Shown here piece by piece: positions 1 through 64,000 of a DNA stretch of 64,000 nucleotides. This DNA is from Chloroflexota bacterium. GTDB lineage: Bacteria; Chloroflexota; Anaerolineae; Aggregatilineales; Phototrophicaceae. The number at the start of each line of letters is the position of its first letter. The first letter of the stretch is position 1. The notes below the pieces were generated by a model. It was not told the DNA's origin. It was given only the letters and a program-made list of their open reading frames with translations, and did not search any database. Both the position numbers and the translations under genes were made by a program. The stretch lies in the NCBI GenBank assembly GCA_016223085.1, contig JACRPS010000013.1, positions 8,978 through 72,977 on the forward strand, in the 5' to 3' direction.

Positions 1-127
1 CGCTGCAAACAAAGACCACCAGGAGAATCAGGCTGAGGACCAGCGCCCCCTCCTGCCCGCCGACCAGCGAACGAAGGTCGCTCCATGAAGAACGGCGCGA
101 ACCAACCCGTAGCGTTGCTGCTGTCAT
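1..127 (-). CDS. Sugar ABC transporter permease, N-terminal fragment
   Basis: Only the first 42 codons lie in the window. The start ATG (127-125) overlaps the stop of the ATPase gene as ATGA, so the two are probably translationally coupled. The visible part is a basic, polar head followed from about residue 28 by a hydrophobic stretch (ALVLSLILLVVFV) that looks like a first membrane helix. Sugar importers of the RbsA/RbsC type place the permease directly after the ATPase, so this is very likely the membrane subunit of the same importer, and from context a rhamnose permease. The identity rests on position and hydrophobicity, not on family motifs. Confidence 0.7.
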   Translation of the reverse strand, partial: MTAATLRVGSRRSSWSDLRSLVGGQEGALVLSLILLVVFVCS

Positions 128-1683
128 AATGCTTTACTTCCACTCAGTGCTGCTTCGGTTGCTGAACTGCCATTGGCGCTGATGCTTTCGCTCATCATGG
201 CGGTGGCGATACGCTCCTGCGTGGCTTCGTCCCGCGAGAACTCCGCGACAATCCTGCCACCGCGCATGACCAGGATGCGGTCGCTCATGCCCAGGATTTC
301 CGGCAGTTCGCTGGAAATCATCAGCACGGCCAGCCCTTCGCGCGCCAGTTCGCTCATCAGCCGGTGAATCTCGGCCTTCGCGCCCACGTCAATGCCACGC
401 GTGGGTTCGTCCATAATCAGGATGCGCGGCTTGCTCGCCAGCCACTTGCCCACGACGACTTTCTGCTGGTTGCCGCCGGACAGCTTGTTAACCACCTGTT
501 CCATACTGTAAGCGCGGATGTTCAACTGTTTGATGGTGCTGACGGCGAGGCTGCGTTCGGCACGGCGGTTGATAAAAATGCCCGCGCGGATGGCTTTCAG
601 TACCGACATGGACACGTTTTCACGGATGCGCATCTGCCGCACCAGCCCCTGCGTGCCGCGATCTTCCGGCACGTAGGCAATGCCATGATTCATGGCCTGG
701 CCGGGGTTTTTGATCGTCACCGGCTTGCCATCAATCAGGATTTCACCTGATTCCGCCGGGTTGATACCGAAGATAACCTGCGCTACTTCGCTGCGCCCCG
801 AACCAACCAGCCCGGCCAGCCCGACAATTTCGCCCGCGCAGATTTTGAAACTCACGTCGCGCGTCATCGGTTTGCGGGACAGGTGGCGCACTTCCAGCAC
901 CGGCGGTCCAATCTCGGTATCCAGCTTCGGGAACAGGTTGTCAATCGTGCGGCCAACCATCATGCTCACCAGATCATTTTCGGTGAGGGTTTTATCAACC
1001 GGTCGGGTGCCGACGTACTGCCCATCGCGCAGGACGGTCACGCGGTCGGCCAGTTCAAACACTTCGTGCAGGCGATGGCTGATGTAGATGATGCCCACAC
1101 CGCGTTCGCGCAGTTTCCGTACGATGTCAAACAGCCGCACCACGTCAGCTTCGGTCAGCGCCGCCGTTGGCTCGTCCATAATCAGGATGCGCGCGTTGAG
1201 CGACAGCGCCTTCGCAATTTCCACCCGCTGGCGGTTGCCGACGGTGAGCGTGCCCACCTTGCGCCGCACATCCAGATCGTGAATGTCGAGCGACGCCAGG
1301 ATTTCCCGCGCCTGTTCGTTGGCTTTGCCCCACTGCACTGCTTCAAACGGCCCAAACTTCCGGCGCGGCGCGTGGCCCATGAAGATGTTTTCCGCTACCG
1401 TCAGTTCCGGGTACAGGCTGAGTTCCTGGTAAATCGTGGCGATGCCGGCCTGCTGCGCCTCGCGCGGGTTGTTGAAGGACACCGGCTGACCGTCCAGCTT
1501 CATTGTGCCGGTGTCCGGCTTATGCACGCCGGAGATGATCTTAATCAGCGTGGACTTGCCGGCGCCGTTTTCCCCCAGCAGGGCGTGGACTTCCCCCGCG
1601 TTCACCTCAAAGTGAACGTTGTCCAGCGCCTTGACGCCGGGAAACTGCTTGCTGATGTTCTCCAGTTCGAGAATTGCTGCCAT
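124..1683 (-). CDS. Sugar ABC transporter ATPase, two fused nucleotide-binding domains (rhamnose type)
   Basis: This 519-residue protein has the layout of RbsA/MglA/XylG sugar importers, with two ATPase domains in one chain. Domain 1 has Walker A GENGAGKST (about residues 38-46) and Walker B LIMDEPTAAL. Domain 2 has a degenerate P-loop GLVGSGRSE, a signature LSGGNQQK and Walker B LIMDEPTRGID, as is normal in this family. It would power import of a monosaccharide through the permease whose gene overlaps its stop codon. Its neighbours encode every step of L-rhamnose breakdown, so rhamnose is the likely substrate (RhaT of the rhizobial-type system). Ribose or xylose transport cannot be excluded from sequence alone. 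An AAGGATGA sequence lies just before the ATG. Confidence 0.9.
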   Translation of the reverse strand: MAAILELENISKQFPGVKALDNVHFEVNAGEVHALLGENGAGKSTLIKIISGVHKPDTGTMKLDGQPVSFNNPREAQQAGIATIYQELSLYPELTVAENIFMGHAPRRKFGPFEAVQWGKANEQAREILASLDIHDLDVRRKVGTLTVGNRQRVEIAKALSLNARILIMDEPTAALTEADVVRLFDIVRKLRERGVGIIYISHRLHEVFELADRVTVLRDGQYVGTRPVDKTLTENDLVSMMVGRTIDNLFPKLDTEIGPPVLEVRHLSRKPMTRDVSFKICAGEIVGLAGLVGSGRSEVAQVIFGINPAESGEILIDGKPVTIKNPGQAMNHGIAYVPEDRGTQGLVRQMRIRENVSMSVLKAIRAGIFINRRAERSLAVSTIKQLNIRAYSMEQVVNKLSGGNQQKVVVGKWLASKPRILIMDEPTRGIDVGAKAEIHRLMSELAREGLAVLMISSELPEILGMSDRILVMRGGRIVAEFSRDEATQERIATAMMSESISANGSSATEAALSGSKAL

Positions 1684-1730
1684 TCATCCTTTTACTTTCT
1701 ACTGAAGCGCGCCCCCCGCGCCCGCTCTAT

Positions 1731-1860
1731 AGTCTTCAGTCTACAGTCTTCAGATTGTCTTTTACAGCTTCCAGAACGCCAGCCAAATTGCGGTTGAAGT
1801 CCCAAGTCATCCATCTTCGGTTCAATATGCTTGGACTGTAGACTGACGACTGGTGACTAT
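1731..1860. repeat. Two short 7-bp repeat arrays flanking the rhaB/ABC gap
   Basis: Bases 1731-1753 read AGTCTTC AGTCTAC AGTCTTC AG, and 1834-1860 read GACTGTA GACTGAC GACTGGT GACTAT. Both have an exact 7-base period with changes at fixed positions. The second array is inverted relative to the first and contains the stop codon of the rhamnulokinase gene (1857-1859). The rest of the 173-base gap shows no gene. Confidence 0.75.
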
Positions 1861-3296
1861 TTCACCACCAACAGACTCTTAAAGCGTTCGTACTGGTCTT
1901 CCCAGGCGGCCACGGTCTGCGGCTCGTAGGTGATGGTTTCGGCGCTGCGGCTGAGCATCGCACGCGCTTCCGCCAGCGTTTGAAATTCGCCCAGCGCCAT
2001 CAACTGCACCAGCGCGTTGCCCATCGCCGTCGCTTCGGCAGGGCCGGCCACAACCGGGCGGGCGATGGCATTGGCGACCATCTGGTTCAGCAGCCCATTG
2101 CGCGACCCGCCGCCGATGATGTGTAGCCGTTCGACCGGCTGACCCGACACGGCGACCAACTTATCCAGGAAATAACGGTACTTGTACGCCAGACTCTCGT
2201 AAATCGCGCGGGTCACCTGCCCCACTGTTTCCGGCTGCGGCTGGCCGGTGCGCTGGCAGAACGCCCGGATACGCGCCGGGAAGTCACCGGGCAGCAGGAA
2301 GTCCTTATCATCGGGGTCAAACAGTGACCGGAACGGCTCGGCGGCTTCGGCCAGTGCCGCCAGTTCGGCATACTCGTACCGTTTGCCGGTCTGTTCCTGC
2401 CACGTCAGGCGGCTCTGCTGAATCAGGTACAGGCCGGTGATGTTCCGCAGGAAGCGGAACCTGCCACCCACGCCGCCTTCGTTGGTGACATTCGCTTCAT
2501 AGGCGGCGTCGGTGATAACCGGCTGGTCGAGTTCCAATCCCAGCAGACTCCAGGTGCCGCTGCTGAGATAAGCATAATCCTTCGTTGTGGTCGGCACGGC
2601 GGCGACCGCGCTGCCGGTATCGTGGCAGGCGGGGGCAATCACCGGGATACCGTTGTAGTCACCCAATTTTGTCCCTGAAGGCACGATGTGCGGGAAAATG
2701 TGCGTTGGGATGCCGATGCGCGCCAGCAGGTCAGTATCCCACGTGCCCGTATGCGGGCTGTAAAACTGGGTCGTCGTGGCAATCGTGAATTCGCTGACGG
2801 TCGCGCCACTGAGCCAGTAATTCAGCAGGTCAGGCAGCATCAGGAATTTATCGGCAATCTCCAGGAGGGGGCTTTTCCGGCACGACAGACTGGCAAGCTG
2901 ATAGAGTGTGTTCAACTGCATGAACTGGATGCCGGTACGCTCAAATACTTCGCGGCGGGGCACACGCTCGAAGACCCAGTCCATCATGCCATCGGTGCGC
3001 GGGTCACGGTAATGCACCGGGTTTGACAGCAGGTTGCCGTCCCGGTCGAGCAGGGCAAAGTCCACGCCCCAGGTATCCACGCCAATCGAGCCGGCAGCGC
3101 CCACCGCTTTGATGCCATTGGTGATGTCCTGCCACAGCCGCAGGATGTCCCAGTACATCGTTTTGCCGACGGTCAGGCCGCCGGTCGGGAAGCGGTGTTT
3201 TTCTTCCAGTTGCAGGCGGTGGCCGTCGTAGCTCACCTGCATCACCCGCCCGGACTCCGCGCCCAGGTCAACCGCAATCACATTTTTTGAAGCCAT
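1857..3296 (-). CDS. rhaB: Rhamnulokinase (FGGY family)
   Basis: The product is a 479-residue FGGY-family carbohydrate kinase that phosphorylates L-rhamnulose to rhamnulose 1-phosphate. Visible marks are the N-terminal phosphate loop VDLGAESGRV, the sugar-site segment GVDTWGVDFALLD, and the C-terminal nucleotide segment GGGSRNGLLNQ. Length and the ESGR variant of the first motif fit rhamnulokinases better than xylulo- or glycerol kinases. I start at the ATG at 3296 (MASKN...). The frame stays open for 24 more codons upstream, but that part is only translated palindromic repeat. The gene lies between the importer ATPase and the rhamnulose-1-phosphate aldolase on the same strand, which supports the assignment. 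Confidence 0.92.
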   Translation of the reverse strand: MASKNVIAVDLGAESGRVMQVSYDGHRLQLEEKHRFPTGGLTVGKTMYWDILRLWQDITNGIKAVGAAGSIGVDTWGVDFALLDRDGNLLSNPVHYRDPRTDGMMDWVFERVPRREVFERTGIQFMQLNTLYQLASLSCRKSPLLEIADKFLMLPDLLNYWLSGATVSEFTIATTTQFYSPHTGTWDTDLLARIGIPTHIFPHIVPSGTKLGDYNGIPVIAPACHDTGSAVAAVPTTTKDYAYLSSGTWSLLGLELDQPVITDAAYEANVTNEGGVGGRFRFLRNITGLYLIQQSRLTWQEQTGKRYEYAELAALAEAAEPFRSLFDPDDKDFLLPGDFPARIRAFCQRTGQPQPETVGQVTRAIYESLAYKYRYFLDKLVAVSGQPVERLHIIGGGSRNGLLNQMVANAIARPVVAGPAEATAMGNALVQLMALGEFQTLAEARAMLSRSAETITYEPQTVAAWEDQYERFKSLLVVK

Positions 3297-3336
3297 GTTG
3301 CCTGCAAACCCTATTTGCGATAAACCTTTTTTTACT

Positions 3337-3362
3337 GGGGACACGATATATCGTGTCCCTAC
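3337..3362. repeat. GTAGGG-family palindrome, core GATATATC
   Basis: An almost perfect dyad (GGGACACGATA/TATCGTGTCCC plus TAC) sits just upstream of rhaB. Read on the minus strand it extends the rhaB frame with the residues GTRYIVSP. Confidence 0.85.
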
Positions 3363-3381
3363 GATCACCTGTTGTTTTCCG

Positions 3382-3410
3382 CAGGGGTGGGTTTATAAAC
3401 CCGCCCCTAC
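3382..3410. repeat. GTAGGG-family palindrome, core GTTTATAAAC
   Basis: A dyad AGGGGTGGGTTTATAAACCCGCCCCT with one mismatch, placed between rhaB and the rhaD gene and 20 bases from the previous copy, which has a different core. Confidence 0.85.
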
Positions 3411-3432
3411 ATCACGGTCGTTTCTGCCGCCG

Positions 3433-5496
3433 TTACCGCACATAGGCGGTTGGCACGCCGCCATCTACCGTCAAAATGCCGCCGGTGGTCTTGGCGCTGC
3501 GCGGCCCGGCCAGGAAGGCAATCGCTTCCGCCACGTCTTCCGGCAGAATTTCGACCTTGAGCGTATTGCGCTGACGGTAGTAGTCGTTCAGGTCGTCTTC
3601 CTTAATCCCGTACTGTTTCGCCCGCGCTTCTTTCCACTGGCTGTCCCAGATGCCGGAGCCGCGAATCACCGCGTCCGGCAGCACGCTGTTCACGCGAATA
3701 CCATATGGCCCGCCTTCTTCCGCCAGGCTGCGCGCCAGATGGAGTTCCGCCGCTTTGGCCGCGCTGTAGGCGGTCGCGCCCTTGCCGGGGCTGATGCTGT
3801 TTTTGCTGCCAACAAACACCATCGCGCCGCCGATGCCCTGCGCCTTCATCACCTTAAATGCTTCCCGCGCCATCAGGAAGTAGCCGGTCGCCAGGATGTC
3901 CATGTTCTTCTGCCACATCTCCAGCGTGGTGTCCTCGATGGCCGCGCCGCCGGCGATACCGGCATTGTTCACCAGCACGTCCAGCCCGCCGTAGGCCAAA
4001 ACGGTCTGCCGCAGGGTTTCGATCACGGCGGCCTCGTCAGTTACATCGGTATGCGTCGCAATCGCCCGTTTGAAGCCGAACTGCCTGGTAATGTCAGCAG
4101 CGACGGTTTCCGCGCCCTCGCGGTTGATGTCTGCCACGACGACATGCGCGCCGTCCTGCGCCAGCCGGTAGGCGGTGGCCCGGCCAATGCCGCTGGCCGC
4201 GCCGGTAATCAGCACCACCTTGCCGGCGAAGTCACGGGGCGGGGGCGCAAGTTTGAGCTTGTACAGTTCCAGCGGCCAGTATTCGATGTCGTAGGCTTCC
4301 TTCGCCGTCAGGCTGGTGAAGCCGCCCAGCGCCTCGCTGCCGCCAATGACCTCAATCGCCCGGTGGTACAACTGGCGGCTGACGTCGGCGTTCTGCGCGT
4401 CCTTGCCGGTGTTGACCATGCCCAGGCCGGGAATGAGAATCACACGCGGCGCGGGGTTGCCCATCTCGTCGCCGGGTTCCCTGTTGGTTTCAAAGTAGTC
4501 GCGGTAACGCTGCTCATAGGCGGCGATGCCGTCTTTAACTTGCGCTTTCAGCGCCTCCACACCGTCGGCGGGTTTCCAGTCCACGTACAACGGCTGGCGT
4601 TTGACGTGGACCAGATGGTCGGGGCAGGCCGCGCCAAGCTGGCTGACGGTGCCGGTTTGCTCGCTGCCGACCATGTCCAGCACGACGTCGCTGTCGTCGT
4701 AGCTCAAAATCGCGCTGGCGTGCTGCGAGGCTGCCCCGCGAATGACGGGCAGCACTTCAGCCATGATGTTCCGGCGTTCCTCGGTGTTTAAGGCGGGAAC
4801 GGTCAGCGCGCCGAATACGCGCTTGCCCCTGCGCTGCGCCTGAATGTAATCTTCCGCTTCCTGAATGATGCGGATGGTATTGTCGTAGCAGGTTTTGGAG
4901 TCATCGGCCCAGGTGACAAGGCCGTGTTTGCCCATCACCACACATTCGATCTGCGGATTCTCGCGGACTTTCTGCCCGATCCACTTGCTGAGCGTGAAGC
5001 CGGGGCGGATATACGGCACAAATGCCATGCGCTCGCCATACACGGCGCGGGCCGTCGCTTCCGCGTCTGGCGAACAGGCGAGGCTGATGACCGCGTCCGG
5101 ATGGGTGTGGTCAACGTGTTTATAGGGCACAAAGGCATGTAGCAGCGTTTCGATACTCTGGCGCGGGCGGCCCGGCTCGAAGGCAGTGCGATTGAGATAC
5201 TCAATCATCTCCTCGTCGGTCATGGCTTCACGCTGGAACAGCGGCTCGATCTCAGCCAGCCGCAGCAGGGCAAACCCCTTTTCCTTGATCGTTGCCACGT
5301 CCGACCCGGACGCTTTCACCGCCAGCACGGTTGTTTCACGGCCAACGTGATCCGTGCAGGTCAGCTTGGCGCTGGTGTTGCCGCCGTAAATGTTGACAAC
5401 GGCGCGGTCACGCCCTAACAGATTGCTCCGGTAAACCAGCCCATCGAGATCAGGCAGGCGTCTGGCGTCTTCATCATTCCACAGGTTCTGCGGCAT
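3433..5496 (-). CDS. rhaD: Bifunctional rhamnulose-1-phosphate aldolase / short-chain dehydrogenase
   Basis: The 687-residue protein fuses two enzymes. Residues about 1-410 are a class II (zinc) aldolase, with the metal-binding HTH at 130-132 and another candidate histidine at 191 (GKHGLVTW). Residues about 425-687 are a short-chain dehydrogenase, with the nucleotide motif TGAASGIG at 431, NNAG near 510, Ser564 and the catalytic YSAAK at 577-581. In the known RhaD-ADH family the first half splits rhamnulose 1-phosphate into DHAP and L-lactaldehyde and the second half oxidises the lactaldehyde. The neighbours rhaB and the rhaI-like gene complete the route. It starts at an ATG with only a weak ribosome site. 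Confidence 0.93.
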   Translation of the reverse strand: MPQNLWNDEDARRLPDLDGLVYRSNLLGRDRAVVNIYGGNTSAKLTCTDHVGRETTVLAVKASGSDVATIKEKGFALLRLAEIEPLFQREAMTDEEMIEYLNRTAFEPGRPRQSIETLLHAFVPYKHVDHTHPDAVISLACSPDAEATARAVYGERMAFVPYIRPGFTLSKWIGQKVRENPQIECVVMGKHGLVTWADDSKTCYDNTIRIIQEAEDYIQAQRRGKRVFGALTVPALNTEERRNIMAEVLPVIRGAASQHASAILSYDDSDVVLDMVGSEQTGTVSQLGAACPDHLVHVKRQPLYVDWKPADGVEALKAQVKDGIAAYEQRYRDYFETNREPGDEMGNPAPRVILIPGLGMVNTGKDAQNADVSRQLYHRAIEVIGGSEALGGFTSLTAKEAYDIEYWPLELYKLKLAPPPRDFAGKVVLITGAASGIGRATAYRLAQDGAHVVVADINREGAETVAADITRQFGFKRAIATHTDVTDEAAVIETLRQTVLAYGGLDVLVNNAGIAGGAAIEDTTLEMWQKNMDILATGYFLMAREAFKVMKAQGIGGAMVFVGSKNSISPGKGATAYSAAKAAELHLARSLAEEGGPYGIRVNSVLPDAVIRGSGIWDSQWKEARAKQYGIKEDDLNDYYRQRNTLKVEILPEDVAEAIAFLAGPRSAKTTGGILTVDGGVPTAYVR

Positions 5497-5579
5497 GCTT
5501 CAATCCATCTTATTTAATAAAATCGGCACGTCTAACGAGTCCCTTTTCACCCAAATTTTAAGGTCTTTAAAACGAACAA

Positions 5580-5600
5580 CTGACAACTGAGGATTGATAA
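5580..5600. repeat. Three-unit 7-bp repeat array
   Basis: CTGACAA CTGAGGA TTGATAA lies in the 176-base gap between rhaD and the regulator gene. The rest of this gap is AT-rich and probably holds the rhaD promoter, but I cannot place -35 and -10 boxes with confidence. Confidence 0.6.
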
Positions 5601-5672
5601 CTTTGTTTCGTTTGCTTTCAATTTATAACGCAGCCGAAAGCGGTTGTCAACATTGAGAAAAATGGCGCAACG

Positions 5673-6461
5673 TTACGGACGTTCGACGGAAACGCAGTCT
5701 ACTACTGTCCCTGCCGCCCGGAACTGGTCAACCATCTCTCCTGGCGCATTGTCGGTGGTGATGATACGCGCTACGTCCCGCGCGTCCTGGTAAGTATATG
5801 GCGCGATCTGCCCCCATTTGCTGCTGTCCACCACAATCACCGGCTGGATACAGCGGCGAATCAGCGTGCGTTTGATTTCGGCTTCATCGTGGCTGATTTC
5901 GGTGATGCCGGCTTCCCAGGTCACGCCGCGCGCGCCAAAAAAGCCGATATTAAGATTGATGGTGGGCAGCGTATCCACCATCCCGTTAATCGAAACCGAA
6001 TCCCGCCGCAGCCTGCCGGCGGGCAGCAGCACCTGAATCCGGGGTGTATGCAGGAACGCCTGGGCGATAATCAGGCTATTGGTGACGACGGTCAGGCTAT
6101 CGAAGCGTTTGAGATAGGGTGTGATAGCATACGAGGTGGTGCTGGCGTCGAGCGCGATGGCATAACCATCCTGCACCAGAGCTGCCGCCGCCCGGCCAAT
6201 CGCGTCCTTCTCCGCGTGGAGTTTTTCCCGCCTTGTTTCAAACGAAAGTTCCGCAATCGGTGGTGGCGTCGAGCGTAACACCGCACCACCGTAGGTGCGT
6301 TCCAGTAGTCCTTCTTCTTCCAGCGCCCGCAAATCCTGCCGGATGGTGACGGTGCTAACACTGAGGGCATCGCTGAGCGCGTTGACCGAAACACGCCCGT
6401 GCTGCTTCAGCAGTTCCAGGATATTTCGTCGTCGTTCCTCGAGGAACAAAGGTTCCGCCAT
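5673..6461 (-). CDS. DeoR/GlpR-family transcriptional regulator of the rhamnose genes
   Basis: The 262-residue protein has the standard DeoR layout. An N-terminal winged helix-turn-helix spans about residues 10-60 (ILELLKQHGRVSVNALSDAL, then TVTIRQDLRALEEEGLLERT and the YGGAV end mark), followed by a sugar-phosphate sensor domain with DASTTSYAI and a VVDSSKWG segment. DeoR proteins are usually repressors released by a phosphorylated sugar. It is encoded head-to-head with rhamnose isomerase and upstream of rhaD-rhaB on its own strand, so it most likely controls both transcripts. The effector is not shown by the sequence; rhamnulose 1-phosphate is a guess. Confidence 0.88.
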   Translation of the reverse strand: MAEPLFLEERRRNILELLKQHGRVSVNALSDALSVSTVTIRQDLRALEEEGLLERTYGGAVLRSTPPPIAELSFETRREKLHAEKDAIGRAAAALVQDGYAIALDASTTSYAITPYLKRFDSLTVVTNSLIIAQAFLHTPRIQVLLPAGRLRRDSVSINGMVDTLPTINLNIGFFGARGVTWEAGITEISHDEAEIKRTLIRRCIQPVIVVDSSKWGQIAPYTYQDARDVARIITTDNAPGEMVDQFRAAGTVVDCVSVERP

Positions 6462-6465
6462 AAAC

Positions 6466-6494
6466 TTGACACAGCTTTCACTCAGACATAAACT
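6466..6494 (+). promoter_or_regulatory. Predicted sigma-70 promoter of the rhamnose isomerase gene
   Basis: TTGACA (6466-6471) and TAAACT (6489-6494) are separated by 17 bases. The spacer contains TTTCA and downstream sequence holds TGAAGG and TGAAA, half-sites of the kind DeoR proteins bind, so the regulator may act here. The operator part is inference. Confidence 0.6.
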
Positions 6495-6557
6495 GAAGGA
6501 AAATGAAACCTATATCTCCTCTATTGTACCGCTTTTTCAGCAAAGGGAAACCTCCTC

Positions 6558-7772
6558 ATGGACTATAAAGCTGATTATGACCGTCTGGCGGACCGTCTGG
6601 CGCAGCAAAATGTGGACGTGAACGCCGTGAAGGAAAAGCTGAAACGCCAGCACATCGAAACGCCGTCGTGGGGCTATGGCAACAGCGGCACGCGCTTTAA
6701 GGTGTTTGCCTGGCAGGGGGCGGCGCGTAACGTCTGGGAGCGGATCCAGGACGCGGCCTATATCCACAAGCTGTCGGGTATCGCGCCTTCGATTGCCATT
6801 CACATTCCCTGGGACAAGGTGGACGACTACGGCGCGATGAAGCAGTATGCCGCTGAGCAAGGCATCGCCATCGGCGCGGTGAATCCCAACCTGTTCCAGG
6901 ACGACCAGTACAAACTGGGCAGCATTACCCATCCGTCCGCCAGCGTGCGTGAGGAAGCGATTGCGCACATGGTCGAATGCTGCGAGATCATGGCGAAGGT
7001 GGACAGCGGCCTGCTGAGCCTGTGGTTTGCTGACGGCACGAATTACGCCGGGCAGGACAGCATCCGCGAGCGCAAGCACCGCATGGAAGACGCGCTGCGC
7101 CAGGTGTACCCGAACCTGCCCGCCGGGTCGCGCATGTTGATCGAGTACAAGTTCTTTGAACCGGCCTTCTATCACACCGATCTGGCAGACTGGGGCATGT
7201 CGTATGCCACCGCGCTGAAACTGGGCAATCAGGCGCAGGTGCTGGTGGACACCGGCCACCACGCGCAGGGCACGAACATCGCGCACATTGTCGCCTTCCT
7301 GTTGGATGAAGGGCGGTTGGGCGGCTTCCACTTCAACGCGCGGCGCTACGCCGACGACGATTTGATCGTTGGCACCAACAACCCGTTTGAACTGTTCGAG
7401 ATTTACAACGAACTGGTGGCGGCGGGCGAGGGCGCGAAGGATGTGGCCTACATGATTGACCAGAGCCACAACATCGAACCGAAGCTGGAAGCGATGCTGG
7501 TCAGCGTGCTGAACTGCCAGACGGCCTACGCCAAAGCATTGATCGTTGACCGCGAGACGCTGCGCGAACGCCAGTTGGCCGGGGACGTGCTGGGCGCGCA
7601 CAGCGTGCTGGTGGACGCCTTCCAGACCGACGTGCGTCCGCTGCTGATGCAGGTGCGGGAAGAACTGGGCGTGCCGGTAGACCCTATCGCCGCTTACCGC
7701 GCCGATACCTACGCGCAAAAAGTGGCGGACGAGCGCGGCCTCGCCATGACCACCGGCGGCGCGATAGGGTAA
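6558..7772 (+). CDS. rhaI: L-rhamnose isomerase (RhaI type)
   Basis: The 404-residue protein converts L-rhamnose to L-rhamnulose, the first step of the pathway encoded around it. It resembles the Rhizobium/Pseudomonas RhaI family rather than the shorter or longer RhaA types, with an opening [13 protein letters not shown] and a TIM-barrel with likely metal ligands in [18 protein letters not shown] and [14 protein letters not shown]. It is transcribed away from the DeoR-type regulator from a good promoter at 6466-6494. The ATG at 6558 follows AAAGGG at a distance of about 10 bases. A rhamnose-pathway assignment is strong because kinase, aldolase and transporter genes are adjacent. Confidence 0.92.
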
Positions 7773-7782
7773 GCGTAAAAGC

Positions 7783-7863
7783 GTAACACAGAGGCACAGA
7801 GACACAGAGGTACAGAGAACAATTCTTTCTCTGTGCCTCTGAACCTCAGAGTCTCTGTGTTAT
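7783..7863. repeat. Imperfect 80-bp hairpin repeat (ACACAGAG family)
   Basis: The left arm starts GTAACACAGAGGCACAGAG and the right arm ends CTCTGTGCC...CTCTGTGTTATG around an AT-rich loop. It lies between the converging ends of rhaI and the HAD gene. A second copy is at 8471-8544 and a half copy near 43140. Confidence 0.8.
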
Positions 7864-8441
7864 GTTTTTGACTATCTCCACCGAAAATTCTTCCAGCGAC
7901 TCAATCTGACGGTGCGCCAGCGCCGCCACTTCCGGCGATAGCGGAAATCGATGCCGACGGCGCGTTCCGGCGGCACGTTCAGCCGCCGCAGCGTTTCGAT
8001 ATACACGTCCGGCGCGGGTTTGCCGTTAGGCATATCGTCGGCGTAGACAATCGCCTCGAATACGCCATCCAGCCCGGTCAGCTTCATCACGTGGTTGATG
8101 ATCTGCCGGGGTGAACCGGACGCCAGCGCCACTTTATACGCGCTGGCCGCTTTGTGAACCGCTTCCACCGCGCCGGGGCGCAGCGGCAGCCGCTGGTCAT
8201 AATGCGCGATCACACGGGCGATCACGTCTTCCATCACCATTTCAACTGATGTGTCCAGCCCCAGCCGTTCGCGCATGACCTCCGCCCATTCAATCGTGTT
8301 CCGTCCCATCGCTAACCGCTGGTCGGCGTCGGACCAGACCTTGCCCAGATCGCGGGCGTATTCCTGGCGTGACAGCAGCCAGTACACTTCGCTGTCCACC
8401 AGCACACCATCCATGTCAAAAATCACGGCCTCAATCGGCAT
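7846..8441 (-). pseudogene. HAD-family sugar phosphatase/phosphoglucomutase, internally deleted and frameshifted
   Basis: The first 170 or so codons are an intact HAD hydrolase of the beta-phosphoglucomutase subfamily: nucleophile motif FDMDGVLVDSE, the SGSPRQ motif, and NGKPAPDVY with its lysine. After PPERAVGI the expected acidic motif (EDSxNG...AAGM) is missing and the frame continues into a basic nonsense tail that stops at 7872. In another frame the sequence carries on sensibly as RFPLSPEVAALAHRQIESLEEF and stops at 7846. About 20 codons plus a frame shift are therefore missing at the junction near base 7950, where the shared bases CGA could mark the join. Without motif IV the product should be inactive. 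It could be a real deletion or an assembly error. Confidence 0.8.
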
Positions 8442-8470
8442 ATCGTTTAGTCCTCAGTTTAAGAAAAAGC

Positions 8471-8544
8471 ATAACACGGAGACACAAAGGCTCAGAGGCA
8501 CAGAGGTTTTCCTGTTTCTCTCTGTGTCTTTGCGCCTCTGTGTT
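8471..8544. repeat. Imperfect 74-bp hairpin repeat (ACACAGAG family)
   Basis: Left arm ATAACACGGAGACACAAAGG, right arm TCTGTGTCTTTGCGCCTCTG. It is the same family as 7783-7863 but diverged, and fills the gap between the PfkB kinase and the HAD gene. Confidence 0.8.
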
Positions 8545-8550
8545 GAAGTA

Positions 8551-9486
8551 TTACCCCGGATACGGCAGCAGTTCGACCAGCGGCAGGAAGCGTTCTACGT
8601 CCGCCCGGCGGCAGTCGGCTGTGCCGGGCATCAGGCAGACCGCCGTTGCCGCCGCGAAACCGAAGCGCAGCCCGTCCTCAATCGGCTGCCCACGTTCCAG
8701 CGCCAGCGCCAGCCCCGCCAGCACGGCATCGCCCGCGCCCGCCGGACTGACCACCTCGACCGGAAGCGGCGGGATGCGATAGGCGCGGTCGGGCAGCACC
8801 GCCAGCCCACCATCATCGCCCAGCGTGATAATCGGGCATGTGCCGTAACGCTCGTACAGGGCGCGCCCGGCGCGGTAGGCGTCGTCAATGGTGTTCACCG
8901 GCTGGCCGGTCAGCCGTGACAGTTCATCGCGGTTCGGCTTGATGTAGGTCGGACGCGCTTCCAGCCCGGCGCTCAGGTTTGGCTCGTCGGCGTCGAAGAT
9001 GACCGGCACGTTACGCGCGCGCGCCAGGGCGATAAATTCCGGGTAAAACGCCGGCTGCATCATTTTTGGCAGCGTGCCGCCGATGACGACGCAGCTTGCC
9101 TCCGGCAGCGCCGCCAGCAGCTTGCCGCGCAGTTCGTTGATGTGCCGTTCGTTGATGTCCAGCGTAGACGTGGTGATGGTGGCATGGCCGCCGTCGTTCT
9201 CCGAGATGATAACGACGTTAATGCGCGTTTCGCCGCCAACTTCGATAAAGTCGGTCTGGACGCCGCGCGCGTGCAGCATCGCTTTTACCCGTTCGCCGGT
9301 GTTGCCGGCGGCAAAACCAAGCGCCAGGCTGGTGATACCGTTTTCGCCCAGAATCCACGAGGCATCGGTCGGTTTGCCGCCCATGCTGTAGACCTGATTG
9401 ACCGCCCGCATGGTGCGGTTCATCTCAAACTGCGGCACAAAGACCGTGTAGTCAATCGTCGTGTTGGCTGTGACGGTGACGATCAT
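8551..9486 (-). CDS. PfkB-family sugar/sugar-phosphate kinase (1-phosphofructokinase-like)
   Basis: The 311-residue protein has the shape of the FruK/LacC branch of the PfkB family: an opening with an NTTIDYTVFVP segment, the second-half motif SPAGAGDAVLAG with the catalytic aspartate (near residue 250), and the KPNRDELSRLTG segment. The first family motif, normally GGKGINVA in 1-phosphofructokinases, reads GGKPTDAS here, so the substrate is uncertain. Its start is 3 bases after the stop of a class II aldolase gene, so kinase and aldolase are probably one operon acting on the same phosphorylated sugar. Candidates are tagatose-, fructose- or deoxysugar-phosphates. Confidence 0.82.
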   Translation of the reverse strand: MIVTVTANTTIDYTVFVPQFEMNRTMRAVNQVYSMGGKPTDASWILGENGITSLALGFAAGNTGERVKAMLHARGVQTDFIEVGGETRINVVIISENDGGHATITTSTLDINERHINELRGKLLAALPEASCVVIGGTLPKMMQPAFYPEFIALARARNVPVIFDADEPNLSAGLEARPTYIKPNRDELSRLTGQPVNTIDDAYRAGRALYERYGTCPIITLGDDGGLAVLPDRAYRIPPLPVEVVSPAGAGDAVLAGLALALERGQPIEDGLRFGFAAATAVCLMPGTADCRRADVERFLPLVELLPYPG

Positions 9487-9489
9487 GAG

Positions 9490-10161
9490 CTAGTCTTCTT
9501 TGTAGTTGCTGATCGTGTCTTCCATCAACTGGCGCTGCTGTTCGATGGCGTCCGGCCCGCCCAGCAGCCGCGACATCATAATAATGTAGGCGTTGGTGTC
9601 GAAGCGTTCCACCGCGTCGAAAGCGGCGTCCAGGTCTTTACCCATCACAAACAGGCCGTGCCAGGGGGCGATCACGCCGACCGCCTGTACCTTAATGCGC
9701 TCCTCGCGTCCACGAATCGATTCGATGATGTTGTCCGCCAGACGCTGGCTGTGGGCAGGAGCGTAGCCGACCACCGGCGTCACGCCGAATTTGCGCGTGG
9801 CTTCCAGCACGGGCGGCATCGGGCAGGACAGGGCCGCAAACACCAGGAGATTGCGGGCGTGGGCGTGGATCACACCGGTGCCGATTTGCCCAAATTCCTT
9901 GTACAGGCCAAAGTGTGCTTTCGACTCGCGGGAAATCTGCCCGCTGCCTTCCAGAATGTTCATGTCCAGGTCGGCCACCAGCACGTCTTCCGGCTTCAAC
10001 TGCCACTGGCGCTTGCTGCCGCTGAAGCGCGGCGAAATACACACCACACCGTCCACAAAGGCGCTGATGTTCCCCCCGGCGGCGTCGGTCAGATGCCGGT
10101 CGTACAGCATCGCGCCGAACTTCGCAATTTTCGCCCGCATGTCCTGAATAGCCTGGCTCAT
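9490..10161 (-). CDS. Class II aldolase/adducin-family protein
   Basis: The 223-residue protein has the zinc aldolase signatures: GGNIS at 29-33, a SRES segment with Glu79, the metal-binding HAH at 99-101 and a third metal histidine in APWHG (168). This is the size of L-fuculose-1-phosphate and rhamnulose-1-phosphate aldolases, so it probably cleaves a ketose 1-phosphate into DHAP and an aldehyde. The fused aldolase of the rhamnose route is encoded 4 kb away, so this one likely serves another sugar. It is the first gene of a transcript that continues into the PfkB kinase, with a promoter-like sequence directly upstream. Confidence 0.85.
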   Translation of the reverse strand: MSQAIQDMRAKIAKFGAMLYDRHLTDAAGGNISAFVDGVVCISPRFSGSKRQWQLKPEDVLVADLDMNILEGSGQISRESKAHFGLYKEFGQIGTGVIHAHARNLLVFAALSCPMPPVLEATRKFGVTPVVGYAPAHSQRLADNIIESIRGREERIKVQAVGVIAPWHGLFVMGKDLDAAFDAVERFDTNAYIIMMSRLLGGPDAIEQQRQLMEDTISNYKED

Positions 10162-10204
10162 GATGGTTTACTTTCTCTTTCGGTTGCTTTCGGTTTTCGC
10201 CGCT

Positions 10205-10232
10205 ATTATAACATCACTTGGTGGATTGCGAA
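10205..10232 (-). promoter_or_regulatory. Predicted promoter of the aldolase-kinase operon
   Basis: On the minus strand TTCGCA (10232-10227) and a perfect TATAAT (10210-10205) are separated by 16 bases, about 45 bases before the aldolase start codon. Confidence 0.5.
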
Positions 10233-10270
10233 GGTACTGTTGGGATAGTTTTGCAGCGGTTCTTTAATTC

Positions 10271-10299
10271 TTGACGATAAAGAACTACAATTTTAGTGA
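10271..10299 (+). promoter_or_regulatory. Predicted promoter of the PIN toxin-antitoxin pair
   Basis: TTGACG (10271-10276), a 17-base spacer and TAGTGA (10294-10299) lie just upstream of the antitoxin ribosome site AGGAG. Confidence 0.45.
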
Positions 10300-10315
10300 T
10301 AGCTGACAGGAGCAT

Positions 10316-10549
10316 ATGATGACTACCCTTGCGAATCTTACGATACAGGAGTTGATGGCGCTGATTGATGAAGCGGTTGACCGGCGTCTGAAGCTGACGT
10401 TTGGCGAGTTTGAACTTCAGGATGAGGACGATTCTGACGATCAGCGCAGTCTTGAAGAAGTTTTAGCCTCAATTGATCGCAATCGGTGGACGCCGCCGCC
10501 CGGCGCAAAATCGTCTTTGGAACTGCTCCGCGAAGATCGAGAGCGATAA
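10316..10549 (+). CDS. Putative antitoxin of a VapBC-like pair
   Basis: A small acidic 77-residue protein. The first half is likely helical (LTIQELMALIDEAVDRRLK) and the end is a loose tail with SIDRNRWTPPPGAKSSLELL. Its stop overlaps the start of the PIN-domain gene as TAATG, which is the usual antitoxin-toxin order and coupling. The type of helical start followed by an RNRW tail is common in short proteins paired with PIN toxins, but I cannot name its family. Two ATGs lie side by side (10316 and 10319); AGGAG at 10308-10312 suits the second slightly better. Confidence 0.7.
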   Translation: MMTTLANLTIQELMALIDEAVDRRLKLTFGEFELQDEDDSDDQRSLEEVLASIDRNRWTPPPGAKSSLELLREDRER

Positions 10550-10977
10550 TGGCAACTTACATTGTTGATGCCAGTGTCGTTGTTGAGACTCTGGTTGAAG
10601 GCCCTCACTCATCCAACGCACGGCTGCTATTCCACAAGTTGTTGCGCGGCGATGTGATTGTTGTGCCGGAGTTTTGCCTGGTTGAGTGTACCAACGTGTT
10701 GTGGAAACAGGTTCGCTTTCAAAACATGCCGAAGCCTCAGGCTGAACGCCTGCTGAGTGATCTGCGCGCTCTGCCATTAAAACGAGTGCCTGTCAAAAAA
10801 CTGCTTCCCGTCGCTTTGGATATTGGGTTAAGGCATCATCTGGCTGTCTATGATTCGATCTATATTGCCCTGGCGCTTCGTTCCGGTTATCCGTTGATTT
10901 CATTAGATCATCCTCAAGTCGCCGCTGCTGAAGCTGAAGGCGTCGTTTTGAAACCTCTCACAGATTTTAGGGACTGA
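10549..10977 (+). CDS. PIN-domain ribonuclease toxin (VapC-like)
   Basis: The 142-residue protein is a PIN-domain nuclease. Acidic residues expected at the metal site are visible in YIVDASVVVE (Asp7), CLVECTNVLW (Glu) and VYDSIYIALAL (Asp), with a final LISLD strand. PIN toxins of this class cut RNA, commonly tRNA or rRNA, and are held inactive by the protein encoded just upstream. The start ATG at 10549 shares bases with the antitoxin stop. The frame is open 63 bases further upstream but that would run into the antitoxin gene. The pair sits between two metabolic genes and looks like an independent insertion. Confidence 0.85.
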   Translation: MATYIVDASVVVETLVEGPHSSNARLLFHKLLRGDVIVVPEFCLVECTNVLWKQVRFQNMPKPQAERLLSDLRALPLKRVPVKKLLPVALDIGLRHHLAVYDSIYIALALRSGYPLISLDHPQVAAAEAEGVVLKPLTDFRD

Positions 10978-10993
10978 CTGAAAGAGATAAATC

Positions 10994-12148
10994 ATGCCCT
11001 TTGAATTTGCCACCGCCACGCAGATCATTTTTGGCGCGGGACGGGTGAAAGAAGTTGGGACGCTGGCGGCCAGAATGGGACGGCGCGCGCTGGTGGTCAC
11101 AACCGACACGCCGGAACGAGCCGCGCCGCTGCTGGAAGTTTTAACCGCGCATCAGGTGGATTATAAGACTTTCTCGGTGCTGGAAGAACCGACCGTTGAG
11201 CGTGTCACGATGGGCGTGGCGCAGCTTCGGGAAGCGGACTGCGATCTGGTGATCGGCATCGGCGGCGGCAGCGTGCTGGATGCGGGCAAGGCGATTGCCG
11301 CGCTGGCGACCAATCCCGGCAACCCGGTGGACTATCTGGAAGTGATCGGCGCGGGCAAGCCGCTGACCGCCGCGCCGCTGCCGTACATTGCCATCCCGAC
11401 TACTGCCGGCACCGGCGCGGAAGTGACGCGCAACGCCGTGCTGGCTTCCACCGAACACAAGGTCAAAGTCAGCCTGCGCAGCCTGGCGATGCTGCCGAAA
11501 GTGGCGCTGATTGACCCCGAACTGACCTACAGCGTGCCGCCGCAGGTCACAGCCAGCACCGGCATGGACGCGCTGACCCAGTGCCTCGAACCCTACGTTT
11601 CCAACGCCGCCAGCGCGATGACCGACCCGCTGTGCCGGGACGGAATGCGACGCGCTGCCCGGTCGCTGCGCCGCGCCTATGACTACGGCAGCGACTCCGC
11701 CGCCCGCGAGGACATGGCGCTGGTCAGCCTGTTTGGCGGGCTGGCGCTGGCGAATGCCAAACTGGGCGCGGTTCACGGTTTCGCCGGGCCGCTGGGTGGC
11801 ATGTTTCCGATTCCACATGGCGTGGCCTGTGCCACCCTGCTGCCGTATGTGATGGAAGCGAACATTCGCGCCTTACGCGAACGTGCGCCGGACAGCGAAT
11901 CGCTGCGCCGCTACGATGAAGTGGCGCGTATCCTCACCGGGCGCGCCGATGCCACCGCTACCGACGGCGTGGCGTGGGTGCGCGACCTTAGCGCCGCGCT
12001 GGCGATTCCGCCGCTGTCCACCTACGGTATTCGGCGCGAGCATTTTCCCGAAATCGTGGACAAATCCGCCCGCGCCAGCAGCATGAAGGGCAACCCCATT
12101 GTACTCACGGCGGAAGAGTTGGCGGGAATATTGGAGAACGCGTTTTAG
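10994..12148 (+). CDS. Iron-containing alcohol dehydrogenase family protein
   Basis: The 384-residue protein belongs to the Fe-ADH family (FucO, butanol dehydrogenase and relatives). The NAD site is GIGGGSVLDAGKAIAAL, the family block TTAGTGAEVTRNAV follows, and metal ligands are expected in MDALTQCLE and in HGFAGPLGGMFPIPHG. In sugar islands such enzymes reduce lactaldehyde to propanediol or oxidise short alcohols, so a link to the lactaldehyde formed from rhamnose is reasonable. The sequence alone does not fix the substrate or the direction. It starts 16 bases after the PIN toxin gene and may share its transcript. Confidence 0.85.
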   Translation: MPFEFATATQIIFGAGRVKEVGTLAARMGRRALVVTTDTPERAAPLLEVLTAHQVDYKTFSVLEEPTVERVTMGVAQLREADCDLVIGIGGGSVLDAGKAIAALATNPGNPVDYLEVIGAGKPLTAAPLPYIAIPTTAGTGAEVTRNAVLASTEHKVKVSLRSLAMLPKVALIDPELTYSVPPQVTASTGMDALTQCLEPYVSNAASAMTDPLCRDGMRRAARSLRRAYDYGSDSAAREDMALVSLFGGLALANAKLGAVHGFAGPLGGMFPIPHGVACATLLPYVMEANIRALRERAPDSESLRRYDEVARILTGRADATATDGVAWVRDLSAALAIPPLSTYGIRREHFPEIVDKSARASSMKGNPIVLTAEELAGILENAF

Positions 12149-12150
12149 AA

Positions 12151-12250
12151 GTTATCAGTTATCGGTTATCAGTTTTCGGCAAAAGGCAATACCCCGTTGC
12201 CATAAAACCACCACGTTTCTAGCTGATAACTGAAAACTGAAGGCTGACAA
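12151..12250. repeat. Inverted pair of 7-bp repeat arrays between convergent genes
   Basis: The left arm is GTTATCA GTTATCG GTTATCA GTTTTCG and the right arm, inverted, is CTGATAA CTGAAAA CTGAAGG CTGACAA. The arms can fold into a long hairpin around a 40-base centre between the ends of the alcohol dehydrogenase and the SCO1664-like gene, and could act as a terminator region for both. Confidence 0.75.
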
Positions 12251-13006
12251 CTACACCGGCGGCCAGGGGTAATTCGGGCCGTTGCCGGGCTGGGGATAGC
12301 GTTTGGTGCGCAGCAGGTGACGGATGCGCGACTGGAACGCGCGGATTTCACTTTCCGAGAGCAGCCTCTGCATCGCCTGACGATAAGGGTTGTTGAGGTC
12401 GTCCATCGTGCCGCACAGCCTATCCACGTCGGCCAGCAGTTTGTCCGGCAATGGCTGCCCAGCGAAATCCCAGATTACGGTGCGCAGCTTGTGGGCGCTG
12501 TGGAAGGTGATGCCGTGATCGATTCCCCACAGGTGTCCCTGACTATCCACCAGACAGTGACCGCCTTTGCGGTCGGCGTTGTTGACCAGATAATCGAAGG
12601 CCGCCATCACCATTAACTGCGGCAGCATGTCGCTGTCAAACGAGAAATAATTCTGCTCCGGGTCGTGCTCGATATAAAATTGCAACGACCCCAGCCCACG
12701 CGGGCCTTCTCGCAGCACCGTTGGGGGCACTAGCTGCCAGCCAAGTGCTTCCGACGTGAGGAATGCGGCGACTTCGCGCTGGCACAGCGTACCATCGGGG
12801 AAATCCCACAGCGGGCGCTCGCCGCGCTGCGGTTTATAGACGGCCATCATGCTCAGTTCGTCACACGTCACCGAGACCAGGAAAGTGTAATTGGAACTGT
12901 AGCGCATGATGCCGTGTTCGGCCTGAATCGCGCCTTTCTCCAGCACTTCGACGACCTGCCGCATCGTGATTGGGGTTGAGTTGGGGGCGTTGTCGTTCTC
13001 GCTCAT
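12251..13006 (-). CDS. SCO1664-family protein (kinase-like fold, function unknown)
   Basis: The 251-residue protein matches what I know of the SCO1664 family (TIGR03843), which is distantly related to PI3/PI4-type kinases. Suggestive sites are the lysine in MMAVYKPQRGERPLWDFP, the loop NNADRKGGH and the metal-like IDHGITFH. It is the last of three same-strand genes (phosphatase, DUF3090, SCO1664) that are conserved together in Actinobacteria and some Chloroflexi. The start ATG overlaps the stop of the DUF3090 gene as ATGA, which is why I prefer it to longer upstream alternatives. A phosphotransfer role is inferred from the fold only. Confidence 0.85.
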   Translation of the reverse strand: MSENDNAPNSTPITMRQVVEVLEKGAIQAEHGIMRYSSNYTFLVSVTCDELSMMAVYKPQRGERPLWDFPDGTLCQREVAAFLTSEALGWQLVPPTVLREGPRGLGSLQFYIEHDPEQNYFSFDSDMLPQLMVMAAFDYLVNNADRKGGHCLVDSQGHLWGIDHGITFHSAHKLRTVIWDFAGQPLPDKLLADVDRLCGTMDDLNNPYRQAMQRLLSESEIRAFQSRIRHLLRTKRYPQPGNGPNYPWPPV

Positions 13007-13506
13007 GTCCAGTAGTAGATCAGTCGTCCATTCTGTTTCGGGTCGGCGCGGCCCGACTTCACCACTTCCATTGTGTGTTCGCTCAGTAAGCGCATCTGCT
13101 CGCGGTTGCACCACATCCGCACGATACCCGGTTCGACCAGGCTGGGATCCGTTTCTTCCGACGGGATAATCGCTTCCTGCGCCACCAGGATGATTAAATC
13201 CTGGTCTTCGTCGTACCCCAGTCCCATCTGCGCCACGCGGAAGATCGGCTCAATCGGTTCACGCAGGTCCATATCCACCCGGCTGAGATCAACCGTGCTC
13301 CGAGGGCCAGGGTAGCGTTTGTCCAGGTCTTCCAGCAGTTCCCGAATCGCCTCGCTCAGCGCCCACGCCTGTTCTTTCTCGATGATGAGCGAAACCAGTT
13401 GGTTGCCCTGGCCGCCCTGCAAATGAAAGATTCGCTGGCCTTTGGGGCCAATCGTGCCGACGGTGATGAAGTCGACCGGATTTAACTCAATCTGTTGTCC
13501 CGGCAT
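13003..13506 (-). CDS. DUF3090-family protein
   Basis: The 167-residue protein fits the DUF3090 family (TIGR03847): a beta-rich start ending in FHLQGGQGNQLVSLIIEKEQ, and near the C-terminus the segment VRMWCNREQMRLLSEH. The family has no known function, but is nearly always encoded with an SCO1664 protein and a phosphoglycerate-mutase-like phosphatase, as here. Its stop overlaps the SCO1664 start. A possible zinc or small-molecule site cannot be judged from the few conserved Cys and His residues (one CNR in the last third). Confidence 0.85.
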   Translation of the reverse strand: MPGQQIELNPVDFITVGTIGPKGQRIFHLQGGQGNQLVSLIIEKEQAWALSEAIRELLEDLDKRYPGPRSTVDLSRVDMDLREPIEPIFRVAQMGLGYDEDQDLIILVAQEAIIPSEETDPSLVEPGIVRMWCNREQMRLLSEHTMEVVKSGRADPKQNGRLIYYWT

Positions 13507-13544
13507 GGTACGCCTTTACCGTAAGTGTATCGTGACAAACATAA

Positions 13545-14198
13545 TCAAACCGTTTGATCGGTCTGTTTTTCCTGCCTGCGTTCCTTTTCCAATTGTAACA
13601 CATGCGCCATGTCGTTGACCGTCACCACGTAGGGGCGACCAAAGCCCAGCATCAGCGTGCTGATCGAGGCCGGCGAAATGACGATGCGCTGGAAAACATC
13701 CAGGTGCATCCCCAGGTAATGCGCCAGAATCATTTTGATGAGATCGGCGTGGGAAACCACCGCCACCAGGTCGCGGGGATGCGCTGCTGCTAATTCTTCA
13801 ACCGCGTTCACTGCCCGTTCCTGCACGCCGCGCATGGTTTCACCGTTGGGGAAATAGGCGCGGGAGGGGTACTCCTGCACCACCTGCCACATCTTGCGCT
13901 GCGCCAGCCTGCTGATCTCCTGGCCTTCCCAGTCGCCATAGCGGACTTCGCCGATACCTTCGTGATGTTTGATGTCAAGGTGGGGATGGTGCTGGCGGAT
14001 GGCTTCTGCGGTTTCCATCGTGCGCTCCAGCGGGGAAGCGTAGAGGTGTTTGATCGGCACATCGGCCAGCCGTTTGCCCAGCGCCTCCGCCTGCGCCTTG
14101 CCCTCATCGTTCAGATGTACACCGGGTGTCCAGCCAGCCAGTTTGCCCGTTTTAACAAAGTCATTCACCGCGTGTCGGATGAGCAGAAGTTGCGTCAT
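13545..14198 (-). CDS. Histidine phosphatase, MSMEG_4193-like
   Basis: The 217-residue protein is a histidine phosphatase (phosphoglycerate mutase fold). The phosphoacceptor motif is LLIRHAVND, followed by the family-specific GWTPGVHLNDEG, then SPLERTMETAE, the acid-site region EVRYGDWEGQ and the second catalytic histidine in VVSHADLIK. RHG is the usual form of the first motif, so RHA is slightly unusual. The TPGVHLNDEG block and the following DUF3090 and SCO1664 genes place it in the MSMEG_4193 group (TIGR03848), whose substrate is unknown. It leads the three-gene operon. Confidence 0.88.
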   Translation of the reverse strand: MTQLLLIRHAVNDFVKTGKLAGWTPGVHLNDEGKAQAEALGKRLADVPIKHLYASPLERTMETAEAIRQHHPHLDIKHHEGIGEVRYGDWEGQEISRLAQRKMWQVVQEYPSRAYFPNGETMRGVQERAVNAVEELAAAHPRDLVAVVSHADLIKMILAHYLGMHLDVFQRIVISPASISTLMLGFGRPYVVTVNDMAHVLQLEKERRQEKQTDQTV

Positions 14199-14352
14199 GT
14201 TATGCTTGTACGCTGGATAATCGCTGCTGCGATCATAGCATATCCGTTAGAGAATTGCATGTTTGAGCTTCGTTAAAGCACGTCCAGTAGTTCCGCCTCG
14301 AAACTGGTGTTACACTGGAACAGTTTCCGTTTCAGGTGAGGTTAAGGTAGCT

Positions 14353-15312
14353 ATGACTACGCTGGTAACAGGGGGCGCAGGCTTTATCGGCAGTCGGCTG
14401 GCGGCGCGGCTGCTGGCGCAGGGGCAGCCGGTCGTGATTCTGGACAACTTCGACGATTATTATGACCCGGCGGTGAAGCGCGCCAACGTTGCCGCCCTGA
14501 ATAATCAGGCCGTCGTGGTTGAAGCCGACATCCGCGACCGCGCGCTGGTGGAGTCCCTGTTCGACCGGCACGGCATTAACCGCGTGGCGCATCTGGCCGG
14601 GCTGGCCGGCGTGCGTAATTCGGTGGAGCAGGGTGCGCTGTACGCCGACGTGAACACCACCGGCAGCGTGAACCTGATGGACATCGCGCGGCGGCGGGGT
14701 GTGAGCATTTTTGTACAGGCGTCCACGTCGTCAGTCTACGGCCAGGCCACGCGCATCCCGTTTGTCGAGGAGGACGCGCCGGACTTCCCCCTCGCGCCGT
14801 ACCCGGCCAGCAAGCGCGCCGCCGAACTGTTCGGCTACAGCTATCACCAGTTGTTTGGCCTCAACTTCACCGCCCTGCGCTTTTTTAACGTCTACGGCCC
14901 GTTTGGCCGCCCGGATATGATGCCGCTGAAGGCCATCGAAGCGATTCTCAACAATCAGGTCATCCCCATGTACGACGGTGGCCAACTTCAGCGCGACTGG
15001 ACGTATGTAGATGATATTGTCTCCGGCGTGGTGGCCGCGCTCGAACGTCCGATGGGGTATATGGTCATCAACCTGGGCTGCGGGTCGCCGATTCCGCTGA
15101 CGGAGTTTATCCACATTTACGAACGGCTGATCGGCAAAAAGGCACTGACCAAACCCGTGCCCGCGCCCGCCAGCGAGCCGCGCGTAACCTACTGCGACAA
15201 CACCCGCGCCCGACAACTGCTGGACTTTCAGCCGACGGTGCAGATCGAAGAAGGGCTGGCCCGCACCTGGGAGTGGTACAAAACCCACCATAACGTTCTC
15301 ACCAAGTCTTAA
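14353..15312 (+). CDS. NAD-dependent sugar-nucleotide epimerase (extended SDR)
   Basis: The 319-residue protein is an extended short-chain dehydrogenase: NAD site TGGAGFIGSRLA at the N-terminus, DNFDDYYDP, catalytic YPASK, and the substrate-side segment RFFNVYGPFGRPDMMP. It looks most like UDP-glucuronate/UDP-glucose 4-epimerases, which supply precursors for cell-surface sugars. I take the ATG at 14353 because the motif begins four residues later, as usual; the open frame extends 90 bases upstream without support. The following phosphoesterase and methyltransferase genes do not define the substrate. Confidence 0.85.
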   Translation: MTTLVTGGAGFIGSRLAARLLAQGQPVVILDNFDDYYDPAVKRANVAALNNQAVVVEADIRDRALVESLFDRHGINRVAHLAGLAGVRNSVEQGALYADVNTTGSVNLMDIARRRGVSIFVQASTSSVYGQATRIPFVEEDAPDFPLAPYPASKRAAELFGYSYHQLFGLNFTALRFFNVYGPFGRPDMMPLKAIEAILNNQVIPMYDGGQLQRDWTYVDDIVSGVVAALERPMGYMVINLGCGSPIPLTEFIHIYERLIGKKALTKPVPAPASEPRVTYCDNTRARQLLDFQPTVQIEEGLARTWEWYKTHHNVLTKS

Positions 15313-15408
15313 TCCCGTAACCTGCCTCCGCTGTCCTATTCTGGCGCTGTTTCTACGGAGTTTTGGACTATAATAGGACACATATTCTGTCTGAATTAGG
15401 GTTGAGGG

Positions 15409-15993
15409 ATGAAACTTGGGATCATCGCGGACATTCATGGGGACTATGCCGCGTTAACAACCGCGCTGGAACGCCTGGACAGCGTCCACCAGGTTGATCA
15501 TATCCTCTGCGCCGGAGATTTAATCGGACGAGGGCCGGAACAGGACCGGGTGGTAAGCCTGATTCGGGAACGGGGCATCCCGACGGTGAAGGGCAACCAT
15601 GACCAATGGAATTATTCGCTGTCGTCGGAAAACGCCGATTTTCTGGACGATCTGCCGATCAACTGGCGCGGGCAGTTCGCCGGCTACCGCGTGTTTATGT
15701 GTCACGGCAAACCGGGAAACAACATCTGGGGGTTGTATCGGGACCACGTGTCAAATACGCTGCTGAACATGATGCTTGGTTCGCTGGACGCGGACGTGCT
15801 GATCGTCGGCCATACCCACGTGCCGATGTACATCCGCGTGGCAAACGGCGCCGTCATCAACCCCGGTTCGCTGTATACCTTTAACAGTATGCGCGTCACG
15901 TCGCACACCTACGGCATCCTGCACCTGCCGGATATGAGATTTGAGCTGTACGACCTGACGACCGAGCCGACAACGCCGGTGGCGGTGCCGTGA
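15409..15993 (+). CDS. Metallophosphoesterase, YfcE/MJ0936 family
   Basis: The 194-residue protein has the full metallophosphoesterase ligand set: IIADIHGD, CAGDLIGRGPEQ, VKGNHDQ, CHGKPG and VGHTHVP, ending with the family's INPGSL block. Small enzymes of this family hydrolyse phosphodiesters such as cAMP or phospho-glycerol derivatives; the true substrate is unknown. The last four bases overlap the GTG start of the methyltransferase gene, so the two are co-translated. Confidence 0.85.
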   Translation: MKLGIIADIHGDYAALTTALERLDSVHQVDHILCAGDLIGRGPEQDRVVSLIRERGIPTVKGNHDQWNYSLSSENADFLDDLPINWRGQFAGYRVFMCHGKPGNNIWGLYRDHVSNTLLNMMLGSLDADVLIVGHTHVPMYIRVANGAVINPGSLYTFNSMRVTSHTYGILHLPDMRFELYDLTTEPTTPVAVP

Positions 15994-16739
15994 ACGATCA
16001 ACCGAACGTGCCCGCCGAACACTACACGCGGGAATACTTTGAGAAGTGGAACTACGCCGACCGCGGGCTGGGCAAATTCAGCATGTACTGGTTTGCCCGG
16101 CGCTATTACGCGGCGCTGGTGCGGCGCTACGCGCCCCGGCGGGGCGGGCGGCTGCTGGAAATGGGCTGCGGCCTGGGACACCTGCTCGGTCTGCTGCAGG
16201 ACGATTTTGACTGCGTGGGCATTGATCTGATTGATTACAGCATCGAGCAGACCAAAATCAACGCGCCCAAAGCCGCCGCCTACCAGATGAGCGCCGACGA
16301 CCTGAGCGCTTTCGACACCGGCTCGTTCAGCGTGGTGGTGGCGCTGCATCTGGTCGAACACCTGCCTGACCCCTACAAAACCATCCGCGAAGTCAACCGC
16401 CTGCTGGAATCGGGCGGGTTGTGGCTGTTCGCCACGCCGAACCCGGATTACAGCCTGCGCCGCTTCAAGGACCGCGACAATGACGCCATCGGCAAGGACA
16501 AAACGCACATCAACGTCCACCCGCCGGGGCAGTGGCGCGCCTGGTGCGAAGCTGCCGGATTCAGGATGCTCAAACACTTTGGCGACGGCCTGTGGGACGT
16601 GCCGTACCTGCCAGTCATCCCGAAGGCAATACAGTTTGGACTGTTCGGCCTGCCGGCGCTGGCGCAGGTGGTCACGCGAACCACGTTCACACCGTTGTCT
16701 ATGGGTGTGAACCAGATCGGCATCGCGCGCAAGTTGTAG
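15990..16739 (+). CDS. Class I SAM-dependent methyltransferase
   Basis: The 249-residue protein carries the AdoMet site LLEMGCGLGHLLGLL, the motif II acid in DCVGIDLID, and a motif VVVALHLVEHLPDP typical of UbiE/Methyltransf_11 type enzymes. The acceptor is unknown. It starts with GTG at 15990, overlapping the phosphoesterase stop as GTGA. A C-terminal hydrophobic section (FGLFGLPALAQVVTRTTF) suggests a membrane-associated or lipid-like substrate, but this is weak. Confidence 0.82.
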   Translation: MNDQPNVPAEHYTREYFEKWNYADRGLGKFSMYWFARRYYAALVRRYAPRRGGRLLEMGCGLGHLLGLLQDDFDCVGIDLIDYSIEQTKINAPKAAAYQMSADDLSAFDTGSFSVVVALHLVEHLPDPYKTIREVNRLLESGGLWLFATPNPDYSLRRFKDRDNDAIGKDKTHINVHPPGQWRAWCEAAGFRMLKHFGDGLWDVPYLPVIPKAIQFGLFGLPALAQVVTRTTFTPLSMGVNQIGIARKL

Positions 16740-16822
16740 TTACCCCCTGTTGTTTCTCAAGGCGTATACTTTAGACGGAGCGATCATCGCGCTCCGCTGT
16801 GGCGCTGCCACCAGGGGGTTAT

Positions 16823-18046
16823 ATGTCCTTCCGCAAGATTCCCCGCGACCTGCTGCTGCTTACGTTGACCATGATTGTCGCCAATACCGCCGGTTTTATG
16901 TACCTGCCGCTGCTGCCGCTGTACCTCGCTTCGCTGGGGGCCAGCGTGGGGCAAATCGGGCTATTTTTTACGCTACAGGTCGTTCTCTCGATCTGCTTCC
17001 GCATCCTCGGCGGCTGGATTTCCGACCACATTGGCCGGCTGCAAACGATTGCCATCGGCGGCGTGTGCGGTTTGGCCGCGATGCTCGGTTTCACGCTTGC
17101 GCCGACGTGGGGCTGGGCGATCATCGGCGCGCTGTTTAACGAGATCGGCGGGGCGCTGGTCGGGCCGAGTTTCCAGGCGTACACCGCCGAAAAAGCGCCA
17201 GAAGGCAGCACCAGTAGCACCTTCGGGTGGGTCAACGGCCTGTTTTTTGTCTGCGTCATCATCGGCCCGCTGCTGGGCGGTTTCCTGGCGGAGCACTACG
17301 GCTATCGTCCGATGTTGTGGGTAGCGACCGGCATCTTCGCGGTGGCGACAGTGATTCGGCTGCTGATGGCGCGCGGCGCTTCGTGGGCCGTCACGGCGCT
17401 GAAACCGGCGGCGCTGGTCAAAGACGTGCGAGCGCTGCTGGTGCTGCTGCTCTCCGGCGGGCTGCTGCTGTGGCTGTTTATCACCGATGGGCTGGCCGAC
17501 GCCGGGATGCAGCTTGCGATGCCGTTTTTGCCCAAGTTTGTGACCGAAGTCGGCGGCGTCAGCGCGTCGGCTTACACGGCGCTGTTCGCCTGGACCTCGG
17601 TCACAACTTCGCTGGCGATGTGGCCGTGTGGCCGCTTCGCCGACCGCTACGGCGAACGGCGCAGCATCGCCATTGGCACGCTGCTGTTTGCTTTCATCTG
17701 GTGGGGGACGGTGTTCAAACCAACGCCGCCGATCTTTGCGGTGGTGTTTACGCTGGCCGGGGTGGCGCAGGGGTTTATCATGCCGGCATTTTCGTCGCTC
17801 ATCAGCAAGGCCGTGCCGCGCGAATCGCTCGGTATGACGTGGGGCGTCTATATGACGGCGCTTGGTGTGCTGGCGATTCCCGCGCCGTACATCGGCGGTT
17901 TGCTGTACGATAATGTTGCTCCAGCCGCCGCGTTTGTGCTGGCTGGTGGGTGTATGCTGGTGGCCGCGCCGCTGGCGCTGTGGAAACTGCGGTTGCCCGT
18001 GCCACAACCGCAGGCTGAGCCTATGCTGAAGCGGGTCGAGGGGTAA
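16823..18046 (+). CDS. Major facilitator superfamily transporter
   Basis: The 407-residue protein shows about twelve hydrophobic helices in two halves. Loop 2-3 holds the drug-exporter-like motif RILGGWISDHIGR, and the matching loop in the second half is WPCGRFADRYGERR. Such proteins move small molecules against a proton gradient; the substrate is unknown, export of a drug or sugar being the common outcome. The ATG at 16823 has AGGGGG at a good distance, so I do not use the upstream in-frame start. Confidence 0.82.
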   Translation: MSFRKIPRDLLLLTLTMIVANTAGFMYLPLLPLYLASLGASVGQIGLFFTLQVVLSICFRILGGWISDHIGRLQTIAIGGVCGLAAMLGFTLAPTWGWAIIGALFNEIGGALVGPSFQAYTAEKAPEGSTSSTFGWVNGLFFVCVIIGPLLGGFLAEHYGYRPMLWVATGIFAVATVIRLLMARGASWAVTALKPAALVKDVRALLVLLLSGGLLLWLFITDGLADAGMQLAMPFLPKFVTEVGGVSASAYTALFAWTSVTTSLAMWPCGRFADRYGERRSIAIGTLLFAFIWWGTVFKPTPPIFAVVFTLAGVAQGFIMPAFSSLISKAVPRESLGMTWGVYMTALGVLAIPAPYIGGLLYDNVAPAAAFVLAGGCMLVAAPLALWKLRLPVPQPQAEPMLKRVEG

Positions 18047-18076
18047 TAGTTGCCATTTAAGAGGTTCTGTTTTGGC

Positions 18077-18105
18077 GTAGGGACATGGCGCCGCCATATC
18101 CCTAC
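18077..18105. repeat. GTAGGG-family palindrome, core GGCGCC
   Basis: GTAGGGACATGGCG...ATATCCCTAC, an imperfect copy between the converging MFS and AzlD genes. Confidence 0.75.
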
Positions 18106-18109
18106 ATTA

Positions 18110-18433
18110 TCAAACGCTCCCCACGACCGCCCGCCACGCCAGAAACGCCGCCATGCCGACGACGATGGTCAGCAGCAGATTTTTGCTGCGCCACGCCACC
18201 AGCGCGGCGATAATACCGCCGATCAGATAGCTGTTGCCAGGGCGAATATCCATCGTGCCTTCTGGCATCAGCATCGCCGGAACGGTGATCGCCGTCAGCA
18301 CGGCTACCGGCACGTAACGCAGCGCTCGCAGCGCCGTGTCCGGCAGCCGCAGCCGCCCGATAATCGCCAGCATCGGGTAGCGCACCCCGAATGTGACCAG
18401 CGCCATGCCCAGAATGAGCAGCAGTTCGTTCAT
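18110..18433 (-). CDS. azlD: AzlD-family membrane protein
   Basis: A 107-residue, almost wholly hydrophobic protein with about four membrane helices and the family feature VTFGVRYPMLAIIGRL near its start. AzlD is the small partner of AzlC in branched-chain amino acid export. The gene follows azlC after 19 bases on the same strand. Confidence 0.85.
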   Translation of the reverse strand: MNELLLILGMALVTFGVRYPMLAIIGRLRLPDTALRALRYVPVAVLTAITVPAMLMPEGTMDIRPGNSYLIGGIIAALVAWRSKNLLLTIVVGMAAFLAWRAVVGSV

Positions 18434-18445
18434 TGTTGGTAGCCT

Positions 18446-18467
18446 TTAGCGGTTAGCGGTTAGCAGG
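18446..18467. repeat. 7-bp repeat array TTAGCGG containing the azlC stop
   Basis: TTAGCGG TTAGCGG TTAGCAGG. The azlC stop codon (18455-18453, minus strand) lies in the second unit. Confidence 0.7.
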
Positions 18468-19220
18468 AAAACTGGGTGATTGCCTTGACTCAAATAGCTT
18501 GGCGTTCCTGGCGGCGTGGCGGTTCAACACTGTTTCGACGAGCATCCCTGCCGCGATGCCGGCCAGCGCCGCCACCATCAGACCCAGCTTGTTGGGCAGG
18601 CCGTTCGCCAGCACGGCTACGACTGCCGCCACCACCGTACACGCCAGCATTGGGCGCGTGACCAATAATGGCACGACAATGCCGATGAACGTCACCACCA
18701 GCGCAAAATCCAGTCCCAGCTTTGCCAGCCCTGTAAACTGCTGTCCGGCCACCACGCCGACAATCGTCCAGAACTGCCAGTTGGTGTACATAAAGACCGA
18801 CGAGCCGAGGTGATACCAGTGTTTGTAGGGCGACTCGTCCGGCTGCTGGTAACGCCGGATGACGACGGCGTAGGTTTCATCCGTCAGCCAGAAGCCCAGC
18901 GGCAGCAGCCAGCGGTGCGACAGGCGTTTGACGTAGGGCGCGAGCGACGCGCCGTACAGCGCGTGCCGCAGGTTGACCACAAACGTCGTGATGATAATGA
19001 CGCCGATGCCCACGCCCTGCGCGAACAGCCCCGCGCCGATGAACTGCGACGACCCCGCGAACACCAGTACCGACATGCCAATCGCCGCCGCCGGTGACAG
19101 GCCGCCCGTCACCGCCACCGCGCCAAAGATGATGCCAAACGGAGTCGCGCCCAGTACTAGCGGAAATGTGTCTTTAACACCTGTCCAGAATTCGCCCTGA
19201 CGTGTGTATTGCGTCGTCAT
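18453..19220 (-). CDS. azlC: AzlC-family branched-chain amino acid exporter subunit
   Basis: A 255-residue inner-membrane protein with the family marks [44 protein letters not shown] and WLTDETYAV. AzlC works with AzlD, encoded next, in export of branched-chain amino acids and analogues. I choose the ATG at 19220, which has AAGGG eight bases upstream, over a GTG nine bases earlier. No regulator gene is adjacent. Confidence 0.87.
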
Positions 19221-19239
19221 GCCGCACACCCTTACACCG

Positions 19240-19269
19240 GTAGGGGCGGGTTTAGAAACCCGCCCCTAC
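19240..19269. repeat. GTAGGG-family palindrome, core GGTTTAGAAACC
   Basis: A 30-base dyad with one central mismatch, upstream of azlC and downstream of the Nudix gene. The remaining bases between the two genes hold no recognisable feature. Confidence 0.85.
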
Positions 19270-19339
19270 ACCATAATCTACGGATAGATACCTATCTTAT
19301 GGAAAATCGGTTCGCCTGTGGATGACCCTTGCGAACCAA

Positions 19340-19846
19340 TCAGAACTCGCCCGCTGCCCACGCCCTGACCATCGTTTCGGTCGGCAGGAACGCCAGCGGC
19401 GGCAGATCGTTTCGCCCGAACCATCCAACCGCTTCGGCATCGTCGGCGGCCTGTGGTGCGCCGCCATTCACGCTGGCGGCGTAGGCGATCACAATGTCCG
19501 CCAATCCGCCGTCGTCGGGGGTGTAAAACACATCCAGCAGGCGATCAATCGTCACATTGAGCCTGGTTTCTTCCCACACTTCGCGGCTGGCGGCGGCGCG
19601 TGGGTCTTCGCCGGCGTCCATAAAACCACCGGGCAGCGTCCAGTACCCCTGGCGCGGGTCGTTGGCGCGTTTCACCAGCAGGATATGATCGTCCTTAACG
19701 ATCAGCACGACGACCGCCACCTTGGGGTCGAAGTACACGGTATGGTCGCAGTTGGGGCATACGGGCCGCATCGAGCCGGTGCGTTGGCGCTGTTCCAGCC
19801 GCGTGCCGCACATCGGGCAAAACACAGCCGTTCGTTTCAGGCTCAC
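19340..19846 (-). CDS. Nudix hydrolase with N-terminal zinc ribbon
   Basis: The 168-residue protein starts with a zinc ribbon (CPMCG ... CPNCD, four cysteines) and continues with a Nudix domain whose box reads GGFMDAGEDPRAAASREVWEE, matching GX5EX7REUXEE. The ribbon-Nudix order recalls NudC-type NADH/RNA-cap pyrophosphatases, but the protein is shorter. It starts with GTG, overlapping the anti-sigma stop as GTGA, so it is translated as part of the sigma/anti-sigma operon. The substrate is unknown. Confidence 0.87.
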   Translation of the reverse strand: MSLKRTAVFCPMCGTRLEQRQRTGSMRPVCPNCDHTVYFDPKVAVVVLIVKDDHILLVKRANDPRQGYWTLPGGFMDAGEDPRAAASREVWEETRLNVTIDRLLDVFYTPDDGGLADIVIAYAASVNGGAPQAADDAEAVGWFGRNDLPPLAFLPTETMVRAWAAGEF

Positions 19847-20796
19847 GGTCGGCGTCGTCCCCGCGCCAGCGTCGTGGCAAGCGCCAGACCCAGCAGCACC
19901 AGCCCGCCGATCAGCATCAGGCCGCCTATCGTGCTCGTGCCAGCCGGCACTGCGGGCGTAGGAGTCGGCGTAACCGTTGGTGTCAGCGTCGGCGTTGTGG
20001 TTGGCGTCAGGGTTAGCGTCGGCGTCGCTGTATCGGTTGGGGGCGGCGTGGCGGTTAAGGTCGGCTGGGCTGCCTGCGCCAGAGCCGCGTCGGACAGCGT
20101 GGTGCCTTCCGGCGCCGGCGCTTCCGCACCAAAGAAAAATTCCGCCGTTCCGGTTGGCAGCGCCGCGCTCTCCATCATGATTGAGGGCGCTGCTTCCTGT
20201 GGCTGCTGAGGTGACGCCGGCAGCATCAACGCGCCGGGTTCCGCCTGCCGCAGCGTATCAGCGCCGCCAGCGGCCTGTTCTTCCTCGTCGGTAGATGTAA
20301 TGGTGGCGCTCGCTTTTGAAGTGGTGTCATTGGCGGCTGCCCCTGCTGCTTCCAGTGTCAGTGCGGGCGACAGGGCTAACATTTCACTGGCCGCTGCTGC
20401 TGTTGGCGTAATCTGCTGGGTCGGCTGGGCAGCGACCTGGGGCGCGCCTGCTGATGGCGCGCTTTTCGGCGCGTTGGCCGTAAGAAGGGTTATCACTCCC
20501 AGCACCAGCAGCAGCGTGGCAGCGGCGGCGCTGATGGCGCTGAACGTCGCCGTCGCCGGGAAAATCCACAGCCGCGCCGGTCGAATTAAACGCTCGTCGA
20601 GCGTGTAATCGCGCGGCGCTTTTAGGGGCGGCAGCGCCCGAATCAGGCCCACCGTCGCCCGCAGCGTGTCCAGTTCGCGGCGCAGTTCCGGTTCGCGTTG
20701 CAGGCGCGCGTCCAGTGCCGAGCGTTCGGCGGCAGTCAGTTCGCCGTCCAGATAAGCGGACAGCAGTTCAAGGTCCTGGTCGGTTATACGCGCCAT
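19843..20796 (-). CDS. Membrane-anchored anti-sigma factor with Thr/Pro-rich stalk
   Basis: The 317-residue protein begins with a cytoplasmic anti-sigma-like helix bundle (LELLSAYLDGELTAAERSAL, then LQREPELRRELDTLR) that lacks the zinc-binding His/Cys set of ZAS domains. A membrane helix follows near residues 95-120. Then comes a long low-complexity region rich in Ala, Pro, Thr and Gln, a run of TPT/TLTPT repeats, and a second hydrophobic helix before a GRRRP tail. It is encoded 18 bases after an ECF sigma factor and should hold that factor inactive until a surface signal arrives. The two-helix layout with an outside stalk suggests the sensing part is the disordered loop. Confidence 0.82.
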   Translation of the reverse strand: MARITDQDLELLSAYLDGELTAAERSALDARLQREPELRRELDTLRATVGLIRALPPLKAPRDYTLDERLIRPARLWIFPATATFSAISAAAATLLLVLGVITLLTANAPKSAPSAGAPQVAAQPTQQITPTAAAASEMLALSPALTLEAAGAAANDTTSKASATITSTDEEEQAAGGADTLRQAEPGALMLPASPQQPQEAAPSIMMESAALPTGTAEFFFGAEAPAPEGTTLSDAALAQAAQPTLTATPPPTDTATPTLTLTPTTTPTLTPTVTPTPTPAVPAGTSTIGGLMLIGGLVLLGLALATTLARGRRRP

Positions 20797-20814
20797 GATG
20801 GTGTGAGTGTTACG

Positions 20815-21435
20815 TCAATCTTCATTAGTATTAAGACGATAAACCGGCGGTAAAAGTTCCTGAACGGCCTGCAAACAGGCGCGGACGCTGGCGCGCGCCC
20901 GGCTGAGGCGCGATTTGACCGTGCCCAGATTCACGCCGGCGCTGTCCGCGATTTCCTGATAGCTCAAGCCTTCGATGTCGCTGAGGATGAGCGCCAGCCG
21001 CTGGTCAGGCTGGAGCGCCTGAACACACTGCTCGATGGCGCGGTGCAGTTCCGACTGCTGCGCCGCCTGTTCCGGCGTGGGCGACGAGGCGGGCAGGGCA
21101 GGGCCGTCGTCGCTGTCCGCGCCGGGCAGGTCATCGAATGACGATGCCGGGCGGCGCTTGCGGCGGCGCAGTTCGTCGTAGCAGGCGTTGGTGGCGATGC
21201 GGAACAGCCAGGCGCGGAAGCTGCCACCCCGGTAGCTGCCCAGGCTGCGGTAAGCAGTGATAAACGCCTCCTGCGCGGCGTCGTCGGCGCTGGCGCGGTC
21301 GCCCAGGATGCGGTAGGCCAGCGCAAACACGCCGTCCTGGTAGTGCCGCACCAGGACGTTAAACGCTTCCAGCCTGCCGCGCCGGGCGGCTTGGATCAGC
21401 GCCGCTTCATTTTCCAGACGGCTGACCATTGACAT
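20815..21435 (-). CDS. ECF-type RNA polymerase sigma factor
   Basis: The 206-residue protein has sigma region 2 (FNVLVRHYQDGVFALAYRIL, DDAAQEAFITAYRSL, FRAWLFRIATNACYDELRRR) and region 4 (QALQPDQRLALILSDIEGLS, then YQEIADSAGVNLGTVKSRLSRAR). The acidic linker (DDLPGADSDDGP) is longer than usual. It probably directs RNA polymerase to a small regulon, including its own operon, when released by the anti-sigma factor encoded next. Two in-frame ATGs (21435 and 21429) are possible starts. Confidence 0.92.
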   Translation of the reverse strand: MSMVSRLENEAALIQAARRGRLEAFNVLVRHYQDGVFALAYRILGDRASADDAAQEAFITAYRSLGSYRGGSFRAWLFRIATNACYDELRRRKRRPASSFDDLPGADSDDGPALPASSPTPEQAAQQSELHRAIEQCVQALQPDQRLALILSDIEGLSYQEIADSAGVNLGTVKSRLSRARASVRACLQAVQELLPPVYRLNTNED

Positions 21436-21512
21436 TCTCGCCAGAAGATTCTATGATAATGAAACAATAACTTCTTAGCAATAAAGAAACTAAATGCTAA
21501 TGAAGTTGTTAT

Positions 21513-21596
21513 GCCGGCGTGGTGGAATGGCTTACACGATATACTCAAAATATATTGCCCCTTGCGGGCATGTGGGTTCGACTCCCACCGCCGGCA
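21513..21596 (+). tRNA. tRNA-Leu (anticodon CAA)
   Basis: The acceptor arms GCCGGCG and CGCCGGC pair perfectly. The anticodon stem ATATA/TATAT closes the loop CTCAAAA, giving anticodon CAA. A long variable arm (TGCCC...GGGCA) marks a class II tRNA, and the T arm is GTGGG TTCGACT CCCAC. The discriminator base is A; the full CCA is not encoded. Confidence 0.95.
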
Positions 21597-21600
21597 CAGA

Positions 21601-21633
21601 AAAGTCAGGTTCGCGCCTGACTTTTTCTTTTTC
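21601..21633 (+). terminator. Intrinsic terminator of tRNA-Leu
   Basis: AAAGTCAGG and CCTGACTTT form a 9-bp stem around TTCGCG, followed by a T-rich tract, directly after the tRNA. Confidence 0.85.
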
Positions 21634-21649
21634 CACCCTATGCGGCAGT

Positions 21650-21850
21650 TTATCCTTTCGATGCCGGAAAATCAACCGCTTTCACGACGATGAAATCCCC
21701 ATCAGCAATTTCTTGAATGAGTACAGACCGATTGACAGCGAATTGCTCTGCAACCGCATCGAGTCTCTTTAAGCGTTCCAATCGTTTTTCTTTGTCGCCA
21801 AGATAAATGCTTACAACGGGTTAGCGGGGGGTTCGCCGTTTTTCAGCCAA
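21650..21850 (-). pseudogene. Ribbon-helix-helix-type protein with an in-frame stop
   Basis: A 66-codon frame runs from a TTG (21850) to TAA (21650), and is broken by an in-frame TAA at codon 10 (21823-21821). The part after the stop, PVVSIYLGDKEKRLERLKRL then AEQFAVNRSVLIQEI, has the strand-helix-helix pattern and size of small CopG/Arc-like DNA-binding antitoxins. GAAGGAG stands 9 bases before the TTG, and a promoter overlapped by a palindrome lies further upstream, so this was or is a real gene. No toxin gene follows. It may be a recent nonsense mutation, a sequencing error, or a gene with an unrecognised start after the stop. Confidence 0.6.
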
Positions 21851-21865
21851 TGGGAGAATCTCCTT

Positions 21866-21897
21866 CTTGACTATATAGTTAAGATCGCTCTGCTCAA
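21866..21897 (-). promoter_or_regulatory. Promoter and palindromic operator of the ribbon-helix-helix gene
   Basis: On the minus strand TTGAGC (21897-21892) and TATAGT (21875-21870) have a 16-base spacer. The -10 box lies inside the near-perfect 18-base dyad CTTGACTATATAGTTAAG (21866-21883), as expected for self-repression by such a protein. Confidence 0.55.
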
Positions 21898-22292
21898 TAA
21901 TCCTCGTTCTACGGTATGAGACTGTATTGAACGTTACGGCAGGGTAAATGGGTTGGAAGATCAAAAGGAGCGTGCCTCAAGAAGCACACCCCATACGGTG
22001 TTATCAAGGATTCAAAACTGCGAAAACGTGGGCGTGCAAAAGGTGTATGCGTATGTTTTGGGCGTATATCCTGGAGATGGTTACATCGTCCGAAGCCAGA
22101 GAGTATTCTATTTAAGCACGCTGTTGGCGAACTTATTTACCCCCAGCCCTTCCCCCGTCAACAGGGGAAGGGGGCAGGAAGCCACTCGCTGCCCCTCCCT
22201 GCTGACGGCGACCCGAATGGGGAGGAACGTCCCCTGAGGGAAGGAGGTAAGGGGGAGGGGTTCAGGGTTCACCAACAGCACGGTTAGGTTAA
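21898..22292. other. Non-coding stretch with a GC-rich repeat at 22139-22269
   Basis: From 21898 to 22138 I see no supported gene. From 22139 to 22269 there is an inverted GC-rich element: left end ACCCCCAGCCCTTCCCCC, then GTCAACAGGGGAAGGGGG, right end GGTAAGGGGGAGGGGTTCAG. A related sequence (CCCTTTCTCCGTTGACGGGG) occurs near 37818. Confidence 0.65.
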
Positions 22293-23378
22293 TTACTCCG
22301 TCTCGCCTTTCCAGCCGGCGACCTGCACCCCGTGCGCCGGGCCTTCAATCGGCGGTGCTTCCACCGCTTCGGCGTGGAACTGGTATTGCTGCGCCGGTTT
22401 GCTGCCCAGTGACATCAGCTTTTGCAGCGTGGGCGACAGCCGCGCGAAGATCGGCAGGCCGCGTTTGAGCGTCGCGTCCCGGCTGTCCGGCGGCAGCAAT
22501 TGGCGGTTGACCACCCCCAGTAACGTGGCTGTCGTGCCGGGGAACAGGCCATGAAACCGCGCCGCCAGTTTCGCGGGCATACTCAGGATAATTTCCGCGT
22601 CGCCGCGCTTGACCGCCTGCACGATCTCCCGCGCGGCCTGTTCGGCGGGCATGGAACTGCCGGGCAGCGTATCGGCCAGACCAAACCAGGTAAATTCGCT
22701 TTCCTCGTCGCCCTTAAAATAGGCGTTCAGGTGTGAACCGGTCCGCATCAGACCGGGAATTACCGTCGTTACGTGGATACCGTGATCCATCACTTCGGCG
22801 TGCAGCCCTTCGGAAAAGCCGGTGGCGGCGAACTTGGCAGCGCAGTAGGGCAGCAGGTGTGGCGCGCTCAACTTGCCGCCAATCGAGGTGATATTGACGA
22901 TACGCCCGCTGCGGCGCTGGCGCATCTGCGATAGCACGCCCAGCGTCGGATAAACGACACCCCAGTACATCACGTCCATCGCCTGCTCAAAATCGGCCAA
23001 CCGCTGCGACCAGATCGGCCCCACCTGAATGATGCCGGCGTTATTCACCAGAATGTCAATCCGCCCGAATTCCCGGTTGACCGTTTCGATCATCTCGGCT
23101 ACCTGCCGCCCGTCGCTCACGTCGCAGGTGACGGTCAGCAGGCCGGGGATATTCAGCGCTGCCCGCGCGCCGTCCAGTTCGGCTTCGTCGCGGGCGCAGA
23201 TAGCGACCCGGCAGCCTGCCTGCGCGAATTCCCGCGCCAGCAGCAGCCCCAGCCCGCGCGATCCGCCGGTAATCAACACCGTTTCGCCGCGCAAATCGGC
23301 GGCGCGCCAGTTGCGGAACAGCCGATTGATGATACTGGTCGCTCCTACAAAAAGCGCCAGTCGCCACAGCCGCGCCAT
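22293..23378 (-). CDS. SDR-family oxidoreductase with long C-terminal extension
   Basis: The 361-residue protein is a short-chain dehydrogenase: a hydrophobic/basic leader, the NAD(P) motif TGGSRGLGLLLA, NNAG, SIGG and the catalytic YCAAK. After the roughly 250-residue core there is an extra C-terminal part of about 80 residues with MPAKLAARFHGLFPG, seen in membrane-associated SDRs that act on lipids or fatty alcohols. I start at the ATG at 23378 because AAGGAG stands 8 bases before it; an earlier in-frame ATG exists at 23399. The substrate is unknown. Confidence 0.85.
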   Translation of the reverse strand: MARLWRLALFVGATSIINRLFRNWRAADLRGETVLITGGSRGLGLLLAREFAQAGCRVAICARDEAELDGARAALNIPGLLTVTCDVSDGRQVAEMIETVNREFGRIDILVNNAGIIQVGPIWSQRLADFEQAMDVMYWGVVYPTLGVLSQMRQRRSGRIVNITSIGGKLSAPHLLPYCAAKFAATGFSEGLHAEVMDHGIHVTTVIPGLMRTGSHLNAYFKGDEESEFTWFGLADTLPGSSMPAEQAAREIVQAVKRGDAEIILSMPAKLAARFHGLFPGTTATLLGVVNRQLLPPDSRDATLKRGLPIFARLSPTLQKLMSLGSKPAQQYQFHAEAVEAPPIEGPAHGVQVAGWKGETE

Positions 23379-23576
23379 AGGATACGCTCCTTGTCCCAAC
23401 GGTTGACAGCCAGCGTCAACCGCTAACCGCCTTTTTTCCAGTAAACCAGTCTTAACGCTAGAAATGCGTAAATGACGGCACGATTAAAAGGAACGCGCCG
23501 GCGTCCCGGACTCGCGTGTTTGATCGTCCAGGCTGTACAATAAGAAGCCGGACTCTCAACATGCCAGAAGGAAACT

Positions 23577-23960
23577 ATGCTGCGGTTTTTGGTATCGCTG
23601 CTGATTGGCCTGGCGGTGGGTGTTGTTGTTGGACTCTACCTGGGCTGGGTGCAGTTCCCGGTAGAGTTTGTAGACAGCCCCGCCAGCAGTTTGGCTGAAC
23701 GGTATAAGGACGACTACATTGTGATGGTCGCGTCCGGCTATCTGAAGGACGGCGACCTGGGCGGGGCGGTGGAACGCCTGCGAATTCTCGGGGTGCCGAA
23801 CATCCCGGCCTACGTGCAGGAAGTCACCGAACGCTATATCAGCAATTCGCAGAACGCAGACGACATCAGCGTGCTGGTAGCGCTGTCGGAAAGTCTGGGA
23901 CGGCTGACGCCGATCATGCTGCCGTATCGCAAGATCGCCGCGCCGGGGGTGGGGAGCTAG
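23577..23960 (+). CDS. Membrane-anchored protein of unknown function, paralogue of the next gene
   Basis: I do not recognise a family. The 127 residues start with one membrane helix (FLVSLLIGLAVGVVVGLYLGW) carrying Gly/Val spacing, then VEFVDSPASSLAERYKDDY and a helical outer or inner domain (VASGYLKDGDLGGAVERLRIL). The pattern helix, VEF, P, DG-L-AV-RL is shared with the protein encoded directly after it, so the pair arose by duplication. The stop TAG is followed immediately by the next ATG. It lies head-to-head with the SDR gene. Confidence 0.75.
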   Translation: MLRFLVSLLIGLAVGVVVGLYLGWVQFPVEFVDSPASSLAERYKDDYIVMVASGYLKDGDLGGAVERLRILGVPNIPAYVQEVTERYISNSQNADDISVLVALSESLGRLTPIMLPYRKIAAPGVGS

Positions 23961-24857
23961 ATGGCCGGCTATGACTCCCGCCGCAGCAAATACCGTCGCC
24001 CGCGCCGGCAGGTTTCCTGGATAGGGCTGCTGATCGGTCTGGCGCTGGGCATTGGCGGCGGGCTGTTTTACGCCTGGACAGTGGATACCCGCGTCGAATT
24101 TGATACCGACCCCTGGCAGCTTAAGGCGGCGGACCGCGCCCAGTATGTCGCCGCTATCGCTCTCAGCTTTAGCTACGATGGCAATCTCAACCGCGCGATT
24201 CAGCGGTTAATCGAACTGCGCCCACAGAACGACCCGATTCAGCAGGTGGCGGACGTGGCCTGCGACCTGGCGACCACCGGCTACGCCAGCACCAGCAGCG
24301 GTCTGCGCGCCATCCGCAGCATGATGCTGTTTTACCAGCTTCAGGGGCGTACTGGCTGCGCCGATAACCTGATCGCCGCGCCGGAAGCCGCAACGCCGGT
24401 TGTCGTGATTGACGTGCCCACACCGACCCCGCTGCCGCCCGCCAGCAAAACCCCCACGCCGGAAAGCGCCACTCGTGCCACGCCGACCACGCCGCGCGTG
24501 GTCATCCCGACGGCGCTGCCGCAGAGTGAGTATGAAGTAGTCGGTATCAACACGTTCTGCGATGACCAGAATTCCGGCGTGATCGAGGTGTTTGTGCAGG
24601 ATTTCAGCGGCGAGGGTGTGCCGGGCGAGGCCGTGCGTGTGCGCTGGGACGAGGGCGAGGACACGTTCTTCACCGGCTTGAAGCCGGAGCGCGGCCCCGG
24701 TTATGCCGACTTCCAGATGGAAGCAGGCACAGCTTACATCGTCGAAATGCCCGGTCGCTCCGACCCAACGGCGCAGCCGCTGGCGGCCACCCCCTGCACG
24801 ACCGACGGCGGCGAGGACGCGATCATCTCGTACCGAGTCTTCTTCCGGCAGGTGTGA
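23961..24857 (+). CDS. Membrane-anchored protein with Thr/Pro linker and C-terminal beta domain
   Basis: The 298-residue protein has a basic head, one membrane helix (WIGLLIGLALGIGGGLFYAW), a helical domain (VAAIALSFSYDGNLNRAIQRL) matching its smaller neighbour, a Pro/Thr-rich linker around residues 155-190, and a C-terminal domain with FCDDQNSGVIEVFVQDFSG and GEAVRVRWDEGEDTFF. The last part has the look of an Ig- or carboxypeptidase-regulatory-like beta fold outside the cell, with two cysteines (FCDD and PCTT) that may form a disulphide. Function unknown; it probably forms a complex with its paralogue. Confidence 0.75.
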   Translation: MAGYDSRRSKYRRPRRQVSWIGLLIGLALGIGGGLFYAWTVDTRVEFDTDPWQLKAADRAQYVAAIALSFSYDGNLNRAIQRLIELRPQNDPIQQVADVACDLATTGYASTSSGLRAIRSMMLFYQLQGRTGCADNLIAAPEAATPVVVIDVPTPTPLPPASKTPTPESATRATPTTPRVVIPTALPQSEYEVVGINTFCDDQNSGVIEVFVQDFSGEGVPGEAVRVRWDEGEDTFFTGLKPERGPGYADFQMEAGTAYIVEMPGRSDPTAQPLAATPCTTDGGEDAIISYRVFFRQV

Positions 24858-24863
24858 GGTTCC

Positions 24864-24943
24864 AGTTATCAGTTGTCAGTTAAAGACGGGTAGATAAACA
24901 AAATCTTCGTAAGTTGGTAGGGACATAGCGCAGCCTGGTCCCT
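24864..24943. repeat. 7-bp repeat array and degenerate GTAGGG palindrome between convergent genes
   Basis: 24864-24884 reads AGTTATC AGTTGTC AGTTAAA. 24918-24943 is a worn copy of the palindrome (TAGGGACATAGCG...TGGTCCCT). Both lie between the converging paralogue pair and the lipoprotein operon. Confidence 0.65.
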
Positions 24944-24989
24944 TTGTATGTGCTTCGCTAATCGTAAGCCTTCGCCAGGTCAATGTGTT

Positions 24990-26189
24990 TTAGCGTCCGA
25001 ATGGGCGCATGGTGGTTAGATTGAGATCGGCGCTGCCGCTGTCATTTGGCTGCGCCCATGCCAGATAGAGGAACAGATCGCGGTCGGCGCGGATGGCGGG
25101 CAGGCCGATAAGGGACGTATTTTCGACGATAGTCTGATAGCCGGCGATGCGCCCCGCCTGAAAGTAAATGACCCCCAGCGCCGACCCCACCTGCGCCGCG
25201 ACCGGCAGCACGCCATACACGCCTGCCGGCGGCGAAGCCCAGCGCGCCCACTGGTCGCCCGCGCCCGCCGTGCTGGCCGTGCCGGTGTTAAAGCCGGTGA
25301 TGAACGGGCTGGCGTCATCTATAGCAACGCCGAGGCGTTCGGCCTGCCAGTCGCCTGTGTTCCACGCGCCGCTGGCCCAGCCGGTTTCCACCTGCCCGTC
25401 GGCACGGGTGATATTCCAGAACAGGTAGCCGTGGGTCCGGTCAGCGGCGGCAGCCAGGCTTTCCAGCCGGTCGCCAGCGGCAAGCGGAATCGCGGTGGTG
25501 GCGATGACAGCGTCAGCAGCGCCATCGTGAAACGACGCGCGGAACACCCGTCCGTCGGCGGGCCGGCGCCAATACAAAACCACGCCATCCGCGCCCTGAG
25601 CGAATGACGGCCAATCGGCATTGGCTGCCACCGGTGCCACCTGCTGGCGTGGGCGTCCCTGCGCGTCAACGTAAGCAGCAAACAGTCCCGGTTCGGCCAT
25701 CAAGCCGCCGCTGAATACCACCCAGAGCGAGCCATCAGCGTTTGGGACAACCGCGAAACGCAGCGTGCGCCGGTCAGATACAACCGTTGGTCCGCGGATT
25801 ACCGTCAACTGTGGCGACAGCAGCGCCGTGTACAGGCGCGGTTCGCCCTCAGCGTTGGCGTCCAGCCACAGCAGATGCAGGTGATCGTCGGCGGCAGGGA
25901 AAAGCTGCTGGCCGAAAGGATAAACGGGCGGCAGCGGCAGCACAACCGTCCCGGACAGGCCGCTGTTGGTCAGGTTGCGGCTGTCGTGGTGGACACCTCG
26001 CTCGTCCGCGCCGACCCAGACGGCAGTCACACCCGCGCTGCTGGCCCATAGCACGGGCGCGTCACCCTGTTCCGCCTGTCCAAAAGTGATGATCTGCCCC
26101 CAGGCGGATACCGGCGCAGTCACCGTTGCGGCTGCGCTGGCGCAGCTGGCCAGCATCAGCAACAGAGGCAGCAGCCAACGGCGACGCAT
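24990..26189 (-). CDS. Lipoprotein of unknown function, last gene of a five-gene operon
   Basis: The 399-residue protein starts with a lipoprotein signal: basic MRRRW, a hydrophobic core and lipobox LASC with Cys16. The rest is rich in beta strands and aromatic residues with repeated W and DG turns (DDHLHLLWLDANAEGEPRLY, DGSLWVVFSGG, DGVVLYWRRPADGRVF, HGYLFWNITRADGQ). This repetition suggests a beta-propeller, but I cannot assign a family. It is the fifth of five tightly spaced genes starting with the nitroreductase at 28035. Confidence 0.75.
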   Translation of the reverse strand: MRRRWLLPLLLMLASCASAAATVTAPVSAWGQIITFGQAEQGDAPVLWASSAGVTAVWVGADERGVHHDSRNLTNSGLSGTVVLPLPPVYPFGQQLFPAADDHLHLLWLDANAEGEPRLYTALLSPQLTVIRGPTVVSDRRTLRFAVVPNADGSLWVVFSGGLMAEPGLFAAYVDAQGRPRQQVAPVAANADWPSFAQGADGVVLYWRRPADGRVFRASFHDGAADAVIATTAIPLAAGDRLESLAAAADRTHGYLFWNITRADGQVETGWASGAWNTGDWQAERLGVAIDDASPFITGFNTGTASTAGAGDQWARWASPPAGVYGVLPVAAQVGSALGVIYFQAGRIAGYQTIVENTSLIGLPAIRADRDLFLYLAWAQPNDSGSADLNLTTMRPFGR

Positions 26190-26199
26190 CGGCTGTTGC

Positions 26200-26580
26200 C
26201 TAACTGCCGGTGAGTGGGGTCAGCCCGTCCGGTCCGGTATACCGGACCGGCGCGGGGGCATAATAAGCAATCGTCTGCACGATATGGCGGGCAATGTTGA
26301 GCGTGACGTTGGACAGCACCGCTTCCATCTGGCCGAAGTACAGCCCGACGTGGTAGCGTTCGTCGCCGTGAACCAGATGGCGCACCACCCAGCCCGCCGG
26401 GCCAGCCGCCCGCGCCGCCTTCGCCACTTCGACTTCGTTGATCCAGTTCCAGGGAATGGCCTGACCGTTGACGATGACTTCACCCGCGTAAGTGTCGAAG
26501 TGCTCCTGCACATAGCGCGCCTCTGCCGGGGTCAGGTCGTCGGGGCTGGGGAGCGCCTTCAGCCGCTGTAAATAAACCAC
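26200..26580 (-). CDS. Hypothetical protein in the nitroreductase/PLAT operon
   Basis: Not recognised. The 126 residues have no signal peptide or membrane helix. The protein contains GEVIVNGQAIPWNWINEVEVA and a following HGDERYHVGLYFGQMEAVL that suggest an alpha/beta soluble domain. The gene is spaced 11 and 10 bases from its neighbours, so it belongs to the operon. It may be a cytoplasmic partner of one of the enzymes encoded upstream. Confidence 0.7.
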   Translation of the reverse strand: MVYLQRLKALPSPDDLTPAEARYVQEHFDTYAGEVIVNGQAIPWNWINEVEVAKAARAAGPAGWVVRHLVHGDERYHVGLYFGQMEAVLSNVTLNIARHIVQTIAYYAPAPVRYTGPDGLTPLTGS

Positions 26581-26591
26581 GCCAATCCTTC

Positions 26592-26999
26592 CTATGCGCT
26601 GCTATCCGGCAGCACGGTGATGACGATTACTGCCGGCGCGCTGGCCGTGCCGTCCTGCCGGTAGGCGACCGCCGTCAGTGAGTGCAGGCCAACGCCCTGC
26701 GCCTGCCAGTTCATCACCACTGTAAACGTCGGCACGGTGACGCTGACCTGCGGTTTCCCTTCCTGATGCGGCAGATCATCCACCAGCAGTTCGACGCGTG
26801 CCACGCCCGCGCTACTGTCCGTCGCCAGCAATTCCACCATCAGTTCGCTGCCTTCCACGACGGTGCTGCCGTTCAGCGGGGCGCGAAATTCCACGCGCGG
26901 CGCGTCCGGCGTTGGCAGGGGAGGCGGCGTGCCCTGCTGCAAATTGCAGGCTGCCAGCAGACTGAGCAGCGCCGTCAGCAGCGCTAACAATCCACGCAC
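26592..26999 (-). CDS. Small lipoprotein with an Ig-like domain
   Basis: The product is a short lipoprotein: hydrophobic signal LLALLTALLSLLAAC with the lipobox cysteine, a PPPLPTPDAP linker, and one beta-sandwich domain resembling bacterial Ig-like repeats (LNGSTVVEGSELMVELLATD ... ARVELLVDD ... HSLTAVAYRQDGT). I start at GTG 26999, directly before the hydrophobic core; an ATG at 27035 is also in frame but would overlap the PLAT gene by 52 bases. It is likely exposed on the outer face of the membrane. Confidence 0.75.
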   Translation of the reverse strand: MRGLLALLTALLSLLAACNLQQGTPPPLPTPDAPRVEFRAPLNGSTVVEGSELMVELLATDSSAGVARVELLVDDLPHQEGKPQVSVTVPTFTVVMNWQAQGVGLHSLTAVAYRQDGTASAPAVIVITVLPDSSA

Positions 27000-27343
27000 G
27001 CCGACAGCCGTCCCGCTTCTTCCCGGCCCAGCCACTGGTTAAACGTGAATAGCCATTCCCGGTCGGTATCATCGTCTTTCACGCGCACCGTTTCGACGTA
27101 CCAGCCGGAGTCAGCGCTGGCGTCCTGCCCGATGCAGCAGCGGGTCAGGTCGCCCAGGTCGGGCACTTCCAGCACAAACTTGTCCACGCTGCCGGCTTCA
27201 AAGGCAAACACGTCCGGCGCGGGCAGGTGCAGCACGTCGGTGTAACCGGCGCTGCCAAAAAGCTGAATGAAGACGTTGGAGTCCGTGCCGCCCAAGGCTT
27301 CTTCCCCGGTTTTGACCCAGATGGTATAAATGTTGGTTTTCAT
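26984..27343 (-). CDS. PLAT/LH2-domain protein
   Basis: The 119-residue protein is a single PLAT (polycystin-lipoxygenase-alpha-toxin) domain: YTIWVKTGEEALGGTDSNVF at the start, FIQLFG, then DKFVLEVPDLGDLTRCCIGQD and WYVETVRVKDD. PLAT domains bind lipid or protein partners, often with calcium. It has no signal peptide. Its stop region overlaps the lipoprotein gene and its ATG overlaps the nitroreductase stop as ATGA. Stand-alone PLAT proteins in bacteria are uncommon and their roles are not known. Confidence 0.85.
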   Translation of the reverse strand: MKTNIYTIWVKTGEEALGGTDSNVFIQLFGSAGYTDVLHLPAPDVFAFEAGSVDKFVLEVPDLGDLTRCCIGQDASADSGWYVETVRVKDDDTDREWLFTFNQWLGREEAGRLSACVDC

Positions 27344-28035
27344 GGCCTGTCGCTCGTTTCATCCACCCGAACCAGAATATCCGCCAGTGCCTTTTTGCCG
27401 ATCACCGGCACCTGCGCTTCTGCCGCCGGGTAGCCGGTCACGACCAGCAGGTAAGGGCGTTCGTTGGCCGGGCGCTGAAGGATGTCATTCAGAAAGCCCA
27501 TTGGGCTGGGCGTGTGCGTTAGGGTCGCCAACCCAGCCAGATGCAGGCTGCACAGCAGCATTCCGACCGCGATACCGACCGATTCTTCGGTGTAATAATG
27601 TTTGATCTTGACTGGCTCGCCAGTATCCGGGTCTACTCGTAGCCCGTAAGCCTGCCGGAAGACGGCGATCAAATACGGCGCGTCCTCCAGGTGCGGTTTG
27701 TGCCAGTCCGTCCCCAGCGGCGCGAGCGCCTCCAGCCATTCCGCGCTCATGCGCCGTTCGTAGCTCTCGCGCTCTTCGATTTCGGCAGCAGCGCGAATCC
27801 GGCGTTTGGTGGCCGGGTCGCTGACGACGACAAACGTCCAGGGCTGCTGGTTCGCGCCGGAGGGCGCAGTTCCGGCGGTGGCGACGGCGTTGGCAATCAG
27901 TTCATACGGCACCGCTTCAGTGGAGAAATCGCGTACCGTGCGCCGCGTTTGCATCTGTTGGAGGAAGTGCTGCGACCGGCTGAGTTGCTCTTCCACTGAC
28001 AGGCGTTGAAAGTGAATCCGCTGAAATTGAGCCAT
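27340..28035 (-). CDS. Nitroreductase-family flavoenzyme resembling iodotyrosine deiodinase
   Basis: The 231-residue protein is an FMN nitroreductase of the iodotyrosine-deiodinase (IYD) branch. It has RRTVRDFS for flavin binding, [20 protein letters not shown], and the lid segment [12 protein letters not shown] followed by [16 protein letters not shown]. The three residues that bind the amino-acid substrate in IYD, Glu, Tyr and Lys spaced 4 and 21 apart, are present as Glu88, Tyr92 and Lys113. It may therefore reductively remove halogen from halotyrosines, or process a related aromatic amino acid. It heads a five-gene operon and is divergent from trmD. Confidence 0.87.
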
Positions 28036-28127
28036 TGCCTCTGAACCCGTTTGATGCAGGCGCTATCATTATCCTGTTCAGCAGGCCGGGATGCAAGCTA
28101 AAATGGCAGTTGATAGGAGTTCTCGCT

Positions 28128-28868
28128 ATGCGGATTGACGTTCTAACGCTGTTCCCGGCCATGTTCCAGGGGCCGATGACCGAAAGTATGCTGTGGAAGG
28201 CGCGCGACCGGAAGCTGCTGGATTTGCGCCTGCACGACATCCGCGACTTCACCACCGACAAACACCGCACCGCCGACGACATCCCCTACGGCGGCGGCGG
28301 GGGTATGATTATGAAGGCCGAGCCAGTCGTCAGCGCCGTCGAGTCGGTGCTGGCGGATGCGGCGCCGGCCACGCCGGTGATCCTGATGACACCGCAGGGG
28401 CGTGTGTTTTCGCACCGGATCGCAAAGGAACTGGCAGCGCACGAACATCTGGTGCTGGTCTGCGGGCGCTACGAGGGGATAGACGACCGGGTGCGCCAGT
28501 TGGTTATCACCGACGAAATCAGCATCGGCGATTACGTACTGACGGGAGGCGAACTGGCGGCGATGGTCATTATTGACGCGGTGGTGCGGCACATCCCCGG
28601 CGTGCTGGGGGCGTTCTGGGCCGCCGACGAGGACAGCCACGCCGACGGTATTCTGGAAGGGCCGCACTATACGCGCCCACCGGTGTTTCGCGGGCTGGAA
28701 GTGCCAACCGTTTTGCAGCAGGGCGATCATGGTAAAATTCAACAGTGGCGGCGCGAGCAGGGTTTACGCCGTACCTGGGAGAACCGCCCAGACCTGCTGC
28801 TGCGGGCAAAGTTGACCGAAGACGAAAAATATCTGCTGGCCCGGTTCGCTGATGAGATGGTGAAGTAG
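28128..28868 (+). CDS. trmD: tRNA (guanine-N1)-methyltransferase
   Basis: The 246-residue protein is TrmD, which methylates G37 of tRNAs to prevent frameshifting. Diagnostic segments are the opening [40 protein letters not shown] and [15 protein letters not shown], which form the knotted AdoMet site. The ATG at 28128 has AGGAG 8 bases upstream. The usual partners rpsP, rimM and rplS are not next to it. The stop codon TAG (28866-28868) is part of a palindromic repeat. Confidence 0.96.
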
Positions 28869-28894
28869 GGGCGGGTTTATAAAGCCGCCCCTAC
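28865..28894. repeat. GTAGGG-family palindrome that supplies the trmD stop codon
   Basis: A 30-base dyad with core GGTTTATAAAGCC; the TAG in its conserved left end is the stop codon of trmD. Confidence 0.85.
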
Positions 28895-28911
28895 AACCCG
28901 ACAGACCTTTG

Positions 28912-28940
28912 TTGAGGCAGCATCATTATTCCGTTATACT
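28912..28940 (+). promoter_or_regulatory. Predicted promoter of the roadblock gene
   Basis: TTGAGG (28912-28917), a 17-base spacer and TATACT (28935-28940). A small hairpin GAATCGC/GCGATTC (28952-28969) lies in the 5' leader. Confidence 0.6.
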
Positions 28941-29006
28941 GTGGTAGGGGTGAATCGCGGCTGCGATTCGCTGGACTGTCACGCACCAGAGAGGGTTTGA
29001 GCGGAC

Positions 29007-29411
29007 ATGGCTCAAGAGTTAACACGCGAACAACGGCTGGAACAGGCGCTCAAGACGCTGCACTATGCAGTTGAAGGGATCAAGGCGACCGTGATTGTTA
29101 ACATTGACGGCCTGCTGGTGGCCGCCTTTCCGCCGGGCGATGAAGAAAATCCGCATAAAAACCCCACCAGCAGCCCGCAGGTCGCGGCGATGTCGGCCAC
29201 GCTCATCGGTCTGGCCGAGCGCACGCTGGGGCGGCTGGCGCAGGGCGATCTGGAACGCCTGCTGATGGAAGGTGAAGAAGGCACAATGGTGGTCTATCCC
29301 GCCGGGCGCGCCTCGCTGGCGGTGCTGGTCCAAAAAGACGCACGCATGGCGCACGTCCTGTTTGCGACCAAAAAAGCGGCGGCGGATGTCGCCCAGATTC
29401 TCGGCTACTGA
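29007..29411 (+). CDS. Roadblock/LC7-domain protein
   Basis: The 134-residue protein is one roadblock/LC7 domain: an opening helix, then GIKATVIVNIDGLLVAAFPP, a helix with VAAMSATLIGLAERTLGRL, and the strand EGTMVVYPAGRASLAVLV. Bacterial members of this family (MglB-like) bind and regulate small Ras-like GTPases or serve as scaffolds. No GTPase gene is in the window. It converges with the FHA protein gene 6 bases away, and both families work in signalling. Confidence 0.87.
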   Translation: MAQELTREQRLEQALKTLHYAVEGIKATVIVNIDGLLVAAFPPGDEENPHKNPTSSPQVAAMSATLIGLAERTLGRLAQGDLERLLMEGEEGTMVVYPAGRASLAVLVQKDARMAHVLFATKKAAADVAQILGY

Positions 29412-29417
29412 CGGACG

Positions 29418-30467
29418 TTACTTTCGCCCTGACTGGAAGTACAAGCGCAGCACCATTTGTCCCAAACGGACTTCATCACCGTCGCGTAGCTGGTAAGGTC
29501 GGTGCGCGTTCAGCCGCGTGCCGTTCAGGAATGTGCCGTTGCTGCTGCCGAGATCGGAGACGTGAAGCTGCCGGTCCTGAAAGCGGATGGAAGCGTGGCG
29601 GCGGCTGACACCCATCCGGTAGCCAGCATAGGCCGTTAAATCCACGTCCGGCATGGCGCCGGTATTCGGGTCACGCCGCCCCAGGATGATCTCCGCCTTG
29701 GGGAAAACCAGCATCGGCGTGGCTGCGCCTTCAATTTCAAACCGCAACACCATATTTTCGGTAAAGACGCTGCTGCCGGCACTGTCAAGCGCTTTGGTCT
29801 GCCCGGTGTCCAGCAGCCGGTTGCCATCAGACGCGGCAGTGTCCTGATCGCGCTTCAGATCGCGCGTGCCGAGTACTGTCTGTTTGCCGGTGGTCAGGTT
29901 GGTGCCACAGTTTTCGCACAGCAGCACGCCGGGACGGTTGCGGTGGCCGCAGGTGGGGCAGATGGTGCCGCCGCTGAAGCCGGGTTTCGGCGGAGGAGGC
30001 AACGGCGCGGTTTGCGGGGGCTGCGTATCCAACAGCGGCGAGGGTTTTAAGATGTCGGCCAGTGATGGCAGGGCCGACGTAGCTGCCGGTTCTTCCGGTA
30101 GTTTCAGGGATTCATCCGTAATCGGCACCGTGAACGGACTGCTTTTCACCGGCTCCTGTGGCGCGGCATCGGTGGCGGGTTTTTTGTCGTCTGCCGCTGG
30201 TGGCGGGGCAGCCGGCTTCACCTCAGCCGGTGTACCGTTGCTAACCGGCGCGGCGGCTGGCGCAGTCGCCGAGGGGCTGCTGTCAGCGGGCTTCGCCGTG
30301 ACCTGGTCTTCTGCCGGCGCGGCAGATGACGCTGGCGGATTGCTGTCAGCGGGCTTGGCGGCAGCCGGCTCCTCAGCCTGCGCTTCCGATTTGGAAGCTG
30401 CTGGAGGCGGAGTATCGGGCTTCTCAGGCGCGCCGGCAGCCTGTGGCTTTTCCGGTTGATCGGTCAT
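29418..30467 (-). CDS. FHA-domain protein with zinc ribbon and disordered N-terminus
   Basis: The 349-residue protein has three parts. Residues 1 to about 165 are low-complexity, rich in Pro, Ala, Glu and Lys with repeated EPAAAKPADSNP-like units. A zinc ribbon follows (CPTCG ... CENCG). The C-terminal FHA domain has the phosphothreonine-binding loops ILGRRDP, GVSRRHASI and SDLGSSNGTFLNG. FHA domains bind phosphothreonine, so this is probably an adaptor in Ser/Thr-kinase signalling. It is divergent from the GT39 gene and convergent with the roadblock gene. Confidence 0.87.
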   Translation of the reverse strand: MTDQPEKPQAAGAPEKPDTPPPAASKSEAQAEEPAAAKPADSNPPASSAAPAEDQVTAKPADSSPSATAPAAAPVSNGTPAEVKPAAPPPAADDKKPATDAAPQEPVKSSPFTVPITDESLKLPEEPAATSALPSLADILKPSPLLDTQPPQTAPLPPPPKPGFSGGTICPTCGHRNRPGVLLCENCGTNLTTGKQTVLGTRDLKRDQDTAASDGNRLLDTGQTKALDSAGSSVFTENMVLRFEIEGAATPMLVFPKAEIILGRRDPNTGAMPDVDLTAYAGYRMGVSRRHASIRFQDRQLHVSDLGSSNGTFLNGTRLNAHRPYQLRDGDEVRLGQMVLRLYFQSGRK

Positions 30468-30505
30468 AACGGGTTTTAGCCTGGTTGGATGAAATTTATG
30501 TTACT

Positions 30506-30535
30506 ATTCTACTGTGGTGTTTCGTTTTGATGCAA
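30506..30535 (-). promoter_or_regulatory. Predicted promoter of the FHA gene
   Basis: On the minus strand TTGCAT (30535-30530), an 18-base spacer and TAGAAT (30511-30506), about 40 bases before the start codon. Confidence 0.5.
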
Positions 30536-33223
30536 GTAGGCTCCGCCAACATCTTAAGAGAAGTATCTGTTTTGTTACAATACCCTCGTCACCGATTTGG
30601 CCTGATTCTGATTTTCCTGCTGGCTGCCGCCGTCCGGCTGTACCACATCCAGACGCAAAGTATCTGGTTTGACGAGGGTTGGTCGGCCTATGCCGCCGTC
30701 CAGCCGACGCTGCGTGACGTTGTCGAAGCCGAGCCGACCAATCCGCCATTGTATTATCTGCTGCTGCACATCGCCATGCGCGGCTTTGGCGACAGCCCGC
30801 TGGCGCTGCGCTACTTTTCGCTGCTGTGGGGGCTGCTGGTGGTTGCGCTGGCTTACCAACTTGGACGCCGCCTGTTTGACGCCCGCGCCGGATTATGGAG
30901 CGCGCTGCTCGTCGCGTTCAATCCGCTGCTGTGGTGGGCGTCACAGGAGGCGCGGATGTACACGCTGTTGGCCGCGCTGGTGCTGGTCGCCGCGCTGGCA
31001 TTTCACCGCCTGCTCACCCGCCCGACTCGCGCCGCGTGGCTGGTGCTGTGGGGTGCGGAACTGGCGCTGCTCTACAGCCACAATACCGGCCCGGTGATTG
31101 GACTGTGGCTGAACGCTGCCGCGCTGCTGGCGTGGCTGATCTACCGCAGCGTTCGACGCCCTGATTGGCGTTACTGGTTGCTGGGTCAGCTTGCGGTCGC
31201 GCTGTTGTGGTCGCCCTGGTTGGCCAGCCGCTTCGTGCTGCTGGGCGAGGCCAACAGTGCCGTGACCAGCGCGCCGCTTCTCAACGTTGGTTTTTTCAGC
31301 CGGCTGTGGCAGGGGCTGTGGGCCGGTTCGTGGTTGATGGTCGGGCGTGAAACCGCCGTTAACGTCCTGTCCGTCATCCTGTTTGTTCTTACGCTGATCG
31401 TGATTCCCTGGCGCAAGGCCGCCGCGCGCTGGCTGGTCGCCCACGTTCTCATCCTGACCGCCGGCCTGCTGCTCGGCCTGCTGGTGCTCGGCAACGAGAT
31501 TCACGGGCGCTATCTGGTGATGATCGCGCCGCTGCTGCTGGTGGCAACCGGTGCGGGTTTTGTGACGCGTGCAGGGACACAATATATCGTGTCCCTACCT
31601 CTCGCGGCGATTTTCCTGTTCACGTTCGTGCTGTCGGTTCACCTGAATACCGTCAATCCCGCCTACCAGCATGATGACGCGCGCGGCATGGTGCAGTACT
31701 ACGCGGATAACCTGACTGCCGACGACACGGTACTGGCGTGGTCGTATGCCGACCGCTACGACCTGTGGTACTACTGGAATCGTCTCGGCGTGAAGGCCAA
31801 ATGGGTTACGCTGCCCGAAGGCGCTGACCTCGACGCCGTGCTGCCGCTGCTGCCCGAACGCGGCGACGTGGCGCTCAACGTGTGGTACACCCAGCGCGCC
31901 GATTATCGCGGCATGATGGGCTGTATCCTGGGGCAAGGGACGATCAACCCGCCGGAGCAGTTCACGGTCTACGGCATGAGCAATTTATTATATCGTGCGC
32001 CGTCGCTCGATCTGCCGCAACTGCGGCCATTTGAGGCGGTTTCTGGCCCTGCCCGCATAGTCGCGCTTGGCGAACTGCCGGAAACAAGCGCCGATCAAGC
32101 TTTATGCCTGCCGCTGCAAATCACATTGTCGTCCGATGTAGCCGTTGATCTGAAAGCTGCTGTCATCGTCCACAACCCACTCGGTTGGGAAATCGCCCGC
32201 GCCGACGCCGTTTTTGCTGATGCTGCCCAGCGCACCAGTTCGCAGCTTCCGGCAGGAACGGCGCTCACGGCCTATCCGCTGCTGCGCCTGCCCGTTGGCG
32301 CACCGCCTACGTACTACCTCGTTACGTTGCGCCTGTATGATGAGCGGCGTCAGCCGTCCGGTTATGACTTTGCTGTTCCTGATAGGCCGCCAACCAAAGA
32401 TGTGTCGGTAGCAATCTGGAAACCCGAACCCGGAGCGGATTGGTCACAGGTGAAGCGTGAAACTGATTTACCGGTTCAGGGGAATTGGCCTGCGATCAAC
32501 GGCTGGCGTTTGCTGGCGCATGACCAGCAAGGCGGCACCGTTCATAATGGCGATAGAGTTCATATGGCGTTGTTATGGCAGGGTAGGGGTGATTTACCAG
32601 AGCTTAAATTGGTCGGTGACGGCTGGCAGGTCAATGTTCCCGGTTTCTTCGCTTCATCACAACCAGACAATGAACAGGATACGCTGCGATTGGATTGGCG
32701 CGATTTTGCGATACCGATTGATGCGCCCACTGGTGAAGCTGAATTACGCCTTCCTGACGGCACGGTGCTTGCACGTTACACGATTGAAGTGCTGCCCGCG
32801 CTGCTTCAGCCGCCCGCGTTTGAAACCCCCATAAATGCTGAATTCCCCGGCATGGTTATTCTTGTTGGTTTCACCCTGCACGGCGATTCGTTTGACCGCT
32901 CGCAGCCGGTGCCGGTCACGCTGGTCTGGAAAGCCGATCAGCCGTCGAATATGAGCTACACCGTTTTTGTCCAGTTGATTAATGCCGAAGGCCGCGTCAT
33001 TGCCCAGAGCGACTCTATCCCGGCACAGTCGCAGCGCCCGACCACCGGCTGGCGTCGCGGAGAATATATTGTGGACGAACACGCGCTCGCTTTCCACGAT
33101 GACGCTACGCCCGGAATGGTGAGCCTCATTGCCGGGCTGTACGACGCCAGTACCGGACAGCGCGTGACGCTCGCTTCCGGTCAGGATTACGTCACGCTGG
33201 CAGAAAATATCATGATTCGATAA
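30530..33223 (+). CDS. GT39-type membrane glycosyltransferase with large outer domain
   Basis: This protein of about 897 residues belongs to the PMT/ArnT-like superfamily. After a short head comes the first helix and the diagnostic loop TQSIWFDEGWSAY with the catalytic-type aspartate, then NPPLYYLLLHIAM and some ten membrane helices to about residue 360. Roughly 500 residues of soluble beta-rich sequence follow, including two similar blocks near the end (MVILVGFTLHGDSFDRSQP, LVWKADQPSNMSYTVFVQLI). It likely transfers a sugar from a lipid carrier on the outer face of the membrane. The start is uncertain: ATG 30530, a farther upstream codon, or TTG 30572 are all possible. Confidence 0.82.
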   Translation: MQVGSANILREVSVLLQYPRHRFGLILIFLLAAAVRLYHIQTQSIWFDEGWSAYAAVQPTLRDVVEAEPTNPPLYYLLLHIAMRGFGDSPLALRYFSLLWGLLVVALAYQLGRRLFDARAGLWSALLVAFNPLLWWASQEARMYTLLAALVLVAALAFHRLLTRPTRAAWLVLWGAELALLYSHNTGPVIGLWLNAAALLAWLIYRSVRRPDWRYWLLGQLAVALLWSPWLASRFVLLGEANSAVTSAPLLNVGFFSRLWQGLWAGSWLMVGRETAVNVLSVILFVLTLIVIPWRKAAARWLVAHVLILTAGLLLGLLVLGNEIHGRYLVMIAPLLLVATGAGFVTRAGTQYIVSLPLAAIFLFTFVLSVHLNTVNPAYQHDDARGMVQYYADNLTADDTVLAWSYADRYDLWYYWNRLGVKAKWVTLPEGADLDAVLPLLPERGDVALNVWYTQRADYRGMMGCILGQGTINPPEQFTVYGMSNLLYRAPSLDLPQLRPFEAVSGPARIVALGELPETSADQALCLPLQITLSSDVAVDLKAAVIVHNPLGWEIARADAVFADAAQRTSSQLPAGTALTAYPLLRLPVGAPPTYYLVTLRLYDERRQPSGYDFAVPDRPPTKDVSVAIWKPEPGADWSQVKRETDLPVQGNWPAINGWRLLAHDQQGGTVHNGDRVHMALLWQGRGDLPELKLVGDGWQVNVPGFFASSQPDNEQDTLRLDWRDFAIPIDAPTGEAELRLPDGTVLARYTIEVLPALLQPPAFETPINAEFPGMVILVGFTLHGDSFDRSQPVPVTLVWKADQPSNMSYTVFVQLINAEGRVIAQSDSIPAQSQRPTTGWRRGEYIVDEHALAFHDDATPGMVSLIAGLYDASTGQRVTLASGQDYVTLAENIMIR
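31571..31598. repeat. GTAGGG-family palindrome inside the GT39 coding region
   Basis: AGGGACACAATATATCGTGTCCCT has one mismatch to the perfect dyad. It is translated in frame as GTQYIVSLP, in the loop before a membrane helix. Confidence 0.85.
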
Positions 33224-33227
33224 TGTT

Positions 33228-33256
33228 GTAGGGGAGGGTCTCAGACCCTTCCCTAC
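33228..33256. repeat. GTAGGG-family palindrome, core GGTCTCAGACC
   Basis: A 29-base dyad with one mismatch just after the GT39 stop and 27 bases before the ATL gene. Confidence 0.85.
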
Positions 33257-33282
33257 ACGTGCACAGAAAGGACAGGCGCAAG

Positions 33283-33735
33283 ATGGACTCCCCGCCCGAC
33301 CCAAAAGCCTACGCCGAAATCGTCTGGAACATTGTCCGCCAGATTCCGCCGGGCACCGTGACCACTTACGGCCAGATCGCATCCATGATTCCCGCGCCGG
33401 CTGGTGTCGCGCCGGAGGATTACACCCGCCTGGCGCCGGTGTGGGTGGGCAAGGCCATGAATGCCGTTTCCGCCGCCGATACGCCAGACATTCCCTGGCA
33501 GCGGGTCATCAACAGCCAGGGCGGCATCAGCCTGCCGGAAGGCAGCAAGGTCGCCGCCGAACAGCGCGCCCGCCTGGAACGCGAGGGGGTGATGTTCGGC
33601 AAAAATGGCCGCGTTGATCTCAACCGCTACGGCTGGGACGGCCCGAACGCTAACTGGCTGGCAGAACATGGTCTGCTAACGCCGAAGCCGCTGAAGAAAA
33701 ATGATGCAACCCCCCAGCAGCCGCGCCTGTTTTAG
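33283..33735 (+). CDS. Alkyltransferase-like (ATL) DNA-repair protein
   Basis: The 150-residue protein has the DNA-binding domain of O6-alkylguanine-DNA alkyltransferase: IPPGTVTTYGQIASM, the arginine-finger region AVSAADTPD, and the active-site block. That block reads IPWQRVI, with Trp where the alkyl-accepting Cys (PCHR) would be. Proteins of this kind bind alkylated guanine and flag it for nucleotide excision repair rather than repairing it. AAGGACAGG before the ATG at 33283 supports this start. Confidence 0.88.
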   Translation: MDSPPDPKAYAEIVWNIVRQIPPGTVTTYGQIASMIPAPAGVAPEDYTRLAPVWVGKAMNAVSAADTPDIPWQRVINSQGGISLPEGSKVAAEQRARLEREGVMFGKNGRVDLNRYGWDGPNANWLAEHGLLTPKPLKKNDATPQQPRLF

Positions 33736-33793
33736 CCTGAATGGAACGTTTCGCGCCCGACTATTTTCCCGACTTTTATATGATCTGCTTCAA

Positions 33794-33822
33794 TTGACTT
33801 TTTCCCGCGCCCGTGTTACCCT
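33794..33822 (+). promoter_or_regulatory. Predicted promoter of the cobalamin-transport operon
   Basis: TTGACT (33794-33799), a 17-base spacer and TACCCT (33817-33822) directly upstream of the riboswitch. Confidence 0.55.
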
Positions 33823-33844
33823 CATACTATCGTTACCAAAGAGC

Positions 33845-33968
33845 AGGTGAAGGTGCGACCGCGCTGAACGGCGTGGCGCACAACGGGGGAAGTCCGGTGC
33901 AAGTCCGGCGCTGTCCCGCAACGGTAATCCCGGTATAACCGGGGAAGCCCGATTACCCGCCTTCACTT
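33845..33968 (+). ncRNA. Cobalamin (B12) riboswitch
   Basis: The element has the highly conserved core of this class: GTGCAAGTCCGGCGCTGTCC, then CCGCAACGGTAA (about 33916-33927), a variable hairpin CCCGGTATAACCGGGG, and AGCCCGATTACCCGCC. The outer stem P1 can form between GTGAAGG (33847-33853) and CCTTCAC (33960-33966). It precedes a BtuF-BtuC-BtuD importer, the standard target. Binding of adenosyl- or hydroxocobalamin should lower expression. Confidence 0.93.
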
Positions 33969-34030
33969 ACGACTCGAGTACCACCTTCGCGGACAAGGGG
34001 GCCGGTCATGACGTTTGTCTCGCCATCCTC

Positions 34031-34052
34031 CCCGCTTCCCGGCGGGTTTTTT
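34031..34052 (+). terminator. First terminator-like hairpin after the riboswitch
   Basis: CCCGC and GCGGG pair around TTCCCG, followed by six T. It is a good candidate for the riboswitch expression platform. Confidence 0.6.
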
Positions 34053-34070
34053 GTTCCACTCGGTCTGAAC

Positions 34071-34126
34071 AAGGGGCTTAAGCCCCTTGCTCAGGCGACC
34101 ATTTTCGCCGGGGCTGCGGGTTTTTT
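34071..34126 (+). promoter_or_regulatory. Perfect palindrome and second terminator-like element in the btuF leader
   Basis: AAGGGGCTTAAGCCCCTT (34071-34088) is a perfect 18-base dyad. Its right half AGCCCC can instead pair with GGGGCT (34110-34115), aided by GGCG/CGCC inside; GCGGG and six T then follow at 34116-34126. The two folds exclude each other. Confidence 0.5.
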
Positions 34127-34198
34127 GTTGGGAGGATCGCCCCGGTGCGGCAGGTGGCGCTTGTGGTTGCTCCATTACTCGCACCAGGAGGTTCTACC

Positions 34199-35380
34199 AT
34201 GAAACACCGTTTGCTCGTCTTTGTGTTCGCGCTGGCGCTGCTGCTGGCGCCGTCGCTGCTGGCTGCACAGGAGACCAATCTGACCGATGGCTGCGTGGAC
34301 AGCTACGACCCGGACGTGGATTACTTCCCGCAGAAAGTCACCATTACCAGCGCGACCGGCTTTAATGTCGAATATTTCAACAATTACAAACTTGTGACTG
34401 TCAGCACGCCCTGGCAGGGCGCGGAAGAACCGGTTCAGTACGTGCTGGTGCAGTGTGGCACGCCCGCGCCGGACAACGTGGATGTGCCCGTGATCGAAGT
34501 GCCGGTGCAGCGTTTTGTCAGCATGTCCACCACCTTTATCCCACACATCGTCACTCAGGGTTTGCTGGACCGGGTTGTGGCGGTAGATACCGTCGGCTAT
34601 ACCAGCAACGAAGCAGTGCTGGCGCGACATGAAGCGGGGGATTTGCCGGAAGTTGGCAGCGGCGGCAGTGGTACCGACCCCAACATCGAACTGCTGGTAG
34701 ACCTCGAACCTGATCTGGTGATGACGCAGAAGTTCAGCCCGGACGACAAGGGTTTTGCGCTGATCGAGCAGGCTGGCCTGCCGGTGGTGCTGAACGCCGA
34801 CTTCCTCGACACGTCGCCATTGGGACAGGCGGAATGGGGTAAGTTCATTGCGCTGTTCTTTAATACGGAAGCGGTGGCGGAAGAAACGTTTGCCGGCGTA
34901 AAAGCCCGCTACGAGGATTTGAAGGCACGGACTGCCAACGTGGACAACCGTCCCTCGGTATTTGCGAACACGCCGTTTGGCGATACGTGGTACATGCCCG
35001 GCGGCAAAAGCTATCTGGCGCAACTGCTGGCGGATGCGGGCGCCGATTACCTGTGGTCAGATGACGAGTCCACCGGCAGCCTGTTCCTCGACTTTGAGAC
35101 CGTGTTTGACCGCGCCGCCGAGGCGGACTTCTGGGTGAACGTGGTTCATACCAGCCTGGATAGTCTGATCGCCGCCGACGAACGGTTTGCCGATTTCGCT
35201 GCCGTGCAGGCAGGGAATGTTTATACCAACAATGCGCGGTCCAATGCCAATGGCAGCAGCGAGTATTATGAAACCGGCGTCGCCAATCCTGACGTGATCC
35301 TGGCCAATCTGGTCAAAATCTTCCATCCCGATCTGCTGCCCGAACACGACCTGTATTATTACAAGCAGCTAGGGGAATAG
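34199..35380 (+). CDS. btuF: Cobalamin-type ABC transporter substrate-binding protein
   Basis: The 393-residue protein has a cleaved signal peptide (LLVFVFALALLLAPSLLAAQ, no lipobox), then a two-lobed class III binding domain: VQRFVSMSTTFIPHIVTQGL, NIELLVDLEPDLVMTQ and a C-terminal LPEHDLYYY. This class binds vitamin B12 or iron chelates. The B12 riboswitch in its leader makes cobalamin or a corrinoid the likely ligand. Lack of a lipid anchor is unusual for a bacterium with one membrane, so it may be held by its permease or by a wall component. AGGAGG stands 8 bases before the ATG. Confidence 0.87.
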   Translation: MKHRLLVFVFALALLLAPSLLAAQETNLTDGCVDSYDPDVDYFPQKVTITSATGFNVEYFNNYKLVTVSTPWQGAEEPVQYVLVQCGTPAPDNVDVPVIEVPVQRFVSMSTTFIPHIVTQGLLDRVVAVDTVGYTSNEAVLARHEAGDLPEVGSGGSGTDPNIELLVDLEPDLVMTQKFSPDDKGFALIEQAGLPVVLNADFLDTSPLGQAEWGKFIALFFNTEAVAEETFAGVKARYEDLKARTANVDNRPSVFANTPFGDTWYMPGGKSYLAQLLADAGADYLWSDDESTGSLFLDFETVFDRAAEADFWVNVVHTSLDSLIAADERFADFAAVQAGNVYTNNARSNANGSSEYYETGVANPDVILANLVKIFHPDLLPEHDLYYYKQLGE

Positions 35381-35384
35381 AAGT

Positions 35385-35412
35385 GTAGGGACACGATATA
35401 TCGTGTCCCTAC
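35385..35412. repeat. GTAGGG-family palindrome, perfect copy, core GATATATC
   Basis: A perfect 28-base dyad between btuF and btuC, 4 bases after the btuF stop. Confidence 0.9.
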
Positions 35413-35430
35413 ACAGTAAGACAAATCACC

Positions 35431-36567
35431 ATGCAAAAAATCACCACACCCACCACGCCGAAAATCTATACCTCCGTAGGGGCACAGCATGCCGTGCCCC
35501 TACCGACCCAGACGGTTTACCCCCGCCTCGGCGTGCGCCGGCTGGCGCTTTTGGCTCTGCTGGCCGGGTTGGTCGCGGCCTTCCTGTTGAGTCTGGCGGT
35601 GGGGTCGGTGAATATCCCGCTGCGCGAAGTCGTCACGATTCTGACTGGCGGCGAAGCATCCCGTGCTTCGTGGGAAACCATCGTCCTGAATTTCCGTCTG
35701 CCGAAAGCGATCACGGCGGTGCTGGCGGGCGCGGCGCTGGCCGTCAGCGGCTTGCAGATGCAAACCCTGTTCCGTAACCCGTTAGCCGACCCTTACGTGC
35801 TGGGCATCAGTTCCGGTGCGAGCCTGGGCGCGGCGCTGGTGGTGCTGGCCGCCGGCACCACCGGCTCGCTGCTGCTGGCGGGCATTGGCCTGCCAGGGGA
35901 TTTTGGCCTGGCAGCGGCATCCAGCCTGGGCGCGGCGCTGGTGCTGGTGCTGGTGATGCTGGTCGCCCGCCGCGTGCAGAGCGTAGTGACGCTGCTCATC
36001 CTCGGCCTGATGTTCGGCTACGTCACCAGCGCGATTGTCAGCCTGCTGATTTATTTCAGCATCGCCAACCGCGTGCAGATTTACCTGTCGTGGACGTTTG
36101 GCAGCTTTGGCGGCGTCACCTGGGGACAGATGCAGGTGTTCGCGCCGGTCATCGTGATCGGCCTTGCCGCCGCGCTGCTGCTGGTGAAGCCGCTGAACGC
36201 GCTGCTGCTGGGCGAAACCTACGCCCGCAGCCTCGGCCTGAACGTGCGCCGCGCGCGGGTTTTTATCATCGCCAGCACGGCGCTGCTGGCCGGCGCGGTG
36301 ACGGCCTTCTGCGGCCCGGTCGGTTTTCTCGGTATCGCCGTGCCGCACGTTTGCCGCGCCATCTTCGGCACATCCGATCACCGCGCGCTGGTTCCGGCTT
36401 CGATTCTGATGGGTGGCATGGTGGCGCTGCTGACGGATTGGGTGGCGCAGGTGCCGGGCAGCCAGGTCACGCTGCCACTGAACGCCGTGACCGCGCTCCT
36501 CGGCGCGCCGGTCGTCATCTGGGTCATCCTGCGCCGCCGCGCGCTCCGTTCGGCAGTGGGGGCGTGA
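35431..36567 (+). CDS. btuC: Cobalamin-type ABC transporter permease (FecCD family)
   Basis: The 378-residue protein is a FecCD/BtuC permease with about ten helices and family segments NFRLPKAITAVLAGAALAVS, GLQMQTLFRNPLADPYVLGI, and the ATPase-coupling AVTAFCGPVGFLGIAVPH. The N-terminal 27 residues contain GAQHAVPLP, which is the translation of a palindromic repeat (35476-35503), so the first part is probably not ancestral; translation might instead begin near the GTT/GTG codons just before LGVRRLALL. It pairs with the ATPase encoded 1 base later. Confidence 0.87.
   Translation: MQKITTPTTPKIYTSVGAQHAVPLPTQTVYPRLGVRRLALLALLAGLVAAFLLSLAVGSVNIPLREVVTILTGGEASRASWETIVLNFRLPKAITAVLAGAALAVSGLQMQTLFRNPLADPYVLGISSGASLGAALVVLAAGTTGSLLLAGIGLPGDFGLAAASSLGAALVLVLVMLVARRVQSVVTLLILGLMFGYVTSAIVSLLIYFSIANRVQIYLSWTFGSFGGVTWGQMQVFAPVIVIGLAAALLLVKPLNALLLGETYARSLGLNVRRARVFIIASTALLAGAVTAFCGPVGFLGIAVPHVCRAIFGTSDHRALVPASILMGGMVALLTDWVAQVPGSQVTLPLNAVTALLGAPVVIWVILRRRALRSAVGA
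35476..35503. repeat. GTAGGG-family palindrome at the 5' end of btuC
   Basis: GTAGGGGCACAGCATGCCGTGCCCCTAC minus one mismatch; read in the btuC frame it gives GAQHAVPLP. Confidence 0.85.
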
Positions 36568-36568
36568 G

Positions 36569-37669
36569 ATGAGTTATCAGTCTTCAGTCTTCAGTCTTCA
36601 GTCATCTGAACTCAGTACTCAGTACTCAGTACTCAGCACTTTCAACTCGGAACTCGGAACTCAGTACTCAGTACTCAGTACTCAGTACTTGACGATTGGC
36701 TACCGCCACCCGCGCCGCCCGCCGCGTGTGGTCGTAGAAAACATCAACGTATCGCTTAAGCCAGGCGAACTGGTCTGCCTGATCGGCCCCAACGGCGCAG
36801 GCAAATCCACACTGATGCGGACGCTGGCCGGGATGCAGCCGCCGCTGTCCGGTTCGATTTCTATAATGGGCGACGACCTCGCGGTGCTCACCCCGCGCGA
36901 TCTGGCGCAGCGCCTCAGCATCGTGCTGACCGAGCGTGTGGACGTGGGTATTCTGCCCGCTTACGCGCTGGTGGCTCTGGGGCGTTATCCTTACACCGAT
37001 TGGACAGGCGCGCTGACATCCGACGATGAGGCGATTGTCCAGTGGGCGATTGAAGCCGTTGGCGCGTCCGATCTCGCCGCGCGCAGTGTGGACGAACTGA
37101 GCGATGGCGAGCGCCAGAAAATCCTGATCGCCCGCGCGCTGGCGCAGCAGCCGGACGTGGTGCTGCTGGACGAGCCGACGGCATTCCTTGATTTACCACG
37201 CCGCGCCGAAATGATGCAGTTGTTGCGCCGCCTCGCCCGCGACACATATCGTGCGATTCTGCTTTCGACGCACGATCTCGATCTGGCGCTGCGCAGCGCC
37301 GATCAAATCTGGCTGCTGCCGAAGGGCGGCCCGCTCCAGGCCGGCGCGCCGGAAGATTTGGTGTTGAGCGGCGCGTTTGAGGCCGCTTTCCGCAGCGAAG
37401 GTGTGACCTTCGACGCTTTTACCGGCGCGTTCCGCGTGGCGGCGCAGCCTGCCGGCGTGGTGGACGTGGTGGGGGAGGGGATTCCGGCGCTGTGGACGGT
37501 GCGCGCCCTTGAACGCGAGGGTTTCTGCCCGATTCGTAACGGCGCGGACGCACCCATTCGTATCACCGTCGTAGATAACCATCGCTGGCTGGTGACGAAC
37601 AACGGCAAAACCCGGGAATACACGTCGCTGTACGAGGTGGCGGCTTTCCTTCGTTCACACCTTCCGTAA
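36569..37669 (+). CDS. btuD: Cobalamin-type ABC transporter ATPase with repeat-encoded N-terminus
   Basis: The 366-residue protein is an ABC ATPase of the BtuD/FhuC group: Walker A GPNGAGKST (73-81), signature LSDGERQKILIARAL and Walker B VVLLDEPTAFLD. Two parts are unusual. Residues 1-40 are encoded by a 7-bp repeat array and read as a 7-residue cycle (TQYSVLS); the normal ATPase start would be near LTIGYR (41). After about residue 280 an additional domain of about 85 residues (VDVVGEGIPALWTVRALERE ... EYTSLYEVAAFL) follows, which I do not recognise. It drives uptake through BtuC. Confidence 0.88.
   Translation: MSYQSSVFSLQSSELSTQYSVLSTFNSELGTQYSVLSTQYLTIGYRHPRRPPRVVVENINVSLKPGELVCLIGPNGAGKSTLMRTLAGMQPPLSGSISIMGDDLAVLTPRDLAQRLSIVLTERVDVGILPAYALVALGRYPYTDWTGALTSDDEAIVQWAIEAVGASDLAARSVDELSDGERQKILIARALAQQPDVVLLDEPTAFLDLPRRAEMMQLLRRLARDTYRAILLSTHDLDLALRSADQIWLLPKGGPLQAGAPEDLVLSGAFEAAFRSEGVTFDAFTGAFRVAAQPAGVVDVVGEGIPALWTVRALEREGFCPIRNGADAPIRITVVDNHRWLVTNNGKTREYTSLYEVAAFLRSHLP
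36572..36690. repeat. Long 7-bp repeat array inside the btuD N-terminus
   Basis: About sixteen units, first AGTTATC and AGTCTTC (three copies), then CAGTACT-type units in two runs separated by a slightly worn middle (CAACTCGGAACTCGG). Three units make seven codons, so the array stays open in all three frames of this strand for long stretches. Confidence 0.85.
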
Positions 37670-38248
37670 ATCTCCCAAACCATTATTGCGGCTTTTCCGG
37701 TGCGAAAATGTCCGACTCAATCCGGCCTGTCTGCCTGAACGCGGCGGGTTCGAGCCAGCTTAGGTCTTCCCGCCGCAACCGGCAGCCGGGCGGTTTTAGC
37801 CTCTGGCTGCGGTGCTCCCCCTTTCTCCGTTGACGGGGAAAGGGCGTTGCGGGGAAAGGGGTTAACCCTGTCCAAGTGGACAGGCCAAATCTCCGCCGTT
37901 GGACTGGCTTTTTCGCCGCGCTTTTGTGTTACAATAGCTCCTGTACCCGCACAAGCGGTTTGTTTGAGTTTTGTGCATGTCCGAAACAGGGGGCTTGCCT
38001 TTTTTCTCCTGACCTGCTATGATCTCTTATGGCCTCTCATTGCACTGGCCGTAGTGTGTTGTCTCTAAGAACCGGATAAACCGCGCTTAATCGGGAACAG
38101 CATGAAAGGCTGGTGACATGTCGAACGCTTTCCTCAACCTACAAACCTGCTAACGCCCTAATCGTTTTCCGTTGTTTCAGTTCAGTTTTAGGGAAGCCAC
38201 CCTGCGTGAATGCAGGGTGTAGCTCTGGTTCGCCTGGAGGAGTAACTC
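37670..38248 (+). promoter_or_regulatory. 579-base gap: hairpins, promoter and leader of the ABC exporter operon
   Basis: No gene is seen. GCGGCGGG/CCCGCCGC (37741-37776) can end the btu operon. A GC-rich element near 37818-37860 resembles the one at 22139. CCTGTCC/GGACAGG (37867-37884) is a small hairpin. A good promoter is TTGCCT (37995-38000), 17 bases, TATGAT (38018-38023). The leader then holds the hairpin CACCCTGC/GCAGGGTG (38198-38219) and GGAGGAG before the TTG start. Confidence 0.55.
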
Positions 38249-40078
38249 TTGAACTCCAACCCACCCGCGCAGTCTTATAACTACGACCTCAAGCAGACAT
38301 TGGCGGAAAGACGGCTGGTCGGCTTCTGGCGCATGTTAACCGGCTTTCGCCTGCTTTACGTCGGCGCAGTCGCGTTTCTGGGCGCGTCGGCGCTGTTTGG
38401 CATGGCCTCGTTTTTCCTCATCCGCTACTTCGTGGACGAGGCGCTGCAAAAGCCCGACCTGCACAACGTCCTGCCCGTCGTGGCGCTCGGCTTTGTCGGC
38501 CTGGCGCTGCTGCAAGGGACGTTCAGCTTTCTCAGTGGCCGCCTGACGGCGCAGACCGCCGAAGGCATCGCCCTGCGCCTGCGCAACTATATGTTCGACC
38601 ATATCCAGCACCTCACGTTCGCCTACCACGACAAGATGCAGACCGGCGAACTGATTCAACGCTGCACGTCGGACGTGGACACGATGCGGCGCTTCTTCTC
38701 GGAGCAGGCCATCGGCGTCGGGCGTATCGCCATCCTGTTTACGGTCAACTTCGCGGCGCTGCTGACGCTGCACGTTGGCCTGGCGCTGCTCTCGGTCATC
38801 GTGATTCCGCCGATTGTGATCGCATCACTGTACTTCTTCCGCCGTGTGTCGAAGGCGTGGGAAGCCTACCAGGAACAGGATGCGAAACTCTCGACCACGC
38901 TGCAGGAGAACCTTAGCGGCGTGCGCGTGGTAAAAGCCTTCGCGCGGCAGGATTACGAACGGAACAAGTTCGAGGGTGACAACGCCGAGAAGTTCCAGCG
39001 CGGCAAACGCTTTATGATGATGCATTCCGGCTTCTGGCCGATCACGGACATCATCTGCGGCGCGCAGATCATCGGTGGCTACTTCGTCGCGGCGCTGCTG
39101 GTGATGGATGGCACGATCACGGTTGGCACGTACCTGGCCTATGCCGGCCTGCTGATGAACATCATCAATCCCATCCGCAACCTGGGGCGTTTGATCGTGC
39201 AGATGTCCACTGGCATGGTGTCGTTCGACCGCGTGAGCGAGATCATCCGGCAGGAGCGCGAACCGCTGACCGAAGGCGTGGTGCAGCCGACCGGCAGCCT
39301 GCGCGGCGAAGTGGTGTTTGAGAACGTGACGTTTGAGTACGAACCGGACACGCCAGTGCTGAAGGACATCAGCTTCCGCGTCGAGCCGGGGCAGACGGTC
39401 GCGCTGCTGGGTTCGACCGGCTCCGGCAAAACGTCGGTTGTCAGTCTGCTGCCGCGCTTCTACGACTATAAGGACGGCAGCATCAGGATTGACGGCGTGG
39501 AACTGCGCGACTATCCGCGCCAGTACCTGCGCCGCCAGATCGGCATCGTGGAGCAGGAACCGTTCCTGTTCTCGCGCACCATCCGCGAAAACATCACTTA
39601 CGGCGTTGGGCGTGAAGTCTCCGACGACGAAGTGATCGCGGCGGCGCGGGCGGCGGCGGTTCATGATGTGATTATGACCTTCCCGGATGGTTACAACACG
39701 CTGGTTGGCGAACGTGGCGTGACGCTCTCCGGCGGCCAGAAACAGCGCGTCGTGCTGGCGCGCACGCTCCTGAAGGACCCGCGCATCCTGATTCTGGACG
39801 ACGCCACCTCGTCGGTGGACGCCGAGACGGAAGACTCGATCCGCGGCGCGCTGCTCCGGCTGATGCAGGGCCGCACGTCGTTTGTGATCGCCCACCGCAT
39901 CCAGACCGTGATGCACGCCGATCTGATTCTGGTCTTTGACAAGGGGCACATCATCCAGCGCGGCACGCACGCCGAACTGCTGGCGCAGGGTGGCATGTAC
40001 CGCCGGGTTTACGAATTGCAATCGCGCATTGAAGACGAACTGGAAAAGGAGATCGCCAGTGTCGGACTTCCACTATGA
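38249..40078 (+). CDS. ABC exporter subunit 1 (half-transporter, degenerate ATPase site)
   Basis: The 609-residue protein has an N-terminal six-helix exporter domain and a C-terminal ATPase domain: Walker A GSTGSGKTS (about 388-396), signature LSGGQKQR (about 492) and Walker B ILILDDATSSVD (about 514). The catalytic Glu after Walker B is Asp here, as in the inactive-site subunit of heterodimeric exporters such as BmrCD or TM287/288. It starts with TTG, set by GGAGGAG 8 bases upstream. The last 20 bases overlap the second subunit gene. Together they probably export a drug, lipid or peptide. Confidence 0.9.
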   Translation: MNSNPPAQSYNYDLKQTLAERRLVGFWRMLTGFRLLYVGAVAFLGASALFGMASFFLIRYFVDEALQKPDLHNVLPVVALGFVGLALLQGTFSFLSGRLTAQTAEGIALRLRNYMFDHIQHLTFAYHDKMQTGELIQRCTSDVDTMRRFFSEQAIGVGRIAILFTVNFAALLTLHVGLALLSVIVIPPIVIASLYFFRRVSKAWEAYQEQDAKLSTTLQENLSGVRVVKAFARQDYERNKFEGDNAEKFQRGKRFMMMHSGFWPITDIICGAQIIGGYFVAALLVMDGTITVGTYLAYAGLLMNIINPIRNLGRLIVQMSTGMVSFDRVSEIIRQEREPLTEGVVQPTGSLRGEVVFENVTFEYEPDTPVLKDISFRVEPGQTVALLGSTGSGKTSVVSLLPRFYDYKDGSIRIDGVELRDYPRQYLRRQIGIVEQEPFLFSRTIRENITYGVGREVSDDEVIAAARAAAVHDVIMTFPDGYNTLVGERGVTLSGGQKQRVVLARTLLKDPRILILDDATSSVDAETEDSIRGALLRLMQGRTSFVIAHRIQTVMHADLILVFDKGHIIQRGTHAELLAQGGMYRRVYELQSRIEDELEKEIASVGLPL

Positions 40079-41924
40079 GGAAGAAGACTTTCAGGGCAAG
40101 TTTGACGGCGGCACGTTTGTCCGCATCCTGCAGCAGGTGAAGCCGTACTGGCGGCGCGTGCTGTTCTTTGTGATCGCGGTCGGTATCGTCTCGCTGCTGG
40201 ATGGGGTCTTCACCTACCTGAACAAACTCATCATTGATGAAGGCATCCTGGCGAATAACCAGGCGCGCCTGCTGGAAATCATGGGCTATTACGGCGCTCT
40301 GATTCTGGTGCAGGCGGTGATGGTGTTTGCCTTCATCTACCTGTGCGGCATCCTCGGCCAGCGGGTGATGTACGACCTGCGCAAGAAGGTGTTTAACCAC
40401 CTGCAATCGCTGTCGTTCTCGTACTTCGACCGCACACCGGTGGGCTGGATTATGTCGCGCGTCACATCGGATACCGAACGGATGGCGGAACTGGTGACGT
40501 GGAATCTGCTGGACATCGCCTGGTCGGTCATCAACATCGGCGTGGCGCTGTTCTTCATGGCAACGATTCACTGGCAGCTGACGTTGATCGTGCTGGTGCT
40601 GATTCCGGTGCTGTTTGTGGTGGCGGTGTGGTTCAAGACCAAGATTCTGGTGGAGTTCCGCCAGGTTCGGAAGCTGAACTCGAAGATCACCGGTACATAC
40701 AACGAGAACATCACCGGCGTGCGCGTGGTTAAGGCGCTCAACCGCGAGAAGGAGAATCTCAAGGAATTTGACGGCCTGACCAGCAGCATGTACCGTTCGG
40801 CGTACCGCGCGGCGTGGCTGTCGGCACTGTTCCTGCCGGTGGTGCAACTGCTCACGGCGCTGGCAGTCGGCGCAGTGGTCTGGTACGGCGGCTTGCAGAT
40901 CGAACTCGGCGGCCTGAGCATCGGCAGTATCCAGGCGTTTATCGCCTACATCACCTTCATGATGTGGCCGGTGCAGGAAATGGCGCGCGTTTATGCCGAA
41001 ATGCAGCAGGCCATCGCGTCGGCGGAACGGTTCTTCTCTCTGCTGGACTCGAAGCCGGACGTGGTGGACAAACCCGGCGCGATCAGCGCCCCGTCCATGC
41101 GCGGCGACATCGAGTTTGAGAACGTGACATTCTACTACCAGCCGGAAAAGCCGGTGCTGACGAACTTCAGCCTGAAGGTGAAAGCCGGCGAAACCATCGC
41201 GCTGGTCGGCCCGACCGGCGGCGGCAAGAGCACCATCGTCAATCTGGTCAGCCGCTTCTACGAGCCGAAAGAGGGTGTGATTCGCATCAACGGGCGCGAT
41301 TACACCGAGTATACGATGAGCGCCATCCAGTCGCGCCTGGGCGTGGTGCTGCAAACGCCGCACCTGTTCAGCGGCACAGTCCGCGAGAACATCCGCTATG
41401 GCCGCCTGGATGCGACCGATGCCGAGATCGAAGAAGCGGCGAAGCTGGCGGGCGCGCACGACTTCATCCTGGCGTTAGAGAAGGGCTACGATGAAGCGGT
41501 CGGTGAGGGTGGTGTGCTGCTTTCCGTCGGCCAGAAGCAGTTGGTCAGCCTGGCGCGGGCGATACTGGCGCAGCCGGACATTTTCATCATGGACGAGGCC
41601 ACGTCGTCGGTGGACACGCTGACCGAGGCGCTGATTCAGCAGGGGATGGAGAATGTGATGAAGAACAGCACCAGCTTCGTGATCGCGCACCGGCTTTCGA
41701 CCATTCGTCGCGCCGACCGCATCCTGGTGATCGAAAACGGCGGCATCAGCGAGATGGGCAGCCATGCCGAACTGATGCGCCATAAGGGTCACTACTACAA
41801 CCTGTATATGACCCAGTTCCGCCACGACCTGGAAGCGAAGTATGACCCCTTCGCCAACGGTAAAAACGGGACGAACGGCCATAGCTCCAATGGCGCGAAG
41901 AAGCCGGAGGAACAGGTGGCGTAA
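40059..41924 (+). CDS. ABC exporter subunit 2 (half-transporter, catalytic ATPase site)
   Basis: The 621-residue protein has the same helix-ATPase layout as its neighbour. Walker A is GPTGGGKST (about 384), Walker B IFIMDEATSSVD keeps the catalytic Glu, but the signature is LSVGQKQL instead of LSGGQ. This is the expected complement of subunit 1: one good site (its own Walker motifs with LSGGQ of subunit 1) and one dead site. The C-terminus ends in an Asn/Gly-rich tail (NGKNGTNGHSSNGAKK). The start is GTG 40059 with GGAG 7 bases upstream; the open frame further up lies inside subunit 1. Confidence 0.9.
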   Translation: MSDFHYEEEDFQGKFDGGTFVRILQQVKPYWRRVLFFVIAVGIVSLLDGVFTYLNKLIIDEGILANNQARLLEIMGYYGALILVQAVMVFAFIYLCGILGQRVMYDLRKKVFNHLQSLSFSYFDRTPVGWIMSRVTSDTERMAELVTWNLLDIAWSVINIGVALFFMATIHWQLTLIVLVLIPVLFVVAVWFKTKILVEFRQVRKLNSKITGTYNENITGVRVVKALNREKENLKEFDGLTSSMYRSAYRAAWLSALFLPVVQLLTALAVGAVVWYGGLQIELGGLSIGSIQAFIAYITFMMWPVQEMARVYAEMQQAIASAERFFSLLDSKPDVVDKPGAISAPSMRGDIEFENVTFYYQPEKPVLTNFSLKVKAGETIALVGPTGGGKSTIVNLVSRFYEPKEGVIRINGRDYTEYTMSAIQSRLGVVLQTPHLFSGTVRENIRYGRLDATDAEIEEAAKLAGAHDFILALEKGYDEAVGEGGVLLSVGQKQLVSLARAILAQPDIFIMDEATSSVDTLTEALIQQGMENVMKNSTSFVIAHRLSTIRRADRILVIENGGISEMGSHAELMRHKGHYYNLYMTQFRHDLEAKYDPFANGKNGTNGHSSNGAKKPEEQVA

Positions 41925-41927
41925 TCC

Positions 41928-41952
41928 GTAGGGACACGGCATTGCCGTGTCT
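41928..41952. repeat. GTAGGG-family palindrome, core GGCATTGCC
   Basis: GTAGGGACACGGCATTGCCGTGTCTGC, worn at the right end, just after the exporter stop. Confidence 0.7.
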
Positions 41953-41973
41953 GCCTGTCTAATGGTGTGAATC

Positions 41974-42000
41974 GTAGGGGCGACCAACCTGGTCGCCTCA
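41974..42000. repeat. GTAGGG-family palindrome, core GACCAACCTGGTC
   Basis: GTAGGGGCGACCAACCTGGTCGCCTC, a truncated copy 22 bases after the previous one. Confidence 0.7.
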
Positions 42001-42006
42001 TATGTA

Positions 42007-42186
42007 TCAAGATAGAGTTTTCGGTTCGCGTCGCCGGACGCTGGAAGCCATCCGGCTAACCGACAAAAGCCACCTGGAAGGTGGCTGGCAAATAAAGCCC
42101 GCAATCGTCTGACGCACCCTTATGTGATTTGAATCGCTGCTTGCGACCAGCGCAACCATAAAACTCGTATCAATCAGTACGGTCAC
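42007..42186 (-). pseudogene. PIN-domain toxin, N-terminal remnant
   Basis: From a GTG at 42186 the frame reads TVLIDTSFMVALVASSDSNH then RVRQTIAGF, a typical PIN-domain first strand and helix with the conserved Asp. It then breaks off into unrelated sequence that contains a terminator-like hairpin (42064-42086) and has no further PIN acidic residues. The frame continues upstream of the GTG without an identifiable antitoxin. I read this as the decayed end of a toxin-antitoxin pair. Confidence 0.6.
42064..42086 (-). terminator. Hairpin with T tract inside the PIN remnant
   Basis: On the minus strand AGCCACCT TCC AGGTGGCT followed by TTTGTC; stem of 8 bp. Confidence 0.5.
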
Positions 42187-42356
42187 ATTTTGTCCGCCTG
42201 TATTTCGGATGAGTGAATTTTTCAACGTTTCACGGACAGTTGTAGAGAGATCGGTCTCATTTGTAAAGCCGTCAAGTAGGCCAATCATTCCAACCAATGG
42301 GTACCCGCCTCGCTAACCTCATCCGTTCCAGTTTTCTTTTCCCCCTTCAAAATAAA

Positions 42357-42380
42357 AGGGCGAGCCTGTGTGCTCGCCCT
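42357..42380 (-). terminator. Terminator of the CHRD gene
   Basis: AGGGCGAGC and GCTCGCCCT form a perfect 9-bp stem around six bases. On the minus strand the stem is followed by TTTATTTT, about 45 bases after the CHRD stop codon. Confidence 0.8.
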
Positions 42381-42426
42381 GCTTTGTAGCCAAACCGATA
42401 CGGTACTGCCGTATCACGATGTTCGT

Positions 42427-42996
42427 TTAGTGGTGGTGGACCTGCCCACGAATTTCGCCCCCTGGGAAGTCGCCAGGGCCGGTGTTGGGTGGCGCAACAA
42501 AATCGTTGGTATGGACGTTCACGTAAGCGTTGCCTGCTTCCAGTTGGGCGATCAGTGCGCTCAACGGCTGCCCGGCCAGCGGCCCGGTCAGATCGGCAGC
42601 CGTAATGACACCCCGCGCCAGCAGACCGTTAAAACGCCCTGGTATCCACGAATCCGGTGGGGTAGTTGCGGGCAGCGGGAACGCCACTTCCGGGTACAGC
42701 CATACGGCAATCGGGCCGTTGACGCCTGCCGGAGCGAGATGAATGTGCGCCATGAAGGTATTGTTAATGCGGGTGGCGATCAGGAAATATTTGAGTTCAG
42801 TGCCGTCGTGGTTAAGCACAAATACTGCCTGACCCCGCGCCTGGGTATCAATCGGGGCTGGCACTTCGTTGGCGCCGGTGAGCCGCGCAAAAAACACGCG
42901 CGGGGTTTCAGGGTGCGCACCGGTGACAGCCGCGCCCGCCAGCACCGTCAACAGCAGCGACACAACCATCAGGAACTTTACAACTGGCAGTCTCAT
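42427..42996 (-). CDS. Secreted CHRD-domain protein
   Basis: The 189-residue protein has a signal peptide (FLMVVSLLLTVLAGAAVTGA) and one CHRD domain: FFARLTGANEVPAPIDTQ, ARGQAVFVLNHDGTELKYFL, MAHIHLAPAGVNGPIAVWLY and a final VNVHTNDFVAPPNTGPGDFP. These HIH and NVHT histidines are the usual conserved positions. CHRD domains were named from chordin, and bacterial members are secreted proteins of unclear role. Gene ends at a clear terminator. Confidence 0.88.
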   Translation of the reverse strand: MRLPVVKFLMVVSLLLTVLAGAAVTGAHPETPRVFFARLTGANEVPAPIDTQARGQAVFVLNHDGTELKYFLIATRINNTFMAHIHLAPAGVNGPIAVWLYPEVAFPLPATTPPDSWIPGRFNGLLARGVITAADLTGPLAGQPLSALIAQLEAGNAYVNVHTNDFVAPPNTGPGDFPGGEIRGQVHHH

Positions 42997-43198
42997 AACA
43001 CCATCCTCTCAGTTCTGAACCCGTAAATCGGAATAGCGTCCGTTTGACATTTATCGTTACGCCCTCCGTACCGGGTTTGGATGGCTCAGCTCACTGCTTT
43101 CTTATCTTTTCTTAATCTGTATGCGCACAAAACCCGCCGCTCTGTGCCCCTGAACCTCAGCGCCTTCGTGTTACGCTTTTTCTCTTGTTCGTGGCGGT
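42997..43198. other. Gap with a half copy of the ACACAGAG repeat
   Basis: Bases 43140-43176 (CTCTGTGCCCCTGAACCTCAG to GTGTTACGC) match the right arm of the hairpin repeats at 7783 and 8471; the left arm is absent. No gene is seen. Confidence 0.6.
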
Positions 43199-44389
43199 TC
43201 AAATAATGCCTTTTTCCCGATACCGCGCGATTGTCGCCTCGTCTAACCCAAGTTCCTCGCGCAGAATCAGGTCGGTGTGCTGGCCGAGCGCGGGCGGTGG
43301 CAGGCGCGTTTCCGCTGGTGTGGCCGAAAACTGCGCCGGTGAGCCAACCAGTTTCAACGGCTGGCCGTTCGCGGCGGTGATCTCGTGCAGCAGTCCCCGC
43401 GCCTGGACGTGCGGATCGTTGAGTATCGTCGCCACGTCGTTGATCGGCCCTGCCGGGATGCCCGCTGCCAGCAGCAAGTCCACCCAGTCGCCTGCCGGTC
43501 TGGTTGCAAACGCGGCTTGCAGCATCGGGATGAGTTCGGCGCGGTGTTCGACACGGGCGGGGTTGGTGGCAAAGCGCGGGTCGCGTGCCAGTCGCGGCTG
43601 GCCGATCAGCGCGCACAGCGCCGCGAACTGGCGGTCGTTGCCCACGCCAACCGTAAAATCGCCGTCGCTGGCGCGGAAGACCTGATACGGCACGAGGTTG
43701 GGATGGGCATTGCCGAAGCGGCGTGCGGTCTGGCCGGAAATGAGCGCGTTGCTGGCGACGTTCACCAACGCGGCGATCTGTGAATCGAGCAGGGCGAGGT
43801 CAATGTGCTGGCCTTCGCCAGTGTGCTCGGCATGGCGCAACGCTGCCAGAATGGCCGACAGCGCAAACAGGCCGGTGAACACGTCCGACACGGCCACGCC
43901 GACTTTATAGGGTTCGCCTTCCGCCGGGCCGGTGATGGACATCAGACCGCTCATGGCCTGGATGATGAAGTCGTAGCCGGGGCGGTCGGCATAGGGGCTG
44001 TACTGCCCGAAGCCGGTGATCGAGCAGTACACCAGCGCCGGATTGATCGCTTTCAGATCATCATAACCGAGGCCGAATCCTGCCATCTGCCCGGCCTTAA
44101 AGTTTTCGACCAGCACCTGGCTGCGCGCCGCCAGGCGGCGGGCGATGTCCTGACCTTCCCGCGTTTTGAGGTTCAGCGTCAGGCCGCGTTTGTTGCGGTT
44201 GACACTCAGGTAGTAGGCGCTCTGGTCGCCGTGCCAGGGCGGCCCCCACTGGCGGGTATCGTCGCCCGCGCCGGGGTTTTCGACCTTGATAACGTCCGCG
44301 CCCAGGTCGCCCAGCAGCATCGTGCAGAACGGGCCAGCCAGCACGCGGGAGAAATCCAGCACGCGCACGCCGGAAAGCGCGCCGGGCAT
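43199..44389 (-). CDS. CoA-transferase family III (CaiB/BaiF) protein
   Basis: The 396-residue protein begins with the family mark LSGVRVLDFSRVLAGPFCTM, followed by LGDLGADVIKVENPGAGDDT and the loop with the catalytic Asp in DRPGYDFIIQAMSGLM. Members move CoA between carboxylic acids through an aspartyl-CoA thioester. The substrate is not evident. An MFS transporter gene ends 3 bases upstream, suggesting uptake and activation of the same organic acid. Confidence 0.9.
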   Translation of the reverse strand: MPGALSGVRVLDFSRVLAGPFCTMLLGDLGADVIKVENPGAGDDTRQWGPPWHGDQSAYYLSVNRNKRGLTLNLKTREGQDIARRLAARSQVLVENFKAGQMAGFGLGYDDLKAINPALVYCSITGFGQYSPYADRPGYDFIIQAMSGLMSITGPAEGEPYKVGVAVSDVFTGLFALSAILAALRHAEHTGEGQHIDLALLDSQIAALVNVASNALISGQTARRFGNAHPNLVPYQVFRASDGDFTVGVGNDRQFAALCALIGQPRLARDPRFATNPARVEHRAELIPMLQAAFATRPAGDWVDLLLAAGIPAGPINDVATILNDPHVQARGLLHEITAANGQPLKLVGSPAQFSATPAETRLPPPALGQHTDLILREELGLDEATIARYREKGII

Positions 44390-44392
44390 CAG

Positions 44393-45682
44393 TTAATCTC
44401 CTGCCGTAACCGGCGCGGCAGGCGGCACGGTGATTTGTTTGGCGCGCGGCTGCGGGTCGCGCACGACAAACTGAAGCACCAGCGCGGTCGCCAGCCCGGT
44501 AATGACCGACAGCCCAAATGCAATCGGAAAGCCAAAGGCGTCCGCCAGCCCGCCGGCGACAATCGGCGCCAGCAGTGTGACCGGCGCGATCAGCGTGTTG
44601 GCAAGGCCGATATACAGCGGTTTTTCCGACCCCGTACCAAATTCGAGTGTGAACGACATGGCGATAGACCACACCGCCGCATTGGAAAAACCGGCCAGCG
44701 CGAAGGCCGCGTACAGCCAGCCAACCGCCGGCGCAAACAGCGCCAGCGCCGCGCTGGCCGTCATCATCAGCGCGCCGACGGCGTACACGGTGCGATGGCC
44801 CCAGTGGTCGCCAATCCAACCCAGCACCGGGTTGGCGATGGCCTGGCAGATCATCAACAGGCCGGTCAGGACACCGATGGTTTCCTCATTAAGATTAAAC
44901 TGGCGCACGGCGTAAACAGTGTAAAAGTTGATGGCAATCCACGCGACCTGGGACAGCATTCGGGCCACCAGAAACCAGCGAAAGTTTGCATCCTGCCGCA
45001 CAATCGCCACCATGCGGTTCCAGCCGGGGCGGGCGGCCTCCTCACTGTCGACTGCCGGATGTTCCGGCTCGCGTGTCAGCGCCAGGAAGATGTAGGAGAT
45101 CGCCATGAAGGCGCCGGCCAGCAGGAAACACAGGGCGAAGTTGTACGGCGCGGCAACCGACTGGAGCAAAAAACCTGCCACTACGGCGCTGCCGCTGGCA
45201 AGCAGGTTGGCCGCCGCCGACTGCGTGCCAAAAAAGGTGCCGACCCGTTCGGGCGGCATGATTTTGCCGACCATACTCTGCCAGGGATTGGCTGTCAGAC
45301 CGGCCCCCAGCGCCTGCCAGGCGACCAGAATAAACGCCAGCGGCAGTCCCCAGTCCTTCCCCAGCGCCGGGAGAAGCAGCGCCAGCAGCGCCAGCCCCAG
45401 ATAGGGGAAACGTTCGTGGATGGTCATCCACAGCACCATCGGCTTGTACCGTTGCAGCCGCGCGACCCGCGTGGCCGTCAGCAGTTGGGGAAGTTGCCAG
45501 CCAATCGTGTGCAGCGAGACAATGAGGCCGATCAGCAGCTTGGAATCGGTGAGGGTGTTAATAAACAGCGGAATAACGGTGACGGTCGAAGCGAAGCCGA
45601 CGCCAACGCCAAAGAACCCCCCATCCAGCACGTTCACGATGAAATTAAAGCGAAGGTGCCTGCGGATTTCCTGATGCCACAT
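44393..45682 (-). CDS. Major facilitator superfamily transporter next to a CoA-transferase
   Basis: The 429-residue protein has about twelve membrane helices, with the loops ATRVARLQRYKP and LGWIGDHWGHRTVYAVG in the places of the usual MFS signatures. The start at 45682 (MWHQEIRRH) has GAGG 7 bases upstream; an earlier in-frame ATG exists but has no ribosome site. It is followed closely by the CoA-transferase gene, so a carboxylic acid substrate is plausible. Confidence 0.82.
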   Translation of the reverse strand: MWHQEIRRHLRFNFIVNVLDGGFFGVGVGFASTVTVIPLFINTLTDSKLLIGLIVSLHTIGWQLPQLLTATRVARLQRYKPMVLWMTIHERFPYLGLALLALLLPALGKDWGLPLAFILVAWQALGAGLTANPWQSMVGKIMPPERVGTFFGTQSAAANLLASGSAVVAGFLLQSVAAPYNFALCFLLAGAFMAISYIFLALTREPEHPAVDSEEAARPGWNRMVAIVRQDANFRWFLVARMLSQVAWIAINFYTVYAVRQFNLNEETIGVLTGLLMICQAIANPVLGWIGDHWGHRTVYAVGALMMTASAALALFAPAVGWLYAAFALAGFSNAAVWSIAMSFTLEFGTGSEKPLYIGLANTLIAPVTLLAPIVAGGLADAFGFPIAFGLSVITGLATALVLQFVVRDPQPRAKQITVPPAAPVTAGD

Positions 45683-45853
45683 AGATGACCTCGATCCTGA
45701 ACCGCCGCATTGTATCATTTCTACGTCCGCAGAACATAGGGGATGTGGCATTACATGGCCTTACGTAATCGTTTGCGCCGAACGCGCGCTGGCTATTGTG
45801 TACAAATGGAAGGGGCAAAATAACCGAAAGTGGCCCTGCCAACAGCATGGCGA

Positions 45854-45882
45854 TTGACTTCACCGACCGTCTTTTATACACT
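45854..45882 (+). promoter_or_regulatory. Predicted promoter of the arginine operon
   Basis: TTGACT (45854-45859), 17 bases, TACACT (45877-45882); an overlapping TATACA is also present. Transcription would start near 45890, about 30 bases before the leader reading frame. Confidence 0.6.
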
Positions 45883-45917
45883 TCATGCTGTTACGGTTTA
45901 CGCGCTTGTGATCTATC

Positions 45918-46004
45918 ATGACCATCGTTTTTCAGAATAACCATCCGCCCCGCCGCAACCGTCGTCCGCAGACCGTCGAGGTCATGCCGGGATTTTGGCG
46001 TTAG
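45918..46004 (+). CDS. Putative arginine leader peptide
   Basis: A 28-codon frame (ATG to TAG) contains HPPRRNRRPQ, that is two Arg-Arg pairs within five codons (codons 12-13 and 15-16) and a final Arg. It lies between a promoter and an intrinsic terminator, upstream of argC. This is the layout of amino-acid attenuators, where ribosome stalling at Arg codons would stop the terminator from forming. The ribosome site is weak, and no such leader is known to me for this group, so the call is an inference. Confidence 0.55.
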   Translation: MTIVFQNNHPPRRNRRPQTVEVMPGFWR

Positions 46005-46033
46005 GCGCGCACGCGCACACGGCGAACTTCAGT

Positions 46034-46072
46034 CCCCCTGGCCTCAGCAGCATGGCCGGGGGGTTTTGTTTT
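46034..46072 (+). terminator. Intrinsic terminator/attenuator upstream of argC
   Basis: CCCCCTGGCC and GGCCGGGGGG pair over 10 bp (one G-T) around TCAGCAGCAT, followed by TTTTGTTTT. It lies 30 bases after the leader stop and before argC, so it must be read through for arg expression. GCCGGG at 45986-45991 can pair with CCCTGGC of the left arm (one bulge) as an antiterminator. Confidence 0.8.
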
Positions 46073-46095
46073 AGTCATCAGTCGCCAGTCTTCAG
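46073..46095. repeat. 7-bp repeat array between attenuator and argC
   Basis: AGTCATC AGTCGCC AGTCTTC AG, the same unit as near 1731 and 36572. Confidence 0.7.
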
Positions 46096-46138
46096 CCGGG
46101 TTATCGTTCGGCTGGAGACGAGCAGATGGAGAAGCAGC

Positions 46139-47143
46139 ATGGGAGATAAAATTCGAGTAGGGGTATACGGCGGGTCGGGCTATGCCGGGCAGGATTTGGT
46201 GGAAATTCTACGGCATCACCCGCAGGTTGAGCTGGTATTTGCCACGTCGGGCAAGGAAGCCGGCCAACCCGTGCCGGGCACGCACCTGACGTTTGTCGCG
46301 CCGGACGCTGCGCCGCTGGATAGCGTGGACGCCGTGTTCCTGGCGCTGCCACATCTGGCATCCGCGCCAATGGCTGCCAAAGCGCACGGTCTGGGCGTGA
46401 AGGTCATTGACCTGTCGGCGGATTTGCGCATGGATACCCCTGCGGCTTACAAACAGTGGTACGCCCACGACCACCCCAACCCGGAACTGCTGCCCACGCC
46501 CTACGGCCTGCCGGAGATTAACCGCGCCAACATTCGCGGCCAATCCGTGATCGCCGCCCCCGGCTGTTATCCGACGACAACGCTGTTAGGGCTGTACCCA
46601 CTGTTGAAAGCTCACGTCATCGAAGATGGCGCGCCGATTATCGTAGATGCCAAGTCCGGCGTCTCCGGCGCGGGACGCGACCCCAAGCCGCACCTGCATT
46701 TTGTTGAGGTGTTTGGCAACCTGTCGCCCTACAGTCCAGGGCGGTCACACCGCCACGTCGGGGAAATTGAGCAGGAAATTGCCCGGCTGAACGGCAGCGC
46801 CGGCCCGCTGATTTTTACGCCGCACCTGCTGCCGGTTGATCGCGGCCTGATGGCAAGCATCTACGTCACTCTCAAGCCAGAGTTCGATAGCGCCGAAGCG
46901 CAGTCATTGTATGAAGAGGTGTACGCCAACGAACCGCTGGTGACGGTGCTGCCTGCCGGCCAGCAGGCTACGCTGAAACACGTGGTGCGCACCAACGGCG
47001 CGGCCATCAGCCTGACGCCGGTTCTGCCGCGCTATCTGCACATCACCAGCGTTACCGACAACCTGCGCAAGGGCGCTTCCGGGCAGGCAGTGCAGTGTTT
47101 TAACCTGATGTTTGATCTACCGGAAACGATAGGGCTGCTGTAA
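46139..47143 (+). CDS. argC: N-acetyl-gamma-glutamyl-phosphate reductase
   Basis: The 334-residue protein catalyses the NADPH-dependent third step of arginine synthesis. It has the nucleotide motif GGSGYAG (11-17), the active-site Cys143 in APGCYPTTT, and the SGVSGAGR and HRHVGEIEQE segments of ArgC type 1. ATG 46139 has GGAGAAG upstream; the frame is open further but would include the attenuator. It heads a cluster with argB, argD, argJ and carA. Confidence 0.95.
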   Translation: MGDKIRVGVYGGSGYAGQDLVEILRHHPQVELVFATSGKEAGQPVPGTHLTFVAPDAAPLDSVDAVFLALPHLASAPMAAKAHGLGVKVIDLSADLRMDTPAAYKQWYAHDHPNPELLPTPYGLPEINRANIRGQSVIAAPGCYPTTTLLGLYPLLKAHVIEDGAPIIVDAKSGVSGAGRDPKPHLHFVEVFGNLSPYSPGRSHRHVGEIEQEIARLNGSAGPLIFTPHLLPVDRGLMASIYVTLKPEFDSAEAQSLYEEVYANEPLVTVLPAGQQATLKHVVRTNGAAISLTPVLPRYLHITSVTDNLRKGASGQAVQCFNLMFDLPETIGLL

Positions 47144-47998
47144 ATGGCAGGCTTGAGTCCAGAACTGGCGGCAGTCGCGTTCGGGCTGCTGTCGGCACTG
47201 TCGTGGGGCGCGGGTGACTTCAACGGTGGGCTGGCGACTCGCCGCACCAGCGTGATCGGCGTGGTGTTTGTGTCACATCTGTCCGGCTGGGCACTGCTGC
47301 TGGCGCTGGCGCTGCTGACCGGCGAGCCGGTGCCGCCTGTCCGGGACATGGTGTGGGGTGGCGCAGGCGGTCTGGCCGGTCTGGTTGGGCTGGTCGCGCT
47401 GTACCGGGCGCTGGCCTCCGGTCACATGGGTATCGCCGCACCGGTGTCCGGCGTGCTGACGGCGGCGCTGCCGGTGCTGTTTAGCATCGGCGCGCGTGGC
47501 CTGCCCGATGCAGAACAACTACTTGGTTTCGTGCTGGCCTTTGTCGCTATCTGGCTGGTGTCGTTTGCGCGCAGCGGCGGGCGTGGAACCGCTAATGTTG
47601 GTATGGCACTTCTGGCCGGGTTTGGCTTCGGCGTGTTTTTTATCCTGCTTGACCAGATTCACACAAACGCCGTGTTCTGGCCGCTGGTGGCCGCCCGAAC
47701 GCTGTCAACAGGCACAATGGCGGCTGTCCTGCTGGCAAACCGCCGCGTTAACCTGCTGCCGCAGCAGCGCGGCCTGCTGGCGCTGGTGCTGCTGTCCAGC
47801 GCGTTAGACGTGGCGGGCAACGTGTTTTTCCTGGTCGCCACGCAGGCCGGACGGCTGGACATCGCGGCTGTCGTGTCGTCGCTGTACCCGGCTTCGACCC
47901 TGCTGCTGGCGCGCCTGTTTCTGAAAGAACATCTGTCCCGGCTGCAATTTGTCGGCGTGCTGACTGCGCTGGTTGCGATTGTGTTGATTACGCTGTAA
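47144..47998 (+). CDS. EamA/DMT-family membrane transporter
   Basis: The 284-residue protein has ten predicted helices in two EamA repeats (start AVAFGLLSALSWGAGDFNGG; second copy LLAGFGFGVFFILLDQIH) and ends in LTALVAIVLITL. DMT transporters often export amino acids or metabolites. It begins directly after the argC stop with no gap, inside the arginine cluster, so export of arginine, ornithine or a related intermediate is a reasonable guess. Confidence 0.85.
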   Translation: MAGLSPELAAVAFGLLSALSWGAGDFNGGLATRRTSVIGVVFVSHLSGWALLLALALLTGEPVPPVRDMVWGGAGGLAGLVGLVALYRALASGHMGIAAPVSGVLTAALPVLFSIGARGLPDAEQLLGFVLAFVAIWLVSFARSGGRGTANVGMALLAGFGFGVFFILLDQIHTNAVFWPLVAARTLSTGTMAAVLLANRRVNLLPQQRGLLALVLLSSALDVAGNVFFLVATQAGRLDIAAVVSSLYPASTLLLARLFLKEHLSRLQFVGVLTALVAIVLITL

Positions 47999-48008
47999 AG
48001 GAGTGCCG

Positions 48009-48761
48009 ATGGCTCAGCCGGTGGTGATTAAAATCGGCGGCAACGAGATTGACGACCCGGCGTTTCTGGCCGAACTCGCGCCCGCCATCAGGAGCGTGGC
48101 CGCGCCGGTCATCGTCGTGCATGGGGGCGGGCGGGAGATTTCCGCCTTGCAGCAGGTGATGGGTATCCAGCCGCGTTACCTGGACGGCGTGCGCGTGACC
48201 GACGCGCCATCACTGGCGGTGGTCGAAATGGTGCTGGCCGGTATCGTCAATAAACGATTAGTGCGTTATCTGCTGGAAGGCAGCCTGGACGCACTTGGCG
48301 TCAGCGGCGTTGACCGGGGACTCGTCCGCGCTGAAAAAATGCCGCATCCTACCGAAGATATGGGCTTCACCGGGCGCGTCGTCAGCGTGCGTGGAGATGT
48401 GCTGCGAGAATGGCTGGCGCAGGGCGTCACACCCGTGATCGCGCCGGTATGCCTGGGGGAAGGCAGCAGCCTGAACGTGAATGCCGATCACGTGGCCGGG
48501 GCGGTGGCGGCGGCAGTCAAAGCCAGCCGGATGGTGTTCCTGACCAATGTCGAAGGCGTGCTGGTGAACAGCCAGCGCGCCGCCACGCTGACGCCGGAAC
48601 AGGCCGAAGCATTGATCGCGGATGGCATAGTTTTCGGCGGCATGATTCCGAAGGTACGAACAGCATTACACGCGCTGGACGAAGGTGTGCCGGAAGCGAT
48701 GATTACGAACCTGGCCGGGTTGAAGGCCGGAACGGGAACGGTTTTCCGTCATACGATGTAG
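48009..48761 (+). CDS. argB: Acetylglutamate kinase
   Basis: The 250-residue protein is an amino-acid kinase: VIKIGGNEIDD, the glycine loop IVVHGGGREIS, RYLDGVRVTD, LNVNADHVAGAVAAAV and a final FGGMIPKVRTALHAL. It phosphorylates N-acetylglutamate. Short length and lack of an N-terminal helix match forms not inhibited by arginine, which would leave transcription control as the main brake. AGGAG lies 5 bases before ATG 48009; a GTG 6 bases upstream is also in frame. The TAG stop is part of a palindromic repeat. Confidence 0.93.
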   Translation: MAQPVVIKIGGNEIDDPAFLAELAPAIRSVAAPVIVVHGGGREISALQQVMGIQPRYLDGVRVTDAPSLAVVEMVLAGIVNKRLVRYLLEGSLDALGVSGVDRGLVRAEKMPHPTEDMGFTGRVVSVRGDVLREWLAQGVTPVIAPVCLGEGSSLNVNADHVAGAVAAAVKASRMVFLTNVEGVLVNSQRAATLTPEQAEALIADGIVFGGMIPKVRTALHALDEGVPEAMITNLAGLKAGTGTVFRHTM

Positions 48762-48786
48762 GGGCGATTAGATCGGGTCGCCCCCA
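48758..48786. repeat. GTAGGG-family palindrome that supplies the argB stop codon
   Basis: GTAGGGGCGATTAGATCGGGTCGCCCCCAC, imperfect; its TAG ends argB. Confidence 0.75.
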
Positions 48787-48862
48787 CGAATCGCACATAT
48801 ATTCTAGGTTTACTTTGCGTTATAATGTAGGCGTCAATGGGTAAGTGGAATGTATGTGAACG

Positions 48863-49450
48863 ATGACGGATTATCCTGACGAAAAAGCCCTGGTAGAGGA
48901 ACTGTACGCGCTCATCCGCTACGTGTATCGCCGGAAGCTGGCCGAAGAAATCATCCGGGCGTTCGAGGATGCGTTTCAAACCCGGTCGCCGGAAGAACGG
49001 CTGGCGATCTGCGAGCAGTGGATTGATTTTTACCGGGCGCACCGTTACAAGAAGGCGATGCGCCGCCGCCGCCCGACCAGTCGGGAGCGCATGACGCCCT
49101 GTTCGGCCTGCGGCTACCCGGTGTCGCACCGGCATCACCTGTGGGACGTGGCGACACACGGCGAAAACAAAGTCACGGTGCAGTTGTGCGCCAACTGCCA
49201 CGAACTGCACCATCTGCTGTATAACGTGCTGGCGCGAGATTCCGAGCACAGCCGCAAGCTGGCGCTGACGGTGCTGGCGTCGGAACGGGTGTCGCCGCAG
49301 GCGGTGCAGCAGCTTGTAGGCTGGTGCCGCGCGATCATGCGCTACGAGGTTGAAAACGGCTGGCTGGAAGGGTACAAACTCTCCGACCAGTGGCTGGACG
49401 AAAAGCTCAAGTGGAGCGACTACCGGCAGCGGGTCGAAAGCCGCGTTTAA
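48863..49450 (+). CDS. HNH-like zinc protein within the arginine cluster
   Basis: The 195-residue protein is not assigned to a named family. Its middle has a metal-binding, HNH-nuclease-like pattern: CSACGYPVSHRHH, then LCANCHELHHLLYN, giving two CxxC pairs and the clustered histidines. The first 80 residues are helical and basic (KKAMRRRRPTSRERM), the C-terminal part is helical. No homing-type motif is seen, and it does not interrupt another gene. A stretch TATAAT at 48821 may belong to its own promoter, so it could be expressed apart from the arg genes. Confidence 0.72.
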   Translation: MTDYPDEKALVEELYALIRYVYRRKLAEEIIRAFEDAFQTRSPEERLAICEQWIDFYRAHRYKKAMRRRRPTSRERMTPCSACGYPVSHRHHLWDVATHGENKVTVQLCANCHELHHLLYNVLARDSEHSRKLALTVLASERVSPQAVQQLVGWCRAIMRYEVENGWLEGYKLSDQWLDEKLKWSDYRQRVESRV

Positions 49451-49461
49451 CAAACGAATCC

Positions 49462-49489
49462 GTCGGGGCGAACCGCCGGTTGCCCCTAC
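49462..49489. repeat. GTAGGG-family palindrome, core GAACCGCCGGTT
   Basis: GTCGGGGCGAACCGCCGGTTGCCCCTAC, two changes from a perfect dyad, 12 bases after the HNH-like gene. Confidence 0.8.
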
Positions 49490-49530
49490 AACCGAACAAA
49501 AGCGTCCTTGCGCACGGGTGTTATTTATCC

Positions 49531-49560
49531 GTAGGGGCGGGTTTATAAACCCGCCCCTAC
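49531..49560. repeat. GTAGGG-family palindrome, perfect 30-bp copy, core GTTTATAAAC
   Basis: Perfect dyad between the HNH-like gene and argD, 42 bases after the previous copy, with a different core. Confidence 0.9.
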
Positions 49561-49590
49561 ACCACAGAATGGATAGGAGAAGGGGGCAGC

Positions 49591-50749
49591 ATGGTAGAAA
49601 TTCCGACGAACCAGCAGGTCGTTTGTGCTGATGCACGGCGAAGGCGTCCATCTGTTTGACGCGGACGGCAAAGCCTATCTCGACTGGGTGGCAGGTATCG
49701 CCGTCAATGCGCTCGGTTACGGCGACGCCGAGCTGACACACGCCATCCAGCGCGCCGCCAACAACGGCCTGATTCATACCAGCAACCTGTATTACACCGC
49801 GCCGCAGGTTGAACTGGCAAGGCTGCTGGTGGAAAAAACCACCTTCGCTGACCGGGTGTTTTTCACCAACAGCGGCACGGAAGCCAATGAGGGCGCGATT
49901 AAATTTGCCCGTAAAGTGGCGTATGAAAAAGGGTTAAAAGACAAAGTTGAAATCGTCTGCTTTTCCGGCGCGTTTCATGGCCGGACGATGGGTTCGCTGG
50001 CGCTGACGCCGCGCGAGAAATATCAGAAGCCGTTCCAGCCGTTGATGCCCGGCGTCGTCGTGGCCGAGTACAACAACCTGGACAGCGCGAAGGCCGCAGT
50101 TTCCAACAGGACCGCCGCCGTGATGATCGAGCCGGTGCAGGGCGAAGGCGGTATTTACGCCGCCAGCGACGAGTTTTTGCGCGGCCTGCGTGAATTGTGC
50201 GACCAGTACGACGCGCTGCTGATCTATGACGAAGTGCAGTGCGGCATGGGGCGCACCGGCACGCTATGGGCGTATGAACCCAGCGGCGTTGCGCCAGATA
50301 TGCTGACGGCGGCCAAGCCGCTGGCCGGCGGTCTGCCTATCGGCGCGATTCTGATGACCGAAGCCGTCGCCAGTGCCATGCACCCCGGCGAACATGGTAC
50401 GACCTTCGCCGGCGGCCCGCTGGTGACGGCTGCCGCGCAGGTGGTGCTGAACCGCGTCAGCCAGCCGGAATTTCTGGCGCACGTGCGCGAGGTGGGCGCG
50501 TACCTGATGGAACGCCTGGCGGAGATCAACAGCCCGCTAATTAAGGAAGTGCGCGGGCGCGGCCTGATGGTCGGCCTGGAACTGACCATTGATGTATCCA
50601 AAGTGGTTGAAGCGGGCTACGAACACGGACTGATTCTGGTCAACGCAGGAACAAACGTGATTCGCTTCGTGCCGCCATTGATTGTCGAAAAGCAGCACGT
50701 GGACGAACTGATTGAGAAACTCACGGCGATTCTGACCGGCATGGCATAA
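49591..50749 (+). pseudogene. argD: Acetylornithine aminotransferase, 5' end disrupted
   Basis: From about 49625 the frame is a good PLP-dependent acetylornithine aminotransferase: GEGVHLFDADGKAYLDWVAG, TNSGTEANEGAIKFAR, LIYDEVQCGMGRTG, and the PLP lysine in AAKPLAGGLPIGA. A strong ribosome site (AGGAGAAGGGGG) and an ATG lie at 49591, starting MVEIPTNQQVV, but that frame is shifted by one from the rest and about 15-20 residues normally found before GEGV are missing. A frame-shifting deletion near 49618-49624 explains this. A GTG at 49625 could give a 374-residue product lacking the N-terminus, so residual activity is possible. I mark it as disrupted rather than dead. Confidence 0.75.
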
Positions 50750-50762
50750 GGTGTATTCTGCT

Positions 50763-50790
50763 GTAGGGGCACGGCATGCCGTGCCCCTAC
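50763..50790. repeat. GTAGGG-family palindrome, perfect copy, core GGCATGCC
   Basis: Perfect 28-base dyad between argD and argJ. Confidence 0.9.
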
Positions 50791-50814
50791 CCATGTTTAA
50801 GGATGAGACAAACG

Positions 50815-52041
50815 ATGGTTGACGTTTTACCCACCATTTCGCGCGTACCCGGTTTTCAGGTCGCGGGCGTGGCCTGCGGCCTGAAGAAAAACGGCGCGCT
50901 CGACTTCACGCTGATCGTGAGCGATACGCCGTGTACCGCAGCCGGCGTATTTACGACCAACCAGGTGAAGGCCGCGCCGGTGCTGGTGGACATGGAACGG
51001 CTGAAACGGAATCCTGACCGCATCCGCGCCGTGGCAATTAACGCCGGCTGTGCCAACGCCTGCACCGGGCAGCAGGGGATAGACAATGCGTTACAGACGG
51101 CGCGCTGGGTGGCGGAACGCATCGGCTGTGCCGAGGACGAAGTGCTGGTCATGTCCACCGGCGTGATCGGGACACAACTTCCGATGGACAAAATCCGGCG
51201 CGGCATTGATCTGGCGGTCGAGTCGCTGAGCGAGAATAACTGGGAAACCGCCGCTCGCGCCATCATGACGACTGACACACGCCCGAAAATGGCGTCGGTG
51301 AACGTTGCAACGGAAAACGGCCCGTACACCGTTGCGGGCATTGCCAAAGGTGCGGGCATGATCGCACCCAACATGGCAACGATGCTGGGGCTGCTGGTGA
51401 CGGATGCTTATCAATCTCCGGCATCGCTCGAAGTGCTACTGCGTCAGGCTGCCGATGCGTCGTTTAACCGAATTGTGGTAGATGGCGATATGAGTACCAA
51501 CGACACGGTGCTGCTGCTGGCGAACGGCCAGGTGGGCGTGATTGAAGCATCAGCAGCAGCCCTTCCCGATGCCGTTCTTTCGGTTAGCCGCAAGCTGGCG
51601 CAGAACATCGTGCGGGATGGAGAGGGCGCGACAAAATTTATCACCGTACACATCACCGGCGCGCCGGATAACGAAACCGCCCGTATTATCGCCAACACGA
51701 TTGCCACTTCGCCGCTGGTCAAAACCGCGTTTTTTGGCAACGATGCCAACTGGGGACGCATTGTCGCGGCGGCAGGTCGTGCAGGCATTCCTTTACAACC
51801 TGAAAAGCTGAGCCTTTGGATTACACCCGGTGAAGAATATGGGACAAGGCTCGATTCGCTCCTGCTGTTTGAGCAGGGGATGCCGACCCATTACAGCGAA
51901 CAGCAGGCCGCAGCGATTATGAGCAAACCAGCAGTCAGCATTTATTTAGACTGCGGCAGCATGGGCAACGGCTGCGCCACCGTCTGGACGTGTGACCTGA
52001 GCCACGAGTACGTTTCGATCAATGCGGATTATCGGTCATAA
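50815..52041 (+). CDS. argJ: Glutamate N-acetyltransferase / ornithine acetyltransferase
   Basis: The 408-residue protein is ArgJ, which passes the acetyl group from acetylornithine to glutamate and closes the acetyl cycle. The self-cleavage site is in GAGMIAPNMATMLG, between Ala188 and Thr189; Thr189 becomes the nucleophile. Other marks are CTAAGVFTTNQVKAAPV, AINAGCANACTG and VDGDMSTNDT. Its presence means acetylornithine need not be hydrolysed by ArgE. ATG 50815 is chosen by position of the family start; AAGGA lies about 11 bases upstream. Confidence 0.95.
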   Translation: MVDVLPTISRVPGFQVAGVACGLKKNGALDFTLIVSDTPCTAAGVFTTNQVKAAPVLVDMERLKRNPDRIRAVAINAGCANACTGQQGIDNALQTARWVAERIGCAEDEVLVMSTGVIGTQLPMDKIRRGIDLAVESLSENNWETAARAIMTTDTRPKMASVNVATENGPYTVAGIAKGAGMIAPNMATMLGLLVTDAYQSPASLEVLLRQAADASFNRIVVDGDMSTNDTVLLLANGQVGVIEASAAALPDAVLSVSRKLAQNIVRDGEGATKFITVHITGAPDNETARIIANTIATSPLVKTAFFGNDANWGRIVAAAGRAGIPLQPEKLSLWITPGEEYGTRLDSLLLFEQGMPTHYSEQQAAAIMSKPAVSIYLDCGSMGNGCATVWTCDLSHEYVSINADYRS

Positions 52042-52048
52042 ATCTTTT

Positions 52049-52075
52049 GTGGGACACGGCATGCCGTGTCCCTAC
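52049..52075. repeat. GTAGGG-family palindrome, core GGCATGCC
   Basis: GTGGGACACGGCATGCCGTGTCCCTAC, one change from perfect, between argJ and carA. Confidence 0.85.
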
Positions 52076-52096
52076 GGTTTTAGATAGGGGACATGT

Positions 52097-53233
52097 ATGC
52101 AAGGCTGTCTGGCGCTGGAAGATGGGCGTGTGTTTGCGGGCGTGGGGTTCGGCGCGGAAGGCGTGCAGACCGGCGAACTGGTCTTTAACACCTCCATGAC
52201 CGGCTACCAGGAAATCCTCACCGATCCGTCCTATCACAAGCAGATTGTCACCATGACCGTGCCGCACGTTGGCAACACCGGCATCAATCCCGAAGACGTG
52301 GAGTCGGACCGGGTGTGGGTTGCCGGATTCGTGGTGCGGGCGCTGAGTCCGGTGGTGAGCAACTGGCGCACGCAGGGCACGCTGGACGAGTATCTTAAGG
52401 CGCAGGGGGTGATCGGCCTGAGCGAAGTGGCAACGCGGGCGCTGGTGCGGCATATCCGCGACCGGGGCGTGATGCGCGCCGCCATCGCGCATGGCGAAGC
52501 AGCCAGTGAGCCGGCGGCGCTGGTGGAACTCGCGTGCCAGTCGCCGGATATGTCTGGCTGGAATCTGGTGGACGACGTGACCTGTGCCGAAGCCTATCAT
52601 TGGACGGAACGCAGCGACCCGCAATGGTATCGCCAACATCGTTACGACCCCGCCGGCCCGCTGGTGGTAGCGTATGACTTTGGCATCAAACGCAACATCC
52701 TGCGGCTGATGACCGACCGGGGATTGCGCGTAACCGTTGTCCCTGCACAGACGCCTGCCGTCGACGTGCTGGCGCTGAACCCGGCGGGCGTCTTTCTCAG
52801 CAACGGCCCCGGCGACCCCGCCGCCGTCGGCTACGCGATTAACAACGTGCGGCAGTTGCTGGGCAAAGTGCCGGTGTTTGGCATCTGCCTGGGGCATCAA
52901 ATTCTGGGGCTGGCGCTGGGCGGGCGCACCGAGAAAATGCGCTTCGGACATCGCGGCGGCAACCAGCCGGTGCGGAACTGGCTGACCGGCGCAGTCGAAA
53001 TCAGCAGCCACAATCATGGCTTTGCGGTGATGCCCGACAGCGATCTCAGCGGCGCGGAGATTACCCACATCAACCTGAACGATAACACCGTTGAAGGGCT
53101 GCGCCACGTCGAACTGGGCGCGTTCAGCGTGCAGTATCACCCGGAAGCCTCGCCGGGGCCGCACGACTCCTTGTATCTATTTGATGAGTTTGTAAATCGA
53201 GTAAAATCAGGGGAAACCAAAAGCAAGGAGTAG
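52097..53233 (+). CDS. carA: Carbamoyl-phosphate synthase small (glutaminase) subunit
   Basis: The 378-residue protein releases ammonia from glutamine for carbamoyl phosphate. It has the N-terminal [17 protein letters not shown] block, and a class I amidotransferase domain with the nucleophile Cys264 in FGICLGHQ and the His/Glu pair in [18 protein letters not shown] before the ATG is a good ribosome site. It follows argJ, but carB is 1.7 kb away behind a toxin-antitoxin pair and an opposing gene. Confidence 0.96.
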
Positions 53234-53236
53234 AAA

Positions 53237-53461
53237 ATGGCGTTTCGGCGCATTACGGTCGACTCACATCAAATGGACGGTTTGCCCTGTATTCGCGGCT
53301 TGCGAATTCCGGTGTCAACCGTAATTGATATGGTGGCAGCGGGGATGACTAACGACGAAATATTGAAAGCTTATCCTGATCTGGAAGATGATGACATCCG
53401 CGAGGCGCTACAATTTGCGGCAGCAGCCGTGCGTGAGCGTCAACTCCCCCTGGTAAGTTAA
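53237..53461 (+). CDS. DUF433-family antitoxin
   Basis: The 74-residue protein fits DUF433: ITVDSHQMDGLPCIRGLRIP, then VIDMVAAGMTNDEILKAYPD and DDIREALQFAA, a winged-helix-like pattern related to MerR-type DNA-binding. It starts 3 bases after carA and is followed 1 base later by a PIN-like toxin gene, which is the usual DUF433/DUF5615 pairing. Confidence 0.9.
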   Translation: MAFRRITVDSHQMDGLPCIRGLRIPVSTVIDMVAAGMTNDEILKAYPDLEDDDIREALQFAAAAVRERQLPLVS

Positions 53462-53462
53462 A

Positions 53463-53843
53463 ATGCGCTTTCTGGTGGATAATGCGTTGTCGCCCCTTGT
53501 GTCCGAAGCTTTGCGCGTCGGTGGACATGATGCCATCCATATTCGCCAGTACAATCTGCAGGCGGCCAGCGATGATGATATTTTTGATCGCGCCGCGCGC
53601 GAAGATCGGGTTCTTATCTCTGCCGATACGGACTTTGGCCGTATCTTAGCTTTGCGAAGTGCTGCTAAACCATCGGTAATTTTGCTCCGATGGCCGGAAC
53701 TGCGACAGCCGCAGGCGCAAGCGCAGGTCATTTTGAACAACCTGGAGAATGTTCTGGATGATCTTGAACGTGGAAGTGTGGTTGTGATTGAACAGGCACG
53801 TTTGCGAGTGCGCCTGCTTCCGATTGGCCGTGATGAAAAATAA
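53463..53843 (+). CDS. DUF5615 PIN-like toxin
   Basis: The 126-residue protein has the DUF5615 Mut7-C/PIN-like layout: FLVDNALSPLVSEALRVGGH, DDIFDRAAREDRVLISADTDFG, and SVILLRWPE. The acidic residues Asp6 and the DTDFG pair fit a nuclease site. It is presumed to be an RNA-cleaving toxin restrained by the DUF433 protein. The pair sits inside the car region and is probably a late insertion. Confidence 0.88.
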   Translation: MRFLVDNALSPLVSEALRVGGHDAIHIRQYNLQAASDDDIFDRAAREDRVLISADTDFGRILALRSAAKPSVILLRWPELRQPQAQAQVILNNLENVLDDLERGSVVVIEQARLRVRLLPIGRDEK

Positions 53844-53879
53844 TGATCTAATAGATGACCGAAAACAGATTCATAGAAT

Positions 53880-53908
53880 GTAGGGGCGAACCAGCGGTTT
53901 GCCCCTGC
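53880..53908. repeat. GTAGGG-family palindrome, core GAACCAGCGGTTTG
   Basis: GTAGGGGCGAACCAGCGGTTTGCCCCTGC, imperfect, after the toxin gene. Confidence 0.75.
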
Positions 53909-53950
53909 AAAAAATCATATGTATCGGTTTTCATTTAACCATAAACAGAA

Positions 53951-53975
53951 CAGACCCGGTAACTTACCGGGCCTG
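53951..53975 (-). terminator. Terminator of the reverse-strand membrane protein gene
   Basis: CCCGGTAA and TTACCGGG pair around one base, flanked by CAG/CTG; on the minus strand it is followed by a T-rich stretch, 28 bases after the stop codon. Confidence 0.65.
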
Positions 53976-54002
53976 CTGCTTGGTTACGACATCCGTCTGC
54001 TG

Positions 54003-54806
54003 TTAGCGCGGCGTCGTGCGAACTTCAGGCGCGGTCGCGTCTTCCGTCACCACTTCCGTCGGCATCGAACGGCGTCCGGCCAGACCGCCGAGGATGGCCG
54101 CGCCCGCGCTGAGGCCCAGCGCCAGCAGCGCGCCCCAGGCCGGGCCGCTCAGGTCACGGGCAACTTCTTCTACATCCTGCGGGGTGACATTCTGTAACTG
54201 CTGCTGCGCATCCTGGACCGCACCCTCAACGCCCGTTGCAACTGTTGCCTGCACCGGCGGCACCTCTGCCGCGCCCGGAACAGTGGTTGCCTGTGCGTTC
54301 GCGGCAGCCGCTGCATCATCTACCAGCGGCGCCGCTACCTCGGCAGCGGCTCCGGCGGCTGCCGTTGCCACGTCGGTCGCCGTGCCCAGCAGCGTGCCAA
54401 TGCCCGTACCCAGGATATTCACGATCAGGGGGATAGCGACCAGCCAGACCATCGCGCCGTTCAGGATGGCATTGCCGGTACCGGCGACCGCCGTTGTGCG
54501 GGCGGAGATGAAGCCGCCCAGGAAAAACGAAATCAGCGCGCTGATCGCGCCGTAAACGCCGGCACCAAGACCGAAGTTGTTCGGATTATTGGCGTCGAAG
54601 GTCGAAAGACCAATGGCGATCCCCAGGACAGTGAAAAACACCAGTGCCGACAGTGTAGTGAACAAACCGGCCAGAACCGATGCCCAGCGCACCCGGTCCA
54701 ACGGTGCTACAACCGAATAGTCGGGCACGCTATAATTACCAGCCATCGCCCGCCAGGCGGTCCGTTCGGCGGTGCGCTCAGGACGAGTAGAATACTGTTC
54801 CGCCAT
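54003..54806 (-). CDS. Membrane protein of unknown function between carA and carB
   Basis: The 267-residue protein has a polar N-terminus, then three or four membrane helices (VLAGLFTTLSALVFFTVLGI, GVYGAISALISFFLGGFISA, NGAMVWLVAIPLIVNILG), a long Ala/Val/Gln-rich linker and a last helix (WGALLALGLSAGAAILGGLA) before a charged tail. The repeated small-residue helices and GGFISAR turn resemble a group of small permease-like proteins without known function. I start at 54806 because GGAGG stands 9 bases upstream. It runs against the car genes and has its own terminator. Confidence 0.75.
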   Translation of the reverse strand: MAEQYSTRPERTAERTAWRAMAGNYSVPDYSVVAPLDRVRWASVLAGLFTTLSALVFFTVLGIAIGLSTFDANNPNNFGLGAGVYGAISALISFFLGGFISARTTAVAGTGNAILNGAMVWLVAIPLIVNILGTGIGTLLGTATDVATAAAGAAAEVAAPLVDDAAAAANAQATTVPGAAEVPPVQATVATGVEGAVQDAQQQLQNVTPQDVEEVARDLSGPAWGALLALGLSAGAAILGGLAGRRSMPTEVVTEDATAPEVRTTPR

Positions 54807-54832
54807 ACCCATAAGCCTCCATCATCACATTC

Positions 54833-54855
54833 ACGGTTAGTTTAAGATTAACCGT
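54833..54855. promoter_or_regulatory. Dyad ACGGTTA/TAACCGT in the divergent carB promoter region
   Basis: Two perfect 7-base half-sites separated by nine bases lie between the membrane protein gene and carB. They are placed where a regulator could act on both. No regulator is identified. Confidence 0.4.
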
Positions 54856-54926
54856 AATTGTGTTAGAGGCGAGTAAATGCCGTCATAAAACTCTATGTAC
54901 TGTTAAGGCTGAAAGGCGCTGTAACC

Positions 54927-58145
<3,219 letters not shown>

Positions 58146-58177
58146 GATGGGATGGCAGAAGTGAAAGAAAATGCTGT

Positions 58178-58468
58178 ATGAACCTTAACGACCTCCGCAA
58201 GAAACGCAACGAAATTCTGGCACTGGCGGAAAAACACGGCGCGGGCAACGTGCGTGTGTTTGGCTCGGTGGCGCGCGGCGAGGCCGGGCCAGGCAGCGAC
58301 GTGGATTTTTTGATAGACATTGTAGATATTTCGCGATTCACGTGGGGCGGTGGCGGCCTGCTGGTCGAATTGGAAGACCTGCTAAAAAGTGATGTGGATT
58401 TGGTGACGGAGCAAGATATACATTGGCTCATCCGCGATCAGGTGGTTCAGGAAGCCGTCGAACTATGA
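58178..58468 (+). CDS. MNT-type nucleotidyltransferase antitoxin, copy 1
   Basis: The 96-residue protein is a minimal nucleotidyltransferase with GSVARGEAGPGSDVDFLIDI, the GSx10DxD motif. In HEPN/MNT toxin-antitoxin systems this enzyme adds AMP to a tyrosine of the HEPN partner. Its stop overlaps the HEPN start as ATGA. The first 140 or so bases are nearly identical to copy 2 at 58867, the rest is not. Confidence 0.9.
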   Translation: MNLNDLRKKRNEILALAEKHGAGNVRVFGSVARGEAGPGSDVDFLIDIVDISRFTWGGGGLLVELEDLLKSDVDLVTEQDIHWLIRDQVVQEAVEL

Positions 58469-58833
58469 ATCCTGATCGTTTGTATTTGACGCACATCTCC
58501 GAATCAATCGCCGATATTGAGGTGTTTGTTGCCGAAGGCAAGGAGGAGTTTTTTACTTCGCGGAAAACCCAGGCCGCTGTTTTATACAGGTTACAAACGC
58601 TGGCGGAGTCAACCCAGCGACTTTCAGAGAATCTAAAAGCGCGGCATCCTGAGGTTGATTGGGTCTCCATACGCGGATTTCGGAACCGCCTGGTACATGA
58701 TTATCTGAACACCAATCTCAACGTCGTATGGAATGTTGTCGAGAATTTTCTACCACCGCTGAAAATGGCTGTGCAAGCGATGCTCGCTTCACTTCAAGAT
58801 GACACTATTTCTTCTGCCGACGGTGGAGAATAA
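58465..58833 (+). CDS. HEPN-domain (DUF86) toxin, copy 1
   Basis: The 122-residue all-helical protein carries the HEPN RNase motif Rx4H as RNRLVH, followed by DY, so the tyrosine used for AMP modification in related systems is present (RNRLVHDY). It opens with LYLTHISESIADIEVFV, typical of DUF86. It should be an RNA-cleaving toxin silenced by the nucleotidyltransferase encoded just upstream. Confidence 0.9.
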   Translation: MNPDRLYLTHISESIADIEVFVAEGKEEFFTSRKTQAAVLYRLQTLAESTQRLSENLKARHPEVDWVSIRGFRNRLVHDYLNTNLNVVWNVVENFLPPLKMAVQAMLASLQDDTISSADGGE

Positions 58834-58866
58834 GGTGTAAATATCGTAAAGTGACGGAAACCTCTC

Positions 58867-59157
58867 ATGAACCTCAACGAGCTTCGCAAGAAACGCAACG
58901 AAATTCTGGCACTGGCGGAAAAACACGGCGCGGGCAACGTGCGCGTGTTTGGCTCGGTCGCGCGCGGCGAGGCCGGGCCAGGCAGCGACGTAGATTTTCT
59001 GATTGACGTGGTGGACTGGTCACGGTTTGAATGGGGCGGCGGTGGCCTGTTAATGGACTTGCAGGATTTGCTAGGCTGCGAGGTTGATTTGTTGACCGAA
59101 AAAGCAATACATTGGTATATCCGAGATAGGGTGCTGGAAGAGGCTGTGCCATTATGA
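58867..59157 (+). CDS. MNT-type nucleotidyltransferase antitoxin, copy 2
   Basis: A second 96-residue nucleotidyltransferase with the same GSVARGEAGPGSDVDFLIDV motif. Bases for residues about 5-45 match copy 1 almost exactly, while the C-terminal half (WSRFEWGGGGLLMDLQDLLG, then EVDLLTEKAI) differs. That pattern suggests duplication followed by exchange at the 5' end. It is 33 bases after the first HEPN gene. Confidence 0.9.
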   Translation: MNLNELRKKRNEILALAEKHGAGNVRVFGSVARGEAGPGSDVDFLIDVVDWSRFEWGGGGLLMDLQDLLGCEVDLLTEKAIHWYIRDRVLEEAVPL

Positions 59158-59513
59158 GAGATGAACGACTGTACATGATTCATATCAGCGAGTGCATAGC
59201 GGCGATTGAGGAGTATGCAGCACCAGGATACGATGAATTTGTCCAGTCAACCAAGACGCAGGATGCTATTATCCGCCGATTGCAGATCATGGGTGAATCA
59301 ACGATGCGATTATCGGATGAAAGGAAGGCCGCTTTTCCTCAGGTTAATTGGAGTAGGATTCGTGGTTTTCGCAACATTGTTGTTCATGATTATTTAGATA
59401 TTGATCTCGATATTGTGTGGAATATCATTCAAAACTATTTGCCACCTTTGAAGGCTGCTGTTGAGACAATGCTGCAACAATCAGATACAACTGGCGATAA
59501 TACAGAACAGTAA
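59154..59513 (+). CDS. HEPN-domain (DUF86) toxin, copy 2
   Basis: The 119-residue protein matches the copy 1 toxin in layout (LYMIHISECIAAIEEYA) and has the motif RNIVVHDY, but the two proteins are clearly diverged, and this gene has lower GC than its surroundings. The ATG overlaps the copy 2 antitoxin stop as ATGA. Divergence of the toxins with conserved antitoxin fronts suggests each antitoxin is matched to its own toxin. Confidence 0.9.
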   Translation: MRDERLYMIHISECIAAIEEYAAPGYDEFVQSTKTQDAIIRRLQIMGESTMRLSDERKAAFPQVNWSRIRGFRNIVVHDYLDIDLDIVWNIIQNYLPPLKAAVETMLQQSDTTGDNTEQ

Positions 59514-59525
59514 AGGATTTCTTTT

Positions 59526-60440
59526 ATGCCCCTTCACCATTTCACACCAACCCATTATTACAACACCCACAGCTCACATCAACCCGTGCTGCACATCCAA
59601 CCCGGCGACAGCGTGATTACGACGACGGTGGACGCGATGGGGCAGGACGAGCGCGGCGAAAAAGTCACCGTCGGGCCGAACCCGCAGACCGGGCCATTTT
59701 TTGTCGAAGGGGCTGAGCCGGGGGATACGCTGGTGGTTCACCTCGACCGGCTGACACCCAACCGTCCGGTTGGCTGGTCAAACCAGATGCTCGCGCCGAA
59801 CGTGGTGGACCCCTGGTATGTGCCGCGCCTGCCCTGGGAAGTGGACCGGCAGGATGCCGAGTGGCGTGTGGATGTGGCCGCCGAGACAGCCAGCCTGGTT
59901 GAACCGCTGGGCAAGCTGGGCAACTTTACGCTGCCGATCAGGCCGATGGTGGGCTGCTTCGGCGTCGCGCCCTATGGCAACCAAGCCATCTCAACCATGA
60001 CCTCCGGCCAGCATGGCGGCAACATGGACTATCGCGGCTTCGTTGCCGGCGTGACGGCTTACTTCCCGGTGTTTGTGCCCGGCGCGCTGTTTTCGCTCGG
60101 TGACGGCCACGCTTTGCAGGGGGACGGCGAGATGAGTGGCAGCGGTATCGAAATCTCGTTTGAAGCGCAGTTCACGGTCGAACTGCGCAAGGGCAAACGC
60201 AGTTCGTGGCCGCGCGGCGAAAACGCGGACTATATCTTCACCTGTGGCAACGCGCGTCCACTCGATCAGGCGGTGCAGCACGCCACCACCGAAATGATGC
60301 TGTGGTTGCAGGACGACTATGGCCTGAACGCCCGCGAAGCCAATCTCGTGGTGGGTTATTGCGTGGAATACGACCTGGGCAACATGTTCGACCCGGCCTA
60401 TACGATGGTCTGCAAAATCCCGAAGCGGTTTTTGCCTTAG
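59526..60440 (+). CDS. Acetamidase/formamidase family protein
   Basis: The 304-residue protein has the features of the FmdA/AmdA family: HIQPGDSVITTTVDAMG, NPQTGPFFVEGAEPGDTLVVH, MVGCFGVAPYGN, SGQHGGNMDYRG and LGDGHALQGDGEMSG. These enzymes hydrolyse short amides to acid and ammonia and use zinc through the conserved Asp/His loop. It follows the second toxin gene by 12 bases, probably without functional link. Confidence 0.9.
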   Translation: MPLHHFTPTHYYNTHSSHQPVLHIQPGDSVITTTVDAMGQDERGEKVTVGPNPQTGPFFVEGAEPGDTLVVHLDRLTPNRPVGWSNQMLAPNVVDPWYVPRLPWEVDRQDAEWRVDVAAETASLVEPLGKLGNFTLPIRPMVGCFGVAPYGNQAISTMTSGQHGGNMDYRGFVAGVTAYFPVFVPGALFSLGDGHALQGDGEMSGSGIEISFEAQFTVELRKGKRSSWPRGENADYIFTCGNARPLDQAVQHATTEMMLWLQDDYGLNAREANLVVGYCVEYDLGNMFDPAYTMVCKIPKRFLP

Positions 60441-60445
60441 GGTGG

Positions 60446-60471
60446 AGGGACACGATTTATCGTGTCCCTAC
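60446..60471. repeat. GTAGGG-family palindrome, core GATTTATC
   Basis: AGGGACACGATTTATCGTGTCCCT between the converging acetamidase and histidine kinase genes; it overlaps the first bases after the kinase stop. Confidence 0.8.
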
Positions 60472-62708
60472 GGTTTTTCCCAGATTACGGATACCGTCGT
60501 ACCCTGGCCCGGCTGGCTGGTTACGTTCAGTCGGGCATTGACTGCTTCGGCGCGTTCACGCATGGTGCTCATGCCAAAACCGGCCTGCGTACCGGTGATG
60601 TCAAAGCCGATGCCGTTGTCGCTGATCGTCAGTTCCACCCGGTCGGGCGCGCTGCGATAAATCACGCTGGCCTCGCTCGCCTGGCTGTGCTTGACCATGT
60701 TGTTCAGAGCTTCCTGCCCAATCCGGTACAGCGCCACATGCACAGCTTCCGGCAGCGGCTGCTGGTCATCAAGCACCACGCTGAAGGCGATATTCTTGCG
60801 GCCTTTGATCGCCTCCGTCAGTTGCTGCAGCAGATCGCCCATACGGCTGTTCAGGAGCATTGTCGGGCGCAGTTCCAGCAGCAGGTTGCGCATTTCGGCC
60901 ATCGCGCCACGTGTCAGCCGGTTCAACTGGTTGATCTTCGCCAGGGTTTCGTCCGGACTGCGCTGCCACAGGCGTGGCAGCGATTCGCTAATCATGCTGG
61001 CGGAAAACAGCGTTTGCGATACCGCGTCGTGCAGGTCGCGCGCCAGCCGCTGGCGCTCCTCGTGGACAGCTATTTCCCGCGCCTGTTCATACAACCGCGC
61101 CCGTTCGATAGCCTGGGCGCACTGGTCGGCCACTGCCAGCAAAAACTCACGCTCATCATCAGGGAAAGCCCGATCCGTTTGAAACGCGATGGTGATGGCG
61201 CCAAGCGTCCGCTGTTTGACGTTGAGTGGTAACACCGCCCAGGCGCCGGGATACGGCTCAAATTCGGCAGTAGCCGGGTAAGCGGCCAGCCGTGCGGCCC
61301 GCGTTTCAAACCACTGTGGTTTACCCGTACGCACTACGTCATTGATCGGCCAGGGCATGGTGATCGGGAAAACCTGCCACCTGTCGCGGGTTTCCGGTGT
61401 CATGTTGCTGTCCCAGCGCACTTCCATTTCCTGACGGGTTTCCGACAGCAGACTGACGGAACTGGCCTTGGCCGGGAGCACCCTCAATGCCAGACTGGTG
61501 ATAACGCCCCCCACTTCATCAAGGGTTACGGCCTGGGAGAGTTGGGCTGTCAGCGTGTACAGGGTTTGCAGGTGTTCTTCGCGGCGCTTGCGCTCGGTAA
61601 TATCGCGGAAATACACCACCAGGCCGCCGTTCTGGCCGGGATAGGCGCTGACCGAAACCCACTCATTCAGGTAGCTGGAGTAGGTTTCGAAGCGGACGCT
61701 GTGCCGGGTTTGCATGGCCTGCTGAAGCTGGTGATACGCCTCACTGTCCACACCGCCGGGGAAGACTTCCCAGATGTTTTGCCCGACCAGTGCTTCCGGC
61801 GTTTTCCCCCAGGTTTCGGCTGCCTTCTGATTGATATAGGTGAAGCGCCAGTTTTTATCAACGGCGTAAAACGCATCATCAATGCTTTCGAGAATTTCGC
61901 TCAGTTGCGCGCGGGCATCGCGTACAGCGGTTTCGGCCTGCCGACTGGCCGTCACATCGCGGAAGATCAGCACTGTGCCGATCAACTCGCGCCGGCGGTT
62001 GCGGATTGGCGCGCCGCTGTCGTCAATCGCGCGTTCCGTACCGTCGCGGGCGATCAAAACGGTGTGGTTTGCCAGCCCGACAATCACGCCGCGCTCCAGC
62101 ACCTTCAGCACCGGATTGTCTACCGGCTGGCGCGTGGCCTCATTGACGACGTGGAATACTTCCTGAATCGGTCTGCCAACCGCCTCGCTGGAGTTCCAGC
62201 CAGTGAGCGCGGCAGCCACAGTGTTCATAAAAATGATATGCCCCTGAGTATCAGTGGCGATCATGCCGTCACCGACACTCGTGAGGGTGGTATAAAACCA
62301 CTCGGCCCGCGTCTGGGCGCTTTCCTCGGCGTGCTGGCGGCGCTCATACAGCCAGCCGACGACCGCCGCCGTAGCGAAAAATACCAGCAGGCGCACCAGA
62401 CTGTTCAAATCCACCAGCAGAGTATAAAAGGGCGGGGTAAAAAAGTAATTGACGGCAAACATGCCACCGACTGTGGCCACGATACCCGGTTTCAGGCCGC
62501 CATAGGCAGCGCTGACCGCAACCGCGAGGAAAAACAGCAGAAACGGGCCACGTTCAAAGACCGGGCGGAACAGCAGCGACACGGCCAGCGCCAGCGCCAC
62601 GCTGCCGACGGCGACGGCGTAGCGCTGCCAGCGCGGGGGTGGCGTCCAGGGTTGAGACTCGGTGAGCAAGTGCAGCAGGGGATTGTCGTTCAACGATACC
62701 TGGCTCAC
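60468..62708 (-). CDS. Membrane sensor histidine kinase (DUF4118-PAS-PAS-GAF-HisKA_3)
   Basis: The 746-residue protein starts with a DUF4118/KdpD-type membrane region of about four helices (30-120). It continues with PAS domains at about 135-255 and 265-375, a GAF-like domain at about 390-540, and the NarL/DesK-type kinase core: EERQRLARDLHDAVSQTLFS with phospho-accepting His560, then NMVKHSQAS, DNGIGFD and GFGMSTMRERAEA in the ATPase domain. Kinases of this kind sense oxygen, redox or energy signals and pass phosphate to LuxR-type regulators. No partner regulator gene is in the window. Confidence 0.9.
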   Translation of the reverse strand: MSQVSLNDNPLLHLLTESQPWTPPPRWQRYAVAVGSVALALAVSLLFRPVFERGPFLLFFLAVAVSAAYGGLKPGIVATVGGMFAVNYFFTPPFYTLLVDLNSLVRLLVFFATAAVVGWLYERRQHAEESAQTRAEWFYTTLTSVGDGMIATDTQGHIIFMNTVAAALTGWNSSEAVGRPIQEVFHVVNEATRQPVDNPVLKVLERGVIVGLANHTVLIARDGTERAIDDSGAPIRNRRRELIGTVLIFRDVTASRQAETAVRDARAQLSEILESIDDAFYAVDKNWRFTYINQKAAETWGKTPEALVGQNIWEVFPGGVDSEAYHQLQQAMQTRHSVRFETYSSYLNEWVSVSAYPGQNGGLVVYFRDITERKRREEHLQTLYTLTAQLSQAVTLDEVGGVITSLALRVLPAKASSVSLLSETRQEMEVRWDSNMTPETRDRWQVFPITMPWPINDVVRTGKPQWFETRAARLAAYPATAEFEPYPGAWAVLPLNVKQRTLGAITIAFQTDRAFPDDEREFLLAVADQCAQAIERARLYEQAREIAVHEERQRLARDLHDAVSQTLFSASMISESLPRLWQRSPDETLAKINQLNRLTRGAMAEMRNLLLELRPTMLLNSRMGDLLQQLTEAIKGRKNIAFSVVLDDQQPLPEAVHVALYRIGQEALNNMVKHSQASEASVIYRSAPDRVELTISDNGIGFDITGTQAGFGMSTMRERAEAVNARLNVTSQPGQGTTVSVIWEKP

Positions 62709-63028
62709 AGTGAATCCCTTAAAGCATACAGTCCATTTATAGTTCAGGAAAACGAGTCGGCGGCTGGCTATACTGAGCCGCCAGCGGTCACGTCGGCCTC
62801 AAGCCAGCGGATTCACCCTGATTGGTCGAGTACAGGCACTGGCAGCCTCGACAATTTTCGGGAGTATATCGTATTTTTGTTATTTTTCGTACAAATTGGT
62901 AGCGACGAATGTCACGAGGATGAGGGCGGGTGGACTGGTTAACCGGTAGCCGAGTGTCTACCTCGCGCTTGGCATGTCCTGGCAGGGCGCAGCACGCTGC
63001 GCCCCTGCATTCAAAATCGGAATGGCGC
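62709..63028. other. 320-base gap with hairpin and a worn GTAGGG palindrome
   Basis: GGCGGC/GCCGCC (62759-62782) is a hairpin. An imperfect palindrome GGCAGGGCGCAGCACGCTGCGCCCCTGC lies at 62981-63008. An AT-rich run at 62860-62895 may hold a promoter, but I cannot place boxes. No gene is seen. Confidence 0.55.
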
Positions 63029-63853
63029 TTATTCAGTCAGCACCCGGCACGGGTTGGTCAGCTCACCGATGCCCTCGATGGTCACGCTCACCACGTCGCC
63101 ATCCTTGAGGTAAACCGGCGGCTTGCGGCCTTCGCCGACGCCGGGCGGCGTGCCGGTCAGGATCAGATCGCCGGGTTCCAGCGTGAACATGCGCGAACAA
63201 TAGGCGATCAGCATGGGGATTTTAAACATCATGTTAGACGTGTTGCTGTCCTGCATCACCTCGCCGTTGACCGTCGTTTTGATCGCCAGATTGTGCGGGT
63301 CGGCGATTTCGTCGCGGGTGACAATCCAGGGGCCAAGCGGGCAGAACGTGTCCAGACTTTTGCCGCGCGTCCACTGGGTATCCTGGCGCAGTTGCAGGTC
63401 GCGGGCGGTCACATCGTTGGCAATCGTATAACCGAACACGTAGTTCATGGCGTCGTCCTCGCTGACGTTGCGCGCCCGCCGACCGATCACCACCGCCAGT
63501 TCGCCTTCCCAATCCACTTGTGTGGCTATCGCGCTAGACCACGTAATTGTTTCGCCGGGGCCGACGATGCTGGAGGGGAATTTGGCGAAGATCAGCGGCG
63601 CTTTCGGGACTTCGCTGCCGGTTTCGGCGGCGTGATCGGCATAATTGCGGCCAATGGCAATGATTTTTGAGGGACGCACCGGCGCTTCCAGTTTGACGGC
63701 TTCCAGCGGATAGCTGTCGGAAGTGCGGGTGGTGGTGATGCCCCGGCGGATCAGATGCTGCATGGTGTCCGCCCAGGCGGTCGCGTGGATGCGTCCATCC
63801 ACGATCTGTCCAATACGCGCGCGGTCTTTGTAGGTGTAGGTTGCCAGTTTCAT
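63029..63853 (-). CDS. Fumarylacetoacetate hydrolase family protein
   Basis: The 274-residue protein has the FAH family core: [32 protein letters not shown], the metal ligands in [26 protein letters not shown], and [11 protein letters not shown]. Members cleave or hydrate beta-diketo acids such as oxaloacetate, 2-hydroxyhepta-dienedioate or 2,4-diketo-3-deoxy-sugar acids. The last would fit deoxysugar breakdown in this genome, but no direct link to the rhamnose genes is visible. Confidence 0.9.
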
Positions 63854-63877
63854 GATGATACTTCCTCGTGTGGTGTT

Positions 63878-63906
63878 GTAGGGGCGAACCGCCGGTTCGC
63901 CCCTAC
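63878..63906. repeat. GTAGGG-family palindrome, perfect copy, core GAACCGCCGGTTC
   Basis: A 29-base perfect dyad (one central unpaired base) between the FAH gene and the partial gene at the window end. Confidence 0.9.
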
Positions 63907-63915
63907 AGGCAGTTA

Positions 63916-64000
63916 TTACCGCTTATCCAGATGGGCAGCCGCCAGTTGCCCCCAGACCGAAGCCGGGTCGTCCGCCCACAGGGCGAAGTAGGCGCTGCGG
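63916..64000 (-). CDS. C-terminal end of an unidentified protein
   Basis: The last 27 or so codons of a minus-strand gene, ending [19 protein letters not shown] and TAA (63918-63916). The piece is too short to name. It would be transcribed towards and perhaps with the FAH gene. Confidence 0.5.

Follow-up and report, generated by a model that had tools for sequence, protein, structure and literature searches.

Upstream of argC in a Chloroflexota bacterium of the class Anaerolineae, within a 64,000-nucleotide stretch of one contig that was analyzed as a whole (the window), we identified a candidate transcription attenuator for arginine biosynthesis. The element is read as a ribosome-mediated attenuator that would sense arginyl-tRNA, a reading to which we assign a probability of about 0.92; it had been proposed in a first-pass annotation of this DNA and is strongly supported by comparison with related genomes. 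Its parts, their conservation and complementarity, the codon bias of the leader, and a second copy in the same genome are features of the sequence, while ribosome stalling, termination, and the response to arginine are predictions built on them.

Organization of the argC leader and the downstream genes

The genome (G000; 6.0 Mb in 37 contigs) carries the leader frame between a divergent MFS transporter gene and argC, and the leader features described here lie on the forward strand. A sequence scan identified a sigma-70-like promoter at 45854-45882, composed of TTGACT (45854-45859), a 17-nt spacer, and TACACT (45877-45882); it is the single such site in the 601 bases scanned (45700-46300), with 0.3 expected. 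A TTGAC/-10-like site is also found upstream of the leader in 42 of the 54 curated regions described below (window included), as compared with 29 of 1080 base shuffles; this favors transcription that begins ahead of the leader. The leader peptide frame spans 28 codons at 45918-46004 (MTIVFQNNHPPRRNRRPQTVEVMPGFWR, then the stop codon), and no strong Shine-Dalgarno sequence was seen before it on inspection by eye. Arginine occupies four of codons 12-16, with Arg12, Arg13, Asn14, Arg15, and Arg16 encoded by CGC CGC AAC CGT CGT (45951-45965; the Arg codons begin at 45951, 45954, 45960, and 45963), and a further arginine, Arg28, precedes the stop codon.

The intrinsic terminator extends over 46034-46072 and consists of a 10-bp stem (46034-46043 with 46054-46063, including one T-G pair), a 10-nt loop, and TTTTGTTTT at 46064-46072, with a calculated energy of -22.3 kcal/mol. 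Between the sensing codons and the terminator lie the putative alternative pairing segments. Segment 2 (GAGGTC, 45978-45983), which coincides with codons Glu20-Val21 of the leader frame, forms a duplex with GGCCTC at 46040-46045 and is the main antiterminator strand; a second helix is contributed by GGG (45989-45991), which from locus comparison and alignment pairs with CCC at 46036-46038. Segment 3 (46034-46045) thus comprises both the 5' arm of the terminator and the antiterminator partner. Segment 1 (GACC, 45971-45974), placed by alignment and by the state model below, is positioned to pair with the GGTC of segment 2 (45980-45983), and this hairpin, which the first-pass annotation had not named, would complete a four-segment layout.

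The first-pass annotation had put the promoter, the 28-codon frame with Arg12, 13, 15, 16 and its terminal arginine, and the 10-bp stem with its T-run in the same places, and its naming of the downstream gene as argC is borne out by a TIGR01850 score of 337 bits (cut-off 233.6). It had also assigned the antiterminator role to GCCGGG at 45986-45991. That sequence is present at the position given, and comparison of the 54 loci replaces it as the main strand with GAGGTC plus GGG, so that only its GGG keeps a role, as the short second helix.

Taken by itself, the window leader is unexceptional. An automatic terminator scan that accepts only loops of 3-8 nt found none in it, folding of the whole leader gave z = 0.09, and the segment 2:3 duplex did not exceed shuffled versions of the segment in strength (z = -0.6). 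The case for an attenuator rests on comparison.

The genes that follow belong to the arginine pathway. The first structural gene, argC, starts at an ATG at 46139 (46139-47143) and is followed on the same strand by an EamA-family transporter gene (47144-47998; PF00892), which possibly encodes an amino-acid exporter controlled together with the operon, and by argB (48003-48761; TIGR00761), argD (49625-50749, start codon uncertain; TIGR00707), argJ (50776-52041; NF003802, TIGR00120), and carA (52097-53233; TIGR01368). With carA the run of arginine genes ends, ahead of a frame on the opposite strand; carB is found further downstream, beyond that frame. A frame inside the operon (48863-49450) with Cys/His motifs (CSACGYPVSHRHH) matched no family over cut-off.

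Other loci of this genome were also inspected. At the three OTCace_N (carbamoyltransferase) loci (L214-L216), a scan of 420 nt revealed no Arg leader, and a crude scan of about 1.5 kb at the Chorismate_bind and HMGL-like loci (L274-L277) found no Trp or Leu/Ile/Val attenuator. A second ArgC-like gene (C26:9676-10683, L001; 37% identical) has a gene of the HMGL-like family (C26:12683, L276) about 2 kb away, and the pair perhaps belongs to a LysW-type lysine pathway. Elsewhere in the window, a cobalamin riboswitch (RF00174) at 33834-33978 lies just upstream of frames (34145-37669) that resemble, by eye, a periplasmic binding protein, a permease, and an ATPase.

Conservation of the leader and terminator

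An argC-like match was found in 56 of 61 genomes of relatives (the window's own included). Removal of 9 of 72 loci (L006-L077) that duplicated the same contigs left 63 distinct argC regions, drawn from 50 of the relative genomes and 13 further named records. An Arg-rich frame followed by an intrinsic terminator is present in 54 of these in a curated set, for which the Arg tracts were chosen with a motif written by hand for each locus; the automatic counts given below ignore these motifs. The distance from the end of the curated Arg motif to the terminator is 58-84 nt. The element directly precedes argC in 53 of the 54 and in the remaining one (L013, G014) precedes an inserted gene. Nine regions appeared leaderless at first look (L014, L017, L020, L021, L022, L027, L029, L036, and L040), and for three of these (G003, G004, and G009) the whole element was found before a gene inserted ahead of argC. 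Both parts are thus present in 57 of the 63 regions, and the comparison of relatives' argC upstream regions that the first-pass annotation had called for does not refute its proposal. The four loci with an inserted gene between attenuator and argC (L013, L017, L020, and L178, from G014, G003, G009, and G004, respectively) come from one genus, and their attenuators lie about 1.1-1.6 kb upstream of argC; this position ahead of an inserted gene ties the element to the transcription unit and not to argC itself. Six regions lack the element over the upstream sequence covered: it was not observed within 2.8-4.1 kb upstream in G012, G029, and G034 (L022, L027, and L040), in the upstream stretch scanned in G033 (L029) and G017 (L036), or in G011 (L021), on a short contig that ends 482 nt upstream of argC.

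A script that counts a region only when an Arg-rich frame and a terminator are both found and are complementary to each other matched 49 of the 63 regions and missed 14, as compared with 0 of 189 and 1 of 315 shuffles. A covariance model built from the element (R1) was run on 151 genomes of the order and, among the matches listed, gave a match at E<1e-3 in 102. Of those inspected, three (G029:C14, G031:C3, and G071:C105) look like chance; G031 and G071 each contain another, real match, and the match in G041 precedes argG. Among the secondary matches, L174 is the argC attenuator of G071 itself, and L168, L169, L171, L175, L176, L177, L182, and L183 were rejected as chance-like, as they have no Arg leader or no arg gene.

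In the class sample, 66 of 80 genomes gave a match. The 27 best-scoring loci from outside the window's family were used, and the element was recovered in 22 of them, weakly so for L225, with a laxer script (three Arg in eight); L238 and L244 show it by eye, the gene start of L237 is misplaced, and L236 and L242 lack it. In a sample of 28 loci from the phylum, the laxer script gave four matches (L246, L247, L249, and a weak one, L268), and the gene start was re-identified in only 9 of the 28, so that absence in the other 19 is poorly tested. L246, L247, and L249 represent one family (f72) outside the class, with genomes of 6.1-6.3 Mb. In other phyla the stricter script matched 3 of 58 argC loci. 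Their duplexes reach only about -7 kcal/mol, and their peptides, rich in lysine and arginine and nearly identical to one another, are unlike the leaders. One record titled Pleurocapsa minor GSE-CHR-MK-17-07R (JAHHHY010000001.1, L060) carries an argC and leader of the Anaerolineae type, and its name is probably wrong.

Alternative pairing of the leader and the terminator

To evaluate the antiterminator, the 36 nt after the Arg motif were paired, at each of the 54 curated loci, with that locus's own terminator sequence (5' arm and loop). The native duplexes average -19.2 kcal/mol, as compared with -12.9 kcal/mol when partners from other lineages are substituted (n 2054 swaps), -11.6 for shuffled sequences, -5.7 for an upstream stretch, and -9.7 for the 36 nt before argC. 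The native duplex beats every swap in 25 of the 54 loci, ranks in the top 5% in 34, and has z below -2 relative to shuffles in 35. L072 and L075 do hardly or no better than their swaps, and L064 forms a weak duplex (-9.4 kcal/mol) and no antiterminator in the state model. From the end of the curated Arg motif to the start of the longest antiterminator run there are 3-22 nt (median 9).

The pairing strands vary by family while staying complementary. Most of the window's family uses GAGGTC:GRCCTC, with GAGATC:GATCTC in L032 and L063 and CAGGTC:GACCTG in L030, while GGTCTGG:CCAGACC is found in L031 and L033, GAGGTTCG:CGAACCTC in L043, GGGGTTCG:CGAGCCCC in L042, and ACAGTGTGT:ACACACTGT in L077. 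Among the closest 28 sequences, six pairs of the terminator stem have changed on both sides, a number reached by 0 of 500 shuffles. The antiterminator in these sequences is 91.4% paired and mostly invariant, with two pairs changed on both sides (reached by 124 of 500 shuffles), and the GGG:CCC helix is paired in 92.9% of cells with no covariation; the swap test between lineages was used for the antiterminator because there is too little variation inside the closest family. The segment 1:2 hairpin, of only 4 bp, is paired in 88.4% of cells (shuffled mean 85.6, reached by 1 of 500), and its covariation is weak, with a change on both sides at a single pair, in two sequences.

Arginine specificity and codon choice

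The same script was run for each of the 20 amino acids. Across the 63 regions it matched 49 for Arg, 6 for Pro, 3 for Val, 2 for Ala, 1 for Ser, and none for the rest. In the class set (n=24, the 27 loci minus L237, L238, and L244, for which the gene start was not placed) it matched 21 for Arg, 4 for Pro, and at most 2 for every other amino acid. Dinucleotide shuffles matched for Arg in 4 of 192 cases for the class set, beside the 1 of 315 given above for the 63 regions.

The codons of the Arg tract were compared with those of the same locus's argC in the 36 of 54 loci that have a full argC. CGT and CGC together account for 161 of 179 tract Arg codons as compared with 316 of 500 in argC, and CGT alone for 81 of 179 as compared with 71 of 500. 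CGG is found in only 2 of 179, as compared with 130 of 500 in argC, and AGG in 9 of 179 as compared with 20 of 500. Per-locus tests agree in direction, and the P values overstate independence because the sequences are related. One tRNA reads CGU, CGC, and CGA. A tract that avoids CGG and favors CGU points to sensing of charged tRNA, and the bias suggests that a single tRNA-Arg isoacceptor is read, though CGG, which could pair with the C-rich arm of the terminator, may be avoided for that reason instead.

The codon choice bears on the strongest rival to tRNA sensing, in which the Arg-rich nascent peptide, or free arginine or ornithine in the exit tunnel, would arrest the ribosome. Peptide arrest has precedents in the fungal arginine attenuator peptide and in E. 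coli SpeFL, and the closest family does conserve the peptide beyond its arginines (RRRSRRPxTxEVxxGF). A Salmonella leader with two consecutive Arg codons, which likewise controls the gene downstream (PMC6386406), also speaks for it. Outside the closest family, however, the residues after the tract change together with the pairing segment (QTNPVWQG, TQMRFETR, TTSHRSGW, and APAISGPA), and mainly the Arg run is kept. Selection among synonymous codons would also be unexpected if the peptide were the signal, with the reservation on CGG pairing noted above. Taken together, we regard peptide arrest as unlikely.

RNA families and other explanations for the terminator

A riboswitch or T-box, in which a metabolite- or protein-binding RNA would control the terminator and the short frame would be incidental, would equally be served by a terminator with an alternative pairing before argC, and arginine T-boxes are described in other bacteria in the consulted sections of PMC1262725. 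Against it, Rfam 15 gave no match in the window leader at the gathering threshold, T-box, riboswitches, Trp_leader, and His_leader included (five matches to unrelated families at E<=10 are far below threshold), the alignments show no conserved core beyond the Arg tract, the pairing segments, and the terminator, and the frame is specific for arginine, with at most 6 regions matched for any other amino acid. We consider such an RNA very improbable. Still less credible is a constitutive terminator that ends a small upstream transcript, with argC served by a promoter downstream of 46072: the terminator is strong, but the sole sigma-70-like site in the 601 bases scanned for that type precedes the leader, as such a site commonly does in relatives, and a bare terminator leaves the Arg tract and segment 2 unexplained.

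Ribosome-state model and proposed mechanism

For the tRNA-sensing attenuator, we modeled folding of the window leader made up to 46052, before the 3' arm of the terminator, with an assumed ribosome footprint of 18 nt upstream and 14 nt downstream of the A site. The probability of the antiterminator is 0.96 for a ribosome stalled at Arg12, 0.88 at Arg13, 0.72 at Arg15, and 0.98 at Arg16. With the ribosome on the stop codon it falls to 0.04, and the segment 1:2 hairpin then has a probability of 0.93. Over the 54 loci the model gives a mean of 9.9 segment 2:3 pairs in the stalled state and 3.7 at the stop codon. The stalled state exceeds the other by more than one pair in 45 loci; in the remaining 9 stalling brings no clear gain, with 8 level (within 1 bp) and 1 opposite. 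The predicted release of a strand for the left terminator arm by stalling at codons 12-16 therefore stands in the model, except that the strand is chiefly GAGGTC.

The full-length leader at equilibrium favors the terminator in every ribosome state of the model, so that control must be kinetic. In a ribosome-free leader before the 3' arm is made, the antiterminator has a modeled probability of 0.97. Because it forms with no ribosome present, the modeled contrast is due to the ribosome that has reached the stop codon; readthrough is the predicted default in the absence of translation, whereas in the textbook case the default is to terminate. Segment 2 would be released by a stall at any upstream position, and the specificity for arginine therefore rests on the codons.

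In the proposed mechanism, RNA polymerase would start at the promoter at 45854-45882 and transcribe the leader, while a ribosome translates the leader frame behind it. A shortage of charged tRNA-Arg is predicted to stall this ribosome at the Arg codons, and at Arg15 or Arg16 the assumed footprint would also cover the GACC of segment 1. Segment 2, aided by GGG, would then pair with segment 3 (GGCCTC and CCC) once the latter is made, the terminator would come too late, and argC-EamA-argB-argD-argJ-carA would be transcribed. When arginine is plentiful, the ribosome would reach the stop codon, where it adjoins segment 2 and covers GGG; the 1:2 hairpin would form, followed by the terminator, and transcription would end before argC.

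A second attenuator before argG-argH

A second leader in the same genome, MSAKLNCLTRRIRRRWTDLKSGGLSVPARG with its stop codon, precedes argG-argH (G000:C35:32403-32531, L166) and is followed by a terminator, CCCCGGACTGAAGGCAGTTCGGGG, with the pairing AGTCCGG:CCGGACT. It has the Arg tract and layout in common with the argC element, with different pairing sequences. R1 secondary matches were accepted before argG-argH in five genomes (G000, G001, G030, G046, and G035). In total, an Arg leader and terminator precede argG in 17 of 49 genomes examined, a count made up of 9 of 30 loci, 5 of 16 loci, and 3 found by the covariance model, and including L188 and L206, with fewer arginines, and L190, with only 51 nt upstream. 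By coordinates, argC is followed within a few kb by argG, on the same strand, in G049, G054, G043, G042, and G053; because of this placement, argG may need no attenuator of its own in these genomes.

ArgR in the lineage

Arginine biosynthesis in well-studied bacteria is under the ArgR repressor. The ArgR domain (PF01316) had no match at E<=0.001 in the window's genome or in any of 80 genomes across the class, with a control search positive in 9 of 14 well-known genomes. At the same threshold it was found in 7 of 61 relatives, of which 3 are below cut-off, two of them in the window's own genus (E 7e-4 and 9e-4), and 4 are over cut-off, all in genus g28. These four (G043, G049, G054, and G059), the only relatives with ArgR over cut-off, also keep the Arg attenuator, and the two may coexist in that genus.

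Relation to known systems

Leader-peptide attenuation is a mechanism found in textbooks for a few amino acids, with ribosome-mediated transcription attenuators described for the trp, his, leu, thr, ilv, and phe operons. The window element shares with these the promoter, a leader with codons for the pathway amino acid, the 2:3 and 3:4 pairings together with a putative 1:2 hairpin, and the intrinsic terminator; it differs in that the sensed amino acid would be arginine, in the spacing given above between the Arg motif and the antiterminator run, and in that no Rfam family matched. The fungal arginine attenuator peptide is eukaryotic, acts on translation, and works by peptide arrest at high arginine; it too is an upstream frame through which arginine biosynthesis responds to arginine, whereas stalling upon starvation is proposed here. 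ArgR/AhrC places the same pathway under arginine control and differs as a protein repressor.

Attenuators with a leader peptide and a terminator and antiterminator have also been identified by comparative genomics outside the Proteobacteria, in Actinobacteria, where the sections of that report consulted describe attenuators for trp, trpS, and leuS and candidates for ilvB and cys (PMC1262725). In the same sections the actinobacterial arginine operons appear without conserved RNA structure upstream, and arginine in other species is placed under T-boxes, not attenuators. The Salmonella orf34-speF leader is similar in its short frame with consecutive Arg codons, in which the speed of translation reports arginine; as outlined in the consulted part of that report, it differs in targeting an ornithine decarboxylase through Rho-dependent termination, RNase G decay, and RBS occlusion (PMC6386406), while the window element is a predicted intrinsic-terminator attenuator of arginine biosynthesis. 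Other attenuator-like motifs are described in PMC8632094, none of them, in the text consulted, an arginine-codon attenuator of arg genes, and Chloroflexi appear in the consulted text of PMC4833913 only as a group with noisy data. The first-pass annotation knew of no described arginine leader peptide in these bacteria, and our search of titles and abstract openings in the open-license literature found neither an arginine attenuator of bacterial arginine biosynthesis nor one in Chloroflexi, though a description elsewhere is possible.

Implications for arginine control in Anaerolineae

The mechanism is of a known kind; no precedent was found, in the titles and abstract openings searched, for its specificity (arginine, for arginine biosynthesis) or for its lineage. 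On balance, we lean toward a picture in which much of Anaerolineae would control arginine biosynthesis without ArgR, through attenuators before argC and, in part of the lineage, before argG, of separate origin or divergence, that read the one tRNA-Arg isoacceptor for CGU/CGC/CGA. The shunning of CGG in the sensing tract would follow from reading that isoacceptor. According to theory, the codons chosen by attenuators are those for which tRNA charging responds most strongly to starvation.

If correct, this would be the first ribosome-mediated attenuator of a bacterial arginine biosynthesis operon, as far as the same search of the literature reaches. If class-wide, an arginine attenuator would add a new amino acid to those known for the mechanism and carry it into a group that is largely uncultured, would suggest how the class manages without ArgR, and would offer a natural test of the theory of starvation-sensitive codons. 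Its simple signature is usable to seek further arginine-controlled genes in these genomes.
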